Shown here: in pieces, positions 1 to 64,000 of the stretch | Position numbering within the stretch: the first letter of the stretch is position 1 | How the letters are laid out: the number at the start of each line of letters is the position of its first letter | Assembly (NCBI RefSeq): GCF_900142185.1 | Contig: NZ_FQZZ01000003.1 | Coordinates: 62,001 to 126,000 of the forward strand | From: Lutimaribacter pacificus | GTDB taxonomy: Bacteria; Pseudomonadota; Alphaproteobacteria; Rhodobacterales; Rhodobacteraceae | Length of the DNA stretch: 64,000 nt | Direction: 5' to 3' | Made by a program: the position numbers and the translations under genes | Notes under the pieces: generated by a model | Databases searched by the model: none | Seen by the model: only the letters and a program-made list of their open reading frames with translations | What the model was told of the DNA's origin: nothing

Positions 1-881
1 GTCGTCGTGGTGATTTCGCCAAAGCGGAATTGCTGCCCCTCGTAGATGTTGAAGGTCAGGAAATAGCCGTCGCGCTCGCGCGTCAGTTCGGCGTTGACGC
101 TGGTGGTGCGGAAATCGACATAGCCGCGCGAGTTGTAGAAATCGCGCAGCACCTGCTTGTCGAACTCGATCCGGTCGGCGACGAAGGTGTCGCGGCGGAT
201 GAAGGCGCGCAACAGGCCCGCCTGCTTGGTTTCCAGCACGCGGCGCAGGCGGCGGTCGGAATAGACCTTGTTGCCGACGAAGCCGAGGCGCTCGATCTCG
301 ACCAGGTCGCCCTCGAAGATTTCGAACACCAGGTCGACGCGGTTGTCGCTGCGGCGGATAATGCGCGGGGTCACCCGCGCGGCCAGCCGGCCGGCGTTGT
401 TATACGCTTCGGCGATGCGGGTGGCGTCGCGTTCGGCGACCGAGGCGCTGAACACCCGGCGCGAACGGGATTCGACCACCGCTTCCAGCACCTCGTCGTC
501 GATCCGGCGGTTGCCCTCGAACGAGATGCGGTTGATCGTCGGGAATTCCGAGACCCGGATCACCAGCGTGTTGCCGCGCGGCTCCAGCTCGACGGTTTCG
601 AACAGGCCCGAGCCCAGGATGCTCTGATACGCGTCGTTCAACTGCCCCGCCGACACCGTTTCGCCGCGGGCGATTCCCGCGTAGGACAGGATGGTGCCGG
701 GTTCGATCCGCTGGCTGCCCTCGATTCTCACGTCGCTGAAGCGATAGCTTTGCGCCTCCGCCCGTTCCGGCAAGGCCGTCAAAGCCATTGCAATGACTAG
801 GAAAATAAACGCGCCGGCATGGCGCAGTCTGGCGGTGGTCGTTGCGGGGCCCCGGCCCAGCGCGGAAAATGCGGCGATCAT
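1..881 (-). CDS. bamA: BamA, outer-membrane protein assembly factor (N-terminal part, cut by window edge)
   Basis: This is the 5' part of the gene for the central subunit of the BAM complex, which folds and inserts beta-barrel proteins into the outer membrane. From the ATG at 881 the frame stays open to the window edge, about 293 codons. Residues 1 to about 43 form a signal peptide (hydrophobic AFIFLVIAMALTAL, then an A-E-A cleavage site before QSYRF). POTRA-type repeats follow, recognisable by IEGSQRI, FEGNRRI and FVGNKVY, each beginning a beta-alpha-alpha-beta-beta unit. The C-terminal barrel lies outside the window. It is the distal gene of the rseP operon, a common alphaproteobacterial order. 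Identification rests on the POTRA motifs and the position. Confidence 0.93.
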   Translation of the reverse strand, partial: MIAAFSALGRGPATTTARLRHAGAFIFLVIAMALTALPERAEAQSYRFSDVRIEGSQRIEPGTILSYAGIARGETVSAGQLNDAYQSILGSGLFETVELEPRGNTLVIRVSEFPTINRISFEGNRRIDDEVLEAVVESRSRRVFSASVAERDATRIAEAYNNAGRLAARVTPRIIRRSDNRVDLVFEIFEGDLVEIERLGFVGNKVYSDRRLRRVLETKQAGLLRAFIRRDTFVADRIEFDKQVLRDFYNSRGYVDFRTTSVNAELTRERDGYFLTFNIYEGQQFRFGEITTT

Positions 882-1008
882 AGGTTCCCCCGGACAGACC
901 TTCGGATGCCATCTGACTACCGGCAATACTGCCCCTTGTCAAAACGCCAAACGCGCGCCACCGGGGACGCGCGTCGGAAATCCGGCCTGTGTCAGGCCCT
1001 ATGGGGGA

Positions 1009-1134
1009 TCACAAGCTGTAGAGGTAGGAGGCAAAAGCAAGGCAGATATAGATGGCACCGATAAAAAGGATGCGGTCCCAGCTCAACCTGACCAAAAGCC
1101 CGAGGCCCCGTGCGCCTGTCTGGATCGCTTGCAT
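1009..1134 (-). CDS. Small single-pass membrane protein between rseP and bamA (41 aa)
   Basis: A 41-codon reading frame lies in the rseP-bamA gap on the operon strand. It starts at the ATG at 1134, preceded by GAGGA at 6-nt spacing; an in-frame ATG at 1140 overlaps that ribosome site and is less likely. The peptide has a short basic amphipathic N-terminus (QTGARGLGLLVRLSWDR) followed by one hydrophobic segment (ILFIGAIYICLAFASYLYSL), so it should be an inner-membrane miniprotein with its N-terminus inside. I do not recognise a family. Its ribosome site, membrane profile and place between two envelope-quality genes support it being real. A 6-bp hairpin (979-993, GGCCTG/CAGGCC) lies between it and bamA. 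Confidence 0.6.
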   Translation of the reverse strand: MQAIQTGARGLGLLVRLSWDRILFIGAIYICLAFASYLYSL

Positions 1135-1225
1135 GTCCATTCCTCGCAAATTCCGCGTTCGGCACGGAAATTACCGGTGGAATGTGGCACGATTTTGGCG
1201 CCCGCACGGCAAGATACTGCCCCGC

Positions 1226-2569
1226 TCAGGGGCAGAAGATGTCGTTCGTCAGCGCAAAGGCCATCAGCGACAGGATCACGATCAGCCCCGCCGTCATCAG
1301 CACGCGCAGCACCTTGTCGCTGGGCGGTTTGCCCGCCACCGCCTCATAGGCGTAGAACACCAGGTGCCCGCCATCCAGAACCGGGATCGGGAACAGGTTG
1401 AGCAGCCCCACCGCGGCCGACAGCACGCCGATGAAATAGACGAAATTCGTCGCGCCCTGGCTGGCCATCTGGCCCGACACCTCGGCGATGCCGATGGGGC
1501 CGGACATGTTGCAGCTTGAAATCGCGCCGGTCACCATGTGCCACAGCCCCGAGACCGAGCCGCGCATGATCGCCCAGGTGCCGGCGACGCCGCTCCACAG
1601 CGCCTCGCCCAGGCCCGGCGTTGTCGTGGCCGGCTCGAACGCCATGCCGCCGACGATGCCGATGCGCCAGTTGGTCTGGAACCCGCCATCGGGCTGCGGC
1701 TCGTCCACCCGGCGCGGCGTCAGCGTCAGCTCCAGCGTCTCGCCCCCGCGCCAGACGGTCAGCGCCAGCGGCGCACCGCCCCCGGTCTCGACCCGCTCCT
1801 TCAGCTGGGAAAAGGCAAAGATCGGCGTGCCGTCCACGGCGGTGATCACGTCATCCACCGCCAGCCCGGCGGAAAACGCCGCCGATTGCGGCGCAAGCTG
1901 GGTCACGACCGGCGGCAGCAGCCACGGGCCGTCGAGCGACAGCCGTTGCCCGTCGCGCTCGACCGCGTAGGTCAGGCCGGGCGCCTCCTCCAGCGTCTCG
2001 AGCAGATCGTCGAACCCGTCTTCCCGATCCATGCCGGGCACGTCCAGCCCGTTGATCCCGATCAGCACGTCGCCCGGTTGCAGCGCGGTTTCCTGCGGCA
2101 GCGGGCGCATCTCGCCGATGGTCAGCGGATCGACCGGAACGCCGCGGGTCATGCCCACGGCGGCGAACAGCGCGATCGCCAGCACGAAGTTGAACACCGG
2201 CCCCGCCGCCACCGTCGCCGTGCGCGCCCAGAGCGGCGCCCCCGCCATCGTGCGGCGCTTTTCCTCGGGCGTCATGTCACGCACCGCGCCCGCGTCGGGG
2301 GCGCTGGCGGCGTTGGCATCGCCGTGGAACTTGACGTAGCCGCCAAAGGGCAGCGCGGCGATCTGCCAGACCGTGCCGCGTTTGTCGGTGCGGGCATAAA
2401 GGACCGGGCCGAACCCGAGCGAGAACACATCCGCGTGAATCCCCGACCAGCGGCCGACGATGTAATGCCCGTATTCATGGATCGCCACGATCACCGACAG
2501 CGCCACGACAAAGGCCACAACAGTCCACACCAACCCGCCGAACTGCGGAAGCAACGTCAGAATATCCAA
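1226..2569 (-). CDS. rseP: RseP/MmpA-type site-2 intramembrane zinc metalloprotease
   Basis: This is an inner-membrane site-2 protease that cleaves membrane-anchored anti-sigma factors or signal-peptide remnants within the bilayer. The 447-residue product has the zinc motif HEYGH (HExxH) inside the first membrane helix near residue 31. It carries a central tandem PDZ region (GDVLIGINGLDVPG and VDDVITAVDGTPI) and the third metal ligand motif LDGGH near the C-terminus, between further helices. The start codon is TTG at 2569; no in-frame ATG fits the family's N-terminus. It sits 41 bp after dxr and upstream of bamA, so it is likely co-transcribed with the envelope operon. Confidence 0.95.
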   Translation of the reverse strand: MDILTLLPQFGGLVWTVVAFVVALSVIVAIHEYGHYIVGRWSGIHADVFSLGFGPVLYARTDKRGTVWQIAALPFGGYVKFHGDANAASAPDAGAVRDMTPEEKRRTMAGAPLWARTATVAAGPVFNFVLAIALFAAVGMTRGVPVDPLTIGEMRPLPQETALQPGDVLIGINGLDVPGMDREDGFDDLLETLEEAPGLTYAVERDGQRLSLDGPWLLPPVVTQLAPQSAAFSAGLAVDDVITAVDGTPIFAFSQLKERVETGGGAPLALTVWRGGETLELTLTPRRVDEPQPDGGFQTNWRIGIVGGMAFEPATTTPGLGEALWSGVAGTWAIMRGSVSGLWHMVTGAISSCNMSGPIGIAEVSGQMASQGATNFVYFIGVLSAAVGLLNLFPIPVLDGGHLVFYAYEAVAGKPPSDKVLRVLMTAGLIVILSLMAFALTNDIFCP

Positions 2570-2610
2570 AAGCCTGTCCTTCTTTGCCTGTCCTGCCCGG
2601 GCCGGCCCCG

Positions 2611-3780
2611 TCAGCCGTGGCGCGCGATGGCGGTATCGACGCCCTGACGTGCCAGATGGTCCAGCCGGGCCACGTTATCAAGGGTGATTGGGTCATCAAC
2701 AAGGCCGGAACGGGACGTAAGATCGTCCAGAACCCGCGCCACGATATCGGCCATGCCGGTAAAGCCGATATGGCCGGCGATGAACGCATCCAGCGCGCGC
2801 TCCTTGGCGCCGTTGAACACCGCGCCCGCCAGCCCGCCATGGCGCATCACCTGCCGCGCCAGGTCCAGCGCGGGGTAACGCGCCGGATCGGGGGCGCGGA
2901 AATTCAGCTGCCCGATACGTGCCAGGTCCAGCCGGTCGACCGGGAGTTCGGCGCGTTCGGGCCAGTTCAGCGCATAGCCGATGGCGTGGCGCATGTCCGA
3001 CGGGCCGATATGCGCCATCAGGGCGCCGTCGCGGAACCCCACCAGCGCGTGCACCAGCGACTCGGGGTGGATCAGCACTTCGATCCGGTCGGGATCGACG
3101 CCGAAGAATTCCCTTGTTTCAATGACTTCCAGCGCCTTGTTGAACATCGAGGCGCTGTCGATGGTGATCCGCTGGCCCATGTCCCAGTTGGGATGGCACG
3201 ATGCCTCGGCCACGCTGGCCTGCGCCAGCCGGTCCAGCGGCCAGTCGCGGAATGCCCCGCCCGAGGCGGTGATGACGATCCGCTCGACCGTGGCGATATC
3301 CTCGCCCGCAAGCGCCTGGAAGATGGCCGAATGCTCGCTGTCCACCGGCAGGATACGCGCGCCGTGGCGCGCCGCCGTTTCCATCAGCAGCGGCCCGGCG
3401 GTCACCAGCGATTCCTTGTTGGCCAGCGCCAGCGTGGTGCCCTGCTCCAGCGCGGTCAGCCCCGGCGCCAGCCCGGCCACCCCCACGATGGCCGACATGA
3501 TCCAGTCGGCGGGGCGCGTCGCGGCCTCGGCCAGCGCGGCCTGCCCCGCCGCCGCCTCGACACCCGATCCCGCCAGCGCCGCGCGCAGATCGTCCAGCCG
3601 CGCGGGATCGGCGGTCACCGCCAGTTCCGCGCCCAGCCGTTTCGCATCCGCCGCCAGTTGCGCGATGTTCTGCCCCCCGGTCAGCGCCACGACATCGAAC
3701 CGCGCAGGGTCACGCGCGATCAGGTCGATCGTGTTCTGCCCGATCGAGCCGGTGGCGCCAAAGATCGACACCCGCCGCAT
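2611..3780 (-). CDS. dxr: 1-deoxy-D-xylulose 5-phosphate reductoisomerase
   Basis: Dxr catalyses the committed step of the MEP isoprenoid pathway, converting DXP to MEP with NADPH in the cytosol. The 389-residue protein has the nucleotide-binding N-terminus SIFGATGSIGQNT (residues 4-16), the loop LALANKESLV, and the metal and substrate motifs PVDSEHSAIFQ and ASGGAFRD. The family's SCHPNWDMGQRITIDSAS motif is also present. Length is typical. Its ATG overlaps the stop of cdsA by one base, so the two are translationally coupled. With uppS and cdsA next to it, this is the usual proteobacterial cluster linking isoprenoid supply to undecaprenyl and phospholipid synthesis. Confidence 0.97.
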   Translation of the reverse strand: MRRVSIFGATGSIGQNTIDLIARDPARFDVVALTGGQNIAQLAADAKRLGAELAVTADPARLDDLRAALAGSGVEAAAGQAALAEAATRPADWIMSAIVGVAGLAPGLTALEQGTTLALANKESLVTAGPLLMETAARHGARILPVDSEHSAIFQALAGEDIATVERIVITASGGAFRDWPLDRLAQASVAEASCHPNWDMGQRITIDSASMFNKALEVIETREFFGVDPDRIEVLIHPESLVHALVGFRDGALMAHIGPSDMRHAIGYALNWPERAELPVDRLDLARIGQLNFRAPDPARYPALDLARQVMRHGGLAGAVFNGAKERALDAFIAGHIGFTGMADIVARVLDDLTSRSGLVDDPITLDNVARLDHLARQGVDTAIARHG

Positions 3781-4574
3781 CACGCGAACAGCCCCAGCGC
3801 CAGCACCACCAGCGACGCGCCGATCAGCGCATCGAACCGGTCCAGCAACCCGCCATGCCCCGGTATCAGCGCCGAGCTGTCCTTGACCCCCGCCCGCCGC
3901 TTGATCGCGCTTTCCGCGATATCGCCCATCTGCGCGGCAAAGCCCACGAACATCGAAAACAGCGCCACCGCCAGCGGGTTTGCCGGTGTCCCTAAAATCC
4001 CGGTAAAGACCGGCACGAAACACAGCCCCACCAGCCCCGCGCCGATCCAGCCCGCCACCGTGCCCGACCACGTCTTCTTGGGGCTGATCGCGGGCCAGAA
4101 TTTCGGCCCCCCGATCGTGCGGCCCGCGAAATACCCCGCCACGTCCGAGGCGATGACGACACAAAGCAGCCAGACCAGGAAAACGATGCCCGGCCCGTCG
4201 CGCATCCAGCACAGGCTGTAGCCCGCCAGCAGGACCATCGGCGCATAGATCAGCCAGGATTTGCGCGCGGTGCGCATCGCAACCGCCCCGGCGATCACGA
4301 CGGCGGCAATGGCGGGCAACACCAGCAAACCGGGCACGTAATTCAGCGCCACGATCACCGCGCCCGACAGCGCGCCCAGCGCGATGGCCGTGCCGCGCCC
4401 GTCATGGGTCAGCATCCGCACCAGTTCCCAGATCATCGCCCCGATGACCAGCCCGGCAAAGGCATGGAACCATGCCCCGCCCAGCCAGACCATGCCCCCG
4501 CCGATGACGAGCATCGCAACCGCGGATGCAATGCGCACGCGCAGGTCGCCCCATTTCGAAACGGGGGCGGTCAT
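3780..4574 (-). CDS. cdsA: Phosphatidate cytidylyltransferase
   Basis: CdsA makes CDP-diacylglycerol from phosphatidate and CTP at the inner membrane, feeding all phospholipid synthesis. The start is the ATG at 4574, which overlaps the uppS stop by four bases (ATGA). The 264-residue product has multiple hydrophobic segments. It carries the C-terminal CDP-alcohol signature around residues 175-255: KKTWSGTVAGWIGAG, then SAIKRRAGVKDSSALIPGHGGLLDRFDAL, which holds the conserved D-S-(S)-x(3)-PGHGG-x-LDR-x-D metal-binding motif. It overlaps dxr by one base downstream. The longer open frame upstream is not needed and would overlap uppS. Confidence 0.96.
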   Translation of the reverse strand: MTAPVSKWGDLRVRIASAVAMLVIGGGMVWLGGAWFHAFAGLVIGAMIWELVRMLTHDGRGTAIALGALSGAVIVALNYVPGLLVLPAIAAVVIAGAVAMRTARKSWLIYAPMVLLAGYSLCWMRDGPGIVFLVWLLCVVIASDVAGYFAGRTIGGPKFWPAISPKKTWSGTVAGWIGAGLVGLCFVPVFTGILGTPANPLAVALFSMFVGFAAQMGDIAESAIKRRAGVKDSSALIPGHGGLLDRFDALIGASLVVLALGLFA

Positions 4575-5317
4575 GCCGGAACGGCACCGAAGCGGCGGTC
4601 GCGGGTGGAATAGCCCTGCACCAGCCGGGCGAACTCGGCGCGGGTGAAATCGGGCCAGAGCGTGTCGATGAACTCGTATTCCGCATAGGCCGACTGCCAC
4701 AGCAGGAAATTCGAGATCCGCGCCTCGCCGCTGGTGCGGATCACCAGGTCGGGATCGGGCAGAACGCAGGTGTCGAGATATTTCGGCAGGGTTTCCTCGT
4801 TCACCGTGGCCGGGTCCAGCCGGCCCTTCGCCACGTCCTCGGCCAGCCGCCGGGTGGCGCGGGCCACCTCGTCGCGCCCGCCATAGTTCAGCGCGATGGT
4901 CAGGTGCACGCGGTCGTTTTCGCGGGTCAGGTGCTCCAGCTCGTCCATCATCTCGACCAGCTTGGCGTCAAGGCGCACGCGGTCGCCGATGAACCGCACG
5001 CGCACGCCGGCCTCGCGCAGGGCGCGGGCCTCCTTGGTGATATAGCGGCGAAACAGGTTCATCAGCCCCGCCACCTCGACCTGGGTGCGCTTCCAGTTCT
5101 CGGTCGAGAAGGCAAAGATGGTCAGGTATTTCACGCCGAGGTCGGGGCAGGCCTCGACGATCTCGCGCACACGGCGGGCGCCGGCATGGTGGCCGAACAG
5201 GCGCGGCCGGCCGCGCTGCGTGGCCCAGCGGCCATTCCCGTCCATGATGATGGCGACGTGGCGCGGGCCGCGCCCGATATCGGGGGTGGGTTTCACGGGT
5301 TCCGCGCCGTCGTCCAT
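4571..5317 (-). CDS. uppS: Isoprenyl transferase (undecaprenyl diphosphate synthase)
   Basis: UppS extends farnesyl diphosphate with IPP in cis to C55-PP, the lipid carrier for peptidoglycan and other glycans. The 248-residue protein has the catalytic motif IIMDGNGRWA (Asp near residue 26), the STENW motif after TIFAFS, and the C-terminal substrate motifs LVIRTSGEARISNFLLWQSAYAEYEF and LWPDF. The ATG at 5317 overlaps the frr stop by one base. The gene's own stop overlaps the cdsA start by four bases, so frr-uppS-cdsA-dxr is a tightly coupled unit. Confidence 0.97.
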   Translation of the reverse strand: MDDGAEPVKPTPDIGRGPRHVAIIMDGNGRWATQRGRPRLFGHHAGARRVREIVEACPDLGVKYLTIFAFSTENWKRTQVEVAGLMNLFRRYITKEARALREAGVRVRFIGDRVRLDAKLVEMMDELEHLTRENDRVHLTIALNYGGRDEVARATRRLAEDVAKGRLDPATVNEETLPKYLDTCVLPDPDLVIRTSGEARISNFLLWQSAYAEYEFIDTLWPDFTRAEFARLVQGYSTRDRRFGAVPA

Positions 5318-5880
5318 CAGACCTGCATGATCTCGGCCTGCTTGGTTTCCAGCGCCTCGTCCACCGCCTTGATGTAGCGGTCGGTCAGCTCCTGCACCTC
5401 GGTTTCCCAGAATTTCTGGTCATCCTCGGACATCTGGTCCTTGGCCTTCTTGATCTGGTCCATGCCGTCGCGGCGCACGTTGCGCACGGCAACGCGGGCG
5501 TGTTCGGCATATTGCGCGGCCACCCGGCCCAGTTCGCGGCGGCGTTCCTCGTTCAGTTCGGGGATCGGCAGCATGATGATCGTGCCGTTGGTCTGCGGGT
5601 TGATCCCGAGACCGGAATTCATGATCGCCTTTTCCACCGCACTCACCATCGAACGGTCCCACACGTTGATCGTGACCATGCGCGGCTCGGGCACGTTGAC
5701 GGTGCCCAGCTGGTTGATCGGCGTCTGCTGGCCATAGGCCTCGACCGTCACCGGCTCCAGCATCGTGGCCGAGGCGCGGCCCGTCCGCAGCGAGGCGAAT
5801 TCGGTTCTCAGCGATCCCATCGCGCCCTGCATCCGGCGCTCTAGGTCGGCGGTGTCCAGTTCAAACTCTTCGTCGGCCAT
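5317..5880 (-). CDS. frr: Ribosome recycling factor
   Basis: RRF splits post-termination ribosomes together with EF-G. The chosen start is the ATG at 5880 ([10 protein letters not shown]), with GGAGAG about 8 nt upstream; an in-frame codon further upstream would add a non-family tail. The 187-residue product shows the family core: [23 protein letters not shown]-like loop, and the C-terminal helices [20 protein letters not shown] and [21 protein letters not shown]. It follows pyrH after a 93-bp gap. The pyrH-frr order is conserved in most proteobacteria. Confidence 0.97.
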
Positions 5881-5973
5881 CTGCTCGTCTCTCCCCAAAG
5901 GGCTTGTCTTCGCCCCTGCTATAACCCCAAGACGCGCGGCTTGTATAGGGCAGAGCCGCCGGCGCGGTGCCGA

Positions 5974-6708
5974 TCAGCCATGCACCTTGGTATAGGTGCC
6001 CTCGCCCGCCAGGATGCCGCGGAAGCCGCCCGGCTCGTCCAGCGAAAAGACGATGATCGGCAGGTTGTTGTCGCGCGCCAGCGCGATCGCGCTGGCATCC
6101 ATCACGCCCAAGTGCTGCTGCAGCACGTCGTCATAGGTGATCGTGTCATAGCGCGTGGCATCGTCGAACTTCTTGGGGTCCTTGTCATAGACCCCGTCCA
6201 CCTTGGTGCCCTTGAAGATCGCCTCGCAGGCCATTTCGTTGGCGCGCAGCGTGGCGGCGGTGTCGGTGGTGAAATAGGGGTTGCCGGTGCCCGCGGCGAA
6301 GATGCAGACGCGCTTTTTCTCAAGGTGGCGCACGGCGCGGCGGCGAATATAGGGCTCGCAGACCTGGTCCATCGGGATGGCGCTGATGACGCGGGTATGC
6401 ACGCCCAGCGCCTCGAGCGCGCCCTGCATCGCCAGCGCGTTCATCACGGTGGCCAGCATCCCCATGTAATCGGCGGTGGTGCGCTCCATCCCCTGCGCCG
6501 AGCCCTGAAGCCCGCGAAAGATGTTGCCGCCGCCGATCACCATGCAGATTTCCACCCCCATGTCGTGAACCGATTTCACCTCTTCGGCGATTCGCTGGAC
6601 GGTGGGCGGGTGCAGGCCGAACCCCTGATCCCCCATCAGCGCCTCCCCCGAGATTTTCAGCATCACACGCCTGAATGTGGTTTTCGGGGGCTGGGCTGCG
6701 TCGGTCAT
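5974..6708 (-). CDS. pyrH: Uridylate kinase
   Basis: PyrH is the hexameric bacterial UMP kinase (UMP to UDP) of pyrimidine synthesis. The 244-residue protein belongs to the amino-acid-kinase fold: [12 protein letters not shown] near residue 16, the glycine-rich [10 protein letters not shown] loop, [26 protein letters not shown], and the [10 protein letters not shown] nucleotide-site motif. It is the first gene of the minus-strand envelope operon. Its 5' flank is shared with the divergent miaA gene and contains the paired palindromes at 6808-6842. Confidence 0.97.
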
Positions 6709-6807
6709 CGCGGGGGGCTCCGTGCCTTATGTCTGGATCGCGCGCAAAATGTCGGAAAACGCCCGCGGGTTCAATGCATGTCGTGGCGACAGCGGGATTG
6801 CCTTTTG

Positions 6808-6842
6808 AAACCGCGCGGTTTTGCGGCTAAATCGCGCGGAAT
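6808..6842. repeat. Paired 14-bp palindromes, locus A (pyrH-miaA divergent gap)
   Basis: AAACCGCGCGGTTT at 6808-6821 is a perfect palindrome. AAATCGCGCGGAAT at 6829-6842 is a near copy overlapping the miaA start codon. Their centres are exactly 21 bp apart, about two helical turns. The same arrangement recurs at 37917-37951 and 47675-47709. The function is unknown; the spacing suggests two protein dimers bound on one DNA face, or a mobile palindromic unit. Confidence 0.7.
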
Positions 6843-7722
6843 GGATGCCATCGCCACGATACCCGCCGACCGCCCCGTCCTGATCGCCGGCCCCACCGCC
6901 AGCGGCAAGTCGGCGCTTGCGCTGCGCATCGCGGAGGATGCGGGCGGGGTGATCGTCAATGCCGACGCGATCCAGGTGTTCGACTGCTGGCGCATCCTGA
7001 CCGCACGCCCCGACGCGGACGACGAGGCGCGCGCGCCGCACCGCCTTTACGGTCATGTGCCCTGCGATTTTGCCTATTCGGTGGGGCATTGGCTGCGCGA
7101 GGTCGCCGAAATCCTGCAAAGTGGCGACCGCCCGATCATCGTCGGCGGCACGGGGCTGTATTTCCGCGCGCTGACCGAGGGGCTGGCCGATATCCCCGCC
7201 ACGCCCCCCGGCATCCGCTCCGAGGCCGATGCGCTGCGGCGCGACGGGGGCGCGGGCGCGCTGCTGGCCGGGCTGGACGACAAGACCGCCGCCCGCATCG
7301 ACCGCCGGAACCCGATGCGCGTGCAGCGCGCGTGGGAGGTGCTGCGCGCCACCGGGCGCGGGCTGGCCGACTGGCAGGACGACACGCCGCCGCCCCTGCT
7401 GCCGCTGGACGCCGCCGCGCCGTTGCTGGTCGAGGCCGGCAAGGACTGGCTGAATGCCCGCATCGCGCAACGCTTCGACAGGATGCTGGAGCTGGGCGCG
7501 CTGGACGAGGCGCGCGCGCTGCTGCCGCGCTGGGACCCTGCCCTGCCCGCCGCCAAGGCCATCGGCGCACCGGAGCTGATCGCGCATCTGCGCGGCGAGC
7601 TGACGCTGGAGCAGGCGCGCGAGGCCGCGACCGTCGCCACCCGGCAATTCGCCAAGCGCCAGCGCACCTGGTTTCGCGCCCGCATGGGCGGATGGACGCG
7701 GATTGCCGCCGAGACGCTTTGA
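6841..7722 (+). CDS. miaA: tRNA dimethylallyltransferase
   Basis: MiaA transfers dimethylallyl from DMAPP to A37 of tRNAs reading UNN codons. The 293-residue protein starts at the ATG at 6841. The P-loop GPTASGKS is at residues 14-21. The family motif [18 protein letters not shown] stands in place of the commoner NADSMQVY form, and the DMAPP-site region [21 protein letters not shown] is present. So are [13 protein letters not shown] and the C-terminal tRNA-contact motif [13 protein letters not shown]. An open frame continues upstream but runs antisense through pyrH and is not coding. The gene is divergent from pyrH. Confidence 0.95.
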
Positions 7723-7788
7723 TTTCGCCATTTTTTTTGCGACAGAATGGGCGCGACACGTCCCACGCCAACCCCAAGTGACCACCCG

Positions 7789-8604
7789 ATGCAGGATCAG
7801 CCCGCACTCCCGGCCCCGGCCATTCAGACCATCGTGCAATTCGCCGGCGGCGCGCCCTGGCGGCTGGAGCTGCTGCACGCGCATGACCACGACATGCTGT
7901 TCTGGATCACCCGCGGACAGGGCCGCGCGATCGTCGAGGGCACGCGGCGCGGGATCGGGGCGCATAACGCGCTGTTCCTGCCCGCGGGCACCCTTTACGC
8001 GCTGGACCTGGGGGCGCAGAGCTTTGGCCTTGCCCTGACGCTGCCGGACGGTCCGGCGCTGGGTTTCGGGCGGATGGCCCGCCACCTGCGCATCCGCGAC
8101 CAGCAGGCGCAGGCGGACCTGACCGCGATCCTGGACGCGATGCAGCGCGAGACCGCCCGGACCGCCGCCCTGCAGGAGCGCGCGCTGGCCGCCCACGCGC
8201 AGCTGGTCGCGGTCTGGATGCACCGGCAGGACGTCGAACCGCCCGCCACCGGCAACACCGCCGCGCGGCGGCTGGTCGCGGCCTATTGCGACCTGCTGGT
8301 GCGCCGCCATCGCAGCGGCGTCAGCATGGCGGAGCTGGCCGATGCGCTGGGGGTCACGCCGACCCATCTGAGCCGCAGTTGCAAGAACATGTGCGGCCTG
8401 ACCGCCGCCGAGATGCAGACGCAGGTCAGCCTCCATGCCGCGCGCGACCTGATCGAGACCGGCACCGCGCCGCTGTCGCGCATCGCCAGCCATCTCGGCT
8501 TTGGCAGCGCGGCGTATTTTTCGCGCTTCATCACCCAACATACGGGCAAAACCCCCAGCGCCCTGCGCCATTCCAGACCGGCTGCGTCAAAAATGCCCGG
8601 TTAG
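7789..8604 (+). CDS. AraC-family transcriptional regulator
   Basis: This is a one-component regulator with an N-terminal cupin-like sensor domain (residues about 20-120, with HAHDHDMLFWITRGQGRAIVEGTRRG) and a C-terminal double helix-turn-helix. The second domain is seen as SMAELADALGVTPTHLSRSCKNMCGLTAAEMQ and ASHLGFGSAAYFSRFITQHTGKTPSALR. The ATG at 7789 (MQDQPALP) is preferred; a 14-codon longer start at 7747 is possible, and neither has a clear ribosome site. It lies 221 bp upstream of the ABC-importer operon on the same strand and is its obvious candidate regulator. The target is an inference from position. A run of eight T follows miaA just before this gene. Confidence 0.88.
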   Translation: MQDQPALPAPAIQTIVQFAGGAPWRLELLHAHDHDMLFWITRGQGRAIVEGTRRGIGAHNALFLPAGTLYALDLGAQSFGLALTLPDGPALGFGRMARHLRIRDQQAQADLTAILDAMQRETARTAALQERALAAHAQLVAVWMHRQDVEPPATGNTAARRLVAAYCDLLVRRHRSGVSMAELADALGVTPTHLSRSCKNMCGLTAAEMQTQVSLHAARDLIETGTAPLSRIASHLGFGSAAYFSRFITQHTGKTPSALRHSRPAASKMPG

Positions 8605-8631
8605 GGGATTTTCGGGTTGCGTGAACGCGCT

Positions 8632-8684
8632 ATGTCGTTTTTGTATTAACATAATGTCGCTTTCAGAAGACGAAATGACGATTG
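8632..8684 (+). promoter_or_regulatory. Phased direct repeats, candidate AraC-family operator
   Basis: ATGTCGTTTT (8632-8641), ATGTCGCTTT (8654-8663) and the weaker ATGACGATTG (8675-8684) repeat in the same orientation with 22- and 21-bp periods. AraC-family proteins bind such direct repeats on one helix face. The array lies between the AraC gene and the binding-protein gene, so it may be this regulator's operator. The segment is also AT-richer (TTTTTGTATTAACATAA), fitting a promoter. Confidence 0.5.
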
Positions 8685-8825
8685 CGAGCGTTGACGCGCG
8701 GAACATTCTGGTGCCGAATGCTTGCAAAGGAGGGGATGTAGAGACTGCCATTGCGCAGGCACGGCGAAATGCCGGGAAAAACAGTCCGTCCAGAACACCA
8801 AATCAGTGTGTCACAGGGAGAAAAA

Positions 8826-10493
8826 ATGATGCAATCCAATTCCGTAACAGAGAACGTCCATGCCGCGGCAAAGATGTACGCCGAGGAATTCAGGGCCGGC
8901 AAGCTGAGCCGCCGCGAGTTCCTGACCCGCACCACCGCCCTGGGCGTGAGCGCAACCGCCGCCTATGGCCTGATCGGCCTGGCACAACCCGTCCAGGCGC
9001 AGGAGGCCCCGGTGCAGGGCGGCACGCTGCGAATTCAGCAATCGGTCAAGGGCATGAAGGACCCGCGCGCCTATGACTGGTCGGAAATCGGCAACCAGTC
9101 GCGCGGCTTCCTGGAATACCTGGTGGAATACAATGCCGACGGCAGCTTCCGCCCGATGCTCCTGGAAAGCTGGGAGGTGAACGAGGACGCCACGCAATAT
9201 ACGCTGAACGTGCGGCAGGGCGTGAAATGGAACAACGGCGACGATTTCACCGCCGAGGACGTGGCCCGCAACATCGCCGGCTGGTGCGACAAGGGCATGG
9301 AGGCCAACTCCATGGCCAGCCGCATGGGCGGGCTGATCGACGAGGGCACCGGGCAGGCCCGCGAGGGCGCGATCGAGGTGGCCGACACCCATACCGTCGT
9401 GCTGCACCTGTCGTCGCCCGACGTGTCGGTGATCGCCAACATGTCGGACTATCCCGCCGCGATCACCCATTCCAGCTATACCTCGGGCAGCCCGTTCGAC
9501 AACGGCGTCGGCACCGGCCCCTATCGCCCGGTCAGCATGGAGGTGGGCGTCAACTGCATCCTCGAACGCGCCGAGGATCACGAATGGTGGGGCACCGAGG
9601 TCTATGGCGGCCCCTATCTCGACCGGGTCGAATTCATCGACTACGGCACCGACCCGTCGGCCTGGGTGGCCGCCGCGGAATCCGAGGAGGTCGACCTGCT
9701 GTACGAGACCGTGGGCGATTTCATCGACGTGATGGATTCGATCGGCTGGACCAGGACCGACGCCGTGACCGCCGCCACCATCGTGTTCCGCGGCAATCAC
9801 GAGGCCGAGGTGAACGGCACGAAGCCCTATGCCGACAAGCGCGTGCGCCAGGCGCTGGCGCTGGCGGTGGACAACTCGGTGCTGCTGGAGCTGGGCTATT
9901 CCGGCCGGGGTGAGCTGGCCGAGAACCACCATGTCTGCTCGATCCACCCGGCCTATGCCGATATCGGCCCGGCGCCCTTCGACCCCGAGCGCGCGCTGGC
10001 CCTGATGGAAGAGGCCGGGATGGCCGATTTCGAGCACGAGCTGATCACCGTCGACGACGACTGGCAGCGCAATACCGGCGACGCCCTGGCCGCGCAGCTG
10101 CGCGACGCGGGGATCAACGTCAAGCGCACGATCCTGCCGGGCAACACGTTCTGGAACAAGTGGACGGAATATCCGTTCAGCGCGACCGAGTGGAACCACC
10201 GCCCGCTCGACGTGCAGATCCTTACCCTTGCCTACCGCTCGGGCGAGGCCTGGAACGAGGCGGCCTATTCCAGCGACGAGTATGACGCGCTGATCAACGA
10301 GGCCAACGCCATCGCCGATGCGGATACCCGCCGGGGCACCATCGAGAAGATCGAGACCCTGCTGCGCGAGGACGGGGTGATCATCCAGCCCTACTGGCGC
10401 TCGCTCTACAACCACCACAACGGCAACCTGGTGAACGCGGCGAAACACCCCGCGCACGAGATTCACCTGTACAAGATCGGCTTCGCAAGCTGA
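8826..10493 (+). CDS. Family-5 ABC transporter substrate-binding protein (Tat-exported)
   Basis: This is a periplasmic binding protein of the peptide/nickel/opine type (SBP_bac_5). It starts at the ATG at 8826, with GGGAG 5 nt upstream. The 555-residue product has a twin-arginine signal, [19 protein letters not shown] (about residues 29-47), ending near VQAQEA, so it should be exported folded. Family features are the early GGTLRIQQS strand, [34 protein letters not shown], the GTGPYRPV hinge, and [12 protein letters not shown] late in lobe II. Two permease genes and a double ATPase gene follow in the same direction. The substrate cannot be read from the sequence. Confidence 0.92.
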
Positions 10494-10515
10494 TCGGGCA
10501 CCAACGATAACAAGA

Positions 10516-10555
10516 GACGGGCGCACCCTGCGCCCGTCCGGCCGACCCGGGCCGG
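10516..10555 (+). other. Tandem intercistronic hairpins after the binding-protein gene
   Basis: A perfect 10-bp stem (GACGGGCGCA / TGCGCCCGTC, 3-nt loop, 10516-10538) is followed at once by a 6-bp stem (CCGGCC / GGCCGG, 10538-10555). No T-run follows. Such hairpins between binding-protein and permease genes usually protect the 5' message and give higher expression of the binding protein. That role is inferred here. Confidence 0.7.
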
Positions 10556-10600
10556 CACCGGCAGCAAGGCGCGAGCCGCGGCAACCAACGGGGGAAACTG

Positions 10601-11653
10601 ATGGGACTGTTCATTCTCAGGCGTGTCTGGGTGATGGTGCTGACCGCACTCTGCCTGACCTTCGTCGTATTTTTCCTGACCAACCTGTACCCGAACCTGG
10701 AAAAACTGGCGAAAACCCAGGGCAACATGCGCATGACCGACGAAGAGGTCGCGCGATGGCTGGACAATCGCGGCTACGGCGCACCGATCCTGAGCAAGTA
10801 CGGCCAGTGGCTGGGCGTCTGGCCCGGCTGGACCCACGAGACCGAGCGCGGCGTCACCGGGCGCTGCATCGACGGGCTGGCGACACCCGAACAGGCGGCC
10901 GGGGCGCCGCGGTTCTGCGGCGTGATCCAGGGCGACTGGGGCTATTCCACGGTGTTCCGCGACGAGGTGTCGGGCATCGTCGGCACGCGGCTGGGCCTGA
11001 CCGGCAAGCTGATGCTGTGGGTGCTGGTGCTGATGGTGCCGGCGGCGCTGGCGGTGGGCGTGCTGGCGGGGATGCGCGAGGGATCGGCCACCGACCGGAC
11101 GCTGTCGACCTTCTCGATCGCCACGACGGCGACGCCGGAATACGTGTCGGGCGTGATCTTCATCGCCATCTTCGCCTCGTCCGCGGTGGGGCTCAAGTGG
11201 TTCAAGGGCACCGCGACCAGCGCGATGGAGGACGCCAATTTCGAGAACTTCTTTCTGCCGGTGCTGACCATCGCGCTGTACGGCATGGGCTATATCGCGC
11301 GGATGACGCGGGCCTCGATGACCGAGGTGATGACCGCGCAATATGTCCGCACGGCGCGGCTGAAGGGCGTGTCCTTTCCCAATATCGTGATGAAGCACGC
11401 GCTCAGGAACGCGCTGATCGCGCCCTTCACCGTGATCATGCTGCAATTTCCCTGGCTGCTGAACGGGGTGGTGATCGTCGAGACCCTGTTCAACTACAAG
11501 GGCTTCGGCTGGACGCTGGTGCAGGCCGCCGGCAACAACGATATCGAGCTGCTGCTGGCGGTTTCGGTGGTGTCCGTCATCGTGGTGCTGGTGACCCAGC
11601 TGATATCCGATATCGGCTATGTCTACCTGAACCCGCGCATCCGTATCTCGTAG
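10601..11653 (+). CDS. ABC transporter permease, DppB type
   Basis: This is the first inner-membrane permease of the importer, 350 residues. It begins with a membrane helix (RRVWVMVLTALCLTFVVFFLTNLYP). A family-typical periplasmic insertion of about 90 residues follows, then five more helices. The cytoplasmic EAA-like loop is near TARLKGVSFPNIVMKHALRNALIAPFTV, the contact site for the ATPase. The ribosome site GGGGGAAACTG precedes the ATG. It is separated from the binding-protein gene by tandem hairpins and from the second permease by 14 bp. The periplasmic insertion carries two cysteines (GRCIDG, RFCGVIQ). Confidence 0.93.
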   Translation: MGLFILRRVWVMVLTALCLTFVVFFLTNLYPNLEKLAKTQGNMRMTDEEVARWLDNRGYGAPILSKYGQWLGVWPGWTHETERGVTGRCIDGLATPEQAAGAPRFCGVIQGDWGYSTVFRDEVSGIVGTRLGLTGKLMLWVLVLMVPAALAVGVLAGMREGSATDRTLSTFSIATTATPEYVSGVIFIAIFASSAVGLKWFKGTATSAMEDANFENFFLPVLTIALYGMGYIARMTRASMTEVMTAQYVRTARLKGVSFPNIVMKHALRNALIAPFTVIMLQFPWLLNGVVIVETLFNYKGFGWTLVQAAGNNDIELLLAVSVVSVIVVLVTQLISDIGYVYLNPRIRIS

Positions 11654-11667
11654 GAGGGGAATAGCTC

Positions 11668-12864
11668 ATGGATCCTCTCGGCTGGGGTGAGATCATCGCG
11701 CGCGTCCTGTGGCAGTTCCTGCCGGTCTGGGTCTCGCTCGTCGCGCTTTTTGCAATCTCGATCGCGTTCAAACGGCGGCTGGGGCTTTACGGCAAGCTGT
11801 TCGACAGCACCATCGGCATGATCGGTTTCGCGCTGGTGATGTTCTGGGTGTTCACCGGCATCTATGCCGGGCTGTTCGACATGATCGCCACACATGACCC
11901 GCTGGGCCAGGTGTCGGGCATGAAGAACAAGGGGCCCGGCACGCCGCTGCAGGGTGCCGGAGAGGCCGATTACGGCTGGTACCTGCTGGGCGGCGACAAC
12001 CTGGCGCGCGACGTGTTCAGCCGCATGGTCACCGGGTCGTGGGTGGTGGTGCAGATCGCGCCGCTGGCCACGCTTTTCGCCTTCATGGTGGGCATCACGC
12101 TGGGCCTACCGGCGGGGTTCTACGGCGGGCGGCTCGATACCTTCCTGTCGTTCCTGGCCAACCTGATCCTGGCCTTTCCGGTGATCTTGCTGTTCTACCT
12201 GCTGGTCACCCCCGAGATCGTGGCGACGGGCGTGCCGAACTACATGGCGACGGTGCTGTTCGTGTTTCCGCTGATCTTCATGGCGGTGCTGCTGAATTCG
12301 CGCTTTCACACCAAGCCGGGCTTTCGCACGCCGCTGCTGATCGCGGTGCTGGGGGTGATGGGCTGGCTCTACCTGTCGCTGATCTCGGAGGCGGGATCGA
12401 AGGTGGCGGTGCTGCCCCGCGCGCTGGACCTGTTCGACATCCCCGGCGGTATCCTGGTGGTCTTCGTCTCGGTCGTCTTCGTCAACTCGCCCACGGTGTT
12501 CCGCATCGTGCGGGGGCTGGCGATGGACATCAAGACGCGCGACTATGTGGCCGCCGCGCAAACCCGCGGCGAGGGGCCGTGGTACATCATGCTGTGGGAA
12601 ATCCTGCCCAATGCACGCGGGCCGCTGATCGTCGATTTCTGCCTGCGCATCGGCTATACCACCATCCTTCTGGGCACTCTGGGCTTCTTCGGGCTGGGCC
12701 TGCCGCCCGAAAGCCCCGACTGGGGCTCGACCATCAACGAGGGGCGCAAGCTGCTGTCGATCTACCTGCATCCCGCCCTGCCCCCGGCGCTGGCGCTGCT
12801 GAGCCTCGTCCTGGGGCTGAACCTGCTGGCGGACGGGCTGCGCGAGGAAAGCCTGAAGGACTGA
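11668..12864 (+). CDS. ABC transporter permease, DppC type
   Basis: This is the second permease, 398 residues, which pairs with the DppB-type protein. It has a long N-terminal part with two helices before the transport domain. The domain starts at GGDNLARDVFSRMVTGSWVVVQIAPLATLFAF, typical of DppC (G-T-D-x-x-G-R-D-x-x-S-R-x-x form). The EAA loop is DYVAAAQTRGEGPWYIMLWEILPNARGPLIV, and the end is GLNLLADGLREESLKD. An extra hydrophobic pair around residues 210-240 makes it longer than the usual 300 residues. Spacing of 14 bp to the first permease, with GGAGGGGAATAG before the ATG, indicates co-translation. Confidence 0.93.
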   Translation: MDPLGWGEIIARVLWQFLPVWVSLVALFAISIAFKRRLGLYGKLFDSTIGMIGFALVMFWVFTGIYAGLFDMIATHDPLGQVSGMKNKGPGTPLQGAGEADYGWYLLGGDNLARDVFSRMVTGSWVVVQIAPLATLFAFMVGITLGLPAGFYGGRLDTFLSFLANLILAFPVILLFYLLVTPEIVATGVPNYMATVLFVFPLIFMAVLLNSRFHTKPGFRTPLLIAVLGVMGWLYLSLISEAGSKVAVLPRALDLFDIPGGILVVFVSVVFVNSPTVFRIVRGLAMDIKTRDYVAAAQTRGEGPWYIMLWEILPNARGPLIVDFCLRIGYTTILLGTLGFFGLGLPPESPDWGSTINEGRKLLSIYLHPALPPALALLSLVLGLNLLADGLREESLKD

Positions 12865-12878
12865 CTTGGAGAACCGGA

Positions 12879-12929
12879 CCGGGGGGCCAGCCCCCCGGAC
12901 CCCCCGGGATATTTCCAGAGAGAGGAAGG
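12879..12929 (+). repeat. Composite intergenic repeat, copy 1 (hairpin plus conserved tail)
   Basis: An 8-bp GC hairpin (CCGGGGGG / CCCCCCGG, 12879-12898) is followed by a tail at 12901-12929 that reads CCCCCCGGGATATTTCCAGA and ends GAGAGGAAGG. The tail matches copies at 15067-15093 (inverted) and 40129-40157 in the pattern CCCCGG-x-TATTT-x-CAGA-xx-GA-x-GAAG. Unusually, this copy lies inside the ABC operon, between the second permease and the ATPase gene. Confidence 0.7.
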
Positions 12930-12963
12930 CCAAAGCCTGCTTTCTCTGACAGGGAGACAAAAA

Positions 12964-15054
12964 ATGAGCAAACTGGCAGAGTATGACGGGCCCATCCTCG
13001 AAATCGACAAGCTGTCGATTTCCTTTTTCACCCGGCTGCGGGAAATCCCGGCGGTGATGGATTTTTCCTGCGTGGTGCAGCCGGGCGAGGCGATGGGCCT
13101 TGTCGGCGAATCCGGCTGCGGCAAATCCACCGTGGCGCTGGGGGTGATGCAGGACCTGGGCGTGAACGGGCGCATCGTCGGCGGCTCGATCAGGTTCAAG
13201 GGCCGCGACCTGAGCGAGATGAGCGCCGCCGAGCTGCGCGACATCCGCGGCAACGAGATCGCCATGATCTACCAGGAGCCGATGGCCAGCCTGAACCCGG
13301 CGATGAAGATCGGCAAGCAGCTGATGGAAGTGCCGATGATCCACGAGGGCGTCGGCGAGAAAGAGGCCCGCAGGCGCGCGCTGGAGGTGGTGACGGACGT
13401 CAAGCTGCCCGACCCCGAGCGCATCCTGAAATCCTATCCGCACCAGCTTTCGGGCGGCCAGCAGCAGCGCATCGTGATCGCCATGGCGCTGATGTCGAAA
13501 CCCGCGCTGCTGATCCTCGACGAACCCACCACGGCGCTGGACGTGACGGTCGAGGCGGCGGTGGTGGAACTGGTCAAGGACCTGGGCAAGAAATACGGCA
13601 CTTCGATGCTGTTCATCAGCCACAACCTCGGCCTCGTGCTGGAAACCTGCGACCGGATCTGCGTGATGTATTCCGGCGAGGCGGTGGAAACCGGCAGTAT
13701 CGCGGATGTGTTCGACAAGATGCAGCACCCCTATACGCAGGCGCTGTTCCGGTCGATCCCGCTGCCGGGGGCGGACAAGAACGCACGCCCGCTCAAGGCG
13801 ATTCCGGGCAATTTTCCCCTGCCCCACGAGCGCCCGCCGGGCTGCAATTTCGGCCCGCGCTGCGATTATTTCGCCAAGGGGCTGTGCGATATCGACGAGC
13901 GCGTGCCGATGGTGGATATCGCGGGCGACGACCGGCACCGCTCGCGCTGCCTGCGCATCGACGAGATCGACTGGCACGCCCCGGTCGAGGCCAGCCAGAC
14001 GACCGCCAGGACCGAACCGGGCAATGTCGTGCTGAAGATGGACAAGCTGAAGAAATATTACGAGGTCGCGGCCAACGCACTGTTCGGCGGCGGCGCGACC
14101 AGGGTAGTCAAGGCCAACGAGGAGCTGTCCTTCGAGGCGCGCGAATCCGAGACGCTGGCCATCGTGGGCGAATCCGGCTGCGGCAAATCCACCTTCGCCA
14201 AGGTGCTGATGGGGCTGGAAACCGCGACCGAGGGGCAGATCATCCTCGACAACCGCAACATCGAGGCCACACCGATCCAGGCCCGCGACACCAAGACGGT
14301 GGCGGATGTGCAGATGGTGTTCCAGAACCCGTTCGACACGCTCAACCCCTCGATGAGCGTGGGCCGGCAGATCATACGCGCGCTGGAAATATTCCGCGTG
14401 GGCCGCACCGATGCCGAACGGCGCGAGCGGATGCTGCAACTGCTGGACCTGGTGAAACTGCCCCGCGCCTTCGCCGACCGGATGCCGCGGCAACTGTCGG
14501 GCGGGCAGAAACAGCGCGTGGGCATCGCCCGGGCCTTTGCCGGCGGCGCGCGGATCGTGGTGGCGGACGAGCCGGTATCGGCGCTCGACGTGTCGGTGCA
14601 GGCGGCGGTGACCGACCTGCTGATGGAAATCCAGCGCGAGAACAAGACCACACTGCTGTTCATCAGCCACGACCTCAGCATCGTGCGCTATCTCAGCGAC
14701 CGGGTGATGGTGATGTACCTGGGCCACGTGGTCGAACTGGGCACCACCGAGCAGGTCTTTGCCCCGCCCTACCACCCCTATACCGAGGCGCTGCTGTCCG
14801 CCGTGCCGATCGCCGACACGAAGGTCGAGAAAACGCATATCGTGCTCGAGGGCGATATTCCCTCGGCGATGAACCCGCCCACCGGCTGCCCGTTCCAGAC
14901 CCGCTGCCGGTGGAAGGATCAGGTGCCGGGTGGCCTGTGCGAGAAAGAGGTGCCTCCGCAACGCACCATGGCCGAGGGTCACCAGGTCAAGTGCCACCTG
15001 TCCGACGAGATCCTCAGGGGGATGGAGCCGGTCATCAAGGTCGCCGCGGAATAG
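12964..15054 (+). CDS. Fused double ATPase of the peptide-type ABC importer (DppD-DppF fusion)
   Basis: This is a 696-residue cytoplasmic ATPase carrying both nucleotide-binding domains in one chain. Domain 1 (about residues 10-270) has Walker A GESGCGKST, signature LSGGQQQR and Walker B LLILDEPT. An oligopeptide/dipeptide C-terminal motif with Cys residues follows (PPGCNFGPRC...GLCD). Domain 2 (about 355-610) has a second GESGCGKST, LSGGQKQR and IVVADEPVSALD, and a second oligo-HPY motif (PTGCPFQTRC...GLCEKE). The fused form replaces the two separate genes of the classical Dpp/Opp systems. It begins 99 bp after the second permease, across a composite repeat. Confidence 0.95.
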   Translation: MSKLAEYDGPILEIDKLSISFFTRLREIPAVMDFSCVVQPGEAMGLVGESGCGKSTVALGVMQDLGVNGRIVGGSIRFKGRDLSEMSAAELRDIRGNEIAMIYQEPMASLNPAMKIGKQLMEVPMIHEGVGEKEARRRALEVVTDVKLPDPERILKSYPHQLSGGQQQRIVIAMALMSKPALLILDEPTTALDVTVEAAVVELVKDLGKKYGTSMLFISHNLGLVLETCDRICVMYSGEAVETGSIADVFDKMQHPYTQALFRSIPLPGADKNARPLKAIPGNFPLPHERPPGCNFGPRCDYFAKGLCDIDERVPMVDIAGDDRHRSRCLRIDEIDWHAPVEASQTTARTEPGNVVLKMDKLKKYYEVAANALFGGGATRVVKANEELSFEARESETLAIVGESGCGKSTFAKVLMGLETATEGQIILDNRNIEATPIQARDTKTVADVQMVFQNPFDTLNPSMSVGRQIIRALEIFRVGRTDAERRERMLQLLDLVKLPRAFADRMPRQLSGGQKQRVGIARAFAGGARIVVADEPVSALDVSVQAAVTDLLMEIQRENKTTLLFISHDLSIVRYLSDRVMVMYLGHVVELGTTEQVFAPPYHPYTEALLSAVPIADTKVEKTHIVLEGDIPSAMNPPTGCPFQTRCRWKDQVPGGLCEKEVPPQRTMAEGHQVKCHLSDEILRGMEPVIKVAAE

Positions 15055-15066
15055 CCGCGTGCCCCC

Positions 15067-15136
15067 CTTCATCGTTCCGGCAATACTCCGGGGAGCGTGA
15101 GGGGCAGCGCCCCTCACCCGGGCGGTGACGCCCGGG
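15067..15136 (-). repeat. Composite intergenic repeat, copy 2 (inverted)
   Basis: On the minus strand a double hairpin (CCCGGGCG / CGCCCGGG at 15117-15136; GTGAGGGGC / GCCCCTCAC at 15097-15117) is followed by a tail at 15067-15093. The tail reads CCCCGGAGTATTGCCGGAAC and then GATGAAG. This matches the 40.1-kb copy closely (CCCCGGAAGTATTTGCAGAAC, GATGAAG). It lies downstream of the ATPase gene and may also stop its transcript. Confidence 0.75.
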
Positions 15137-15192
15137 CTTGCCCGCCCCATGCGCCCGGGCTAGCGTCGGCGCGCCAGCCACAGGACGCGCCG

Positions 15193-15528
15193 ATGACCCG
15201 TTTCGCCCCCCTGCCCGATCCGCCCTATTACGCCGTGATCTTTTCCAGCCAGCGCGCCGATGGCGACAGCGGCTATGCCGCGATGGCCGAGAAAATGGCC
15301 CGGATGGCCGCCGCCGCGCCCGGCTGTATCGGCATGGAAAGCGCGCGCGACGAAGACGGGTTCGGCATCACCGTCAGCTACTGGACGGACGAGGCCGCGA
15401 TCCGGGCCTGGAAAGCGGATGCCAGCCACCTTACGGCGCAGCACCTGGGCAAGACCCGCTGGTACGAGCAGTACCGGCTGCGCGTGGCCCGGATCGAGCG
15501 GCATTACGACGGCCCCGACGGGCGCTGA
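15193..15528 (+). CDS. ABM-fold (antibiotic biosynthesis monooxygenase-like) protein
   Basis: This 111-residue protein resembles the dimeric ferredoxin-like ABM domain: PYYAVIFSSQRADGDSGYAAMAEKMARMAAAAPGCIGMESARDEDGFGITVSYWTDEAAIRAWKADASH. Members include quinol monooxygenases, haem-degrading enzymes and many uncharacterised proteins, so the reaction cannot be assigned. The ATG at 15193 is preceded by CAGGACGCGCCG. It follows the ABC operon at 138 bp, behind the double-hairpin repeat, and is probably transcribed separately. A strong hairpin lies directly after it. Confidence 0.8.
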   Translation: MTRFAPLPDPPYYAVIFSSQRADGDSGYAAMAEKMARMAAAAPGCIGMESARDEDGFGITVSYWTDEAAIRAWKADASHLTAQHLGKTRWYEQYRLRVARIERHYDGPDGR

Positions 15529-15560
15529 ACGCCACCCGGCCCTGCCCGCGCGCATGAAAA

Positions 15561-15586
15561 ACCCCGCCGGAGCCGTCCGGCGGGGT
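15561..15586. terminator. Bidirectional hairpin terminator between convergent genes
   Basis: ACCCCGCCGG / CCGGCGGGGT form a perfect 10-bp stem with a 6-base loop, placed between convergent genes. On the minus strand the stem is followed by TTTTTCATG, a good U-run. On plus it is followed by CGCTTCTG only. Confidence 0.85.
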
Positions 15587-15609
15587 CGCTTCTGTGCAAG
15601 CCGGCGCCC

Positions 15610-16131
15610 TTACTTGGACGTGGCGCCGCTCATGAACTCGGGCAGGTTTTCGGCGACGTTCGACGCAAAGGCCTGGACCATCGCGTTATAGAAATCGTCC
15701 GGGGACGGGTTGATCTGGATGAACCCCTCGGGGACGGCAGACTCGTTGGTTATGGCGATCAGGCGCACCGGGTAGCTGTGCGGGTCCTGATCGGTCATCG
15801 GACTGGTGATCACGACGACCCCCTCCATCTGGTTGAATTCCTGGGTGTCCGGCAGGACCGTGTCGCCATCCAGGCTGACGGACTGCACCTTCACGTCAAT
15901 GTCATAGCCGTTGGGATCGTCCGTCACCTCGACCAACTGGGCCACGGCCTTTTCCAGGTCGGTTTCCAGGTCGGGGTAATAGTCCAGCGCATTCGCGCCA
16001 TCGACGCCTTCGATCTCGGTCGATACGTCGATATCCTTGACGGTGGCGTCTTCCGCCGCAATTGCCAGTGCCGGCAACAGGCCAAGACCCGCAACTGCGA
16101 CAAGGGCTTGCATCGAGGTTTTCAGTGTCAT
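15610..16131 (-). CDS. Secreted acidic protein of unknown function
   Basis: This is a 173-residue protein I cannot assign to a family. It starts at the ATG at 16131, with GGAGTG about 5 nt upstream; the frame is open further back but gives no sensible N-terminus. Residues 1-23 are a signal peptide (KTSMQALVAVAGLGLLPALAIAAEDA). The mature part is rich in Asp and Glu (VKDIDVSTEIEGVDGANALDYYPDLETDLEKAVAQL) and has beta-rich stretches (YDIDVKVQSVSLDGDTVL, GVVVITSPM, YPVRLIAI), suggesting a soluble periplasmic domain. It has no cysteines. It is monocistronic, behind the shared terminator. Confidence 0.8.
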   Translation of the reverse strand: MTLKTSMQALVAVAGLGLLPALAIAAEDATVKDIDVSTEIEGVDGANALDYYPDLETDLEKAVAQLVEVTDDPNGYDIDVKVQSVSLDGDTVLPDTQEFNQMEGVVVITSPMTDQDPHSYPVRLIAITNESAVPEGFIQINPSPDDFYNAMVQAFASNVAENLPEFMSGATSK

Positions 16132-16329
16132 GGCACACTCCATTCGCTTGTTGGCCGCATACCGGCGCCGGGCTGGCCCGGTTTCATGCGTATCGGAGTG
16201 AAAAACCAATCCCGGCGCGTTCGGTTCCCTGAACGCCCGCGGCGGGATCGGCGGATTCCTGCCACGTGCCACAGGTCCGCGCGTGCCGCGGCAAGGCCCT
16301 GATGGCGGCGGGGGCGGCCCCTGCGGGGC

Positions 16330-16920
16330 CTAGCTGCCCCAGATCACCCGCACGTAGTTGCGGGTTTCGCGATAGGGCGGCACGCCACCGTATTTCTTCA
16401 CCGCGGCGGGCCCGGCATTATAGGCCGCCAGCGCCAGCCGCCATGTCCTGAACTCGCGGTATTGCTGGGCGAGGTAGCGCGCGCCGCCATCGAGATTCTC
16501 GTAAGGATCGTGCGGGTCGACGCCCAGCCGCGCGGCGGTGAAGGGCATCAGCTGCGCCAGGCCGATCGCCCCCTTGTGCGACAGCGCCTTGGGATTGAAC
16601 CGGCTTTCCTGGTGCACCAGCCGCAGGAACAGGTCCTCGGGCACGCCATGGCGCCGCGCCGCATCGCGCGCCATCTGCAGGTAGGGCCCGGTATAGCGGC
16701 CGTTATAGGATTTGACATCGTCGCCCCAGATCGTCGGGGTGTTCACCTTTTGCGGCTGCAGCCGGACCGAGTTGTTGTATTGCTGCGCCGCCCGGGTATC
16801 CAGCACCTTGGTCTGCGACCGGAAAAGCTGGGTCCGGGATTTCGACGACAGAACATCGGCCTGCGCCGCGCCGGTCAGGACCAGCCCGAGAACCAGGGAA
16901 GCAACAACCCGTCCACGCAT
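16330..16920 (-). CDS. Lytic transglycosylase (SLT domain)
   Basis: This 196-residue exported murein lytic transglycosylase cleaves the MurNAc-GlcNAc bond to form 1,6-anhydroMurNAc. Residues 1-21 are a signal peptide ([19 protein letters not shown]). The SLT domain spans about residues 85-190: [43 protein letters not shown]. It holds the catalytic Glu in HQESRF and the GLAQLMP motif, then [15 protein letters not shown] and [29 protein letters not shown]. It is a small single-domain form. The ATG at 16920 is the only sensible start. Its anhydromuropeptide products would feed the NagZ pathway encoded at 50.6-51.6 kb. Confidence 0.93.
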
Positions 16921-16981
16921 GTCTCACATGTCCCTCTGAATTTGCGGCGCAGTATACGCATTTCGCCCGGCACGAAAACCC

Positions 16982-17539
16982 TTAACCATCGGGGGCCGCC
17001 GGGGCGGTGCCGGCCTGGCCGACAAGCGGCGCCTGCATCAGATCCTCGACCAGCAGGCTCAGCAGCGCGCCACGCCCCGATACGCCCGCCTTGCGGTAAA
17101 TCCCGTTCAGATGCGCCTTGACCGTGCCCTCGGCCGAGCCGCGCAGTTCGGCGATCTCGGCGTTGTTCAGCCCCTTCAGGGCAAAGGTGGCCACGTCGCG
17201 CTCGGACGGGGTGAGGTTCCAGCTGTCGAAATAGCTTTCCATCAGATCGTGCAGGGCACCCGCGGCGATGGACAGGCCGCGCTCTACATGCGCCTTGCGG
17301 CGCAGCAGGCGAAAAAGATAGCGCAGCTCGAACAGGATGCCGACCGCCAGCCCCAGCGCGGCCACGGTCTCGATGATCAGGTGCCAGTCGCCGAGGGCAT
17401 ATCGCCCGGCATCCGCGAAGTCCGAGATCGCGTCGCTCAGGAAAAAGACCGCGCAAAAGGCCTGGACCAGGATCAGCCCGGCCAGGCCCACGCCTTCGCG
17501 GCGCATACTGCCCAGATCGTCACCGTTCAGAAAGCTCAT
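16982..17539 (-). CDS. Membrane-anchored LuxR-type transcriptional regulator
   Basis: This 185-residue protein has two predicted membrane helices (about residues 17-38, GLAGLILVQAFCAVFFLSDAIS, and 52-72, IIETVAALGLAVGILFELRYL). A C-terminal LuxR/GerE helix-turn-helix follows (about 106-165: LTPSERDVATFALKGLNNAEIAELRGSAEGTVKAHLNGIYRKAGV). It lacks a receiver domain, so the membrane part may be the sensor. It overlaps the cytochrome b561 gene by 20 bp, indicating co-expression with that redox protein and the PepSY gene. Membrane-tethered LuxR proteins of this size occur in roseobacters; the target is unknown. Confidence 0.85.
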   Translation of the reverse strand: MSFLNGDDLGSMRREGVGLAGLILVQAFCAVFFLSDAISDFADAGRYALGDWHLIIETVAALGLAVGILFELRYLFRLLRRKAHVERGLSIAAGALHDLMESYFDSWNLTPSERDVATFALKGLNNAEIAELRGSAEGTVKAHLNGIYRKAGVSGRGALLSLLVEDLMQAPLVGQAGTAPAAPDG

Positions 17540-18056
17540 CCGGCATCACCTTGGTCCCCGTCACCATCGCGCGGGCCAGGTTCACCCCGGTACGGCGGCT
17601 TTCCGCGATCACCGCGGCGACATGCGCCAGCGCCGATATCCCGACCCACAGGACCAGAGCTTCGTGCATTTCCTCGACCCAGTCCACGCCCCAGAAGGTC
17701 GCGGTGGTCATCATCCAGCCGGTCAGGCTGATCGCGGCAATCCCGGCCAGCAGGTTCCAGATCATCCAGGCGCCCAGCGGGCTGTGGCCCAGGTGATGCC
17801 GCACCCGGCCCGTGGCCATGTCGCGCAACTGGCCGATCGCGGCGCTGACGCTTGGCAGGAAATCGCTGAACCGGGCATGGCGCGTGCCGACCAGCCCCCA
17901 GACCAGCCGCACGCCCAGAAGTGCCACGATGATCCAGCCGACCTGCTCGTGCAGCGCGCCGTCCTCGTCGATCACCAGCGCGTTGAGGACGAAGCCGGTG
18001 GCCAGCGTCCAGTGAAATACCCGGATTACCGGGTCCCAAACCTTTTTCGGTGTCAT
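17520..18056 (-). CDS. Cytochrome b561-family membrane protein
   Basis: This 178-residue di-haem b-type cytochrome-like protein has four predicted helices. Candidate axial histidines are in VIRVFHWTLA (helix 1), the loop GALHEQVGW, ATGRVRHHLGHSPLGAWMIW, and the last helices (EEMHEAL, ISALAHVAAVIAESRRTG). Such proteins move electrons across the inner membrane, often together with a PepSY or cytochrome c partner. It begins after a strong hairpin (18075-18102) that separates it from the PepSY gene, and it overlaps the LuxR gene by 20 bp. Its electron donor and acceptor are unknown. Confidence 0.9.
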   Translation of the reverse strand: MTPKKVWDPVIRVFHWTLATGFVLNALVIDEDGALHEQVGWIIVALLGVRLVWGLVGTRHARFSDFLPSVSAAIGQLRDMATGRVRHHLGHSPLGAWMIWNLLAGIAAISLTGWMMTTATFWGVDWVEEMHEALVLWVGISALAHVAAVIAESRRTGVNLARAMVTGTKVMPDELSER

Positions 18057-18074
18057 GATCGTTCTCCCGTTGTG

Positions 18075-18102
18075 GCGGGGCCGGCACCGGAACCGGCCCC
18101 GC
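18075..18102 (-). other. Intercistronic hairpin between PepSY and cytochrome b genes
   Basis: GCGGGGCCGG / CCGGCCCCGC form a perfect 10-bp stem with an 8-base loop. On minus the hairpin lies after the PepSY gene and just ahead of the cytochrome gene, with no U-run. It is more likely a stability or partial-termination element than a full terminator. Confidence 0.7.
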
Positions 18103-18113
18103 GCGCCCGCCTG

Positions 18114-18377
18114 TCAGTCGTCGATCTTGGTGCGACGCACCGTCAGGTCGGGATTGAGGTAAAGCTCCAGCCGCTGACCGTCCTTCAGCGCGTAAACCTC
18201 GATCTCGCCATCCTCCATCTCGATCTTGCGCACGTCGTAGCCTTCGCCGGTCAGCCTTTGGGTGATCTCGGCGCGTTTCTCGGCGGTCAGCCCGCGGCCG
18301 TTGTCGTCCGAGGCCTGCGCCATCGGTGCGACAAGGGCCAGGGCGGCGATCAGCGGAAGGGTCTTGAGCGTTTTCAT
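18114..18377 (-). CDS. Secreted PepSY-domain protein
   Basis: This 87-residue exported protein has a signal peptide (KTLKTLPLIAALALVAPMAQAS) and one PepSY-like domain (LTAEKRAEITQRLTGEGYDVRKIEMEDGEIEVYALKDGQRLELYLNPDLTVRR). PepSY domains act in the periplasm as protease inhibitors or partners of membrane redox proteins. The ATG at 18377 is chosen, with AGG 9 nt upstream; an in-frame ATG at 18386 directly abuts that AGG. It is the first gene of a cluster with cytochrome b561 and the membrane LuxR regulator, suggesting one envelope redox unit. Confidence 0.85.
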   Translation of the reverse strand: MKTLKTLPLIAALALVAPMAQASDDNGRGLTAEKRAEITQRLTGEGYDVRKIEMEDGEIEVYALKDGQRLELYLNPDLTVRRTKIDD

Positions 18378-18614
18378 GGCAGTCATCCTTTTGCCTGTAG
18401 TTCCGGGTTGGCCGGCCTGTGTGCCGGTGTGGTGGCAATCTCGGATGGCGGGATGGCAAAAGGAATTGGCCCGCAGGTGTAATCGGGCCGGCGGGCATGG
18501 GTCTATAACTGCGGTTTAGGGCGAAAAGGCGGGTCTTTTCGGAAAAGTTTACCTTTCCTTCACTCACGCGGGATGATGTAACCTGCGCTGAGACGACTCG
18601 ACAGGAGGGATGGC

Positions 18615-19112
18615 ATGGCCGGTTCGGTGAACAAGGTAATTCTGGTGGGCAACCTGGGGCGCGACCCCGAGGTGCGCACCTTCCAGAACGGCGGCAAGGT
18701 GTGCAACCTGCGCATCGCCACGTCCGAGACGTGGAAGGACCGCAACACCGGCGAACGCCGCGAACGGACCGAGTGGCATTCGGTGGCGATCTTTCAGGAA
18801 GGGCTGGTGCGCATCGCCGAGCAATACCTGCGCAAGGGCTCCAAGGTCTATATCGAGGGCAAGCTGCAAACCCGCAAATGGCAGGACCAGTCCGGCCAGG
18901 ACCGTTACAGCACCGAGGTTGTCCTGCAGGGCTTCGACGGGGTGCTGACCATGCTCGACAGCCGCAGCGAAGGCGGCGGCGGCGGCAATTACGGCGGTGG
19001 CCAGGGCGGCGGCTATGGCGGCGATTACGGCGGCGGCTACGACAGCGGGCCGGGCCAGGGCGACAGCGGCCCCGCGCCCTCGCGCGACCTGGACGACGAA
19101 ATCCCGTTCTGA
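18615..19112 (+). CDS. ssb: Single-stranded DNA-binding protein
   Basis: Ssb coats single-stranded DNA in replication, repair and recombination. The 165-residue protein has the OB fold (residues 1-110: [69 protein letters not shown]). A Gly/Tyr/Asp-rich linker (about 120-150) and the acidic tip DLDDEIPF, which docks partner proteins, follow. A strong AGGAGGGATGGC ribosome site precedes the ATG. An alphaproteobacterial ssb usually lies beside uvrA; here the neighbours differ. No SOS box is visible in the 237-bp upstream gap. Confidence 0.97.
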
Positions 19113-19120
19113 TCTTTCAG

Positions 19121-19141
19121 CCGCCCCCGATCCGGGGGCGG
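19121..19141 (+). terminator. Rho-independent-type terminator of ssb
   Basis: CCGCCCCCG / CGGGGGCGG form a 9-bp stem with a 3-base loop, beginning 9 bp after the ssb stop and followed by TTCTCGTTT. It could also serve the opposing small ORF. Confidence 0.8.
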
Positions 19142-19149
19142 TTCTCGTT

Positions 19150-19281
19150 TCAGCCCCAGACAAGCTGGATCACGGCGCCGCATGGCAGCGCGATGGCCAG
19201 CGCCACCAGAACGGCCGCCTGCCAGGCAAGCCGCGGGCCGGGGGCATGAATGCCCATGACGAAGGAACTGCGCCGGGTCAT
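19150..19281 (-). CDS. Possible 43-aa membrane protein downstream of ssb
   Basis: A 43-codon frame runs from the ATG at 19281, convergent with ssb and divergent from the GNAT gene. The peptide has a basic start (MTRRSSFVMGIHAPGPR) and one hydrophobic helix (LAWQAAVLVALAIALPCGAVIQLVW), a plausible single-pass inner-membrane protein. No clear ribosome site precedes it. The frame extends upstream with a low-complexity, arginine-rich translation that is probably antisense noise. The membrane profile and the free position between terminator and promoter region support it only moderately. Confidence 0.4.
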   Translation of the reverse strand: MTRRSSFVMGIHAPGPRLAWQAAVLVALAIALPCGAVIQLVWG

Positions 19282-19319
19282 GGGCGCGATTAAGCCATGA
19301 TTCACTTTCCGGTGGGTTA

Positions 19320-20177
19320 ATGCGCGCCATGATGGACGGCGCCCCCTTTCCCCCTGCCGAATTGGCCCATGTGCCGGTGCAGCAGCACCCCGCCCATGCG
19401 GCGGCGTTGCGCCGGATCGGTGCCGGGGTTCAGCGGATCGACCTTGCCGACGGTGGGTATGCGCATGCGCTTTTGCGCCGGTTCGGCCCCCTGCGGCTGG
19501 CGCTTGTCCCGCGCGGCCCGGTCTGGCCCGAACCGCGCGCGCCGCGAATGGACGACCTGCGCGCGCTGCGCCGCGCCCTGCCCGCCCGGACAATGCTGAT
19601 CGTCAATGGCGACGGGCCGCTGCCGCGCAGCCTGCGCATCCTGCCGCTGGTCACGCCGCAATGGGTGGCGGAATGGGATCTGACCCCGCCGCCCGATACC
19701 CTGCGCGCCGGGCTGCACCAGAAATGGCGCAACCGCCTGCACCGCGCCGGGGCCGCGCCCGTTCATGAACAGGCCATGCCGCCCGACCCGGATCACTGGC
19801 TGTTGCAGCACGAGGGCGCGACCGCGCGGCGCAGGGGATATACGCCATGGCCGGCAAAACTGGTCGCCGCCCATGCGGCGGCGGGCCATGCCCGGCTGTT
19901 CACCGCCGGGCCGCGCGACGCGCCCGTGGCGGCCATGCTGTTCCTGCGGCACGGCGCCCGCGCCACATACCAGATCGGCTGGTCCGGCGCGGCGGGCCGC
20001 GCGCAGGACGCCCACAGGCTGCTGTTGTGGCACGCCGCGATGGCGTTGCGCGGTGACGGTGTGCGATGCCTCGACCTTGGCACGATCGACACCGAAACCG
20101 CGCCGGGCCTTGCCCGGTTCAAGCTGGGCACCGGCGCCCGCGCCCGCCCGCTGGGCCCCACGGTGCTGGTGCCCTGA
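19320..20177 (+). CDS. GNAT/FemAB-like acetyltransferase-fold protein
   Basis: This protein of about 285 residues matches the GNAT domain often called acetyltransferase-6 or FemAB-like: [13 protein letters not shown] near residue 140, [53 protein letters not shown] and [19 protein letters not shown]. The substrate is unknown; relatives act on peptidoglycan precursors, exopolysaccharide or aminoacyl-tRNA. GGTGGG precedes the ATG at 19320; ATGs at 19329 and 19332 are alternatives. It sits 82 bp before typA. Composition is extremely GC- and Pro/Arg-rich, as in many roseobacter copies. Confidence 0.75.
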
Positions 20178-20259
20178 CGCCGCAGCGCGGCGTTTTGCGG
20201 CTGGTATTTCCGTCGCACACAGGCTAGGCGGTCCGCGAACAGGCCCAAAGGACACGCGC

Positions 20260-22077
20260 ATGGATCTTCGCAATATCGCCATTATCGCCCACGTCGACCA
20301 CGGCAAGACCACCCTGGTGGACGAGCTGCTCAAGCAATCAGGGGCGTTTCGCGAGAACCAGGCGGTCGCCGAACGCGCGATGGACAGCAACGACCTGGAG
20401 CGCGAGCGCGGCATCACGATCCTCGCCAAGGCCACAAGCGTCGAGTGGAAGGGCACCCGCATCAACATCGTCGACACCCCCGGCCACGCCGATTTCGGCG
20501 GCGAGGTCGAACGCATCCTGAGCATGGTGGACGGCGTGGTGCTGCTGGTCGATGCCGCCGAAGGGCCGATGCCGCAGACGAAATTCGTGACCTCCAAGGC
20601 GCTGGCGCTGGGGCTCCGCCCGATCGTGGTGCTGAACAAGGTCGACAAGCCCGACGCCGAACCCGACCGGGCGCTGGACGAATGTTTCGACCTCTTCGCC
20701 AACCTCGGCGCGGACGAGGACCAGCTCGATTTCCCGCATCTTTACGCCTCGGGCCGGTCGGGCTGGGCGGATGCCGAACTGGACGGGCCGCGCAAGAACC
20801 TCGATGCGCTGTTCCAGCTTGTCGTCAACCACGTGCCCGCGCCGCGCCAGATCAAACACCAGGACGAACCGTTCCGCATGCTGGCCACCACGCTGGGCAG
20901 CGACCCGTTCGTGGGCCGCATCCTGACCGGCCGCGTGGAATCGGGCCGCGCAAAGGTGGGCGCCTCGGTGCAGGCGATCAGCCGCGTGGGGCAGAAGATC
21001 GAACAGTTCCGCATCACCAAGATCCAGGCGTTCCGCGGCCTCGGCCAGCAGGATATCGACGAGGCCGTGGCCGGCGATATCGTCAGCCTGGCGGGCATGT
21101 CCAAGGCCACCGTGTCCGACACGATCTGCGCGCTGGCGGTCGAGGAACCGCTTGAGGCGCAGCCGATCGACCCGCCCACCATCACCGTCACCTTCGGCAT
21201 CAACGACAGCCCGCTGGCCGGGCGCGACGGCAAGAAGGTGCAATCGCGCGTGATCCGCGAACGCCTGCTGAAAGAGGCGGAATCGAACGTCGCCATCCGC
21301 ATCAAGGACACCCCCGGCGGCGAGGCGTTCGAGGTTTCGGGCCGCGGCGAATTGCAGATGGGCGTGCTGATCGAGAACATGCGCCGCGAGGGGTTCGAGC
21401 TGTCGATCTCGCGCCCGCAGGTGATCCTGCGCGAAGAGGACGGGCAAAAGCTGGAACCGGTGGAAGAGGTCACGATCGACGTCGATGACGACTATACCGG
21501 CGCGGTGATCGAAAAGATCACCGGCGCGCGCAAGGGCGAACTGGCCGAGATGAAACCCGCCGGTGTGGGCAAGACACGCATCATCGCGCATGTGCCGTCG
21601 CGCGGGCTGATCGGCTATCACGGCGAATTCCTGACCGACACGCGCGGCACCGGCGTGCTGAACCGCGTGTTTCACGGCTGGACCCCGCACAAGGGCGCGA
21701 TCCCGGGCCGCCGCGCCGGCGTCCTGATCTCGATGGAGGATGGCGAGGCGGTGGCCTATGCGCTGTGGAACCTCGAAGAGCGCGGCCGCATGTTCATCAG
21801 CCCGCAGGAAAAGGTTTACCAGGGCATGATCATCGGCGAACACAGCCGCGAAAACGATCTCGAGGTGAACCCGCTCAAGGGCAAGAAGCTGACCAACGTG
21901 CGGGCCAGCGGCACGGACGAGGCGGTGCGCCTGACCCCGCCGATCACGCTGAGCCTGGAAGAGGCGATCGCCTATATCAATGACGACGAACTGGTCGAGG
22001 TGACGCCGAACGCCATCCGGCTGCGCAAGCGGTATCTCGACCCGCACGAACGCAAACGGATGTCGAAAACGCTCTGA
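20260..22077 (+). CDS. typA: Ribosome-associated GTPase TypA/BipA
   Basis: This translational GTPase helps 50S assembly and stress adaptation. The 605-residue protein starts at the ATG at 20260, with AAAGGA upstream. G motifs are AHVDHGKTT (residues 10-18), [20 protein letters not shown], and [10 protein letters not shown]. The BipA-specific C-terminus is present: [26 protein letters not shown], and [20 protein letters not shown]. Length is typical. An open frame upstream merges with the GNAT gene region in another frame and is not coding. A clear terminator follows. Confidence 0.97.
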
Positions 22078-22091
22078 ACAGACGAAAAGAG

Positions 22092-22116
22092 AACGGGCCG
22101 CAAATTGCGGCCCGTT
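22092..22116 (+). terminator. Rho-independent terminator of typA
   Basis: AACGGGCCGC / GCGGCCCGTT form a perfect 10-bp stem with a 5-base loop, 14 bp after the typA stop, followed by TCATTTT. Confidence 0.9.
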
Positions 22117-22166
22117 TCATTTTCAACAGGATAGCGCCGGTCATCAGCGGCAATGCCGCCAAGCGA

Positions 22167-22454
22167 TCACTCGGACGTTTCAACGATCAGCAATTCCCGT
22201 TCCGACGCGCCGCGCGCGTGATCCAGCGCCTGCTGGTATTCGGGGCTGTGATAGCAGGCCTCGGCCGCCTCGACCGAGGGGAATTTCGCCACCACGTTGC
22301 GGGGCCGTTCCTTGCCCTCAAGCTGCACGTAGCGGCCGCCGCGCGCGATGAATTCCCCGCCATGCCTGGCGATGGCGGGGCCGGCCAGTTCGGCGTATTT
22401 GCCATAGGCCGCCTCGTCGGTAACGGTCACATGGGCGATCCAGAGTGCGGGCAT
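22167..22454 (-). CDS. DUF1330-family protein
   Basis: This 95-residue protein of the DUF1330 (dimeric ferredoxin-like fold) family starts PALWIAHVTVTDEAAYGKYAELAGPAIARHGGEFIARGG and then has PRNVVAKFPSVEAAEACYHSPEYQQALDHARGASERELLIVE. The function is unknown; the fold resembles ABM and EthD proteins. Its start is 5 bp after the alaS stop on the same strand, so it is co-transcribed as the distal gene of alaS. Confidence 0.85.
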   Translation of the reverse strand: MPALWIAHVTVTDEAAYGKYAELAGPAIARHGGEFIARGGRYVQLEGKERPRNVVAKFPSVEAAEACYHSPEYQQALDHARGASERELLIVETSE

Positions 22455-22459
22455 CTGTG

Positions 22460-25123
22460 TTATCCTCCGATGACGGCCTTGGCGGCCTTTATTGCGTCGG
22501 ACGCGTTGGCCACGTCCTTGCCGCCGCCCTGCGCCATGTCGGGGCGGCCACCGCCGCCCTTGCCACCCAGCGCCGCGACCGCGGCCTTGACCAGATCGAC
22601 CGCCGACAGTTTTTCGGTCAGGTCATCGGTCACACCGGCGGCCACGGCGGCCTTGCCGCCCGCGTCGGCGATCAGCAGAACCGCGCCCGATCCCAGCCGC
22701 GACTTGTGCTCGTCGATCAGCGCCGGCAGGTCCTTGCCCGACACGCCCTGCAGGGTCTGCGCCAGGAATTTCACGCCGCCGACCTCTTCGGCCCCGGCGC
22801 CACCGCCCTGCCCCGCGCCACCGGCCATCGCCAGGTCGCGGCGCAGCTGGGCCACCTCGTTTTCCAGCCGCTTGCGGTCGTCCAGCACGGCGCGCACACG
22901 CTCGGCCACCTCGCCCGGCGCGGTGCGCAGCTCGGCGGCGGCGGCGGAAAGCTGGGCCGACTGGCTGTGCAGATGCGCCAGCGCCGGTGCGCCGGTCAGC
23001 GCCTCGATCCGGCGCACGCCCGCGCTGCTGGCGCTGTCGCCCAGCAGGACGAACACGCCGATATCGCCGGTCTGGCGCACATGGGTGCCGCCGCACAGCT
23101 CGATCGAATAGGTCTGGCCATCGGCACCCTTGCCGGTGCCGTCCAGCGTGCCCATCGACACCACGCGCACCTCGTCGCCGTATTTCTCGCCGAACAGCGC
23201 CTGCGCGCCGATTTCGCGCGCGTCATCCGGCGTCATGATCCGGGTCGAAACCGGGCTGTTCTGGCGGATAAAGGCGTTCACCTCGTCCTCGACCTGCACC
23301 AGTTCATCCCCGCTCAGCGCCTTGGCATGGCTGAAATCGAAGCGCAGGCGATCCTGGGCGTTCAGGCTGCCGCGCTGCGCCACGTGGTCGCCAAGCGCGC
23401 GGCGCAATGCCTCGTGCAGCAGGTGCGTGGCCGAGTGGTTGGCGCGGATCGCGGTGCGGCGCGCGTGATCGACCTCCAGAACGGCGGCGGAACCGCGGGC
23501 GATCTCGCCCTCTTCGACCTCGGCGAAATGGATGTAGACGCCGGCCACCTTGCGCGTGTCGGTCACGCGGGCGCGTCCGCCTTCGGTGCGGATGACGCCG
23601 GTATCGCCGACCTGACCACCGGATTCGGCGTAAAACGGCGTCTGGTTCATCACGATCTGCACCGGCTGGCCCGTCACGGCCGTGTCAACCTCGGCCCCGT
23701 CCTGCACCAGCGCCATCACCTGCCCCTCGGCGGTTTCGGTGTCGTAACCCAGGAAATCGGTCGCGCCGTGGGTTTCGCCCAGATCGTACCAGATCGCGGC
23801 ATCCGCCGCTTCGCCCGAACCCGCCCAGGCGGCACGCGCCTTGGCCTTTTGCTCGGCCATCGCGGCATCGAACCCGTCGGTATCGACCGTGCGGCCCTTT
23901 TCGCGCAGCGCATCCTGCGTCAGGTCCAGCGGGAAGCCGTAGGTATCGTAAAGCTTGAAGGCAGCCTCGCCCGGCAGCGCGGCGCCTTCGGGCAAATCCG
24001 ACAATTCGTCGTCCAGCAGTTTCAGCCCGCGATCCAGCGTCTGCTTGAAGCGGGTTTCCTCCAGCTTCAGCGTTTCCTCGATCAGCGCCTGCGCACGGGT
24101 CAGTTCGGGATAGGCCGCGCCCATCTGGCCCACCAGCGACGGCACCAGCCGGTACATCAGCGGGTCTTGCGCGCCCAGCAGATGCGCATGGCGCATCGCG
24201 CGGCGCATGATCCGCCGCAGCACGTAACCGCGCCCGTCATTCGACGGCATCACCCCGTCCGCGATCAGGAACGAGGTCGAGCGCAAATGGTCCGCGATCA
24301 CCCGGTGGTGCACACTGCCCGGCCCGTCGGGATCGGTGCTGGTGGCGTCGGCGCTGGCCTCGATCAGGGCGCGGATCAGGTCGGTGGCGTAGTTGTCGTT
24401 GGTGCCCTGCAGCAGCGCGGCCACCCGTTCGATCCCCATGCCGGTGTCGATCGACTGGTTCGGCAGCTCGGTGCGGCTGCCATCCTCGAACTGCTCGTAT
24501 TGCATGAAGACGAGGTTCCAGATCTCGACGAAACGGTCGCCATCCTCTTCCGGGGTTCCCGGAGGGCCGCCCCAGTATTTGTCGCCGTGGTCAAAGAAGA
24601 TTTCCGAGCACGGCCCGCAGGGGCCGGTCGGGCCCATCATCCAGAAATTGTCGTCCGTGGGGATACGGATGATGCGGTCGTCGGACAGGCCCGCCACCTT
24701 TTTCCAGATATCGGCGGCCTCGTCATCGGTGTGATAAACCGTGACCAGCAGGCGATCCTTGGGAATGTCCAGTTCCTTCGTGATCAGTTCCCAGGCGAAG
24801 GGGATGGCGTTTTCCTTGAAATAATCGCCGAAACTGAAATTCCCCAGCATCTCGAAAAACGTGTGGTGGCGCGCGGTATAGCCGACGTTGTCCAGGTCGT
24901 TGTGCTTGCCGCCCGCGCGCACGCATTTCTGGGCCGTGGTGGCGCGCGTGTAATCGCGGTGTTCGACCCCGGTAAACAGGTTCTTGAACTGCACCATGCC
25001 CGAATTCGTGAACATCAGCGTCGGGTCGTTGCGCGGAACCAGCGGGCTGGACGGCACGATCTCATGCCCCTGCCTGGCAAAGTAGTTCAGAAAGGTCGAT
25101 CGGATATCGTTCAGCGTCGGCAT
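22460..25123 (-). CDS. alaS: Alanyl-tRNA synthetase
   Basis: This class II synthetase charges tRNA-Ala and edits mischarged Ser/Gly. The 887-residue protein has the N-terminal catalytic core ([55 protein letters not shown]). The editing domain carries the zinc motifs [12 protein letters not shown] (HxxxH) and ELCGGTHV (Cys and His). A C-terminal DHHA1/C-Ala region follows ([32 protein letters not shown]). Full length. It precedes DUF1330 and follows recA on the same strand after a terminator-like hairpin; recA-alaS adjacency is common in Alphaproteobacteria. Confidence 0.97.
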
Positions 25124-25225
25124 GATGGGCGATCTCTGGCCTTGTCATTTGCGGGTTTGCGCAGATGTATCCTTGCCGCCCTGCACTGTCCATAAGGGGG
25201 TGCGATTTCTTGGCCCCCGAATGCA

Positions 25226-25253
25226 GAAAGGGGCGCCGAGACGCGCCCCTTTC
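25226..25253 (-). terminator. Hairpin terminator of recA
   Basis: GAAAGGGGCGC / GCGCCCCTTTC form a perfect 11-bp stem with a 6-base loop, 26 bp after the recA stop and ahead of alaS. No long U-run follows on minus, so some read-through to alaS is possible. Confidence 0.8.
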
Positions 25254-25278
25254 CGATCACAATCGTTTCGGCCCGTGG

Positions 25279-26355
25279 TCAGCCTTCGAACACGTCGTCA
25301 TCCGCCCCGGCATGATCGCCCGGGGCCATGTCGAACTCCAGCCCGTGCGCGGCGCGGATCTTGTCCTCGATCTCCAGCGCCATTGCGGCATTTTCCTTCA
25401 GGAAGGTCTTGGCATTCTCGCGCCCCTGCCCGATCCGCTCGTCGCCATAGCTGAACCATGCGCCGGATTTCTCGACCACCCCGGCCTTGACGCCCAGGTC
25501 CAGCAATTCGCCGGTTTTCGAAATGCCCTCGCCATACATGATGTCGAATTCCACCTGCTTGAAGGGCGGGGCCACCTTGTTCTTGACGACCTTGACGCGG
25601 GTGGCGTTGCCCACAACCTCGTCACGGTCCTTGATGGCGCCGATGCGGCGGATGTCGAGCCGCACCGAGGAATAGAATTTCAGCGCGTTGCCGCCCGTCG
25701 TGGTTTCGGGGCTGCCGAACATCACGCCGATCTTCATGCGGATCTGGTTGATGAAGATCACCATGCAGTTCGAGCGGCTGATCGAGCCGGTCAGCTTGCG
25801 CATGGCCTGGCTCATCAGGCGGGCCTGCACGCCCACGTTGCTGTCGCCCATGTCGCCCTCAAGCTCGGATTTCGGCGTCAGCGCCGCGACCGAGTCGACC
25901 ACGACCATGTTGACCGCGCCCGAGCGCACCAGCGTATCGACGATTTCCAGCGCCTGTTCGCCGGTGTCGGGCTGGCTGATCAGCAGCTCGTCCAGGTCGA
26001 CGCCCAGCTTTTTGGCATATTGCGGGTCGAAGGCGTGTTCGGCATCGACAAAGGCGCAGACGCCGCCCTTTTTCTGCTCTTCCGCGATGCAATGCAGCGT
26101 CAGCGTCGTCTTGCCCGAGGATTCGGGGCCGTAGATTTCCACGATGCGGCCCTTGGGCAGGCCGCCGATCCCGAGCGCGATATCCAGCCCGAGCGAGCCG
26201 GTCGAGGTGGCCTCGATATCCCGGACGGGATTGTCGCTGCCCATCTTCATGATCGAGCCCTTGCCGAATTGCCGCTCGATCTGGGCAAGCGCGCTGTCGA
26301 GCGCCTTTTGCTTGTCGGCGTTTTTCTTGCTGTCCATGCTGAGAAGATCTGCCAT
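25279..26355 (-). CDS. recA: Recombinase RecA
   Basis: RecA forms filaments on single-stranded DNA, drives strand exchange and triggers LexA cleavage. The 358-residue protein has Walker [13 protein letters not shown] signature regions, [21 protein letters not shown] (Walker B and L1), [37 protein letters not shown] (L2), and the acidic tail [13 protein letters not shown] lies about 8 nt before the ATG. An alphaproteobacterial SOS box lies 59 bp upstream (26414-26428), so it is LexA-regulated. Confidence 0.98.
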
Positions 26356-26413
26356 TCTGGTTGCTCCGATCCGTTATTCCACACCCTGCCGGGGGCGGCA
26401 ACACTTGCCTGTT

Positions 26414-26428
26414 GTTCACATATTGTTC
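26414..26428 (-). promoter_or_regulatory. SOS (LexA) box upstream of recA
   Basis: GTTC-ACATATT-GTTC (on minus GAAC-N7-GAAC) is the alphaproteobacterial LexA operator, a direct repeat unlike the E. coli palindrome. It lies 59 bp upstream of the recA start. Confidence 0.85.
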
Positions 26429-26502
26429 CAGATCCCTGTATGAGACCAAAACCGGAACATTTCAATACCAATGTTGCGCATTTCCAGATTTCGCGGTTTT
26501 GG

Positions 26503-26517
26503 TTAAAAACTGTTTAA
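26503..26517 (+). promoter_or_regulatory. Full CtrA-type box upstream of the sulfotransferase-like gene
   Basis: TTAA-AAACTGT-TTAA matches the CtrA consensus TTAA-N7-TTAA. It lies 42 bp upstream of the ATG at 26559, where a site overlapping the promoter would be expected. Binding is inferred. Confidence 0.55.
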
Positions 26518-26558
26518 GCTCCGGCGATCGGGGCGCCAGGCAGGGGGCGGCAAGCGGT

Positions 26559-27161
26559 ATGTTGGTATTCTGGAAGAAAAAACTGGTGTTCCTCTCGGTG
26601 CCGAAAACCGGCACCACCGCCTATGAGGAGGCGCTGGCGCCGCTGGCCTCGATAGTGATTCTCGATCCCCCCGAACTGAAGCACGCGCCGCTTTACCGCT
26701 ATAACCGCTTCTTCCGGCCGATGTTCGAAAAGGCCGGGGGCTGCGACGACATGGAAACGCTGGCCGTCATGCGCGAACCGGTGTCGTGGCTGGGCAGCTG
26801 GTATCGCTACCGCCGCCGGCCCTTCATGCAGGGGCGGCGCAACGCGACCTTCGACATCAGCTTCGACGAATTCGTCGAAGGGTATGTCCAGGGCAACCCG
26901 CCGGGTTTCGCCGATGTCGGCAGCCAGGCGAAATTCCTGGAGCCGCGCCCCAACGGCACCGCGGTCACCCATCTTTTCCGCTACGAGGACCAGGCCGGGC
27001 TGATCGCCTTTCTCGAAGACCGGCTGGAGACACGCATCAGCCTGCCCCGCGCCAATGTCTCGCCCGAGATGGAGCTGACCCTTTCGCCCCGGGTCGAACG
27101 CAAGCTGCGCCGCAAAAAGCCCGAGGAATTCGCGCTTTACGAGTCGATCCCGCTGCGCTGA
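26559..27161 (+). CDS. Sulfotransferase-like protein
   Basis: This 200-residue protein begins LVFWKKKLVFLSVPKTGTTAYEEALAP. The PKTGTT loop is the 5'-phosphosulfate-binding motif of sulfotransferases, and the later VMREPVSWLGSWYRYR resembles the 3'-phosphate-binding region. Relatives in Rhodobacteraceae are sometimes misnamed gamma-glutamyl kinase; nothing in the sequence supports a kinase. The acceptor is unknown. It starts at the ATG at 26559 and is divergent from recA and convergent with cckA (17-bp gap). A full CtrA-type box 42 bp upstream suggests cell-cycle or CckA-CtrA control. Confidence 0.72.
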   Translation: MLVFWKKKLVFLSVPKTGTTAYEEALAPLASIVILDPPELKHAPLYRYNRFFRPMFEKAGGCDDMETLAVMREPVSWLGSWYRYRRRPFMQGRRNATFDISFDEFVEGYVQGNPPGFADVGSQAKFLEPRPNGTAVTHLFRYEDQAGLIAFLEDRLETRISLPRANVSPEMELTLSPRVERKLRRKKPEEFALYESIPLR

Positions 27162-27178
27162 GCGCACCCGCCGCGCCG

Positions 27179-29473
27179 TCAATGCAGCTGGCGCTGCACG
27201 GTTTCGGTCAGCTCGCTGAGCGAAAAGGGCTTGGGCAGAAAGACCGAGTTCGGCAGATCCTTCTGCGCCTCGCCAAAACTTTCCTCGGCATAGCCCGAGA
27301 CAAAGACGACCTGGACATCGGGGCGATCCTGCAACGCCGCCTTCACCCAGCTTGGCCCGTCCAGCCCGGGCATCACCACATCGGTGACGAAAAGATCGAC
27401 GGCGAGCCCCGGATCGCGCAGCAGGTCCAGCGCGGTTTCGGCCGAATCGGCCTCGATCACCGTGTAGCCGCGCAGGCGCAGCGCCCGCGCCGCGAAGGCC
27501 CGCACCGGCGCCTCGTCCTCGACCAGCAGGATCACCCCTTCGGCGGGTTTCGCCGGCAGCGCGGCGGCCTGCGCATCGGGGGCGGCGCCCTGCCCGGCCT
27601 CGTCCAGCGCGGGGAAATAGAGCGTGAACCGGCTGCCCTGCCCCGGCGTGCTGTCCACGAAGATGTATCCGCCGCTCTGCTTGACGATGCCATAGGCGGT
27701 CGACAGGCCCAGCCCGGTGCCCTGCCCGACGCCCTTGGTGGTAAAGAAGGGCTCGAACACCTTCTGGCGCAGATCGCAATCCATGCCGATACCGTCGTCG
27801 CTGACGCGGATGGTGACATATTCGCCCGCCGGCACCGTCGCCCGGTCGCGCGACAGCGGCGCGGCCAGTATCTCGCACCCGGTCTCGATGCGGATCTCGC
27901 CGCCGCCGGGCATGGCGTCGCGCGCATTGACCACCAGGTTCATCAGCACCTGTTCCAGTTGCCGCCGGTCCACCCGGATCGGCCGCAGCGCCGGGTCGTG
28001 CATCAGCGACAGCGTCACGCGCTCGCCCACCAGCCGGTTCAGAAGATGCGTGAGATCGGCCAGCGTGTTGCGGATATCCACGATCTCGGGGCGCAGGGTC
28101 TGCTTGCGCGAAAAGGCCAGCAATTGCCCGACCAGCGCGGCGGCCCGGTTGGCGTTCTGGTTGATCTGCACCAGGTCGGCGTAATCCGGGTCGCCCTGAT
28201 CGTGGCGCAGAAGCAGAAGGTCGCAATGCCCGGAAATCGCGGTCAGCAGATTGTTGAAATCATGCGCCACCCCGCCGGCAAGCTCGCCGATCGCCTGCAT
28301 CTTCTGGCTTTGCACGAACTGCGCCTCAAGCGACTTGAACTCGGTGGCGTCCGACACCACCGCCATCAGCTCGGGCGCGTCGGCCGGTCCGGTGGCGTGC
28401 AGGGCGACCTGTACGAATACCTCGCGGTCGTGGCGCGCGAGGCGCAGGAATTCCGATTGCCGCGTCAGCCGCCCGTCCAGCGCATCGGCGATCCAGTCGG
28501 AAATCGACCGGCCCAGCCCCTCCATCAGCGAGGACAGCGGCACGCCCTCGCAACTGTCGCGCCCGAACAGCTCCAGCGCGACGCGGTTGGCCTGCCGGAC
28601 ATGCCCCCGGCCGTCGATCCGCAACAGCGCGACCGGCAGGCTGTCGAGAAGATCGCCGTCCGAGGCCGCCTGCCGCGTCCCGCCCGGCGGTGGCAGCAGG
28701 TAGATCTCGCGCCGGCCCGCCACCCCCTCGCCCTGCGCGATCAGGCAATCGACGCGCCCGTCCGCGCCGCTGACCGCATGAACATGGCCGGGACGCAGCG
28801 GCAGGTCGGGGAATATCCGGTCAAGCGACCTGCGCCGGTCGCCGATCAGGCGGCGGGCGGCGTCGTTCATCGACAGAACCGTGCCGCTGCGCCCCACCGT
28901 CAACAGCGGCAGCGCGACCGAGCCGCGCGTGCCCGCCGCGCGGTCGGCCATATCCTCGAGCCGCCAGAGAAAGGCACCCTGCTCCAGCCGGTGCGCCGTG
29001 ATCCGCGTGTGGCCGCGGCGCGACACCACATCCTCGGCCGCGTGGCCCGTGGCGGCGGCCTTGCCCTGCAGCCGGAACAGCACCGCGCCGGGATTGGCGA
29101 AATTCCGTTCCAGCGCGCCGGCCAGCGTTTGCGCCCTGCCCGACAGGCGGTCCGCGGCGATGTTGCGGCTGCGGATCGCGCCATCGGCATCGGTGACGAA
29201 GGTCGGCAGCACGTCATGCGCGACAAAGCCCGAGATCAGCGCCAGCGCGCGTTTCCGCCGCCGCGCGTGCAGCCACACGCCCAGCCCGGCGGCGAGGATC
29301 GCCGCCAACAGCGTGATCCCGGCGGCCAGGCTGCCCAGCGCCAGCGCCGGATGCGGCAGCATCCGCGCCGCGACGACGCAAAGCGCGGCGCAGGCCAGGA
29401 TCAGCGGCACGCGTCGCAACACCCGCGCCGAACTGCGCGCGACCGGACCTGGAGAAAGCGCGGTATCCGCCAA
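27179..29473 (-). CDS. cckA: CckA-type hybrid histidine kinase
   Basis: This membrane hybrid kinase heads the CckA-ChpT-CtrA phosphorelay controlling cell cycle, motility and gene transfer in Alphaproteobacteria. The 764-residue protein starts at a TTG (29473), with AGGGGG 6 nt before it. It has two N-terminal helices (about residues 22-65), PAS regions (about 90-370, including LLRIDGRGHVRQANRVALELFG), and the H-box ELAGGVAHDFNNLLTAISGHCDLLL. The N/G boxes are VMNLVVNARDAMPGGGEI and GQGTGLGLSTAYGIVKQSGG. The C-terminal receiver (about 643-764) has DLFVTDVVMPGLDG with the phospho-Asp. A full CtrA-type site lies 51 bp upstream. Confidence 0.93.
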   Translation of the reverse strand: MADTALSPGPVARSSARVLRRVPLILACAALCVVAARMLPHPALALGSLAAGITLLAAILAAGLGVWLHARRRKRALALISGFVAHDVLPTFVTDADGAIRSRNIAADRLSGRAQTLAGALERNFANPGAVLFRLQGKAAATGHAAEDVVSRRGHTRITAHRLEQGAFLWRLEDMADRAAGTRGSVALPLLTVGRSGTVLSMNDAARRLIGDRRRSLDRIFPDLPLRPGHVHAVSGADGRVDCLIAQGEGVAGRREIYLLPPPGGTRQAASDGDLLDSLPVALLRIDGRGHVRQANRVALELFGRDSCEGVPLSSLMEGLGRSISDWIADALDGRLTRQSEFLRLARHDREVFVQVALHATGPADAPELMAVVSDATEFKSLEAQFVQSQKMQAIGELAGGVAHDFNNLLTAISGHCDLLLLRHDQGDPDYADLVQINQNANRAAALVGQLLAFSRKQTLRPEIVDIRNTLADLTHLLNRLVGERVTLSLMHDPALRPIRVDRRQLEQVLMNLVVNARDAMPGGGEIRIETGCEILAAPLSRDRATVPAGEYVTIRVSDDGIGMDCDLRQKVFEPFFTTKGVGQGTGLGLSTAYGIVKQSGGYIFVDSTPGQGSRFTLYFPALDEAGQGAAPDAQAAALPAKPAEGVILLVEDEAPVRAFAARALRLRGYTVIEADSAETALDLLRDPGLAVDLFVTDVVMPGLDGPSWVKAALQDRPDVQVVFVSGYAEESFGEAQKDLPNSVFLPKPFSLSELTETVQRQLH

Positions 29474-29523
29474 AGCTGGCCCCCTGATGCAACCTCGTTC
29501 GCGGCAGTAATGCGCACGACGCG

Positions 29524-29538
29524 TTAATCAGGGTTTAA
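29524..29538 (-). promoter_or_regulatory. Full CtrA-type box upstream of cckA
   Basis: TTAA-TCAGGGT-TTAAC on plus also reads TTAA-ACCCTGA-TTAAC on minus, so it fits the CtrA consensus in either orientation. It lies 51 bp upstream of the cckA start, which would allow CtrA to control its own kinase. Binding is inferred. Confidence 0.65.
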
Positions 29539-29574
29539 CACGCCGCGAATCTCTCCTTAAAGTTGTTTATGATA

Positions 29575-30738
29575 TTAATGTCTCGCCAGAACGGACAGGT
29601 AGAACCCGTCGCCCTCGGGGCCGGGCAGCCAGCGACAATCGCGCGACAGGCTCCAGCCGGGATGGCGGTTCAGAAAGGCGTCGATGCGGTCGCGGTTCTC
29701 GCAGTCGAGAACCGAGCAGGTGGTATAGGCAAGCCAGCCCTGCGGCGCGACCAGACCGGCCGCCCGGTCCAGTATCGCGTCCTGGCTGGCGGTCAGATCG
29801 GCCAGCCGCGCCGCGGTCAGGGCCCATTTGCCCTCGGGCGCGCGCCGCCATGCGCCGCTGCCGGAACAGGGCACATCGGTCAGCACAAGGCCATAGGGCG
29901 CCGCGGCCTGCACAGCCGCCATATCCGCGCGGGCGATCCGCGCGCCGGCCCGGGCGGCGCGGGCGGGAATGTCCTTCATCCGGTCGGGGGCGGCATCATG
30001 GGCGGTGACCGCACGGCCGAACCGCGCCGCCATCGCCAGCGCCTTGCCTCCGCCGCCAGCACAGAAATCCAATATCTTTTCGACGGTTACATCTGGAAGT
30101 TCACATATGGATGCCTGGCTTGCGCCGTCCTGCAGCTCGACCAGACCTTCCAGAAAAGGCGCCGATTGCGCGATGCGACGGGCGCCTTCGGTCACGATCA
30201 GCGCGGTCGGCGCAATGGCGGCTTCGACCGTCACGATCCCGGCATCGGCAAGCGCCTGGCGCGCGGCCTCGCGCGGCATCCGCGCGGTGTTGACGCGCAG
30301 CATGACCGGCGCGCGGTGGCGCAGGGTTTCGGCGCAGGCTTCGGCCGCCTCGCCCAGGCTGTCCTGCCACAGCGGCCAGAGCCAGTCGGGCAGATCCAGC
30401 GCATCCAGCCCCTGCGGCGGGGCGCCCGCCGCGTCCTCGGCCGGGCTCAGCGGGGCGGGCGCGTGCCCGTCGCCGGTGAAAAGCGTCGCGGGGTCCGTGC
30501 CCTCACCGCGCAGCAGGCCGATCATGCGCGCACGGCCGCTTTCGCCTCCGCCCAGCACCGCGCAGGAGCGCCAGCGGCGCAGCGCGTCGAACACATGGTC
30601 ACGCACCGCCGCGCGATCCTTCGATCCGGCAAAGCGCGAGGCCCGCGCCCAGCGCGTCAGCGCCATCTCGGCCGGCGTGCCCTCGCGGATCGTGTCAAGG
30701 ATCGCGGCGGCGGCGGCAACGCGCGCGCCGGGCGTCAA
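29575..30738 (-). CDS. RsmB/NOP-family RNA m5C methyltransferase
   Basis: This 387-residue SAM-dependent rRNA cytosine-C5 methyltransferase probably acts on 16S rRNA. The N-terminal part (about 1-140) is helical, with RFAGSKDRAAVRDHVFDALRRWRSC. The catalytic domain has the SAM loop ILDFCAGGGGKALAMAA, and the two catalytic-Cys motifs DVPCSGSGAWRRAPEGKW and AYTTCSVLDCEN. The start is TTG at 30738 with GAGG 7 nt upstream. It lies 39 bp after the guaB stop on the same strand and is probably co-transcribed with it. Exact target C967 is an inference from the family. Confidence 0.9.
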   Translation of the reverse strand: MTPGARVAAAAAILDTIREGTPAEMALTRWARASRFAGSKDRAAVRDHVFDALRRWRSCAVLGGGESGRARMIGLLRGEGTDPATLFTGDGHAPAPLSPAEDAAGAPPQGLDALDLPDWLWPLWQDSLGEAAEACAETLRHRAPVMLRVNTARMPREAARQALADAGIVTVEAAIAPTALIVTEGARRIAQSAPFLEGLVELQDGASQASICELPDVTVEKILDFCAGGGGKALAMAARFGRAVTAHDAAPDRMKDIPARAARAGARIARADMAAVQAAAPYGLVLTDVPCSGSGAWRRAPEGKWALTAARLADLTASQDAILDRAAGLVAPQGWLAYTTCSVLDCENRDRIDAFLNRHPGWSLSRDCRWLPGPEGDGFYLSVLARH

Positions 30739-30777
30739 ACCGAAACCTCAACTTTGCTACGCAACCACATGATAAGA

Positions 30778-32337
<1,560 letters not shown>

Positions 32338-32362
32338 TCAGGGGCCGAAAGGAGCGCAAGAT

Positions 32363-33322
32363 ATGGCAGGGCACGGGTATGAAGGCGGGCGGCTCGATCT
32401 GCCCTTCGTGGGGATCTCGACCTTCGGCAAGCGGCCCTATGTCGGCGACTGGTCCGCGATCGGGGCCGAGGTGGCGATCCTGGGCGCGCCGTTCGATTCC
32501 GGCACCCAGTTCCGCCCCGGTGCGCGGTTCGGCCCGCGCGGCGTGCGCGAGGCCAGCACGCTGTTTTCCTTCGGCCATGCCGGCGCCTACGACCACGAGG
32601 ATGACGTGACCTACCTGCCCGGCTGGGTCCGCATCGTGGATATCGGCGATGCCGATATCGTCCATACCGACACGATCAAGAGCCATGCCAATATCGAAAC
32701 CGGCGTGCGCGCGATCCTTGACGCAGGCGCCCTGCCCGTCGTGATCGGCGGCGATCATTCGATCAACATCCCCTGCATCGAGGCGTTCGAAGGGCGCGGC
32801 GACATCCATATCCTGCAGATCGACGCGCATCTCGATTTCGTAGACGAACGCCACGGCGTGACGCGCGGCCACGGCAACCCGATGCGCCGGGCAGCGGAAA
32901 AGCCTTATGTCACCGGGCTGACGCAGGTGGGTATCCGCAATGTCAGCTCGACCGCGAAAGAGGGCTATGACGCCGCGCACGCGATGGGCTCGGACATCCT
33001 GAGCGTGCGGCAGGCGCGCAACCTCGGCCCGCAAGCGGTGATCGACCGCATCCCGCGGGGCGCGCGCGTCTATGTCACGGTGGATATCGACGGGTTCTGC
33101 CCCTCGATCGCGCCCGGCACCGGCACGCCCAGCCATGGCGGGTTTCTCTATTACGAGGTGCTCGAGATGATGCAGGCGCTGGCCCGGCGGCACGAGGTCG
33201 TGGGCATCGACCTGGTCGAGGTGGCCCCCGATTACGATCCCACCGGATCGACCGCGATCCTGGCGGCGCAGCTTTTGCTCAACACGCTGGGCTTCATCTT
33301 CCACGCGCGCGGCTTTTCCTGA
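32363..33322 (+). CDS. Agmatinase-family ureohydrolase
   Basis: This 319-residue manganese ureohydrolase (arginase/agmatinase fold) hydrolyses a guanidino compound to urea and an amine. Metal motifs are GGDHSIN, QIDAHLDFVDE and TVDIDGFCPSIAPGTGTPSHGG. The N-terminal RPGARFGPRGVREAS motif is shared with agmatinases and guanidinobutyrase- or guanidinopropionase-like enzymes. GGAG precedes the ATG at 32363. The substrate is not settled: agmatine, guanidinobutyrate and formimidoyl-amino compounds are possible. It is followed 144 bp later by the Fe-S/ASKHA gene on the same strand. Confidence 0.9.
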   Translation: MAGHGYEGGRLDLPFVGISTFGKRPYVGDWSAIGAEVAILGAPFDSGTQFRPGARFGPRGVREASTLFSFGHAGAYDHEDDVTYLPGWVRIVDIGDADIVHTDTIKSHANIETGVRAILDAGALPVVIGGDHSINIPCIEAFEGRGDIHILQIDAHLDFVDERHGVTRGHGNPMRRAAEKPYVTGLTQVGIRNVSSTAKEGYDAAHAMGSDILSVRQARNLGPQAVIDRIPRGARVYVTVDIDGFCPSIAPGTGTPSHGGFLYYEVLEMMQALARRHEVVGIDLVEVAPDYDPTGSTAILAAQLLLNTLGFIFHARGFS

Positions 33323-33466
33323 ACGGTTCTTGAGCGGTTTCGAATATCATCTGGAAAAGATTTCAGCCCCTTGTGCCGCCTGCGGCCCGGAAAATGACGT
33401 TTGCCGCCTTTCGCGCAGGGCCCCAGCGGCTATGGTCTGCGCAAGCGCGAACAACCGAGGCCAGGC

Positions 33467-35521
33467 ATGAGCACCGATCCCGTCAAAGAGCCCCTTGTCA
33501 TCTTCACCCCCTCGGGCAAGCGCGGCCGCTTTCCCGCCGGCACCCCTGTCCTGACCGCCGCGCGGCAGCTTGGCGTCGACCTGGACAGCGTCTGTGGCGG
33601 GCGCGGGATCTGTTCGAAATGCCAGGTCGTCCCGTCCTATGGCGAGTTTTCCAAGCACGGGGTCACGGTGGCAGACGATGCCCTGTCGGACTGGAACTCG
33701 GTCGAGGAACGGTATCGGCAGAAACGCGGAATGAAACCGGGCCGGCGGCTGAGCTGCCAGGCCACGGTGCAGGGCGACGTGGTGATCGACGTGCCCCCCG
33801 AAAGCCAGGTCCACCGGCAGGTGGTGCGCAAGGCCGCCTCGGCCCGCGCGATCACCATGGACCCGGCCACGCGGCTCTATTTCGTCGAGGTCCAGGAGCC
33901 CGACATGCACGAACCGACCGGCGATCTGGAACGGCTGGAACGCGCGCTCGGCGAACAATGGCAGATCGGCGAGATCACCGCCGACCTGAGCGTTCTGGGC
34001 AAGCTCCAGCCCACCCTGCGCAAGGGCAAATGGCAGGTGACGGTGGCGCTTTACCACGATCACACGGGCGGCCCCGCGCGCCTGATCGACATCTGGCCCG
34101 ACCTGCATGAAGGCGGGATATACGGGCTGGCGATCGACCTCGGCTCGACCACCATCGCGGGGCACCTGTGCAATCTGGATACCGGCGAGGTTCTGGCCTC
34201 GTCCGGGCTGATGAACCCGCAGATCCGGTTCGGCGAGGATCTGATGAGCCGGGTCAGCTATGCGATGATGAACCCCGGCGGCGATGCCGAGATGACCCGC
34301 GCCGTGCGCGAGGCGCTGAACGCGCTGGCGCAGGAACTGGCGGAAGAGGGCAAGATCGACCCGGCCCTGATCTGCGAGGTCACGCTGGTCTGCAACCCGG
34401 TGATGCACCACCTGGCGCTGGGGATCGACCCGGTGGAACTGGGCCAGGCGCCCTTTGCGCTGGCGACCTCGGACAGCCTGTCCCTGCCCGCCCGCGCGCT
34501 GGACCTGACGGCCATCAACACCCGCGCGCGGCTTTACATACTGCCCTGCATCGCGGGCCATGTCGGCGCCGATGCCGCCGCCGTGGCGCTGTCGGAAGAA
34601 CCCGACAAGTCCGACGACCTGGTGCTGGTCTGCGATGTCGGCACCAATGCCGAGATCCTGCTGGGCAACCGGACGCGGGTGCTGGCCTGCTCCTCGCCCA
34701 CCGGCCCCGCCTTCGAGGGCGCGCAGATCAGTTCCGGCCAGCGCGCGGCCTCGGGCGCCATCGAACGGATCGAGATCGACCCCGTCACCAAGGAGCCCCG
34801 CTTTCGCGTGATCGGCATCAACCGCTGGTCGGACGAGCCGGGATTCGACAAGCAGGTCGCCAGGACCGGCATCACCGGCATCTGCGGCTCGGGCATCATC
34901 GAGGCGGTGGCCGAGATGCGCATGGCGGGGCTGCTGGACCCGTCGGGCCTGATCGGCTCGGCCGCGCAGACCGGCACGGATCGCTGCATCGCCGACGGGC
35001 GCACCCATTCCTACGTCATCCATGACGGCACCGCCGATGGCGGCCCGCTGATCAGCGTGACCCAGGGCGACATTCGCGCGATCCAGCTTGCGAAATCGGC
35101 GCTTTACGCGGGCGCCCGGCTGCTGATGGACGAAATGGGCGTCGACAAGGTGGACCGCGTGGTGCTGGCAGGGGCGTTCGGCGCGCATATCAGCCCGAAA
35201 CACGCGATGGTGCTGGGCATGATCCCCGACGTCGCCCTTGACCGCGTGACAAGCGCCGGCAACGCCGCCGGCACCGGCGCGCGCATCGCGCTGCACAACG
35301 TCGCCGCCCGCGCCGCCATCGAGAAGACCGTGCGCGAGATCACCAAGGTCGAAACCGCGATCGAGCCCAAATTCCAGGACCATTTCGTCGCCGCCAACGC
35401 CATCCCCCACGCCACCGACCCGTTCCCGGAACTGCGGCAGGCGGTGCCCCTGCCCGACGTGCATTTCAACACCGGCGGCGGTGACGGCGAAGGCGGCCGC
35501 CGGCGCAGGCGGCGGGGATAA
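33467..35521 (+). CDS. [2Fe-2S]/ASKHA corrinoid-activation-type protein
   Basis: This 684-residue protein starts at the ATG at 33467. The N-terminal [2Fe-2S] ferredoxin domain has Cys43, Cys49, Cys52 (VCGGRGICSKC) and Cys97 (RLSC). A linker and an ASKHA-type ATPase region follow from about residue 220 (GLAIDLGSTTIAGHL), with LVCDVGTNAEILLGN, SSPTGPAFEGAQISSGQRA, GITGICGSGIIEAVAEM and VVLAGAFGAHISPKHAMVLGMIPD. This architecture (DUF4445-like) matches activators such as RACo and RamA that reduce the inactive Co(II) corrinoid of methyltransferases. No corrinoid protein or methyltransferase is in the window. The C-terminus ends in a Gly/Arg tail (GGRRRRRRG). Confidence 0.88.
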   Translation: MSTDPVKEPLVIFTPSGKRGRFPAGTPVLTAARQLGVDLDSVCGGRGICSKCQVVPSYGEFSKHGVTVADDALSDWNSVEERYRQKRGMKPGRRLSCQATVQGDVVIDVPPESQVHRQVVRKAASARAITMDPATRLYFVEVQEPDMHEPTGDLERLERALGEQWQIGEITADLSVLGKLQPTLRKGKWQVTVALYHDHTGGPARLIDIWPDLHEGGIYGLAIDLGSTTIAGHLCNLDTGEVLASSGLMNPQIRFGEDLMSRVSYAMMNPGGDAEMTRAVREALNALAQELAEEGKIDPALICEVTLVCNPVMHHLALGIDPVELGQAPFALATSDSLSLPARALDLTAINTRARLYILPCIAGHVGADAAAVALSEEPDKSDDLVLVCDVGTNAEILLGNRTRVLACSSPTGPAFEGAQISSGQRAASGAIERIEIDPVTKEPRFRVIGINRWSDEPGFDKQVARTGITGICGSGIIEAVAEMRMAGLLDPSGLIGSAAQTGTDRCIADGRTHSYVIHDGTADGGPLISVTQGDIRAIQLAKSALYAGARLLMDEMGVDKVDRVVLAGAFGAHISPKHAMVLGMIPDVALDRVTSAGNAAGTGARIALHNVAARAAIEKTVREITKVETAIEPKFQDHFVAANAIPHATDPFPELRQAVPLPDVHFNTGGGDGEGGRRRRRRG

Positions 35522-35833
35522 GGCGCACTTGCCGGCAGGGTCGTCCCGGGGCGCTGGCAAGACTTGCATTGCACAGACCTGCGACATGGCGGAAGGCATC
35601 GGACCGCCTGTGCCCCCTCCACCGGCCATCGCACATTGCCGCTCAGCGTGCAGGCATACTTATCTGCGCATCTAATGGCCGGTTTGAGCCCAATGACCTG
35701 ATGCTGCACCTTGCACCAATGTCCGCTGCTCGAGCTGTGGATAAAAACCTGAAAATAATCAAACCGGGTTTTGCAAAGGGTTTGCGGCTCAAGATTTTTC
35801 AACCGATGGACACGTCATTTTTGACTAATTCAT
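35522..35833. other. Gene-poor left edge of the AT-richer islet
   Basis: No gene is supported in these 312 bp. The first half still resembles the host GC content. From about 35,690 the sequence becomes AT-rich (AAAAACCTGAAAATAATCAAA, TTTTTGACTAATTCATTTAAA). Reading frames here lack ribosome sites or domain features. No terminator with a clear stem or flanking repeat was seen. Confidence 0.6.
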
Positions 35834-36349
35834 TTAAAACGTGAAGTAGCGAGTTGCGCACGATCGACCAACGTATTGCTCGTCTTCCGAAAGTCGTTTG
35901 AACATCCATAGCGTATTCACGTGCAAGTCGACTGGTGCTCCGATGTAGTTTGACGTCGAGTTGGCGGTGGCCCGCAGTTCAGCATACAGAGACGGGTTTT
36001 CCTCTTGCTTCACTAAGCCAGTTTCAGCGGTCCAAACAAAGGAAAAGTCTGACTTCGAACTGCTGTGTTCCGGCCAAGCGGCTCCAAGGGTCGCAACGTC
36101 AGTTACATGTATGGGGGAAATTTCCTTGCCAATGACAGTGCCCTCAGGATCACGCAGCACAACATCTGGTATCAAGTAGCTGTTGCTAAAGTCAACAAAT
36201 GCCTCGTAGCTCAGTTCGCTTCCGTTCGGCAGTTTCACGCACTGCCCAAATTTCAGAGAATAAACCCAGACGAGCGCTATGAGGCCCAGGCCGCCCAGGA
36301 TTGTAATGACACTCAATGTGACGATGAAGATGCGAAGGGCGACAATCAT
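35834..36349 (-). CDS. Membrane-anchored protein of unknown function (islet)
   Basis: This 171-residue protein starts at the ATG at 36349, which overlaps the upstream stop by four bases (ATGA), so it is translationally coupled. An N-terminal membrane anchor (IVALRIFIVTLSVITILGGLGLIALVWVYSL, about residues 2-32) is followed by a soluble, probably periplasmic domain with two Cys (FGQCVKLPNGSELSYEAFVDF; VGRSCATRYF). I recognise no family. Base composition is clearly more AT-rich than the flanks. Being the last gene of a toxin-like cassette, it could be an immunity protein acting in the periplasm; that is inference only. Confidence 0.72.
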   Translation of the reverse strand: MIVALRIFIVTLSVITILGGLGLIALVWVYSLKFGQCVKLPNGSELSYEAFVDFSNSYLIPDVVLRDPEGTVIGKEISPIHVTDVATLGAAWPEHSSSKSDFSFVWTAETGLVKQEENPSLYAELRATANSTSNYIGAPVDLHVNTLWMFKRLSEDEQYVGRSCATRYFTF

Positions 36350-36789
36350 TCTGTGTATTCGCTGCGGGTTGCATCTGCATAAATTCGCCCTTCGATGGAG
36401 CCTGACCATGTTCCGGTGATGGCATATGGCTTCCCGTCACGAATGCCAAATCGTTGCGGGCCACCAGTTGGCAATCCAGTGCGGCCTCTCAAGTAATCGT
36501 TCAACGGCTTGTGAATATTGTCATACAAAATACTGCCGGGGCGATAGTCATCTACTTCCACCCCAACGTCCAGTGGGTCCGCGAATTCGTCATCAAGGTA
36601 TAGGGCCAAGCTCCCCGAAAGGTCGATGATGCCGTTTTGCTCGACGCTTTGCCCGGAAAATGATCCACCGATTGTGGTGTCGCCGATGCTGAAAACAATT
36701 CCTGTCATATCATACGTTCTTTCAAAACTATAGGAGACAGATCCATCAAGAGCACTTCTTGCTGCGCTCGCTATTTGACCTTTCAGCAC
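36346..36789 (-). CDS. Unknown islet protein, possibly the C-terminal part of an interrupted gene
   Basis: The 147-residue frame begins at a GTG (36789) without a usable ribosome site. It is in the same frame as the Mu-F-like ORF upstream. Between that ORF's TAA (36877-36879) and this GTG there are 29 open codons that translate sensibly (NGGGRGVTLTQIGHSQKIIS, then AFIDRRGE). The body is beta-rich (YSFERTYDMTGIVFSIGDTT, IDLSGSLALYLDDEFADPLD) and ends YAITGTWSGSIEGRIYADA. No family is recognised. The simplest reading is one longer gene broken by a single nonsense codon. Independent translation from the GTG is the alternative. Confidence 0.55.
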   Translation of the reverse strand: MLKGQIASAARSALDGSVSYSFERTYDMTGIVFSIGDTTIGGSFSGQSVEQNGIIDLSGSLALYLDDEFADPLDVGVEVDDYRPGSILYDNIHKPLNDYLRGRTGLPTGGPQRFGIRDGKPYAITGTWSGSIEGRIYADATRSEYTE

Positions 36790-36876
36790 CTCGCCACGTC
36801 GATCAATAAAGGCTGATATGATCTTTTGGCTATGCCCGATTTGCGTAAGCGTAACGCCACGCCCACCACCGTTAAA

Positions 36877-37209
36877 TTAGTGATTTATGAAGTCAGAGTT
36901 GGACCAGCCGGACTTGGTGCCCAACCCATTGATGGAGAGTCGCAAATACTCGGATGTTTCAGGGTAATAGGGGTCCGCAGTGCATCGACAGTTGTAATCT
37001 TCTCCCGGATGACCACCAACAGGTGGATCGTCCCATGAAAATACCTGTCCTTCTCGGGCAGCGTGTGATGAGCGAACTTTGCCGTCATCGCGGGTGCGCC
37101 AAATATAGTGGGTGGTTGGTCGCGCTCGCCCGACAGACAGTTCAATGGGCGTTCCCTTGCGGAGGTATGCCTCAAACGCCTTTTTGTATAATTTCCGATC
37201 GACGAACAT
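36877..37209 (-). CDS. Mu-F / SPP1-gp7-like minor head domain protein
   Basis: This 110-residue product contains the C-terminal signature of phage Mu gpF/SPP1 gp7 proteins: YIWRTRDDGKVRSSHAAREG, then FSWDDPPVGGHPGEDYNCRC (W-x-T-x-D-x-K-V-R-x-x-H ... PGE-x-x-CRC). The ATG at 37209 has GGGTGG 7 nt upstream. In-frame sequence before it (HNCQELQQGGTT) also looks coding but offers no start. The TAA at its end lies in frame with the next ORF. Such domains occur in phage head proteins and in Mu-F polymorphic toxins, where they precede a variable C-terminal domain. No other phage gene is nearby. Confidence 0.7.
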   Translation of the reverse strand: MFVDRKLYKKAFEAYLRKGTPIELSVGRARPTTHYIWRTRDDGKVRSSHAAREGQVFSWDDPPVGGHPGEDYNCRCTADPYYPETSEYLRLSINGLGTKSGWSNSDFINH

Positions 37210-37513
37210 CGTGGTGCCACCCTGCTGCAGTTCCTGGCAATTATGGTCGTCCTGGACAGCTAATTTTCCGTTAACCGCTCGTGCGCACTCTCAAAAGCAG
37301 TTCTTAGGGCAACCGCTGCGAACGCTAACTTCGTCCCGTAAACCAGACACTTGGCGAATAGTATTTCTCGCCGCCTTCGCCCCCCTGACCGGCCTGTGCC
37401 ACCCAAGGCTCTGAAACACGGGATGGCCCGTTGTGACGGGCACCGTCTTGACCGCCTTTCCCTGCCCCCTCACACCGCTATTCTGACCGCTACCGCAAGA
37501 CAGGAGACACGCC
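37210..37513. other. Right edge of the islet: probable gene remnant and cupin promoter region
   Basis: No complete gene is supported. On minus, about 37,260-37,380 holds an open stretch ending at a TAG (37260-37262) that translates to a helical, protein-like sequence (LFAKCLVYGTKLAFAAVALR, then TAFESAHERLTEN). It has no start before it enters the host-like DNA upstream of the cupin. This may be the 3' remnant of another islet gene. The last 100 bp carry GACAGGAGACACGCC, the ribosome site of the cupin gene. Confidence 0.5.
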
Positions 37514-37918
37514 ATGAAAATCCACCGCGCAGGCAGCCGCCCGTCACAAGGCCCGAACCCCGATTACTTCACAGGCACCGTCCGGTTCGATCCTGTCATC
37601 TCGGCCGAAGCACCCGCACGCATCAACGCCGTGACCGTCACGTTCGAGCCCGGCGCGCGCACGGCATGGCACACCCATCCCTACGGCCAGACCCTGATGG
37701 TCACCGCCGGCAAGGGTCGGATCGGCAAGCGCGCGGGCACGGTGCAGGAGGTTTTCCCCGGCGATGTGGTCTGGTTCGAACCCGGTGAGGAACACTGGCA
37801 CGGCGCCGCGCCGGACTGCGCGATGACGCATATCGCGATCCAGGAGAAAGAGGGCGACAGCGCCGCCGACTGGCTGGAAAAGGTGGCTGACGCCGATTAT
37901 CTCGCACAGGCCGGTTGA
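37514..37918 (+). CDS. Small cupin-domain protein
   Basis: This 134-residue single-cupin protein starts at the ATG at 37514 after a strong CAGGAG site. Cupin motif 1 is GARTAWHTHPYGQTLMVTAGKGRI (His residues in WHTHP) and motif 2 is FPGDVVWFEPGEEHWHGAAP (Glu-x-x-His). It resembles the small cupins annotated as (R)-mandelonitrile lyase-like or carboxymuconolactone-associated, but the activity is unproven. GC content is host-like, so it marks the right border of the AT-richer islet. The gene runs into a pair of palindromes and an inverted repeat at its 3' end. Confidence 0.88.
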   Translation: MKIHRAGSRPSQGPNPDYFTGTVRFDPVISAEAPARINAVTVTFEPGARTAWHTHPYGQTLMVTAGKGRIGKRAGTVQEVFPGDVVWFEPGEEHWHGAAPDCAMTHIAIQEKEGDSAADWLEKVADADYLAQAG

Positions 37919-37951
37919 ACCGCGCGGTTCGGGGTCAAAACCGCGCGGTTT
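37917..37951. repeat. Paired 14-bp palindromes, locus B
   Basis: GAACCGCGCGGTTC (37917-37930, overlapping the cupin stop codon) and AAACCGCGCGGTTT (37938-37951) are both perfect palindromes. Their centres are exactly 21 bp apart. The second is identical to the first element at 6808-6821. Confidence 0.75.
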
Positions 37952-37952
37952 C

Positions 37953-37981
37953 GGTATATTCAGGCGCACCAGGAATATACC
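37953..37981. repeat. Inverted repeat GGTATATTC / GAATATACC
   Basis: This is a perfect 9-bp inverted repeat with an 11-base centre, immediately after the locus B palindromes and ahead of tRNA-Gly. No U-run follows, so an operator is as likely as a weak terminator. Confidence 0.55.
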
Positions 37982-38052
37982 TTGGCCGTCGCCGCTCACC
38001 ATGAATCGGCCTTGACGGCCCCGCCGCGCTGGCATACCTCTGGCGCGCTCCC

Positions 38053-38126
38053 GCGGGTGTAGCTCAATGGTAGAGCCGCAGCTTCCCAAGCTGAAGACGA
38101 GGGTTCGATTCCCTTCACCCGCTCCA
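38053..38126 (+). tRNA. tRNA-Gly, anticodon CCC
   Basis: This 74-nt cloverleaf includes an encoded CCA. The acceptor stem is GCGGGTG / CACCCGC, the D arm GCTC-AATGGTA-GAGC, and the anticodon loop TTCCCAA with anticodon CCC. The T arm is AGGG-TTCGATT-CCCT, the discriminator T, then CCA. The 27-43 pair is a G-A mismatch. It reads GGG codons. Confidence 0.95.
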
Positions 38127-38192
38127 ATCCCCCACCCCATTGGCATTCCGGTTTGCGCTGCGCTATAGCATGGCTGTAACGGACAGGTTTCC

Positions 38193-39257
38193 ATGACTCG
38201 TGCGAGCATTCTGACAACGCTGGCCTTTGTGCTGCTGGGCGGGTTCGGCGGCTACATTGCCCAGATCCTGCATTTTCCCTTGCCCTTCATGCTGGGCAGC
38301 CTGGTGGCGACCGCGCTCGGCTCCACGCTGTTCGCGCGGGCGATTCCCGAAGGCTATCTCTTTCCCCAGCAGGTCCGGCTGATCTTTCTGGCGGTGATCG
38401 GGGTGATGATCGGCGCGCAGGTGTCGCCCGAACTGCTGGAGCTGCTGCCCGCGATGCTGGCCAGCTTTACCGCCATCGCCCTGTTCGTCGGGCTGGCGCA
38501 TGGCGGCAACTACCTGATCTTCCGCTATATCGGCGGCTACGACCCGGCCACGGCATTCTATTCCGGCACCCCCGGCGGGCTGATGGAATCCATTGCCCTG
38601 GGCGAGGCCGCGGGCGCCGATATCGCCACGCTGACCATGCAGCAGTTCCTGCGCATCATCCTGGTGATCAGCCTCGTTCCGGTGGGGCTGTCGCTGTGGA
38701 TGGGCGCGCCGGTGGGCAGCGCCAGCGGCATCACGCTGGCCCATGCCAGCCCGTCGGATTTCAGCCATGTGCACCTGGTGGTGCTGACCGGGCTGGCCGG
38801 GATCGTCCTCGGCAAGCTGCTGCACCTGCCCGCCTGGCAGCTGACCGGCCCGCTTTTCGCCGCGGCAGCGGTCAGCGCCACGGGACTCGGGGTGCTGGAT
38901 ATGCCGAACTGGATGATCTCGGTCTGCCAGGTGGTGATCGGCGCCAGCCTCGGGATGCGGCTGGGGGGCCTGCGCGGGCGGGCGATGCTGCACGGCACCT
39001 GGCTGGGCATCCTGTCGGTCGGGCTGATGCTGGGGATCGGGCTGGTCTTTTCGCTGATCCTGGTGCGGCTGACGGGGCAACCCCTCGACATTCTCCTGAT
39101 CAGCTTTGCCCCCGGCGGCGTGACCGAGATGGCGCTGGTCGCGCTCAGCCTGAATGCCAACCCCGCGCTGGTGACCGCCCACCATATCTGGCGCATCATC
39201 ATGACCGTGATCGAGCTGGCCTTCATCGGACGTTACGTCCAGCCACGCGTGCTTTGA
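38193..39257 (+). CDS. AbrB-family inner-membrane protein (PF05145 type)
   Basis: This 354-residue polytopic membrane protein has about ten helices in two internally similar halves. Each half carries a glycine-rich PxPxMLGS / PAWQLTGPLFAAA motif: ILHFPLPFMLGSLVATALG near residue 25, and LHLPAWQLTGPLFAAAAVSATG near 213. The segments FYSGTPGGLMESIALGEAAGAD and SFAPGGVTEMALVALSLNANPALVTAHHIWR are typical of the AbrB/ammonia-monooxygenase-named family, unrelated to the AbrB DNA-binding protein. The transported substrate is unknown. It starts at the ATG at 38193 and lies 66 bp after tRNA-Gly. Confidence 0.9.
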   Translation: MTRASILTTLAFVLLGGFGGYIAQILHFPLPFMLGSLVATALGSTLFARAIPEGYLFPQQVRLIFLAVIGVMIGAQVSPELLELLPAMLASFTAIALFVGLAHGGNYLIFRYIGGYDPATAFYSGTPGGLMESIALGEAAGADIATLTMQQFLRIILVISLVPVGLSLWMGAPVGSASGITLAHASPSDFSHVHLVVLTGLAGIVLGKLLHLPAWQLTGPLFAAAAVSATGLGVLDMPNWMISVCQVVIGASLGMRLGGLRGRAMLHGTWLGILSVGLMLGIGLVFSLILVRLTGQPLDILLISFAPGGVTEMALVALSLNANPALVTAHHIWRIIMTVIELAFIGRYVQPRVL

Positions 39258-39321
39258 CAGCGCGATCGGCCCTGCGCTATCGGAACCCATGTTCCACTGA
39301 CCGGCAGGAAAGGCCATAGCC

Positions 39322-40077
39322 ATGAAAATGCAAGACACCGCTGCGATCATCACCGGGGGCGCCTCGGGCCTGGGCGAGGCGACCGCGCGCCTGTTCCGCG
39401 AAAGCGGCGCCCAGGTCACGATCCTTGACCGCGACGCCGAAAAGGGCCCCGGGGTCGCCGACGAGATCGGCGCCACCTTCGTCGAAACCGACGTGACCAG
39501 CGAAACCTCGGTGCAGAACGCCATGGCCGAGGCCGTCAAGGCGATGGGCAGGATCAACGCCGCGATCAACTGCGCCGGTGTCGGCACCGCCGAAAAGACC
39601 CTGCACAAGGACGGCCCGCACAGCCTGGACCACTATAACCGGGTGATCGGCATCAACCTTGTCGGCACCTTCAACGTGTCGCGGCTGGCCGCCGCCGAAA
39701 TGGCGAAGAACGAGCCCACCGAAGACGGCCAGCGCGGCGTGATCGTCAACACCGCCTCGGTCGCGGCCTTCGATGGGCAGAAGGGCCAGGTGGCCTATGC
39801 CTCGTCCAAGGCGGGGATCGCGGGCATGTCGCTGCCGATGGCGCGCGACCTGTCGCGCGAGGGCATTCGCGTGATGGCCATCGCGCCCGGCATCTTCCTG
39901 ACGCCGATGCTGATGAGCCTGCCCGAAGAGGTGCGCCAGCAGCTTGCCATGGACGTCACCTGCCCCAAGCGGCTGGGCGATCCGCGCGAATATGCCGAGC
40001 TGGCCCGCTTCATCACCGAGTCGGGCTATCTGAACGGCGAGACGATCCGCATCGACGGCGCGCTGCGGATGCGCTGA
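39322..40077 (+). CDS. Short-chain dehydrogenase, HSD17B10/3-hydroxyacyl-CoA dehydrogenase-like
   Basis: This 251-residue SDR enzyme has the NAD-binding motif [15 protein letters not shown] (residues 11-25) and NCAG (about 88-91). The catalytic Ser is in [14 protein letters not shown], and Tyr-x-x-x-Lys is in [12 protein letters not shown]. The region [30 protein letters not shown], and the end [18 protein letters not shown], match type-II 3-hydroxyacyl-CoA dehydrogenases, suggesting beta-oxidation-like work. AGGAAAGG precedes the ATG. It is 64 bp after the AbrB gene, and the composite repeat after it probably ends transcription. Confidence 0.92.
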
Positions 40078-40085
40078 ACGGGCAA

Positions 40086-40157
40086 AGGGGGGCTGCCAGC
40101 CCCCCTCTTGTCGCTGCGCGACAATTCACCCCCGGAAGTATTTGCAGAACGATGAAG
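40086..40157 (+). repeat. Composite intergenic repeat, copy 3 (double hairpin plus tail)
   Basis: The first hairpin is AGGGGGGCT / AGCCCCCCT (40086-40106) and the second TTGTCGC / GCGACAA (40108-40124). The tail at 40129-40157 begins CCCCCGGAAGTATTTGCAG and ends GATGAAG. It lies between convergent SDR and uup genes, where the hairpins can terminate either transcript. The tail is the best match to copy 2. Confidence 0.8.
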
Positions 40158-40166
40158 CCCGGCGGA

Positions 40167-41993
40167 TCAGACCGCGTTTTCGCCCTTTTCCATCAGGGTC
40201 AGCCATTCCTCTTCGGCCCCGGCCAGTGCGGTCTGGCGCTGCACCAGTGCTTCGGTTGCCTTCTGGAACTTCACCGGCTCGCTTGTGTAAAGATCGGGCC
40301 GGGCGAGCAGCTCTTCGAGCTTGGCGATCTCGGCGCCCAGCCGATCGATCTCGTCCGGCAGCGCCTCGAGCCGGTGCTTTTCGGTGAAAGTCAGGCCCGG
40401 TTGCGTGGGCTTTTCCTTTTTCACCTCTTTCTTCAGGTTCGTGGCTTGGGATACTGATTTATCAGGCTTTTCCCCGGCCTGGCTTTCCGCCCTCTGGGCC
40501 AGGTAGTCGCTCCAGCCGCCGGCATAGACGGTGGCGCGGCCGTCCCCTTCCATCGCGATGGTGGTGGTGGCCACGCGATCCAGGAAATCGCGGTCGTGGC
40601 TGACCAGCAGCACGGTGCCGTCGAAATCGTCCAGCAATTCCTGCAACAGGTCCAGCGTTTCGATATCGAGGTCGTTGGTCGGTTCGTCCAGCACCAGCAG
40701 GTTGGATTCCCGCGCCATCAGCCGGGCCAGCAAAAGCCGCGCCTTTTCCCCGCCCGAAAGCGATTTGACCGGCGCCCGCGCCTGGGCGTCGTCGAACAGG
40801 AAATCCTTGAGATAGGCAACCACGTGTTTCGGCTGTCCGCGCACAAGCACCTGGTCGGCCTTGCCCGACACCCGCATATCGGGATCGCCGGTCAGGCTGT
40901 CCCAGAGCGTCATTTCCGGGTCGAGCCGCGCGCGCGCCTGGTCGAACACCGCCGGCAGCAGGTTGGTGCCATGGGTGACGGTGCCGGTATCGGGCTCGAT
41001 TTCCTTCATCAGCAGTTTCAGCAGCGTCGTCTTGCCCACGCCGTTGGGCCCGACAAAGGCGACGCGATCGCCCCGCAGGATGCGGATATCGAAGGGGCGC
41101 AGGATCAGCTTGTCGCCGTAAGCCTTTGAAATGCCTTTCGCTTCGATCACCTTGCGGCCGGATTTCGGGCCGTCCGCCAGCGCCATTGCCGCGGTGCCCT
41201 GCCGCTTGATCTGCGCCGCGCGGTCGGCGCGCAGCGCCTGCAGCGCGCGCACCCGGCCCTGGTTGCGCTTGCGCCGGGCGCTGATGCCCTCGACGGCCCA
41301 GCGCGCCTCGGCCCGGATCTTGCGGTCCAGCTTGTGCCGGGCGGTATCCTCTTCTTCCCAGACCTTGTCGCGCCAGGCCTCGAACCCTTCGAATCCTTCC
41401 TCGCGGCGGCGCACCGCGCCCCGGTCGATCCACAGCGTCGCGCGCGTCAGCGCCCGCAGGAAGGCGCGGTCGTGGGAAATCAGCACGAAACCCGCGCGGG
41501 TCTGGCGCAGCTCGTCCTCAAGCCAGCGGATCGCCTGGATATCCAGGTGGTTGGTCGGCTCGTCCAGCAGCATCAGGTCGGGCGCCTCGGCCATCAGTTT
41601 CGCCAGCGCGGCGCGGCGGCGTTCCCCGCCGCTGGCGGTCTCCACCGGTCGTGCGGGGTCGAATTTCAGCCCCTCGCCCGCCATTTCCACGCGATACATC
41701 TCGCCCGGCTCCAGCGTGCTGGCGGCATAATCACCCAGCGTGGCAAAGCCGGTCATGTCCGGCTCCTGCTCCATGTAGCCCACGGAAATGCCCGGCGGCA
41801 CCACACGTTCGCCGGTGTCGGGCTCGACCAGCCCGGCCATCACCTTCATCAGCGTGGATTTGCCCGAGCCGTTGCGCCCCACCAGCGCCACCCGGTCGCC
41901 CGGCTGCACCACCAGCGACAGGCCGGAAAACACCGGATCGCCGCCGAAGGTCAGCGAGATGTCGTTGAGCTGGAGTAAAGGAGCGCGTGCCAT
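40167..41993 (-). CDS. uup: ABC-F ATPase, Uup type
   Basis: This 608-residue soluble protein has two ABC domains and no membrane part. Domain 1 has Walker A GRNGSGKST, signature ASGGERRRAAL and LLLDEPTNHLDI. Domain 2 has Walker A GPNGVGKTT, signature LSGGEKARLLLARL and LLVLDEPTNDLDI. The linker is charged, and the C-terminal coiled coil (about residues 530-608, EKHRLEALPDEIDRLGAEIAKLEELLARP) is characteristic of Uup. ABC-F proteins act on the ribosome. Uup also affects transposon excision and branched DNA in E. coli. Convergent with the SDR gene. Confidence 0.93.
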   Translation of the reverse strand: MARAPLLQLNDISLTFGGDPVFSGLSLVVQPGDRVALVGRNGSGKSTLMKVMAGLVEPDTGERVVPPGISVGYMEQEPDMTGFATLGDYAASTLEPGEMYRVEMAGEGLKFDPARPVETASGGERRRAALAKLMAEAPDLMLLDEPTNHLDIQAIRWLEDELRQTRAGFVLISHDRAFLRALTRATLWIDRGAVRRREEGFEGFEAWRDKVWEEEDTARHKLDRKIRAEARWAVEGISARRKRNQGRVRALQALRADRAAQIKRQGTAAMALADGPKSGRKVIEAKGISKAYGDKLILRPFDIRILRGDRVAFVGPNGVGKTTLLKLLMKEIEPDTGTVTHGTNLLPAVFDQARARLDPEMTLWDSLTGDPDMRVSGKADQVLVRGQPKHVVAYLKDFLFDDAQARAPVKSLSGGEKARLLLARLMARESNLLVLDEPTNDLDIETLDLLQELLDDFDGTVLLVSHDRDFLDRVATTTIAMEGDGRATVYAGGWSDYLAQRAESQAGEKPDKSVSQATNLKKEVKKEKPTQPGLTFTEKHRLEALPDEIDRLGAEIAKLEELLARPDLYTSEPVKFQKATEALVQRQTALAGAEEEWLTLMEKGENAV

Positions 41994-42033
41994 GCCGCGC
42001 AGCTATCCCCGCGCCCGGTTGCCGTCAAGCGGT

Positions 42034-42765
42034 TCAGCCCGCCACCGCGCGCAGCAGTTTCTTGCGGGCGGGCGGAATGGCGCGGATTTCCAGCCCGGTG
42101 AACACGTGCAGCGTGTTCATCTGGTCGTCCACCACCGCGTGATCGCTGACCCAGCCGCCCATCAGCAGGTAGGTGCGCAGCAGCGGCGGCATGCGCAGCA
42201 TCGCCAGCTTGGCGTCGGGCTTGCGCCGCAAAAGCTGGGCAAACCGGAACACGCGCGGCGCCTTGACCCGCGGCAGCCAGCGTTTCGGCGCGATATGCCG
42301 GTCGCGCAGCACGGTGAAGGCGTCGAGATACTGGTCCGCCTCGGTGCCCTTGAACGACGAGCAGCCGAACAGCAGCTCGACCCCGTGTTCGTCGACATAT
42401 CCCGTCATCGCGCCCCAGGCGACGCGCAGGATATCGGGGTCTTTCACCTGCGGATGGATGCAGAACCGCCCCAGTTCGACCATCGGGCCGGCAAAGCTGC
42501 GCAGGCGCGACAATTCGTAATATTGCGCGGAATAGCTGCGGTCGATCTCGGCCCCGTGGCTGAGCGGCAGGAACCGGAAGCAGCAGACCGGGCGGCCGGT
42601 TGCCACCTCTTCGACAAGGATATGGGCGCAGATCTCGTCGAAGCGGTCCGCATCCAGCCCCTCGCCGCCGTGAAAGCACAGGTGCCGCAGGCGTTGCGCC
42701 GCGGTCAGATCGTCAGGCGTTTCGGCCAGCCGCGCGATATAGCGGCCCCGTTTCAGTGTCGTCAT
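42034..42765 (-). CDS. olsB: L-ornithine N-alpha-acyltransferase-like protein
   Basis: OlsB joins a 3-hydroxyacyl group from ACP to ornithine, the first step of ornithine-lipid synthesis. The 243-residue protein has the GNAT-like core (QRLRHLCFHGGEGLDADRFDEICAHILVEE, GRPVCCFRFLPL, ELSRLRSFAGPMVELGRFCIHPQ). It also has PPLLRTYLLMGGWVSDHAVVDDQMNTLHVFTGLEI, matching OlsB/hemolysin-like acyltransferases. The ATG at 42765 is used, with AGG 9 nt upstream; an ATG at 42774 abuts that AGG. No olsA is adjacent. Cys in RHLCFH and VCCF are unremarkable. Confidence 0.85.
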   Translation of the reverse strand: MTTLKRGRYIARLAETPDDLTAAQRLRHLCFHGGEGLDADRFDEICAHILVEEVATGRPVCCFRFLPLSHGAEIDRSYSAQYYELSRLRSFAGPMVELGRFCIHPQVKDPDILRVAWGAMTGYVDEHGVELLFGCSSFKGTEADQYLDAFTVLRDRHIAPKRWLPRVKAPRVFRFAQLLRRKPDAKLAMLRMPPLLRTYLLMGGWVSDHAVVDDQMNTLHVFTGLEIRAIPPARKKLLRAVAG

Positions 42766-42856
42766 GGCGGCCATCCTGCAATGAGCCCTGTGCGAAAAAT
42801 CTAGTCGCACGCCCCATAGCACACAAGATGTGACAGCCCCGCGACGGGTGCCGGGA

Positions 42857-43294
42857 TCAATCCAGGATGTCGCCGGCGGCGAAATTGCCCAGGTTGCGCA
42901 GAAGCTGCCGGAGGAAGCCGTTATCCGCCGTCGCGCTTTCGGTCACGCGGCGGGCCAGCGGCACGACCTGCCCGTCTTCCAGCCCGAAGCGTTCGATGTT
43001 GCGCACCACGCCCGCGTCGTCGAAGCTGATCGCCAGAACCTCGCGGCTGACCACCTCGGGGCGGCGATAGGCGTAATGGCGTACCCGGCTCTGGACGTAG
43101 TAATATCCCGAACTGTCCAGAACCCCGCCCGCCGAGGGCGAGCCGACGACCTCGGCCACGGTATCGCGGGTGTCCACGCCGACGACGATCTGGGACAGAT
43201 CCTCTTCCTTGGGAACGTAGCCGTGATTGCGATAGACCGCCGAACAGGCCGCCAGGGCCAGAACGCACAGAACTGCAGCGATTTTGCGGACCAT
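42857..43294 (-). CDS. bamE: BamE/SmpA-type outer-membrane lipoprotein
   Basis: BamE is a small lipoprotein of the BAM complex that supports BamA. The 145-residue protein has a lipoprotein signal (VRKIAAVLCVLALAAC, acylated Cys at residue 17). The SmpA/OmlA domain follows: YVPKEEDLSQIVVGVDTRDTVAEVVGSPSAGGVLDSSGYYYVQSRVRHYAYRRPEVVSREVLAISFDDAGVVRNIERFGLEDGQ. The C-terminal extension is family-typical for alphaproteobacteria. It is divergent from the DUF177-rpmF-plsX-fabH unit. Together with the bamA gene at the window start, it is one of two BAM components seen. Confidence 0.92.
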   Translation of the reverse strand: MVRKIAAVLCVLALAACSAVYRNHGYVPKEEDLSQIVVGVDTRDTVAEVVGSPSAGGVLDSSGYYYVQSRVRHYAYRRPEVVSREVLAISFDDAGVVRNIERFGLEDGQVVPLARRVTESATADNGFLRQLLRNLGNFAAGDILD

Positions 43295-43380
43295 CCACGC
43301 CCCCCTTGCCTTGGCACGCCGTGCCTTCTATCCCGATTACAGAAGGAACCGGCAGGGTTCAAGAATGGAAGCGCGCCGAG

Positions 43381-43923
43381 ATGACCAAAGCCCAGACCCG
43401 TTTTCGCATGTCCGAGCTGCCGCCGTCGCGGCCGGTGACGTTCGAACTGCGCCCCACGCCCGATGAAAACCGCGCCATCGCGGACGACCTGGGCCTGTCG
43501 GGGCTGCGCAAGCTGTCCTTCCAGGGCACGCTCGAACCCGAGGGCAAGCGCGACTGGCGGCTGGTCGCGCATCTGGGTGCGACCGTCACGCAGCCCTGCG
43601 TGGTGACGCTGGCCCCCGTCACCACCCGCATAGAAGAGGACGTCACGCGCCGCTACCTTGCCGCCATGCCGGGGATTCCCGACGAGGACGAGGTCGAGAT
43701 GCCCGAGGACGACAGTATCGAGCCGCTGCCCGACATGCTGGACCTGTCCGTCGTGATGACCGAGGCGCTGGCGCTGGCGCTGCCGCTCTACCCCCGTGCC
43801 GAAGGGGCGGAGCTTGAGGAAACGGTGGTCACCGAACCCGGAAAGACGCCGCTCAGGGACGAGGATACCAGGCCCTTTTCGGGGCTTTCCGCATTGCGTG
43901 ATGCGCTGAAAAAGGACGATTGA
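43381..43923 (+). CDS. DUF177/YceD-family protein
   Basis: This 180-residue protein of the YceD family is found beside rpmF in most bacteria and implicated in 23S rRNA or ribosome assembly. The ATG at 43381 begins TKAQTRFRMSELP. The core is LRKLSFQGTLEPEGKRDWRLVAHLGATVTQPCVVTLAPVTTRIEEDVTRRYL, with the single conserved Cys in TQPCVV. An acidic C-terminus follows (EDEVEMPEDDSIEPLPD, FSGLSALRDALKKDD). An upstream in-frame start would overlap the bamE promoter region. A 167-bp gap with its own promoter separates it from rpmF. Confidence 0.9.
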   Translation: MTKAQTRFRMSELPPSRPVTFELRPTPDENRAIADDLGLSGLRKLSFQGTLEPEGKRDWRLVAHLGATVTQPCVVTLAPVTTRIEEDVTRRYLAAMPGIPDEDEVEMPEDDSIEPLPDMLDLSVVMTEALALALPLYPRAEGAELEETVVTEPGKTPLRDEDTRPFSGLSALRDALKKDD

Positions 43924-43954
43924 ACCATGCCCGCCGGCACGCGCAAAAAACCGC

Positions 43955-43982
43955 TTGCTTATGCACGGAATCGCAGTATTTT
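43955..43982 (+). promoter_or_regulatory. Candidate promoter of rpmF
   Basis: TTGCTT (43955-43960) and TATTTT (43977-43982), 16 bp apart, lie about 110 bp upstream of rpmF. They are a fair match to the housekeeping sigma consensus; the spacer is slightly short. Confidence 0.4.
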
Positions 43983-44090
43983 CCGGCCTTCATCGGATTC
44001 AGGGTTGGACATGCGGGCAACACTTCTGTAACTGCCCCCTAAACCCTTGTGAAACACGGCGCAGGGCGCCACAGGAATAAAGGTTGCGAC

Positions 44091-44297
44091 ATGGCTGTCC
44101 AACAGAACAAAGTATCGAAATCGCGCCGCAACAACCGCCGCGCACATGACGCGCTGGTTGCGGCAAACCCCAACGAATGCCCCAATTGCGGTGAACTGAA
44201 GCGTCCGCATCACGTCTGCGCGGCCTGCGGCCATTATTCCGACCGCGAAGTGGTCGCCATGGTCGACGAGGTTGATCTGGACGAAGACGCGGCCTGA
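44091..44297 (+). CDS. rpmF: 50S ribosomal protein L32
   Basis: L32 is a small zinc-type protein of the large subunit. The 68-residue product begins [21 protein letters not shown] and has the paired CxxC motifs [18 protein letters not shown], the zinc-ribbon (C+) form. AAAGG lies about 6 nt before the ATG. rpmF-plsX-fabH is a widely conserved arrangement coupling ribosome and lipid synthesis; plsX begins 19 bp later. Confidence 0.97.
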
Positions 44298-44316
44298 TCG
44301 CAGGGCGATTGTCCGC

Positions 44317-45414
44317 ATGAGTGGCTCTCAGGATCAATCCTCGAACGCTCAGCGACGGATCGTCATTTCTGTTGACGCCATGGGTGGCGACCGGGGGCCG
44401 GCGACCGTTGTCGCCGGCATTTCGCGTTCGGCGAAAAAGAATCCCGACATCGCCTTCATCCTGCACGGCCCCAGAGACGAACTGACGCGGCTGGTCGCAA
44501 AGCGGCGCGCGCTTGCCGGCCGCTGCGAGATCCGCGATGCCAGCGACGTCGTGCACATGGAGGACAAGCCCAGCCAGGTGATGCGCCATGGCGACGGCAC
44601 CTCGATGTGGTCGGCGCTGGAATCGGTGCGCAACGGCGAGGCCACGGTCTGCGTGTCCTGCGGCAATACCGGCGCGCTGATGGTGCTGTCGATGCTGCGG
44701 CTGAAACGGCTGCCCGGCGTCAACCGCCCCGCCATCGCCGTGCTCTGGCCGTCGCGCAACCCGCAGGGATTCAACGTGATGCTGGACGTGGGCGCCGATA
44801 TTCGCGCCGACGCGCAGGATCTGCTAAGATACGCGCTGATGGGGTCGTCCTACGCGCGCAACGGGCTGGCGCTGGACCATCCGCGCATCGGCCTGCTGAA
44901 TGTCGGCACCGAGGAACACAAGGGCCGGGCCGAACTGAAGGCCGCGCATGACCTGATCGCGGCCAATGCCGAAAAGGCGCGGTTCGACTTCGTCGGCTTC
45001 GTCGAAGGCGGCGATATCCCCGGCGACCGCTGCGACGTGATCGTGACCGACGGGTTCACCGGCAACATCGCGCTGAAGACCGGGGAAGGCACCGCAAGCC
45101 TGATCGGCGACCTGCTGAAAGAGGCGTTCGAATATACGCCCCTGTCGCGCATCGCCGCCCTTCTGGCGCTGACCTCGATGCGGCGCCTGCAAAAACGGAT
45201 AGACCCGCGCCGGGTGAATGGCGGGGTGTTCCTGGGGCTGAACGGGACGGTGGTGAAATCGCATGGCGCGGCCGATGCCACCGGCGTGTCCGCCGCCGTC
45301 AAGCTGGCCTTCCAGCTTGCGCAAAGCGGCTTTTCGGACAAGATCGCCGCACGGCTGGCGGCCGCCACCTCGCAGCTGGAAGACATGAAGACCGAAAAGG
45401 ACGTGGCAGAATGA
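44317..45414 (+). CDS. plsX: Phosphate acyltransferase PlsX
   Basis: PlsX makes acyl-phosphate from acyl-ACP for phospholipid synthesis. The ATG at 44317 gives 365 residues. Core motifs are [104 protein letters not shown] and [23 protein letters not shown]. Its stop overlaps the fabH start by four bases (ATGA), showing translational coupling. Confidence 0.97.
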
Positions 45415-46385
45415 CGATACGGGCAGTGGTGCGGGGCGTCGGGCATTACCTGCCCGAGCGCGTCGTCGAGAACAGCGAATTCGAAAAGACGCTGGATACC
45501 AGCGACGAATGGATTCGCACCCGCTCCGGTATCGAGCGCCGGCATTTCGCCGCCGATGGCGAAACCACCTCGGCCCTGGCGCTCCATGCCGCGCGTGCGG
45601 CGCTGGACGATGCCGGGCTGGCCGCCGACGATATCGACGCGATCATCCTCGCCACCTCGACCCCCGACCTGACCTTCCCCTCGGTCGCCACCATGGTGCA
45701 GGAGGGGCTGGGCATGACGCGCGGCTTCGGTTTCGACGTGCAGGCCGTCTGCGCCGGATTCATCTTCGCGCTGGCCAACGCCAATGCCCTGATCCTGTCG
45801 GGCCAGGCGCAGCGCGTGCTGGTGATCGGGGCCGAGACCTTTTCCCGAATCATGGACTGGACCGACCGGTCGACCTGCGTCCTGTTTGGCGACGGTGCCG
45901 GCGCGCTCGTGCTCGAAGCGCAGGAAGGCACCGGGGAAACCTCGGACCGGGGGATTCTGTCCGCCGACCTGAACTCCGACGGCCGATACCGCGACATGCT
46001 CTATGTCGATGGCGGCGTGTCCTCGACCGGCGAGGCGGGCAAGCTGCGGATGCAGGGCAACCCGCTGTTCCGGCAGGCGGTGGACAAGCTGACCTCGACC
46101 GCCCATGCCGCGCTGGCCAGGGTCGGGCTGAGCGATGGCGACGTGGACTGGATCGTGCCGCACCAGGCCAATATCCGCATCATCCAGGGCACCGCAAAGA
46201 AGATGGGCCTGTCGATGGATCGCGTGGTCGTCACGGTGCAGGATCACGGCAACACCTCGGCGGCGTCGATCCCGCTGGCGCTGTCGGTGGGGCGCGAACG
46301 CGGCCAGATCAAGGAGGGCGACCTGATCGTCACCGAGGCGATCGGCGGCGGGCTGGCCTGGGGCGCGGTGGTCCTGCGCTGGTAG
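45411..46385 (+). CDS. fabH: 3-oxoacyl-ACP synthase III
   Basis: FabH condenses acetyl-CoA with malonyl-ACP to start fatty-acid synthesis. The 324-residue protein has the catalytic Cys in [17 protein letters not shown], His in [13 protein letters not shown] and Asn in [29 protein letters not shown] near residue 30 and [13 protein letters not shown] at the end are typical. It starts inside the plsX stop and is followed by the ihfA promoter. Confidence 0.97.
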
Positions 46386-46427
46386 GCGATTTCCGGCATG
46401 TAAACGCCGCTTGCCAAGCCATTGATA

Positions 46428-46457
46428 TTGACTCGGAAATTGCCCTGCCCCTATCAT
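46428..46457 (+). promoter_or_regulatory. Candidate sigma-70-type promoter of ihfA
   Basis: TTGACT (46428-46433) and TATCAT (46452-46457) are separated by 18 bp and lie 27 bp upstream of the ihfA start. This is the clearest housekeeping-type promoter in the window. Confidence 0.65.
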
Positions 46458-46483
46458 CCCGAAAACCTCAGGGGGATATGTGG

Positions 46484-46786
46484 ATGACCGGGAAAACCTT
46501 AACGCGTATGGATCTGAGCGAGGCGATATACCGCGAGGTCGGTCTTTCGCGCAACGATGCCAGTCAGCTGGTGGAAACGGTGCTCGACCACATGTCCGAC
46601 GCGCTGGTGCGCGGCGAGCAGGTCAAGATCTCTTCCTTCGGCACCTTCTCGGTGCGCGAAAAGGCCGCCCGCATCGGTCGCAACCCCAAGACCGGCGAGG
46701 AGGTTCCGATCAATCCCCGCCGGGTGCTGACCTTCCGGCCCTCGCATCTGATGAAGGACCGCGTTGCCGCCGGTAACAAACGGTAA
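46484..46786 (+). CDS. ihfA: Integration host factor subunit alpha
   Basis: IHF-alpha is half of the heterodimer that sharply bends DNA. The ATG at 46484 has AGGGGG 8 nt upstream; the in-frame ATG at 46478 is too close to it. The 100-residue protein has [65 protein letters not shown] (the beta-arm with the intercalating Pro region) and [18 protein letters not shown]. It is followed 18 bp later by a MerR gene, the usual partner in many proteobacteria. Confidence 0.95.
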
Positions 46787-46804
46787 GGAAAGGACAAAAG
46801 GGCG

Positions 46805-47509
46805 ATGGCAAAATCCCCTGACGCATTCCGCACCATCAGCGAAGTGGCGGAATGGCTGGACAAGCCCGCCCATGTCCTGCGCTTCTGGGAAAGCAAGTTC
46901 ACGCAGGTCAAGCCGGTCAAGCGTGCCGGCGGCCGCCGCTATTACCGCCCCGAGGACATGCTGCTTCTGGGTGGCATCAAGAAGCTGCTGCATGACGACG
47001 GCATGACCATCAAGGGCGTGCAGAAGATCCTGCGCGAACAGGGCGTGAAACAGGTATCCGCGCTGTCGCAACCGCTGGACGAAATCAGCCAGGCCGCGCA
47101 GGATGCCACCACGATCGAGGCCGGGGCCATGGCGCCCGAACCGGCGCCGGCGCCCGAGAGTCAGTCGCCCGAAGCCCCCCCGCAGGACATCGCGGGCGAG
47201 GATATCGCCGCGCCGGACCAGCCAGAAACCGCCCTGCCCGCCTTTCTGCACACGCAGCCGGAGCCCGTCCCGCAAGGGGCCGAACCGGGGCCCGCCGAAC
47301 CGGACACCGCCCCGCCGCCACCGCGCCCCGCGATCATCGAGGTTGCAGAGGTGCCCCCGCCCGACCGGATCGAGGCCGCGCCCGGCATCCTGTCGGCGAT
47401 CCTGTCGCGCCGCACTCCCCTTGCGGCCCCCGCGCGCGCCAAACTGGCCGGTGCCCGCGACGACCTGGCCCGCCTGCGCACCCGTCTTGCGCAAAACGGA
47501 AAAGAGTAG
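46805..47509 (+). CDS. MerR-family regulator with long Pro/Glu-rich tail
   Basis: This 234-residue protein has an N-terminal MerR helix-turn-helix (residues 8-78: [73 protein letters not shown]). A low-complexity Ala/Pro/Glu linker follows (about 100-195), then a short basic helix at the C-terminus ([23 protein letters not shown]). The dimerisation coiled coil of classical MerR proteins is not obvious, and no metal-binding cysteines are present. It is in operon with ihfA, as in many relatives; the signal and target genes are unknown. Confidence 0.9.
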
Positions 47510-47568
47510 CCAAAGGCGCGAATTTCGCCCTTGCCCCCCGGCGCAAATCCGGTATGTAGGCGCAACGT

Positions 47569-47645
47569 CGGGCTATAGCGCAGTCTGGTAGCGCGTCCGT
47601 CTGGGGGACGGGAGGTCGTAGGTTCGAATCCTGCTAGCCCGACCA
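47569..47645 (+). tRNA. tRNA-Pro, anticodon GGG
   Basis: This 77-nt cloverleaf includes an encoded CCA. The acceptor is CGGGCTA / TAGCCCG, the D arm GCGC-AGTCTGGTA-GCGC, and the anticodon loop CTGGGGG with anticodon GGG. The T arm is GTAGG-TTCGAAT-CCTGC, the discriminator A, then CCA. It reads CCC and CCU codons. Confidence 0.96.
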
Positions 47646-47654
47646 TCACATACC

Positions 47655-47734
47655 CACCCCGGACCATCCCCTGAAAACCGCGCGATTTGCCTTGCGTTCC
47701 GCGCGATTTTTCCGGCACAACACCCCGGACCATC
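47655..47734. repeat. 14-bp direct repeats flanking locus C
   Basis: CACCCCGGACCATC occurs at 47655-47668 and again at 47721-47734, 66 bp apart. The two copies bracket the paired palindromes at 47675-47709 between tRNA-Pro and the deaminase-like gene. This could reflect a small duplication or insertion footprint, or extra protein sites. Confidence 0.6.
47675..47709. repeat. Paired 14-bp near-palindromes, locus C
   Basis: AAACCGCGCGATTT (47675-47688) and GTTCCGCGCGATTT (47696-47709) are variants of the 6808 and 37917 elements. They are again exactly 21 bp centre to centre. They lie about 40 bp upstream of the deaminase-like gene. Confidence 0.7.
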
Positions 47735-47749
47735 AGGGGACGGGATGCG

Positions 47750-48826
47750 ATGACCGGGGTTCTTGCCAGCCAGCAGATCGAAGCGTTGTGCGACAGCGGC
47801 ACCATCGGGATGACCGCGCCGCTGGCCGAGGGGCAGGTGCAGCCCGCCAGCCTCGACCTGCGGTTGGGGACCGTCGCCTATCGCGTGCGCGCCTCGTTCC
47901 TGGCCGGCCATGGCCGCCGCGTCGCGGACCGGCTGCAACAGTTCGAAATGCACCGCGTCGATCTGAGCGACGGGGCGGTTCTGGAAAAGGGCTGCGTCTA
48001 CCTTGTGCCGCTGATGGAATCGCTGGCCCTGCCCGGCGATATCCATGCCGTGGCCAACGCCAAAAGCTCGACCGGGCGGCTGGACCTGCTGACGCGCGTG
48101 ATCACCGATGGCGGGGTCGAGTTCGACCGCATTCCGGCGGGCTATACCGGCCCGCTCTATGCCGAGATCTGCCCGCGCTCGTTCTCGGTGCTGGTGCGTC
48201 CGGGGATGCGGCTGAACCAGATCCGGTTCCGGCAGGGACAGGCGGTGCTGTCGGACGATGAGCTGCGCGCCCTGCACCGCGATCAGCGCCTTGTGGATGG
48301 CGAGGCGGTGATACAGGACGGGCTGGGCTTTTCGGTGGACCTGACGCCGGGGCCCGGCGGGCTGGTGGGCTATCGCGCCAAGCCGCATACCGGGGTGATC
48401 GACCTGGACCGGATCGGCGCCTACGACCCGGCCGAGTTCTGGGAAAAGGTCATCGCCCATGACGGGCAGATCATCCTAGACCCCGGCGCGTTCTATATCC
48501 TCGTCAGCCGCGAGGCGGTGCATATCCCGCCCGATTACGCCGCCGAAATGGCGCCCTATATCGCCATGGTGGGCGAGTTCCGGGTGCATTACGCGGGGTT
48601 CTTCGACCCCGGTTTCGGCCATGACGCGGCGGGCGGCGCCGGGTCGCGCGGCGTGCTCGAGGTGCGCTGCCACGAGGCGCCTTTCGTGCTGGAACACGGG
48701 CAGGTCGTCGGCCGGCTGGTCTATGAACGGATGTCGCAGGTGCCCGCGCAGGTCTATGGCGCCGGGATCGCCTCGAACTACCAGGGACAGGGGCTGAAGC
48801 TGTCCAAGCATTTCCGCGCGGGCTGA
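47750..48826 (+). CDS. 2'-deoxycytidine 5'-triphosphate deaminase-like protein (double dUTPase-fold)
   Basis: This 358-residue protein is twice the size of ordinary Dcd (about 190 residues). The first half has QVQPASLDLRLG, ANAKSSTGRLDLLTRVITDGGVEFDRIPAGYTGPLYAEICPRSFSVLVRPGMRLNQIRF, the dCTP-deaminase/dUTPase motifs including the S-S-T-G-R loop. The second half repeats the fold more loosely (YILVSREAVHIPPDYAAEM, GFFDPGF, LVYERMSQVPAQVYG). This tandem form is known in Alphaproteobacteria. It should make dUTP or dUMP for thymidylate. The ATG at 47750 has a GGGACGGG stretch upstream. Paired palindromes lie just ahead. Confidence 0.88.
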   Translation: MTGVLASQQIEALCDSGTIGMTAPLAEGQVQPASLDLRLGTVAYRVRASFLAGHGRRVADRLQQFEMHRVDLSDGAVLEKGCVYLVPLMESLALPGDIHAVANAKSSTGRLDLLTRVITDGGVEFDRIPAGYTGPLYAEICPRSFSVLVRPGMRLNQIRFRQGQAVLSDDELRALHRDQRLVDGEAVIQDGLGFSVDLTPGPGGLVGYRAKPHTGVIDLDRIGAYDPAEFWEKVIAHDGQIILDPGAFYILVSREAVHIPPDYAAEMAPYIAMVGEFRVHYAGFFDPGFGHDAAGGAGSRGVLEVRCHEAPFVLEHGQVVGRLVYERMSQVPAQVYGAGIASNYQGQGLKLSKHFRAG

Positions 48827-48839
48827 TCCGCGCAAGCGG

Positions 48840-49055
48840 TCAGAACTTGCCCATGCGCCGGGTGATCCGCGCGGCCTTGCGCGCGGTGCGGACGGCCTGC
48901 TTGCCCTTGCGGGCCTGCGACTGTTCGGCCCCGGTCGTCCGGTCCTGCGGTTTGCCCCCGCCGGACATGCGCGACAAACCGGCATTCATGCCCTTGTTCA
49001 CGACCCTGCGCAGAAACATGCGGGTGATCATGTTGAAAATCTGATTGGCGTTCAT
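48840..49055 (-). CDS. Small basic protein of unknown function (71 aa)
   Basis: The 71-residue product begins NANQIFNMITRMFLRRVVNKGMNAGLSRMSGGGK, with an amphipathic hydrophobic helix, followed by a strongly basic tail (KGKQAVRTARKAARITRRMGKF; 11 Lys/Arg). I recognise no family name, but the arrangement suggests nucleic-acid or membrane-surface binding. AGGAGGGCG precedes the ATG at 49055. It lies 93 bp after scpB on the same strand and is convergent with the deaminase-like gene (13-bp gap). Confidence 0.78.
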   Translation of the reverse strand: MNANQIFNMITRMFLRRVVNKGMNAGLSRMSGGGKPQDRTTGAEQSQARKGKQAVRTARKAARITRRMGKF

Positions 49056-49148
49056 CGCGCCCTCCTGTCCTGCCTGTTTCGCACGATATAGCAGGAAATT
49101 GCGCGGATTTCACGGCATCGGCGCAGAATTCGCGTGGCGGCGCCCGCC

Positions 49149-49832
49149 CTAATCCTCGAACAGCTCGCTCTGACCCTCGGCGGTTTCCTCGCCTGCGTCC
49201 TGATCGCCCTCGCCCATCTGCGGCATGGCGCCCGGCGGCGGGCGGTTTTCCAGAAGCCCCGCGGCCCGCAATTCCTTGAGCCCCGGCAGATCGCGCGCCG
49301 ATTCCAGCCCGAAATGATCGAGAAACTCCTGCGTCACCACGAAAGTGACCGGGCGGCCCGGCGTCATGCGGCGGCGGCCGAACCGAATCCACTCCATCTC
49401 AAGCAGCTGGTCCACGGTGCCCCGGCTGACGGCGACGCCGCGAATCTCCTCGATCTCGGCGCGGGTGACGGGCTGGTGATAGGCCACGATCGCCAGCGTT
49501 TCGATCGCGGCGCGCGACAGCTTGCGCGTTTCCACGGTTTCTTTCTGCATCAGGAACCCGAGGTCGGGCGCGGTGCGGATCGCCCAGGCATCGCCCACCC
49601 GCACCACGTGGATGCCGCGCCCCTCATAGCGTTTGCGCAGGTAGACCAGCGCCTCGGCCGCGTCGCAGCCATGCGGCATCCGGCCATTCAGTTCCTTGAC
49701 CGTCACAGGCTCGGCGCTGGCGAACAGGATCGCCTCGACCATGCGTTCCTGTTCGCCCATGGGCGGGGCTTCGAACAGGCTTTTCTCGTCGGCCCCGGGC
49801 GCGTCCTGCGGCATGTCGGTGTCGTCAGCCAT
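49149..49832 (-). CDS. scpB: Segregation and condensation protein B
   Basis: ScpB is a winged-helix partner of the SMC-ScpA condensin. The 227-residue protein starts at the ATG at 49832, with GAGGAGAG upstream, overlapping scpA by 8 bp. Family features are RMVEAILFASAEPVTVKELNGRMP, WAIRTAPDLGFLMQKETVETRKLSRAAIETLAIVAYHQPVTRAEIEEIRGVAVSRGTVDQLLEMEWIRFGRRRMTPGRPVTFVVTQEFLDHFGLESARDLPGL. The C-terminus is acidic (QSELFED). Last overlapping gene of the SPOR-nagZ-scpA-scpB unit. Confidence 0.96.
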   Translation of the reverse strand: MADDTDMPQDAPGADEKSLFEAPPMGEQERMVEAILFASAEPVTVKELNGRMPHGCDAAEALVYLRKRYEGRGIHVVRVGDAWAIRTAPDLGFLMQKETVETRKLSRAAIETLAIVAYHQPVTRAEIEEIRGVAVSRGTVDQLLEMEWIRFGRRRMTPGRPVTFVVTQEFLDHFGLESARDLPGLKELRAAGLLENRPPPGAMPQMGEGDQDAGEETAEGQSELFED

Positions 49833-50628
49833 CGCTCTCTCCTCGTCTGCGCAGCTGGATCGGCGCGAATGTGTCGGACTGGCGCAGTTCCACCCGGCCC
49901 TCCTTGACCAGTTCCAGCGAGGCCGCAAAGGTCGCCGCCGTGGCCGAGCGCAACCGCACCGGATCGGCCCCCCAGCCATCGGGCAGGTAGACGGAAATAT
50001 CGGTCCAGGTGCCGGCAAAGCCGATCAGCCCGCGCATCCGGTCCAGCGCCTGTTCCATCGTGAACACGCGGTCACGATCCATCACGAAGGGGCGGAATTC
50101 GTCGCGGGTGCGGATGCGGCTGTAGGCCTGCATCAGGTCCAGCAGCGTGGCGGTATAGGTCACGCGTTTCACCCGTTCGACGCTTTCGGGGATGCCGCGC
50201 ACGAAGAAATCGCGCCCCTTCTGGTCGCGCGCCATCAGGCGGGCCGCGACGTCGCGCATCGCCTGCAACCGTTCCAGCTGGAACGCCAGGTGCGCGGCCA
50301 GTTCCTCACCCGAGGGGCCCTCTTCGGTGGGATCGGGGGGCAGCAGCAGCCGCGATTTCAGGAAGGCCAGCCAGGCCGCCATCACAAGGTAATCGGCGGC
50401 CAGTTCGATGCGCAGTTGCTTGGCCTTTTCGACGAAGGCCAGGTATTGCTGCGCCAGGTGCAGGATCGAGATCTTGCGCAGGTCCACCTTTTGCGTGCGC
50501 CCCAGCGTCAGCAGCAGATCGAGCGGCCCTTCGAACCCGTCGACATCGACGATCAGCGCCTCGGCGGCCAGCCGGGCGGCAACGCTGTCTGTCTCCTGCG
50601 TGTCGTCGAAATCGGGATCGTCAGTCAT
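49825..50628 (-). CDS. scpA: Segregation and condensation protein A
   Basis: ScpA is the kleisin that bridges SMC heads. The ATG at 50628 gives 267 residues. The N-terminal motif LIVDVDGFEGPLDLLLTLGRTQKVDLRKISILHLAQQYLAFVEKAKQLRIELAADYLVMAAWLAFLKSRLLLP is diagnostic. A helical middle and a C-terminal winged helix follow (RSATAATFAASLELVKEGRVELRQSDTFAPIQLRR). It overlaps nagZ upstream and scpB downstream by 8 bp each, so expression is tightly coupled. Confidence 0.96.
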   Translation of the reverse strand: MTDDPDFDDTQETDSVAARLAAEALIVDVDGFEGPLDLLLTLGRTQKVDLRKISILHLAQQYLAFVEKAKQLRIELAADYLVMAAWLAFLKSRLLLPPDPTEEGPSGEELAAHLAFQLERLQAMRDVAARLMARDQKGRDFFVRGIPESVERVKRVTYTATLLDLMQAYSRIRTRDEFRPFVMDRDRVFTMEQALDRMRGLIGFAGTWTDISVYLPDGWGADPVRLRSATAATFAASLELVKEGRVELRQSDTFAPIQLRRRGESDG

Positions 50629-51631
50629 CCGGGCGCCCGTTGAGTAGCGCCTCCAGCTTGGCCGCAAGGGCGGGGATGTCAACCTCGTCCGGTGTTTTGC
50701 GGGCGGCCAATGCCCGTTCTGCGCGCGCCTGTGCCGCGTCCGACATGGGCCCGGCGGCATCGGCCACCGCGCGGCGTTCGTCCAGCGTGCCGTTGCAATG
50801 CAGGATCACGTCGCAGCCGGCCTCAAGCGCCGCGCGGCTGAGAGCCGGCAGCGGGCCCGACAGCGCCTTCATCGAGATATCGTCGGTCATGATCAGCCCG
50901 TCAAAGCCGATCTCGTCGCGGATCAGCCCCATCACGCGGGGCGACAGCGTGGCGGGCCTGTCGTCCAGCGCGGCATAGACCAGATGCGCGGTCATGCCCA
51001 TCGGCAGGTCGTTCAGCGCCCTGAAGGGCGCGAAATCGCTGGCGCGCAGCGTGTCAGGATCGTCGGCCACCACCGGCAGGTCGAAATGGCTGTCCACAAC
51101 CGCGCGGCCATGGCCGGGGATGTGTTTCAGCACCGGCAGCACACCGCCCGCCAGCATCCCCCCGGCCACCGCGCGGCCGATGCGGGCGACGGCGGCGGCA
51201 TCGAAGCCGTAGCAGCGGTTTTGCAGGAAGGCATGGGTCGCGCCGGTGGCCACGTCGACCATCGGGGCACAATTGCTGTCCACCCCCAGCGCGCGCAGCT
51301 CGTCCGCGATGATGCGATAACGCAGGTACATCGCCTTTTCGGCATGATCGCCCGCGCGGCGGACATGCTCCAGCGGCGGCAGCCATTCGCGCCAGCGCGG
51401 GCCGCGCAGGCGCTGCACGCGCCCGCCCTCCTGGTCGATGGTTATGGGGGCATCGCGGCCCACCGCCTCGCGCATGTCGGCGCAGAGCGCGCGCACCTGT
51501 TCGGGCGTGTCGATATTGCGCGCGAACAGGATGAAGCCAAAGGGGTTGGCGTCGGCGAAAAACCGTTTCTCTTCCGGCGTCAGGCGCAGCCCCCCGGCAT
51601 CGAGGATGGTCGCCCCGAAACGGGTGGTCAC
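50621..51631 (-). CDS. nagZ: Beta-N-acetylhexosaminidase NagZ
   Basis: NagZ removes GlcNAc from anhydromuropeptides in the cytosol during peptidoglycan recycling (GH3 family). A GTG start at 51631 overlaps the SPOR gene stop by four bases (GTGA) and gives 336 residues. Motifs are FILFARNIDTPEQV, TIDQEGGRVQRLRGPRW, NCAPMVDVAT, VLKHIPGHGRAVVDSHFDLP (the KH-x-PGHG catalytic loop) and GFDGLIMTDDISMKAL (nucleophile Asp). It is coupled to scpA downstream. Confidence 0.95.
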   Translation of the reverse strand: MTTRFGATILDAGGLRLTPEEKRFFADANPFGFILFARNIDTPEQVRALCADMREAVGRDAPITIDQEGGRVQRLRGPRWREWLPPLEHVRRAGDHAEKAMYLRYRIIADELRALGVDSNCAPMVDVATGATHAFLQNRCYGFDAAAVARIGRAVAGGMLAGGVLPVLKHIPGHGRAVVDSHFDLPVVADDPDTLRASDFAPFRALNDLPMGMTAHLVYAALDDRPATLSPRVMGLIRDEIGFDGLIMTDDISMKALSGPLPALSRAALEAGCDVILHCNGTLDERRAVADAAGPMSDAAQARAERALAARKTPDEVDIPALAAKLEALLNGRPDD

Positions 51632-52602
51632 CGTGTCACCACCGGGATGCAATCGGCCTTTTCGCTGACGAAGGCCGCGCAGAACCGGCGCGCGTCGGCC
51701 AGATCGTCGAAGCCCATGGCGCGCAGCCGGTAGAAGGTGCGCCCGCCCGATTGCGCGCGCTCGATCACCCGGTCCTTGCCTTCCATGTAGTCGCCGAAGC
51801 GCAGTTCCAGCCGGTCCCATTCACGGCGGGCAATATCCTCGCTGTCATAGGCGCCAAGCTGCGCCAGCCGGGTGCCCGCGGGAATGGCGGCGGGGTCGAT
51901 ATCGCGCATACCGGCCGCGGCTGCCACGGCCGCCGCGACGGCGGCGGGATCGACGCTGGCCACGCGCTGCCCCAGCCCGGCCGGGCGCGTCTGCGGGCGC
52001 AGCGAGCGGGCAAGGCCCGTGGTCGGGCGGGCGATCTCGATCTCTTCGGCCTCTTCGGTGTCGGCGGTCGCCACCGTGCCGGCCCCGGCATCCGCATCGG
52101 CATCCGCGTCGAGCGGCTCGGCCCCGGCGGTCAGTTGCGCCACAAGGTCGTCCACATCCGTCACCGCGGCGGGTTGCAGCGGTGCCCCTGCCACGGGCTC
52201 ATCCGCCTCGGCGGCGGATTGCGGGGCGGGGTCGGGCGTGGCGGCAGCGGCCAGTTGCGCCGCCGGCGTATCCTCGTCGGTCAGGTCCACGGGGCGCGGT
52301 GCCAGGACCAGCCGGTCGGCGGGGTCCCCGGCGGTGCCGACAGCGGCAACCTGGTTGACCGCAAGGCCCTGATGCGCGGCCGGGCGCCCGCCGGGATCGT
52401 CGGGCTGCACGCGCATCGGCCCCTGGGCCGCACGCACCACCGGCACACCGCTGACATCCCGCACCAGGAGCTTGTATCCCCAGACCGCCACGCCAACCAG
52501 CAACGCCACGGAAATCACCGCGCCGATCCAGTTGGCCACCGTTCCTACAGGGGTTCCCGGCACAGGCTGCCCGCCCTGCGCGTCCAGGTGAATATCCGCC
52601 AT
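51628..52602 (-). CDS. Membrane-anchored SPOR-domain protein
   Basis: This 324-residue protein starts at the ATG at 52602. One membrane helix (about residues 24-46: NWIGAVISVALLVGVAVWGYKLL) is followed by a long Ala/Asp/Glu/Pro-rich periplasmic linker (about 55-235). A C-terminal SPOR domain binds denuded glycans at septa (LAQLGAYDSEDIARREWDRLELRFGDYMEGKDRVIERAQSGGRTFYRLRAMGFDDLADARRFCAAFVSEKADCIPVV). Its likely role is in division or septal wall remodelling, in keeping with nagZ next to it. argS lies 80 bp upstream. Confidence 0.9.
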   Translation of the reverse strand: MADIHLDAQGGQPVPGTPVGTVANWIGAVISVALLVGVAVWGYKLLVRDVSGVPVVRAAQGPMRVQPDDPGGRPAAHQGLAVNQVAAVGTAGDPADRLVLAPRPVDLTDEDTPAAQLAAAATPDPAPQSAAEADEPVAGAPLQPAAVTDVDDLVAQLTAGAEPLDADADADAGAGTVATADTEEAEEIEIARPTTGLARSLRPQTRPAGLGQRVASVDPAAVAAAVAAAAGMRDIDPAAIPAGTRLAQLGAYDSEDIARREWDRLELRFGDYMEGKDRVIERAQSGGRTFYRLRAMGFDDLADARRFCAAFVSEKADCIPVVTR

Positions 52603-52682
52603 GTCTCGCCTCGCTGCCGCCGGCGATACGTTGCCGCCGGGGTTTCTTGCTGCCTCAATCCAACCCGGCGGCGGTGCGATTT

Positions 52683-54428
52683 TTACCGCATCTCTTCCGC
52701 CGGTTCGACGCCAAGAATACCAAGACCGGCGGAAATGACAACGGCGACGGCCCGCGCAAGGGCAATTTTCGCCTGCGATGTGGCCGCATCGCCCTCTTGC
52801 AGGAAGCGAAGGGTGGTATCTTCGTTGCCCCGGTTCCACAAAGTATGGAATTCGCTGGCCAGCTCGTAAAGGAAGAACGCGACGCGGTGCGGCTCGTTCG
52901 CGCGGGCGGCGATTTCCACAAGGCGCGGCCATTCGGCCAGCTTTTTCATCACCGCCTGCTCAGCCTCGTCATCCAGTTTCGTGAAATCCGCGGCGCGCAG
53001 CGTGGCGTCGTCGGCGGCGATCCCGGCCTCGGCCGCCTTGCGCAGCACCGAGCGCACCCGCGCATGGGCGTATTGCACGTAGAAGACCGGGTTGTCCTTG
53101 GATTGCTCCAGCACCTTGTCGAAATCGAAATCCAGCGGCGCGTCGTTCTTGCGCGTCAGCATGTGGAACCGCGTGACGCCCGGCCCCACCTGATCGACCA
53201 CGTCGCGCAGGGTCACGAAATTGCCCGCGCGCTTCGACATCTTGAAGGGCTCGCCGTTCTTCCACAGCTTGACCAGCTGCGTCAGCTTGATGTCGAGCGG
53301 CACCCTGCCGTCCGACAGCGCGGAAACGGCGGCCTTCATCCGCTTGACGTAACCGCCGTGATCGGCGCCGAACACGTCGATCAGCAGGTCGAACCCGCGT
53401 TCCACCTTGTCATAGTGATAGGCGATGTCGGGGGCGAAATAGGTCCAGCTTCCGTCCGATTTCATGATCGGGCGGTCCACGTCGTCGCCGTGTTCGGTGG
53501 ATTTGAACAGCGTCTGTTCGCGCGGCTCCCAATCCTCGGGGGTCTTGCCCTTGGGCGGCTCCAGCACGCCGCGATAGATCAGGCCCTTGGCGCGCAATGC
53601 CTCGATCGCGGCCTCGATCCGGCCGGTGCCGTAAAGCGATTTCTCGCTGAAGAAATGATCCATCTCGACGCCCAGCGCCTTCAGGTCCTGGCGGATCAGG
53701 TCCATCATCGCCGCGGTGGCGAAGTCGCGCACCTCGGCCAGCCACACATCCTCGGGCTGGCCGACATAGGCGTCGCCCACCTTGTCCTTAAGCGCCTGAC
53801 CCACCGGGATCAGGTAGTCGCCGGGATAGGTGCCGTCCTCGAACGCGACCTTCCGGCCATGCGCCTCAAGATAGCGCAGGTAGACCGAGCGCGCCAGGAC
53901 ATCGACCTGCGCGCCGCCATCGTTGATGTAATATTCGCGCGTCACCGCGTAGCCCGCGTAATCCAGCAGGCTGGCCAGCGCATCGCCGAACACCGCGCCG
54001 CGCGTGTGGCCCACATGCAGCGGTCCGGTGGGGTTGGCCGAGACGTATTCCACGTTGACCCGCTTGCCCTGCCCCAGGTCCGAGCGGCCGAAATTCACGC
54101 CATCGTCCAGCACGCGGGCGACCACGCCCTGCCAGACCGGGGGCGCCAGCCGCAGGTTCAGGAAACCGGGGCCCGCCACCTCGGCGCTGGCGATACGGTC
54201 GTCGGCGCGCAGGTGCCCGGCCAGCGCCTCGGCGATGTCGCGGGGTTTCCTTTGCGCGGGCTTGGCCAGCACCATCGCGGCATTGGTGGCCATGTCGCCA
54301 TGCGCGGCATCGCGCGGCGGCTCGACCGCGACATTGGCGGTATCCAGCCCCTCGGGCAGTTCGCCCGCCGCGGCCATCGCGGCCAGGCTGTCGATCACAA
54401 GCCCACGGATATCGGTAAAGAGGTTCAT
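52683..54428 (-). CDS. argS: Arginyl-tRNA synthetase
   Basis: This class I synthetase charges tRNA-Arg. The ATG at 54428 ([10 protein letters not shown]) has AAAGGA about 9 nt upstream and gives 581 residues. The Add-1 N-terminal domain, the HIGH-type motif ([20 protein letters not shown]) and the MSKRAG counterpart of KMSKS are visible. So is the DALR-type anticodon-binding end ([24 protein letters not shown] ... [25 protein letters not shown]). It lies between the antiporter and SPOR genes on minus. Confidence 0.97.
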
Positions 54429-54493
54429 GCGCACCATCCTTTCGCTTGGCCGCGGGTTTACCAGCAATCGCGCCCGCGTCAATCGTCAGGCGC

Positions 54494-56326
54494 TCATGCC
54501 CCCTGGGGAACCGGCTGGCGATCCTTCTTCGCGGGCGAAAAATGCAGGATGCGCAGCCCTTCGGCGTTGCCGATACCGTCGTCGTCGCCGGGAAACCGCA
54601 GCGTGCCGCGCGGGCCGATGGTGGCGATCAGCCGTGCCTCGGGCCGGTCGGCGCGCCATTTGTCGACGCCGTATTCCTCGGTCAGGCCGGTCACGCGAAA
54701 CTCCCACCCCTGCGCGAAAAGCTGCGCCATCTCACGATGCGTGGCGCATTGCGCAAAGGGCCGCCCGCCCAGCGTGGCGGGCAGCGCGTGGCGCGCGGTA
54801 TCCGCGCCCTCGCGCTTGATCTGCAGCACGTTCTCGCGCCCGAATTCCGGGGCGAGGTCGGTTGTGACCAGCGTGTTGTAGGCGTCGTTGTCCGACAGCG
54901 CGACCACCGTCGCATACTGGGCCAGCTCGACGCTGTGCTCGGCCGACTCCGACAGGATATCGCCGTAAAAGGTGGGCAGGCCCAGTTCGCGCGCGCCGCG
55001 CAGGCGCAGGTGGTTGGCGTCGCTGATCAGCACCGGCACCTCGGCGCGGTGGAACGCCTCGGCCAGCGCGGTGGCCCAGCCCGAGCCGCCGACCAGCAGC
55101 ACGCCGGGCCGCCCCTTGGCCGCCACCCCCAGGAAACGCGCCATCGGCGCCAGCGTAAAGCCATGCAGCACCACCGTGACCGTCACCAGCACGAAGGCCA
55201 GCGGCGCGACCAGTTCGGCATCGGCGATGCCGATCTGTTGCAGCCGTTCCCCGAACAGCCCCGCCACCGCCACCAGCACCACCCCGCGCGGGCCGGTAAA
55301 GGCGATCAACGCCCGTTCGCGCCATGGCAGATCGGTGCCCAGCAGCGACACGAACACCGTCAGCGGCCGCGCCACCAGCACCACCAGCGCCACGAACAAA
55401 GCCGCCCGCCATGTCAGCGCCCCCAGCGTTTCCAGGTCGAGCGAGGCGGTCAGCAGGATGAACACGCCCGAGACCAGCAGCACGGTGGCGTGCTCCTTGA
55501 ACCGGCGCAGTTCCGTAAAGGACGGCAGGTCGGAATTGGCGACCCAGATACCCATCACCGTCACCGCCAGCAGCCCGCTTTCGTGCAATACCGCGTCGGA
55601 CAGCGCGAAGGCCGCCAGAACGCTGACGAACAGCAGCGGCACCTTGATGTATTCCGGCACCCAGCCGCGGCGAAAGCTCTGCACCAGCAGCGCGCCCGCC
55701 GCCGCGCCGACGATCAGCGCCACCGCGATGCCCACGCCCAGGTGCAGCGCCGCCTCGGCCCCGTCGGCCGAGGTATAGATCACCTGCACCACCGAGAACG
55801 CCAGCACAGCGGCCAGCGCGCCGATCGGGTCGTTGACGATCGCCTCCCATTGCAGCAGTTGCGCGGGCCGGCGCGACAGCCGCGCGCCGCGCAACAGCGG
55901 CGCGATCACCGTGGGGCCGGTCACGATCATGATGCCGCCGAACACGGCCGCCGTTTCCCAGCCCAGCCCGGCGCCGTAATGCAGCGCCAGCGCCGACAGA
56001 AGCCAACCCAGCGGCGCACCGATCACCACCAGCCGCAGGACACCGCGCGCGGCATCGCGCAGGCTGCTGAAGCTCAGCGTCAGGCCGCCCTCGAACAGGA
56101 TGATCGCCACCGCGATGGCGATCATCGGCGTGGTCAGCGGGCCGATGTCGCGGGCCGGATCGAACAGGCCCAGAACCGGCCCGACGACGAAACCGGCGGC
56201 CAGCATCAGCACGATGGCGGGAATGTTCATCCGCCAGGCCCAAAGCTGGGCGCCGACGCCCAGAACGCCCACCAGTGCGATCGCCGTCACCGGCGCCAGC
56301 GCCGCACCCTCTGCCATCATGGCCAT
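54494..56326 (-). CDS. Cation:proton antiporter with C-terminal RCK/TrkA-N domain
   Basis: This 610-residue protein has an N-terminal CPA-type antiporter domain of about twelve helices (residues 8-400). The motifs AVAIILFEGGLTLSF, GIMIVTGPTVIAPLLRGARL, WEAIVNDPIGALAAVLAF (the N-D pair of electrogenic or CPA1 exchangers) and FTGPRGVVLVAVAGLF are present. A cytosolic Rossmann/TrkA-N regulatory domain follows (about 415-540: GVLLVGGSGWATALAEAF, DILSESAEHSVELAQYATVVALSDNDAYN). The ion (Na or K) is not decidable. The ATG at 56326 begins 22 bp after dgt, giving a dgt-antiporter-argS series. Confidence 0.9.
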   Translation of the reverse strand: MAMMAEGAALAPVTAIALVGVLGVGAQLWAWRMNIPAIVLMLAAGFVVGPVLGLFDPARDIGPLTTPMIAIAVAIILFEGGLTLSFSSLRDAARGVLRLVVIGAPLGWLLSALALHYGAGLGWETAAVFGGIMIVTGPTVIAPLLRGARLSRRPAQLLQWEAIVNDPIGALAAVLAFSVVQVIYTSADGAEAALHLGVGIAVALIVGAAAGALLVQSFRRGWVPEYIKVPLLFVSVLAAFALSDAVLHESGLLAVTVMGIWVANSDLPSFTELRRFKEHATVLLVSGVFILLTASLDLETLGALTWRAALFVALVVLVARPLTVFVSLLGTDLPWRERALIAFTGPRGVVLVAVAGLFGERLQQIGIADAELVAPLAFVLVTVTVVLHGFTLAPMARFLGVAAKGRPGVLLVGGSGWATALAEAFHRAEVPVLISDANHLRLRGARELGLPTFYGDILSESAEHSVELAQYATVVALSDNDAYNTLVTTDLAPEFGRENVLQIKREGADTARHALPATLGGRPFAQCATHREMAQLFAQGWEFRVTGLTEEYGVDKWRADRPEARLIATIGPRGTLRFPGDDDGIGNAEGLRILHFSPAKKDRQPVPQGA

Positions 56327-56348
56327 GTCCTTGCCCCCCTGTCCCTTG

Positions 56349-57515
56349 TCACACGCCCTGCCCGCCGACCGCCACGGTCCGGCCGGTCAGGCGGTGGTAA
56401 TCCTGCAGCGCGAACCTGTCGGTCATGCCGGATATGTAATCGCTGACGATCCGCGCCAGCCCGGTTTCGCCCTCCGCGCGCGCCACGTCCTTTTGCCATG
56501 CGGCGGGCAGCAGCGAGGTGTCGGCCATGTAGATCGGGAACAGGTCGCGGATCACCTGCGTGACCTGCGCGCGCATCTCGACCACCGAGGGCGCGCGGTA
56601 CATGCGGGCGAACAGGAAGCTGCGTATCTGCTTGAGATCGGTCCAGACCCCGGGCGAAAACTGCACCATCATCCGCCCCGCGGCGCGGATATCGCGCACG
56701 TCCCCTGCCCCGCTTTCGGTCAGATTCGCGCGGCTGACCGCGATCACGTCGCTGACCAGCACGCCGAAGAACCGGCGCAGCGCCTCGTGCCGCAGGCGCT
56801 GCGGCTCCAGCCCGGGATGGGCGGCGTCGACCTCGGCGAAGCAGCCGCGCAGGATCGGCAATTCGCGCAGCTCGTCCATCGTGAACAGCCTGGCCCGCAG
56901 CCCGTCATGCAGGTCGTGGTTGTTATAGGCGATGTCGTCGGACAGCGCCGCCACCTGCGCCTCGGCGCTGGCATGGGTGTGAAGCTCAAGGTCGAAACCC
57001 GCATTGCATTCGGCCAGCGCCCAGGGGATCGCGCCGGTGACCGGGCCGTTATGCTTGGCGATGCCTTCCAGCGTTTCCCATGTCAGGTTCAGCCCGTCCC
57101 ATCCGGCATAGTGGCGTTCCAGCGCGGTGACGATGCGGATCGCCTGCGCGTTGTGATCGAACCCGCCATAGGGCGCCATGAGTTCGGCCAGCGCGTCCTC
57201 GCCGGTATGGCCGAAGGGCGTGTGGCCCAGGTCATGCGCCAGCGCCACCGCCTCGGTCAGTTCCAGGTTCAGCGCCAGCGCGCCCGCGATGGTGCGCGCC
57301 ACCTGCGCCACCTCGATCGAATGGGTCAGGCGGGTGCGGAAATAATCGCCCTCGTGTTCGACGAAAACCTGCGTCTTGTGCTTGAGCCGTCGAAAGGCGC
57401 TGGAATGGATGATCCGGTCGCGGTCGCGCTGGAAACACGAGCGAAAGGCGCTTTCCTCTTCCGGGAAAAGCCGCCCGCGCGAGGCCTGCGGGTCGGATGC
57501 ATAGGGCGCGATCAT
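56349..57515 (-). CDS. dgt: Deoxyguanosinetriphosphate triphosphohydrolase-like protein
   Basis: This HD-domain dNTPase probably hydrolyses dNTPs to deoxynucleoside and triphosphate. The start is the ATG at 57515 with AAGGA 10 nt upstream, giving 388 residues. HD motifs are FRTRLTHSIEVAQVAR (His), ALAHDLGHTPFGHTGEDAL (His-Asp, then the HxxxH-like loop) and ALSDDIAYNNHDLHDGLRARLF (Asp). The start RDRDRIIHSSAFRRLKHKTQVF is the dGTPase type-2 signature. It is divergent from the Fe-S carrier gene. With the dCTP deaminase at 47.7 kb, this is the second dNTP-pool enzyme in the window. Confidence 0.94.
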   Translation of the reverse strand: MIAPYASDPQASRGRLFPEEESAFRSCFQRDRDRIIHSSAFRRLKHKTQVFVEHEGDYFRTRLTHSIEVAQVARTIAGALALNLELTEAVALAHDLGHTPFGHTGEDALAELMAPYGGFDHNAQAIRIVTALERHYAGWDGLNLTWETLEGIAKHNGPVTGAIPWALAECNAGFDLELHTHASAEAQVAALSDDIAYNNHDLHDGLRARLFTMDELRELPILRGCFAEVDAAHPGLEPQRLRHEALRRFFGVLVSDVIAVSRANLTESGAGDVRDIRAAGRMMVQFSPGVWTDLKQIRSFLFARMYRAPSVVEMRAQVTQVIRDLFPIYMADTSLLPAAWQKDVARAEGETGLARIVSDYISGMTDRFALQDYHRLTGRTVAVGGQGV

Positions 57516-57595
57516 GATCTGCCGGTCCTTGTCGCCTGATCCTTCGCCCCATATATTTGAATGCACAAGGAAACGAAACACCGGGAATTTTCAGG

Positions 57596-57919
57596 ATGCA
57601 GCTTCCCCCCTCCGTGACCGAACGCGCCTTTGACCGCCTTTCCGAGATCGGCGCCGGCGGACAGGGCCAGGCCCTGCGCGTGGCCGTCGAAGGCGGCGGG
57701 TGCTCGGGCTTTCAATACGACATCCGCCTCGACACCCCGGCCGAAGACGACCTCGTGCTGGAAGGCAAGGGCGAAAAGGTGGTGGTCGACAGCGTGTCGC
57801 TGCCGTTCCTTGCCGGTGCCGTGATAGATTTCAGCGAAGAGCTGATCGGCGCGCGTTTCGTGATCGAGAACCCCAACGCTGCCTCGTCCTGCGGCTGCGG
57901 CGTATCCTTCTCGATCTGA
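57596..57919 (+). CDS. A-type iron-sulfur carrier protein (IscA/ErpA family)
   Basis: This 107-residue HesB/YadR-type protein delivers Fe-S clusters. The start is the ATG at 57596 (QLPPSVTERAFDRLSEIGA). The three conserved cysteines are in VEGGGCSGFQYDI and ASSCGCGVSFSI. Which A-type protein (ErpA, IscA or SufA) cannot be fixed from sequence and no isc/suf genes are near, but a lone housekeeping copy usually acts as ErpA. Convergent with the 351-aa gene (7-bp gap). Confidence 0.92.
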   Translation: MQLPPSVTERAFDRLSEIGAGGQGQALRVAVEGGGCSGFQYDIRLDTPAEDDLVLEGKGEKVVVDSVSLPFLAGAVIDFSEELIGARFVIENPNAASSCGCGVSFSI

Positions 57920-57926
57920 CGAACGG

Positions 57927-58982
57927 TCAGGGGCCGCCTGCCCCGCCCGCCCTTGCGAACAGGGCAAAGAACTCTTCGAACAGGTCGCCGGATGCCTCGG
58001 CCAGCCGCAGCGTGGCCTGCCCGTCGGGCGCGATCCGCGGCAACAGATGCGGGCGCATTCGTGCCCAGCCGGACCGGCGCGCATCGCCCATCCCGTGCAG
58101 GTCCTGCGACAGGCTGCGCAGCGGCCCGTCAGCGGGCGCCATGTGAAAGCTGATCGCCCCGGGCGGATAGCGGCCCGCAAACAGCGGCTGGCCCGACACC
58201 CCCTGCAGCCATTCCGCCATCAGCCAGTCGTGGTAGCTGTCCGGCAGGCTGGCCTGTGCGCCACCGGCGATCCGCACCGCGCGCAGCCGTCCCGCCACCA
58301 TCGCCTGCCAGCCGCGCGGCGGCGCAGCGCCGGCGAAACGCAGCGCGATGCAGGTTTCGGCCAGCAGGTCGGCATTGTGGTCCAGCAGCGCGACAAGCCC
58401 GGTGAAGTGCAGCGATTTCAATACGTTGTCATCCAGCCCCGGATCGCGCCGGCCGTATTCCGACAGGTAGAATACGATATGGGTCAGCTCGTAGGCGGCC
58501 TTGCGGTTGGGGATGGCAAAGGTTTCGGGCCGCCCGGCAAAGGCCCGCAGGCGGTCGTCCAGCCCCGGATCGCCCACCGCGCCGCCCAGGCCGCGCCGCG
58601 CCAGCAGCCGCCGCGCCTCGGCCCGCTGCAGGTCGGACAGTTCCGCCGCAAAGGGCCGGGTGCGCGCAACCTCGGCGGCCAGCGCCCCGGCCCCGGTGCC
58701 GGGCAGGCCCATATCCTCAAGATCCAGCGCGATCGACAGCAGGAACCGGTAATAATGCGGAAAGAACCGCAACCGTTCGGGCAGCGCCGCCGCGATGGCG
58801 GCATAGGGGGCCAACAGACCGGCATCGCCCTGCCCCGTCGTTTCCAGCACGTTCAGAAGCTCGGCATTTTCCTTGAGCCAGAACACGTCGTCGGGATCGC
58901 GCCGCGCATTGGCAACGGCGGCGACCAGCGCCGCCCCGGCACGCTTGCGCGGGCGGGCGGAAAGGGCGATTACCTCGGCCAT
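57927..58982 (-). CDS. 351-aa protein of unknown function, partner of the 65-aa peptide gene
   Basis: This Ala/Leu/Arg-rich protein has no clear signal peptide or membrane segment and may belong to a DUF6902-like roseobacter family (from memory, unverified). Visible features are VFWLKENAELLNVLETTG, LRFFPHYYRFLLSIALDLEDMG, PNRKAAYELTHIVFYLSEYGRRDP, HFTGLVALLDHNADLLAETCIALRFAG, and AISFHMAPADGPLRSLSQDLHGM. Repeated His and Asp residues in the middle (ELTHIVFYLSEYG, LLDHNADLLAE) might bind metal. It starts 12 bp after the 65-aa gene's stop, with GGCAGG upstream, so the two are surely co-translated. Confidence 0.82.
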   Translation of the reverse strand: MAEVIALSARPRKRAGAALVAAVANARRDPDDVFWLKENAELLNVLETTGQGDAGLLAPYAAIAAALPERLRFFPHYYRFLLSIALDLEDMGLPGTGAGALAAEVARTRPFAAELSDLQRAEARRLLARRGLGGAVGDPGLDDRLRAFAGRPETFAIPNRKAAYELTHIVFYLSEYGRRDPGLDDNVLKSLHFTGLVALLDHNADLLAETCIALRFAGAAPPRGWQAMVAGRLRAVRIAGGAQASLPDSYHDWLMAEWLQGVSGQPLFAGRYPPGAISFHMAPADGPLRSLSQDLHGMGDARRSGWARMRPHLLPRIAPDGQATLRLAEASGDLFEEFFALFARAGGAGGP

Positions 58983-58994
58983 GCGCCTGCCGGT

Positions 58995-59192
58995 TCAGGC
59001 ACCGGACGGGGCAAGGGGCGTGCCGTCCTCCGCCGCCACCGCCCCCGAGGAAAACAGGCCCGCCGCTGCACCGTCATGCATGTCGCCCGCCAGCGCCGCG
59101 CCCGGGAAAAGCATCGCGGCCCCGCACCCGTCATGCAGGCTGGTTTCGGCCGGATGCACCGGGATCGGCGCGTGTTTCGGAACGGCTGCCAT
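58995..59192 (-). CDS. 65-aa Ala/Gly-rich peptide of unknown function
   Basis: This peptide starts MAAVPKHAPIPVHPAETSLH and continues DGCGAAMLFPGAALAGD, then MHDGAAAGLFSSGAVAAEDG and TPLAPSGA. It has one Lys, no Arg, one Cys, four His and several Asp-Gly pairs, unlike a normal globular or membrane protein. AAGGAG lies 7 nt before the ATG, one of the best ribosome sites in the region, and a stem-loop sits just upstream. It is in operon with the 351-aa gene. A precursor-peptide role is conceivable, but no modification enzyme I can name is next to it. Confidence 0.78.
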   Translation of the reverse strand: MAAVPKHAPIPVHPAETSLHDGCGAAMLFPGAALAGDMHDGAAAGLFSSGAVAAEDGTPLAPSGA

Positions 59193-59208
59193 GGCAAATT
59201 CTCCTTAA

Positions 59209-59226
59209 GGTTGCTTTCGCGCAACC
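59209..59226 (-). promoter_or_regulatory. 5'-leader stem-loop before the 65-aa peptide gene
   Basis: GGTTGC-GCGAAA-GCAACC (minus strand) forms a 6-bp stem with a 6-base loop, two bases before the AAGGAG ribosome site. It could affect translation or message stability. Confidence 0.5.
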
Positions 59227-59349
59227 AAATACACTTTTGATTGTCCGTCAACCGATTCCCACAACCCGTGCGGCATTTCCGCGACCGCACCCTTGCAGCC
59301 GCCCCGCCCCTGCGCGATAGACTGGTCCCCGGTCAGCAGAGGGCAGGAC

Positions 59350-60156
59350 ATGAAGATCGCCACGTTCAACATCAACGGCATCAAGGCCCGGCACCAGGCG
59401 CTGTGCGACTGGCTGGACGAGGCGCAGCCGGATATCGCCATCCTGCAGGAAATCAAGTCGGTGGACGAGGCGTTTCCGCGCGAGTTGTTCGAGGATCGCG
59501 GCTATCAGGTCGAAACCCATGGGCAGAAAAGCTTCAACGGGGTGGCGATCCTGTCGAAACTGCCGCTTGAGGATATCAGCCGCGGCCTGCCGGGCGACGA
59601 TGGCGACGAACAGGCCCGCTATATCGAGGCGACGGTGGTGGGCCGGCAGGCGATCCGCCTCTGCGGGCTGTATCTGCCCAACGGCAACCCGGTCGAGCTG
59701 GACGATGCGGGCCGGCCCGTCGCGGGCGGCAAGTTCGCCTATAAACTGGCGTGGATGGAACGGCTGAAAGCCCGCGCGCAGGCGCTGCTGGACGAGGAAA
59801 CGCCGTTCCTGATGGCGGGCGATTACAACATCATTCCACAGGCCGAAGACGCCAAAAGCCCCGAGAAATGGCGCGATGACGCGCTGTTCCGCCCCGAAAG
59901 CCGCGCCGCCTTTCGCCGCATCGTCAACCTGGGCCTGACCGAGGCGTTCCGCGCCCGCGTGCAGGCACCGGGGCATTATTCGTTCTGGGATTACCAGGGC
60001 GGCGCATGGAACCGCGACGAGGGCATCCGCATCGACCATTTCCTGCTCAGCCCGCAGGTGGCCGACATGATGACCGACTGCCAGATCGACCGCGACATTC
60101 GCGGGCGGGAAAAACCGTCGGATCACGTGCCGGTCTGGATCACGCTGGACAACTAG
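59350..60156 (+). CDS. xthA: Exodeoxyribonuclease III
   Basis: This AP endonuclease and 3'-5' exonuclease of base-excision repair has 268 residues. The ATG at 59350 begins KIATFNINGIKARHQALCDWLDEAQPDIAILQEIKS, holding the metal-binding Asn and Glu. Then FNGVAILSK, GLYLPNGNP, the catalytic D-x-N in MAGDYNIIP, HYSFWDYQGGAWNRDEGIRIDHFLLS, and the final SDHVPVWITL (Asp-His pair) follow. It is divergent from the 65-aa peptide gene. Confidence 0.95.
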   Translation: MKIATFNINGIKARHQALCDWLDEAQPDIAILQEIKSVDEAFPRELFEDRGYQVETHGQKSFNGVAILSKLPLEDISRGLPGDDGDEQARYIEATVVGRQAIRLCGLYLPNGNPVELDDAGRPVAGGKFAYKLAWMERLKARAQALLDEETPFLMAGDYNIIPQAEDAKSPEKWRDDALFRPESRAAFRRIVNLGLTEAFRARVQAPGHYSFWDYQGGAWNRDEGIRIDHFLLSPQVADMMTDCQIDRDIRGREKPSDHVPVWITLDN

Positions 60157-60170
60157 CGGCCGCGCGCGCC

Positions 60171-61337
60171 CTATGCCTTGGTGATGTCGTACTCGTAAAG
60201 CCAGTCGAACTGGTGCAGCATCCGGTCGGGCATCAGCGCCCCCCCCAGCCGCAGCGCGCCATGGGCCGCAAGGCGCAGCGGCGCGGACCGCAGGTGATAT
60301 TTCCGCGCATTGCCGCTGGCGGCGTCGATGACGCGGCGCACCCGGCCCGCGCGCAGGCGCTGATAGGCGGCCAGCCCGTCGGCAAGGTCGGCCCCCGCCG
60401 CCAGCGACCGCACGAGCCCCCAGGCATCCTCGAGCGCCATGCACGCCCCCTGCGCCAGGAACGGCAGGGTCGGATGCGCCGCGTCGCCCAGCAGCGCGCG
60501 GGTGCCGTCGTGCCAGCGTTTCGCAACCGGATGGCGGAACAGTCCCCATTGACGCACGGTATCGACCCGCTCCAGCAGCGCGCGGGTGTCGGGCCCGAAA
60601 TCGGCGAAGGCCGCGCGCAGGTTCTCCGGGTCGTCCTCCTGTGTCCAGCTTTCGGCGATCCAGTCGCGCTGTTCGCGCACGGCGACAAGGTTCAGCAGGC
60701 TGCCGTCGCGCAGCGGATAGCTGACCACGTGCCGGCCCGGCCCCATATGCACCTGCACCTGCGGGCCGCGCCCCTCGGTATTGGGCACCACCGCGCGCCA
60801 GGCCACCTGCCCGGTAAAGAACGGCGCCACGGTCCCGTTGAGCGCGCCGCGCAGCACCGAATGCAGCCCGTCGGCCCCGATCACCAGGTCCGCCTCGCGC
60901 GTGTCGCCGGTTTGCAGGGTGACGCGCGGCGGCGTGCCGGCCCCCACCCCGCTTGCCTGTTGCAGCAGCCGGATCCTGACCCCGGCGGCGCGGGCGCCTT
61001 CGGCCAGCAGTTCGATGATATCGGCGCGGTGGACGAAATAGTAATCCCGCCGGGCAAGCCGCCGCAGGTCCAGCCGCAGCACCTCGCCGCCGCGGTAGTC
61101 GCGCAGGCTGATCGCCTCGCCCCGCACCGACCGCGCCCTGAGCGCGGCATCCAGCCCCAGCGCGCGCAGAACGGCGAATCCGTTCGGGCTGACCTGGATG
61201 CCCGCGCCCACCTCGGCGATCTCGGGCGCCTGTTCCAGAACGGTGACCTGCGCGCCATGCAGCGCCAGCGCGCGGGAAACGGCCAGCCCGCCGATTCCGC
61301 CCCCGATCACCACGATGTTCAGTTGTCCGATATCCAT
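60171..61337 (-). CDS. FAD-dependent aromatic-ring monooxygenase-like protein
   Basis: This 388-residue flavoprotein monooxygenase is of the salicylate/6-hydroxynicotinate hydroxylase type. It has the N-terminal Rossmann GGGIGGLAVSRALALHGAQVTVLEQ, VGAGIQVSPNGFAVLRALGL, the DG motif DLVIGADGLHSVLRGAL, and the FAD ribityl motif ALLGDAAHPTLPFLAQGACMALEDAWGL. The aromatic substrate is unknown and no ring-cleavage genes are near. It is convergent with xthA (14-bp gap) and its start lies just after the dksA terminator. Confidence 0.9.
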   Translation of the reverse strand: MDIGQLNIVVIGGGIGGLAVSRALALHGAQVTVLEQAPEIAEVGAGIQVSPNGFAVLRALGLDAALRARSVRGEAISLRDYRGGEVLRLDLRRLARRDYYFVHRADIIELLAEGARAAGVRIRLLQQASGVGAGTPPRVTLQTGDTREADLVIGADGLHSVLRGALNGTVAPFFTGQVAWRAVVPNTEGRGPQVQVHMGPGRHVVSYPLRDGSLLNLVAVREQRDWIAESWTQEDDPENLRAAFADFGPDTRALLERVDTVRQWGLFRHPVAKRWHDGTRALLGDAAHPTLPFLAQGACMALEDAWGLVRSLAAGADLADGLAAYQRLRAGRVRRVIDAASGNARKYHLRSAPLRLAAHGALRLGGALMPDRMLHQFDWLYEYDITKA

Positions 61338-61355
61338 GATCCGCCTTGTGTGACG

Positions 61356-61384
61356 AAAAACGCCGGAGCGAAAGCCCCGGCGTT
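61356..61384 (-). terminator. Rho-independent terminator of dksA
   Basis: On minus, AACGCCGG / CCGGCGTT form an 8-bp stem around a loop with an inner GC pair, followed by TTTTTCGTC. It begins 27 bp after the dksA stop. It also insulates the monooxygenase gene. Confidence 0.9.
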
Positions 61385-61410
61385 CAAGGATTTTCCCACC
61401 TCGCGCGCGG

Positions 61411-61833
61411 TCAGTCGTCGCGGTGGACCTTTTCCCGGCGCTCGTGGCGTTCCTGCGCCTCGAGGCTCATCGTGGCGATGGGGCGCGCGTCCAGCCGTTT
61501 CAGGCTGATCGGCTCGCCCGTCACTTCACAATAGCCGTATTCGCCCTCTTCGATCCGGCGCAGCGCCGCGTCGATCTTGGCGACCAGCTTGCGCTGGCGG
61601 TCGCGGGTGCGCAGTTCGATCGCGCGGTCGGTTTCCTCGCTTGCGCGGTCCGCGATATCTGGAATGTTCCGGGTACTTTCCTGCAGGCCCTCGATCGTGT
61701 CGCGACTTTCCTCAAGCAACTCGGTCTTCCAGGCCACGAGCTTGCGCCGGAAATACTCCAGCTGGCGCTCGTTCATGAATGGTTCATCCTCCGCCGGTCG
61801 ATAATCGTCGGGAAGAAAGACTTCTGCCTTCAT
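61411..61833 (-). CDS. dksA: RNA polymerase-binding factor DksA
   Basis: DksA binds the RNA-polymerase secondary channel and acts with ppGpp. The ATG at 61833 (KAEVFLPDDYRP) has GGGAG 5 nt upstream and gives 140 residues. The coiled coil carries the D-x-x-D-x-A tip as DIADRA. The zinc-finger region reads YCEVTGEPISLKRLDARPIATMSLEAQERHERR, where E. coli has four cysteines; only the first remains. This cysteine-poor form is known in Rhodobacter-type bacteria and can work without zinc. A strong terminator follows. Confidence 0.94.
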   Translation of the reverse strand: MKAEVFLPDDYRPAEDEPFMNERQLEYFRRKLVAWKTELLEESRDTIEGLQESTRNIPDIADRASEETDRAIELRTRDRQRKLVAKIDAALRRIEEGEYGYCEVTGEPISLKRLDARPIATMSLEAQERHERREKVHRDD

Positions 61834-62025
61834 ATCCGCTCCCTCATCAAGGCCAACAGCAGTCAGGTGTTCCTGTGGCATATGGCACCCCCTTGGCGCA
61901 GGCAGATACACCCCCCTTTCATGATTGTCACTACCCGAATGCGCGATTGGCACGCCCCGCATTGCCCGTGCCGGGCGTTCGGGCTAGGTTGCCGCGAAAT
62001 ATGCGCAACAAGGGATTGATGATCC

Positions 62026-62865
62026 ATGAAATTCCAGGGCACAGACGCCTATGTCGCCACCGAGGACCTGACCGTCGCGGTCAATGCCGCCGTCACGCTG
62101 GAACGCCCGCTGCTGGTCAAGGGCGAGCCCGGCACCGGCAAGACCGAACTGGCCCGCCAGGTCGCCGGTGCGCTTGGGCTGCGGATGATCGAGTGGAACA
62201 TCAAATCCACCACCAAGGCGCAGCAGGGCCTTTACGAATACGACGCGGTCAGCCGGCTGCGCGACAGCCAGCTCGGCGACGAGCGCGTGCATGACGTGCG
62301 CAACTATATCCGCAAGGGCAAGCTGTGGGAGGCGTTCGAAGCCCCCGAGAAGGTGGTGCTGCTGATCGACGAGATCGACAAGGCCGATATCGAGTTTCCC
62401 AACGACCTGCTGCAGGAACTCGACAAGATGGAGTTCTATGTCTACGAGACCGGCGAAACGATCCGCGCGCAGAACCGCCCCATCGTCATCATCACCTCGA
62501 ACAACGAAAAGGAACTGCCCGACGCCTTCCTGCGGCGCTGTTTCTTTCACTACATCCGCTTTCCCGATGCCGACACGATGAGACAGATCGTCGAGGTGCA
62601 CCACCCCGGCATCAAGGAGGCGTTGCTGACCACCGCGCTGACCCAGTTCTACGAGGTGCGCGACATGGCCGGGCTGAAGAAGAAACCCTCGACCTCGGAG
62701 GTGCTGGACTGGCTCAAGCTGCTGCTGGCCGAGGACCTGAGCCCCGAGGATCTCAAACGCGACGGGCCCAACGCCCTGCCCAAACTGCACGGCGCGCTTC
62801 TGAAGAACGAACAGGATGTTCACCTGTTCGAACGGCTGGCCTTCATGGCGCGGCGCGGGGGCTGA
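62026..62865 (+). CDS. MoxR-family AAA ATPase
   Basis: This 279-residue chaperone-like ATPase has Walker A GEPGTGKTE, Walker B VVLLIDEIDKAD, the sensor motif IVIITSNNEKELPDAFLRRCFFHYIRFP, and KLHGALLKNEQDVHLFERLAF near the end. MoxR ATPases help metal-centre insertion or complex assembly and normally pair with a von Willebrand factor A (CoxE-like) gene directly downstream. Here a 368-bp gap and a DUF2927 lipoprotein follow, so the partner is absent from this site. It begins at the ATG at 62026. Confidence 0.9.
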   Translation: MKFQGTDAYVATEDLTVAVNAAVTLERPLLVKGEPGTGKTELARQVAGALGLRMIEWNIKSTTKAQQGLYEYDAVSRLRDSQLGDERVHDVRNYIRKGKLWEAFEAPEKVVLLIDEIDKADIEFPNDLLQELDKMEFYVYETGETIRAQNRPIVIITSNNEKELPDAFLRRCFFHYIRFPDADTMRQIVEVHHPGIKEALLTTALTQFYEVRDMAGLKKKPSTSEVLDWLKLLLAEDLSPEDLKRDGPNALPKLHGALLKNEQDVHLFERLAFMARRGG

Positions 62866-63233
62866 CACCGGCCCGTCGGCGGATGGGCGCATTTTCGCCA
62901 CAATCAGGGGGAAAAACCCGATTTTCGCTGGTTTTGCCCCCTGTTTCGGCCGCGCCGGACCGGGGCTTCAGGCGAAAAACACCGCTCAATCCATTGTTTC
63001 AAAACGATTTTCGAAACACCGGGCCGCGGATTCGCGCGAAAAGCGAGGCGCCACATTTATGCCCCAATTCACCCTTAAGACCGACAACAAGAGGGGCAAA
63101 AGTCCCCTCAACTGAATAAGAATTCGAGGCAGAAAATGACCGGGACAGCTCCGGGCCCCTTTATGGGCCTTGATACCCCTGCGCCATTCATCCGTGCAAA
63201 ACCTTTCCTTCCCTGCGGGAAAAGGGGCGTTCG
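62866..63233. other. 368-bp gap after moxR with two symmetric elements
   Basis: No gene is supported. GTTTC-AAAACGATTTTC-GAAAC (62996-63017) is an imperfect 22-bp palindrome. GAGGGG / CCCCTC (63091-63109) form a 6-bp hairpin. The region around 62,980-63,120 is AT-richer than average and may hold the DUF2927 promoter. A 99-codon plus-strand frame overlapping the end of moxR has no ribosome site and looks spurious. Confidence 0.55.
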
Positions 63234-64000
63234 ATGATGCGGCTTGTCCTGTTGCCTGTCTGCCTGGTGCTGGGCGCCTGCATGCCCGGCGGCCCGAGCG
63301 AAACCGCCACACGCGCCGCGCAATATACCGAAAGCGCCCTGCCCCCGATGAAGACCTTTTCGGCACCGCGCCCGACGCCGCCGGTGCAGTCGAACGCGGA
63401 CGTGGCGCGCGATTTCCTCGACCTCGCCTTCATGCTGGAATCGGGCCGCCGCCTGCCCTATTTCTCGCGCTTCGAGGGGCCGATCTCGGTGCGCGTGACG
63501 GGCTCGCCGCCGGCGCATCTGGGGCTCGACCTCAACCGCCTGCTGGCCCGGCTGCGCAACGAGGCCGGGATCGACATCCGGCAGACCACCGGCGCCGAGG
63601 CCAATATCACCATCCAGGCCGTGCCGCGCGCCGATATCCGGCGCAACCTGCCGCAGGCCGCCTGTTTCGTGGTGCCCAACATCACGCGGCTCAGCGAATA
63701 CCGCAAGGCGCGGCGCAGCACGCGCACCGACTGGGGCCGGCTGCGGCTGCGCGAGAAGCTGGCGATCTTCCTGCCCTCGGACGCCTCGCCGCAAGAGGTG
63801 CGCGATTGCCTGCACGAGGAACTGGCCCAGGCGCTGGGGCCGCTCAACGACCTGTATCGCCTGCCGGACAGCGTGTTCAACGACGACAACGTGCACACGG
63901 TCCTGACCGGGTACGACATGATGATCCTGCGCATCTACTACGCGCCGGAACTGCGCGCCGGCATGTCCCGCAACGAGGTGGCCGAACGCCTGCCCGCCAT
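63234..64000 (+). CDS. DUF2927-family lipoprotein (C-terminus cut by window edge)
   Basis: The open frame of about 255 residues continues beyond the window. The lipoprotein signal MMRLVLLPVCLVLGAC has the lipobox L-G-A-C (Cys near residue 16). The domain includes VARDFLDLAFMLESGRRLPYFSRFEGPISVRVTG, NITIQAVPRADIRRNLPQAACFVVPNITRLSEYR, and DCLHEELAQALGPLNDLYRLPDSVFNDDNVHTVLT. Its H-E-E-x-x-Q segment resembles a zincin motif. Function is unknown; it should sit on the periplasmic face of a membrane. The start is either of the two ATGs at 63234 or 63237. Confidence 0.88.
   Translation, partial: MMRLVLLPVCLVLGACMPGGPSETATRAAQYTESALPPMKTFSAPRPTPPVQSNADVARDFLDLAFMLESGRRLPYFSRFEGPISVRVTGSPPAHLGLDLNRLLARLRNEAGIDIRQTTGAEANITIQAVPRADIRRNLPQAACFVVPNITRLSEYRKARRSTRTDWGRLRLREKLAIFLPSDASPQEVRDCLHEELAQALGPLNDLYRLPDSVFNDDNVHTVLTGYDMMILRIYYAPELRAGMSRNEVAERLPA

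Follow-up and report, generated by a model that had tools for sequence, protein, structure and literature searches.

Palindrome pairs at a constant 21-bp spacing in Lutimaribacter, candidate sites for a chromosome-organising protein

Background

What kind of site consists of two short palindromes set exactly 21 bp apart, and is it read as DNA by a protein, as a stem by RNA, or not at all, being a copied repeat? The question is raised by a 64,000-nucleotide stretch of the Lutimaribacter pacificus genome (the window), in which a sequence-only reading had picked out such pairs at three loci and had explained them as two dimers bound on one face of the helix. The pairs were followed through the genome of L. 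pacificus (G000), that of L. saemankumensis DSM 28010 (G390) and the metagenome-assembled genome (MAG) KhS_metabat.39 (G391), the last being 90% complete and carrying near-duplicate contigs (L202/L203 and L205/L225 are near-copies). Contigs are numbered C and extracted stretches L.

Sites in the window

At each of the three loci two 14-bp elements lie 21 bp apart, at the coordinates first given, and Pfam and ARAGORN bore out the flanking genes that had been named (pyrH-like/miaA, cupin/tRNA-Gly, tRNA-Pro/dCTP deaminase).

Pair 1: 6808..6842 (6808-6821/6829-6842), no strand assigned; AAACCGCGCGGTTT and AAATCGCGCGGAAT, centres 21 bp apart
Flanks of pair 1: pyrH-like gene, 5974-6708, minus strand, and miaA, 6841-7722, plus strand, divergent (Pfam AA_kinase, IPPT)
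Pair 2: 37917..37951 (37917-37930/37938-37951), no strand assigned; two perfect AACCGCGCGGTT 12-mers
Flanks of pair 2: starts at the stop codon of a cupin gene, 37514-37918, plus strand, with tRNA-Gly, 38053-38126, downstream (Pfam, ARAGORN)
Pair 3: 47675..47709 (47675-47688/47696-47709), no strand assigned; AACCGCGCGATT and TTCCGCGCGATT 12-mers
Flanks of pair 3: lies 3' of tRNA-Pro, 47569-47645, and 41 bp 5' of a dCTP deaminase gene, 47750-48826, plus strand (ARAGORN, Pfam)

The second 12-mer of pair 1 ends on the A of the miaA ATG, and the overlap of this arm with the called start (6830-6842) leaves no ordinary ribosome-binding site there. The consensus of the aligned intergenic pairs is AAACCGCGCGGTTT-NGGNCCN-AAACCGCGCGGTTT. 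A/T preference is similar on the inner and outer flanks of the arms, and further out only a weak A/T signal is seen, 7-8 bp away; the similarity indicates that the arms are self-contained palindromes. Beside several single pairs stands a short TTTGCATATTT-like stretch, rich in A/T, that is kept between species (L. pacificus C4:132908, C4:286441 and C4:215321 and their L. saemankumensis counterparts).

Number of pairs and constancy of the spacing

A family of three loci, as first described, is far too small: a 12-mer pair search at up to 3 mismatches found about 92 pairs in the L. pacificus genome. The pattern CCGCGCGR-N13-CCGCGCGR gave 57 forward and 61 reverse matches there, and 1 and 1 in a reversed control, which excludes chance. 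When all [CT]CGCGCG[GA] elements in 864 kb of L. pacificus were considered (100 kb of which were stretches selected for holding sites), distance 21 was seen 33 times against an expectation of about 0.5 per distance; the other distances up to 300 with at least 4 cases were 53 (8 cases), 125 and 236 (5 each) and 104, 157, 195 and 198 (4 each). Within 1.094 Mb of contiguous sequence (764 kb of L. pacificus and 330 kb of L. saemankumensis, in tiles selected with the site list already known), all 27 perfect AACCGCGCGGTT elements had a partner at exactly 21 bp, as did 25 of the 33 elements one step weaker. Random single elements with no preferred spacing, the outcome that would have spoken against the original proposal, were thus not what was found; obligate pairing at two helical turns with a variable linker is supported, as two dimers on one face would predict. 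The preference extends to coding sequence: distance 21 occurred 15 times there, and other distances 0.5 times on average. At the DNA level the coding pairs are therefore genuine, although the seven-residue period of protein helices may contribute to them.

Conservation between species

Contigs C4 of L. pacificus and C10 of L. saemankumensis are collinear at a median identity of 87%. Scored against the L. saemankumensis DNA compared, 78 L. pacificus pairs gave 20 aligned counterparts and 5 flank matches only, the remainder having none; one aligned row (C1:608628) was taken out as paralogous after it matched a three-pair module (see below) at another locus. Across 10 orthologous intergenic pairs, identity was 217/240 (90%) in the arms, 53/90 (59%) in the linkers and 480/666 in the flanks (Fisher p 4e-10 and 1e-9), the flanks of module pairs including neighbouring arms. 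The corresponding values for 9 orthologous coding pairs were 209/216, 74/81 and 574/666. Retention of the arms while the intergenic linkers drifted implies that selection maintains both arms and the distance between them. Whether linkers are conserved had been proposed as a check on the idea of a copied repeat, and the linkers of single pairs differ both between copies and between species.

Three-pair modules

The helical phasing predicted for two dimers on one face reaches beyond the single pair. Modules of about 190 bp, each made of three pairs, occur in at least 22 copies (9 in L. pacificus, 8 in L. saemankumensis and 5 in the MAG), which matching surroundings reduce to 12 loci, six of them common to at least two species; one L. 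saemankumensis module has its middle pair below threshold, and some module pairs are degenerate. Pair centres stand at 0, 53 (once 54) and 157/158 or 147/148, or in the mirror image, so that the spacings are near 5, 15 and 14 helical turns. At the locus of L. pacificus C2:427868 the length is 158 in L. pacificus and L. saemankumensis and 147/148 in the MAG, that is, one turn less. Two orthologous modules compared base by base have all six arm positions in register with no internal indel, identity being 61/72 and 60/72 in the arms and 73/118 and 63/119 at the other bases.

Further motifs were counted. One close to CGCGGTTCCTGACRAAAGGTTAA occurs 9 times in L. pacificus, 7 times in L. saemankumensis and not in the MAG (control 0). 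The hexamer GTTAAC is rare in the 1.094 Mb (30 occurrences), yet 10 of 35 clustered pairs (0.5 expected) have a copy no more than 40 bp away, compared with 2 of the 34 single ones. A GGTATCATGATACC-like palindrome (at most 2 mismatches) is present in the long spacer of 9 module copies at 3 of the 12 loci. It lies at helically phased positions, 34.5, 35.5 or 46.5 bp away from the third pair's centre, and is present in 0 of 10 module copies of total length 157.

GGTATCATGATACC-like palindrome in modules: L. pacificus C1:179400, C3:366921 and C2:427913; L. saemankumensis C14:137153; MAG L202:611 and L203:1001

A one-mismatch copy without pairs is found at L. pacificus C5:194924, and outside the genus such copies occur in 21 of 97 genomes, so the palindrome is not specific to modules. 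No Rfam family scored above its gathering threshold at a module in the 7 module-bearing loci scanned; the sole Rfam match was a cobalamin riboswitch (RF00174) at L019 5658-5878, about 7.5 kb from the C1:273234 module.

Genomic locations and promoter control

Of the 78 pairs found in the L. pacificus DNA examined, called genes hold 28, convergent gaps 26, tandem gaps 15 and divergent gaps 9; for the 30 found in L. saemankumensis the figures are 11, 13, 5 and 1, respectively. These counts leave out pairs scoring below 46 and rest on a codon-usage gene finder blind to tRNAs, with a Pfam check on a few genes only. Altogether 39 of 108 pairs lie inside called genes, and the ten coding hosts scanned all belong to ordinary Pfam families, such as PGI, oligopeptidase F, HrpB and AcrB. 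Among single tandem sites, 13 of 15 are nearer the upstream stop codon than the next start (median distances 15 bp and 75 bp). Module copies fall between convergent genes in 18 of 22 cases (2 tandem, 2 ambiguous), and 11 of the 12 module loci have a convergent arrangement in one species or more, convergent gaps making up 12% of intergenic regions; the exception, C2:427868, is tandem in L. pacificus and L. saemankumensis and is called convergent in one copy of the MAG. Pairs are found on contigs C1-C6 at least, and no confinement to the origin region was seen, the parS-bearing contig C6 also holding pairs. On C1-C3 their spacing is slightly more regular than random placement would give (CV 0.64 vs 0.92, clusters having been merged by hand beforehand). 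The sites are thus spread over the chromosome, within and between genes, as chromosome-organising sites are.

These locations bear directly on the reading of the pairs as operators, in which a global transcription regulator of the NrdR or ArgR kind, with many targets, would bind them as a repressor or roadblock. Whole-turn geometry is known from NrdR, for which a requirement for two boxes and measured whole-turn spacing are reported (PMC12051234). Divergent-gene gaps hold 8 of the 34 single intergenic pairs, and there promoter regulation is possible; in addition, a Phd/YefM-like gene (P0001) is preceded by two pairs in both L. pacificus (L089 9710-10383, C2) and L. saemankumensis (L196). However, the classical promoter-operator reading sits poorly with single tandem sites that lie by stop codons, with more than a third of pairs intragenic and with module loci that are nearly all convergent. 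Nor was a common pathway evident among the flanking genes inspected, most of which were named by eye, partly from their first residues. With about 92 sites, most of them intragenic or close to gene ends, the distribution is also not that of a small regulon of promoters. A regulator of this kind is therefore considered unlikely. The architectural reading has a difficulty of its own, since the preference for gene ends could merely reflect avoidance of promoters.

Taxonomic distribution and the question of copying

The pairs are, among the genomes searched, a feature of one genus only. A perfect-core search of 390 genomes of the order gave 41 pairs in L. pacificus and 0-2 in each of the rest, none of which belongs to the genus. 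With as many as 3 mismatches allowed, L. pacificus has 92 pairs, L. saemankumensis 96 and the MAG 29 (the last with near-duplicate contigs), and outside the genus a single occurrence was met, 142 of 143 family and class genomes having none. A scan of named genomes in which linkers of 7-11 were allowed returned 12 stretches, of which six from L. saemankumensis and one from the MAG KhS_metabat.39 all had linker 9; the other five came from Tannerella (2), Verrucomicrobiales, Phycisphaerales and Bacteroides. The Tannerella MAG (L068, L069) and the Verrucomicrobiales MAG (L060) carry runs of a 21-bp tandem repeat with a AACCGCGCGGTT unit and are probably unrelated, and the Bacteroides stretch has a spacing of 22, with no 21-bp pair in its genome. 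The same architecture in other letters elsewhere in the family was also considered and rejected, as a scan for 21-bp-spaced palindromic pairs irrespective of sequence gave 0 in 362 kb from 20 other genomes (two of the stretches only 1.1 and 1.3 kb long); the same scan gave 10 pairs in 700 kb of L. pacificus and 11 in 330 kb of L. saemankumensis. The scan of the genome and related Rhodobacteraceae that had been recommended thus found pairs genome-wide in three genomes of the genus, but no spread beyond it. Nothing on the pairs was found in those parts of the open-licence literature available on the motif, on palindromic intergenic repeats of Rhodobacteraceae, on nucleoid proteins of Rhodobacter or on Lutimaribacter genomes.

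Restriction to one genus would also suit a mobile repeat family, similar to REP/BIME or MITE elements, that had spread within it, and several properties of the modules agree with such an origin. Modules at different loci are up to 86% identical over 118 bp (C2:467673 versus the C6 module), which is as high as between orthologous modules, and this sharing of sequence across loci suggests that modules may have been copied about. The L. saemankumensis module at C10:191331 corresponds to one pair in L. pacificus (C4:181451), and another, at C10:109835, has no L. pacificus counterpart, about 600 bp of other sequence being present there; location between convergent genes is likewise familiar from BIMEs. 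Against this stand the linkers of single pairs, which appear unshared between loci, and the selection on arms at a fixed spacing. The RAYT-type transposase domain (Y1_Tnp, PF01797) was detected in 0 of the 3 genus genomes and in 5 of 14 control genomes, which disfavours a REP family of that type. A phage or plasmid origin was likewise set aside, one module having no match in plasmid and phage collections and the exact patterns none in viral contigs. A mobile repeat is consequently held to be distinctly improbable as an account of the whole family. The suspicion of a copied repeat, then, fails for single pairs and has some substance for the three-pair modules, which may owe their spread to copying.

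The 2-kb surroundings of the L. pacificus modules at C1:179277, C2:467673 and C3:366800 have stretches of 173-200 bp in common (85-87% identical); these are absent from a comparison of the modules alone and are possibly a further intergenic repeat.

The RNA-stem alternative

It is very unlikely that the pairs act as RNA stem-loops, that is, intrinsic or bidirectional terminators in which the arms pair into a 12-14 bp stem with a short loop: many sites do lie just past stop codons or between convergent genes, the arms of many can pair, and two of the three window sites give more stable folds than shuffled sequence does (z -3.7 and -2.7), unlike the first (z -1.1), but the spacing is invariant, many sites are intragenic, the modules keep helical phase, and compensatory arm changes are lacking (5 double changes versus 15 in shuffles, a deficit towards which the score cut-off, set on the two arms together, is biased). 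Moreover, deviations on the sense strand of tandem sites give A-C mismatches (15) over G-U pairs (4), the wobble thus falling on the wrong strand, and a T run of at least 5 is absent from the stem ends of 60 of 69 intergenic sites (a figure without a background rate).

Proposed mechanism and significance

The pairs are probably double-stranded DNA sites for a putative oligomeric protein with a part in chromosome architecture or insulation more than in promoter control. The constant two-turn spacing, free linkers, self-contained arms and phased modules together point to contacts made from one side of double-stranded DNA, and this geometry is well supported. A single sequence-specific protein would dock on each 35-bp site as two dimers, one to each AAACCGCGCGGTTT palindrome, and the dimers would touch because they sit exactly two turns apart. 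Three pairs would then build a module of about 190 bp, with 5 and 10 (or 9) turns between pair centres, as a larger complex on one face, joined at some loci perhaps by a partner protein at GGTATCATGATACC. Such sites would most likely serve as anchors for chromosome architecture or insulation. Locations at stop codons, between convergent genes and in housekeeping genes favour an architectural or insulating role over promoter control, a preference that is the least supported part of the proposal. Pairing, spacing, helical phase, conservation, restriction to the genus and location can be seen in the sequence itself, whereas the protein, its pair of dimers and its architectural role are inferred.

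More tentatively, and with rather lower confidence, a fuller version may be entertained, in which a genus-specific system has a putative protein on about 90 pairs as dimers of dimers, with phased three-pair complexes at no fewer than 9 L. pacificus junctions, nearly all convergent and some with a GGTATCATGATACC partner, anchoring loops or providing topological or transcriptional insulation. The product of P0001 (89 aa; Phd/YefM-like at 2e-6, below the Pfam cut-off) was considered as the binder and is not claimed; it was not found in the MAG, nor, there, beside the relative of the gene that follows it in L. pacificus. That following gene resembles a universal stress protein by eye, and no adjoining toxin gene was recognised.

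If the proposal is correct, a DNA-binding system acting across the whole chromosome either originated in a single marine bacterial genus or acquired a new specificity there, and it would give insight into how systems of this kind come into being. Its geometry would be precise enough for dimer contacts and helical phase to be read from sequence alone, and it would permit a direct test of whether complexes bound where convergent genes end act as insulators of transcription or of supercoiling.

Comparison with known systems

NrdR box pairs resemble the Lutimaribacter pairs in that each site has two palindromic boxes separated by whole helical turns. They differ in that NrdR boxes are commonly three turns apart and belong to ribonucleotide reductase promoters, whereas the Lutimaribacter pairs are two turns apart, number about 92, lie mostly at gene ends or within genes, and are also built into three-pair modules. 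The ARG boxes of ArgR are likewise paired palindromes separated by a whole number of turns.

Enterobacterial REP and BIME elements are repeated palindromes at gene ends and between convergent genes. The Lutimaribacter repeats are like them in location, the intergenic pairs favouring gene ends and avoiding promoters (although the divergent minority noted above stands apart), and in the sequence that modules share between loci; they are unlike them in the lack of a RAYT gene, free single-pair linkers, strict helical spacing and intragenic pairs.

The sites of MatP (matS), SlmA, Noc and ParB (parS) are many scattered single palindromes, within and between genes and with no tie to a pathway. The Lutimaribacter sites share with these the many scattered palindromes and the lack of a pathway tie, and differ in that the palindromes are paired and assembled into phased modules. 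We know of no other chromosome-organising site system that combines paired palindromes with phased modules.
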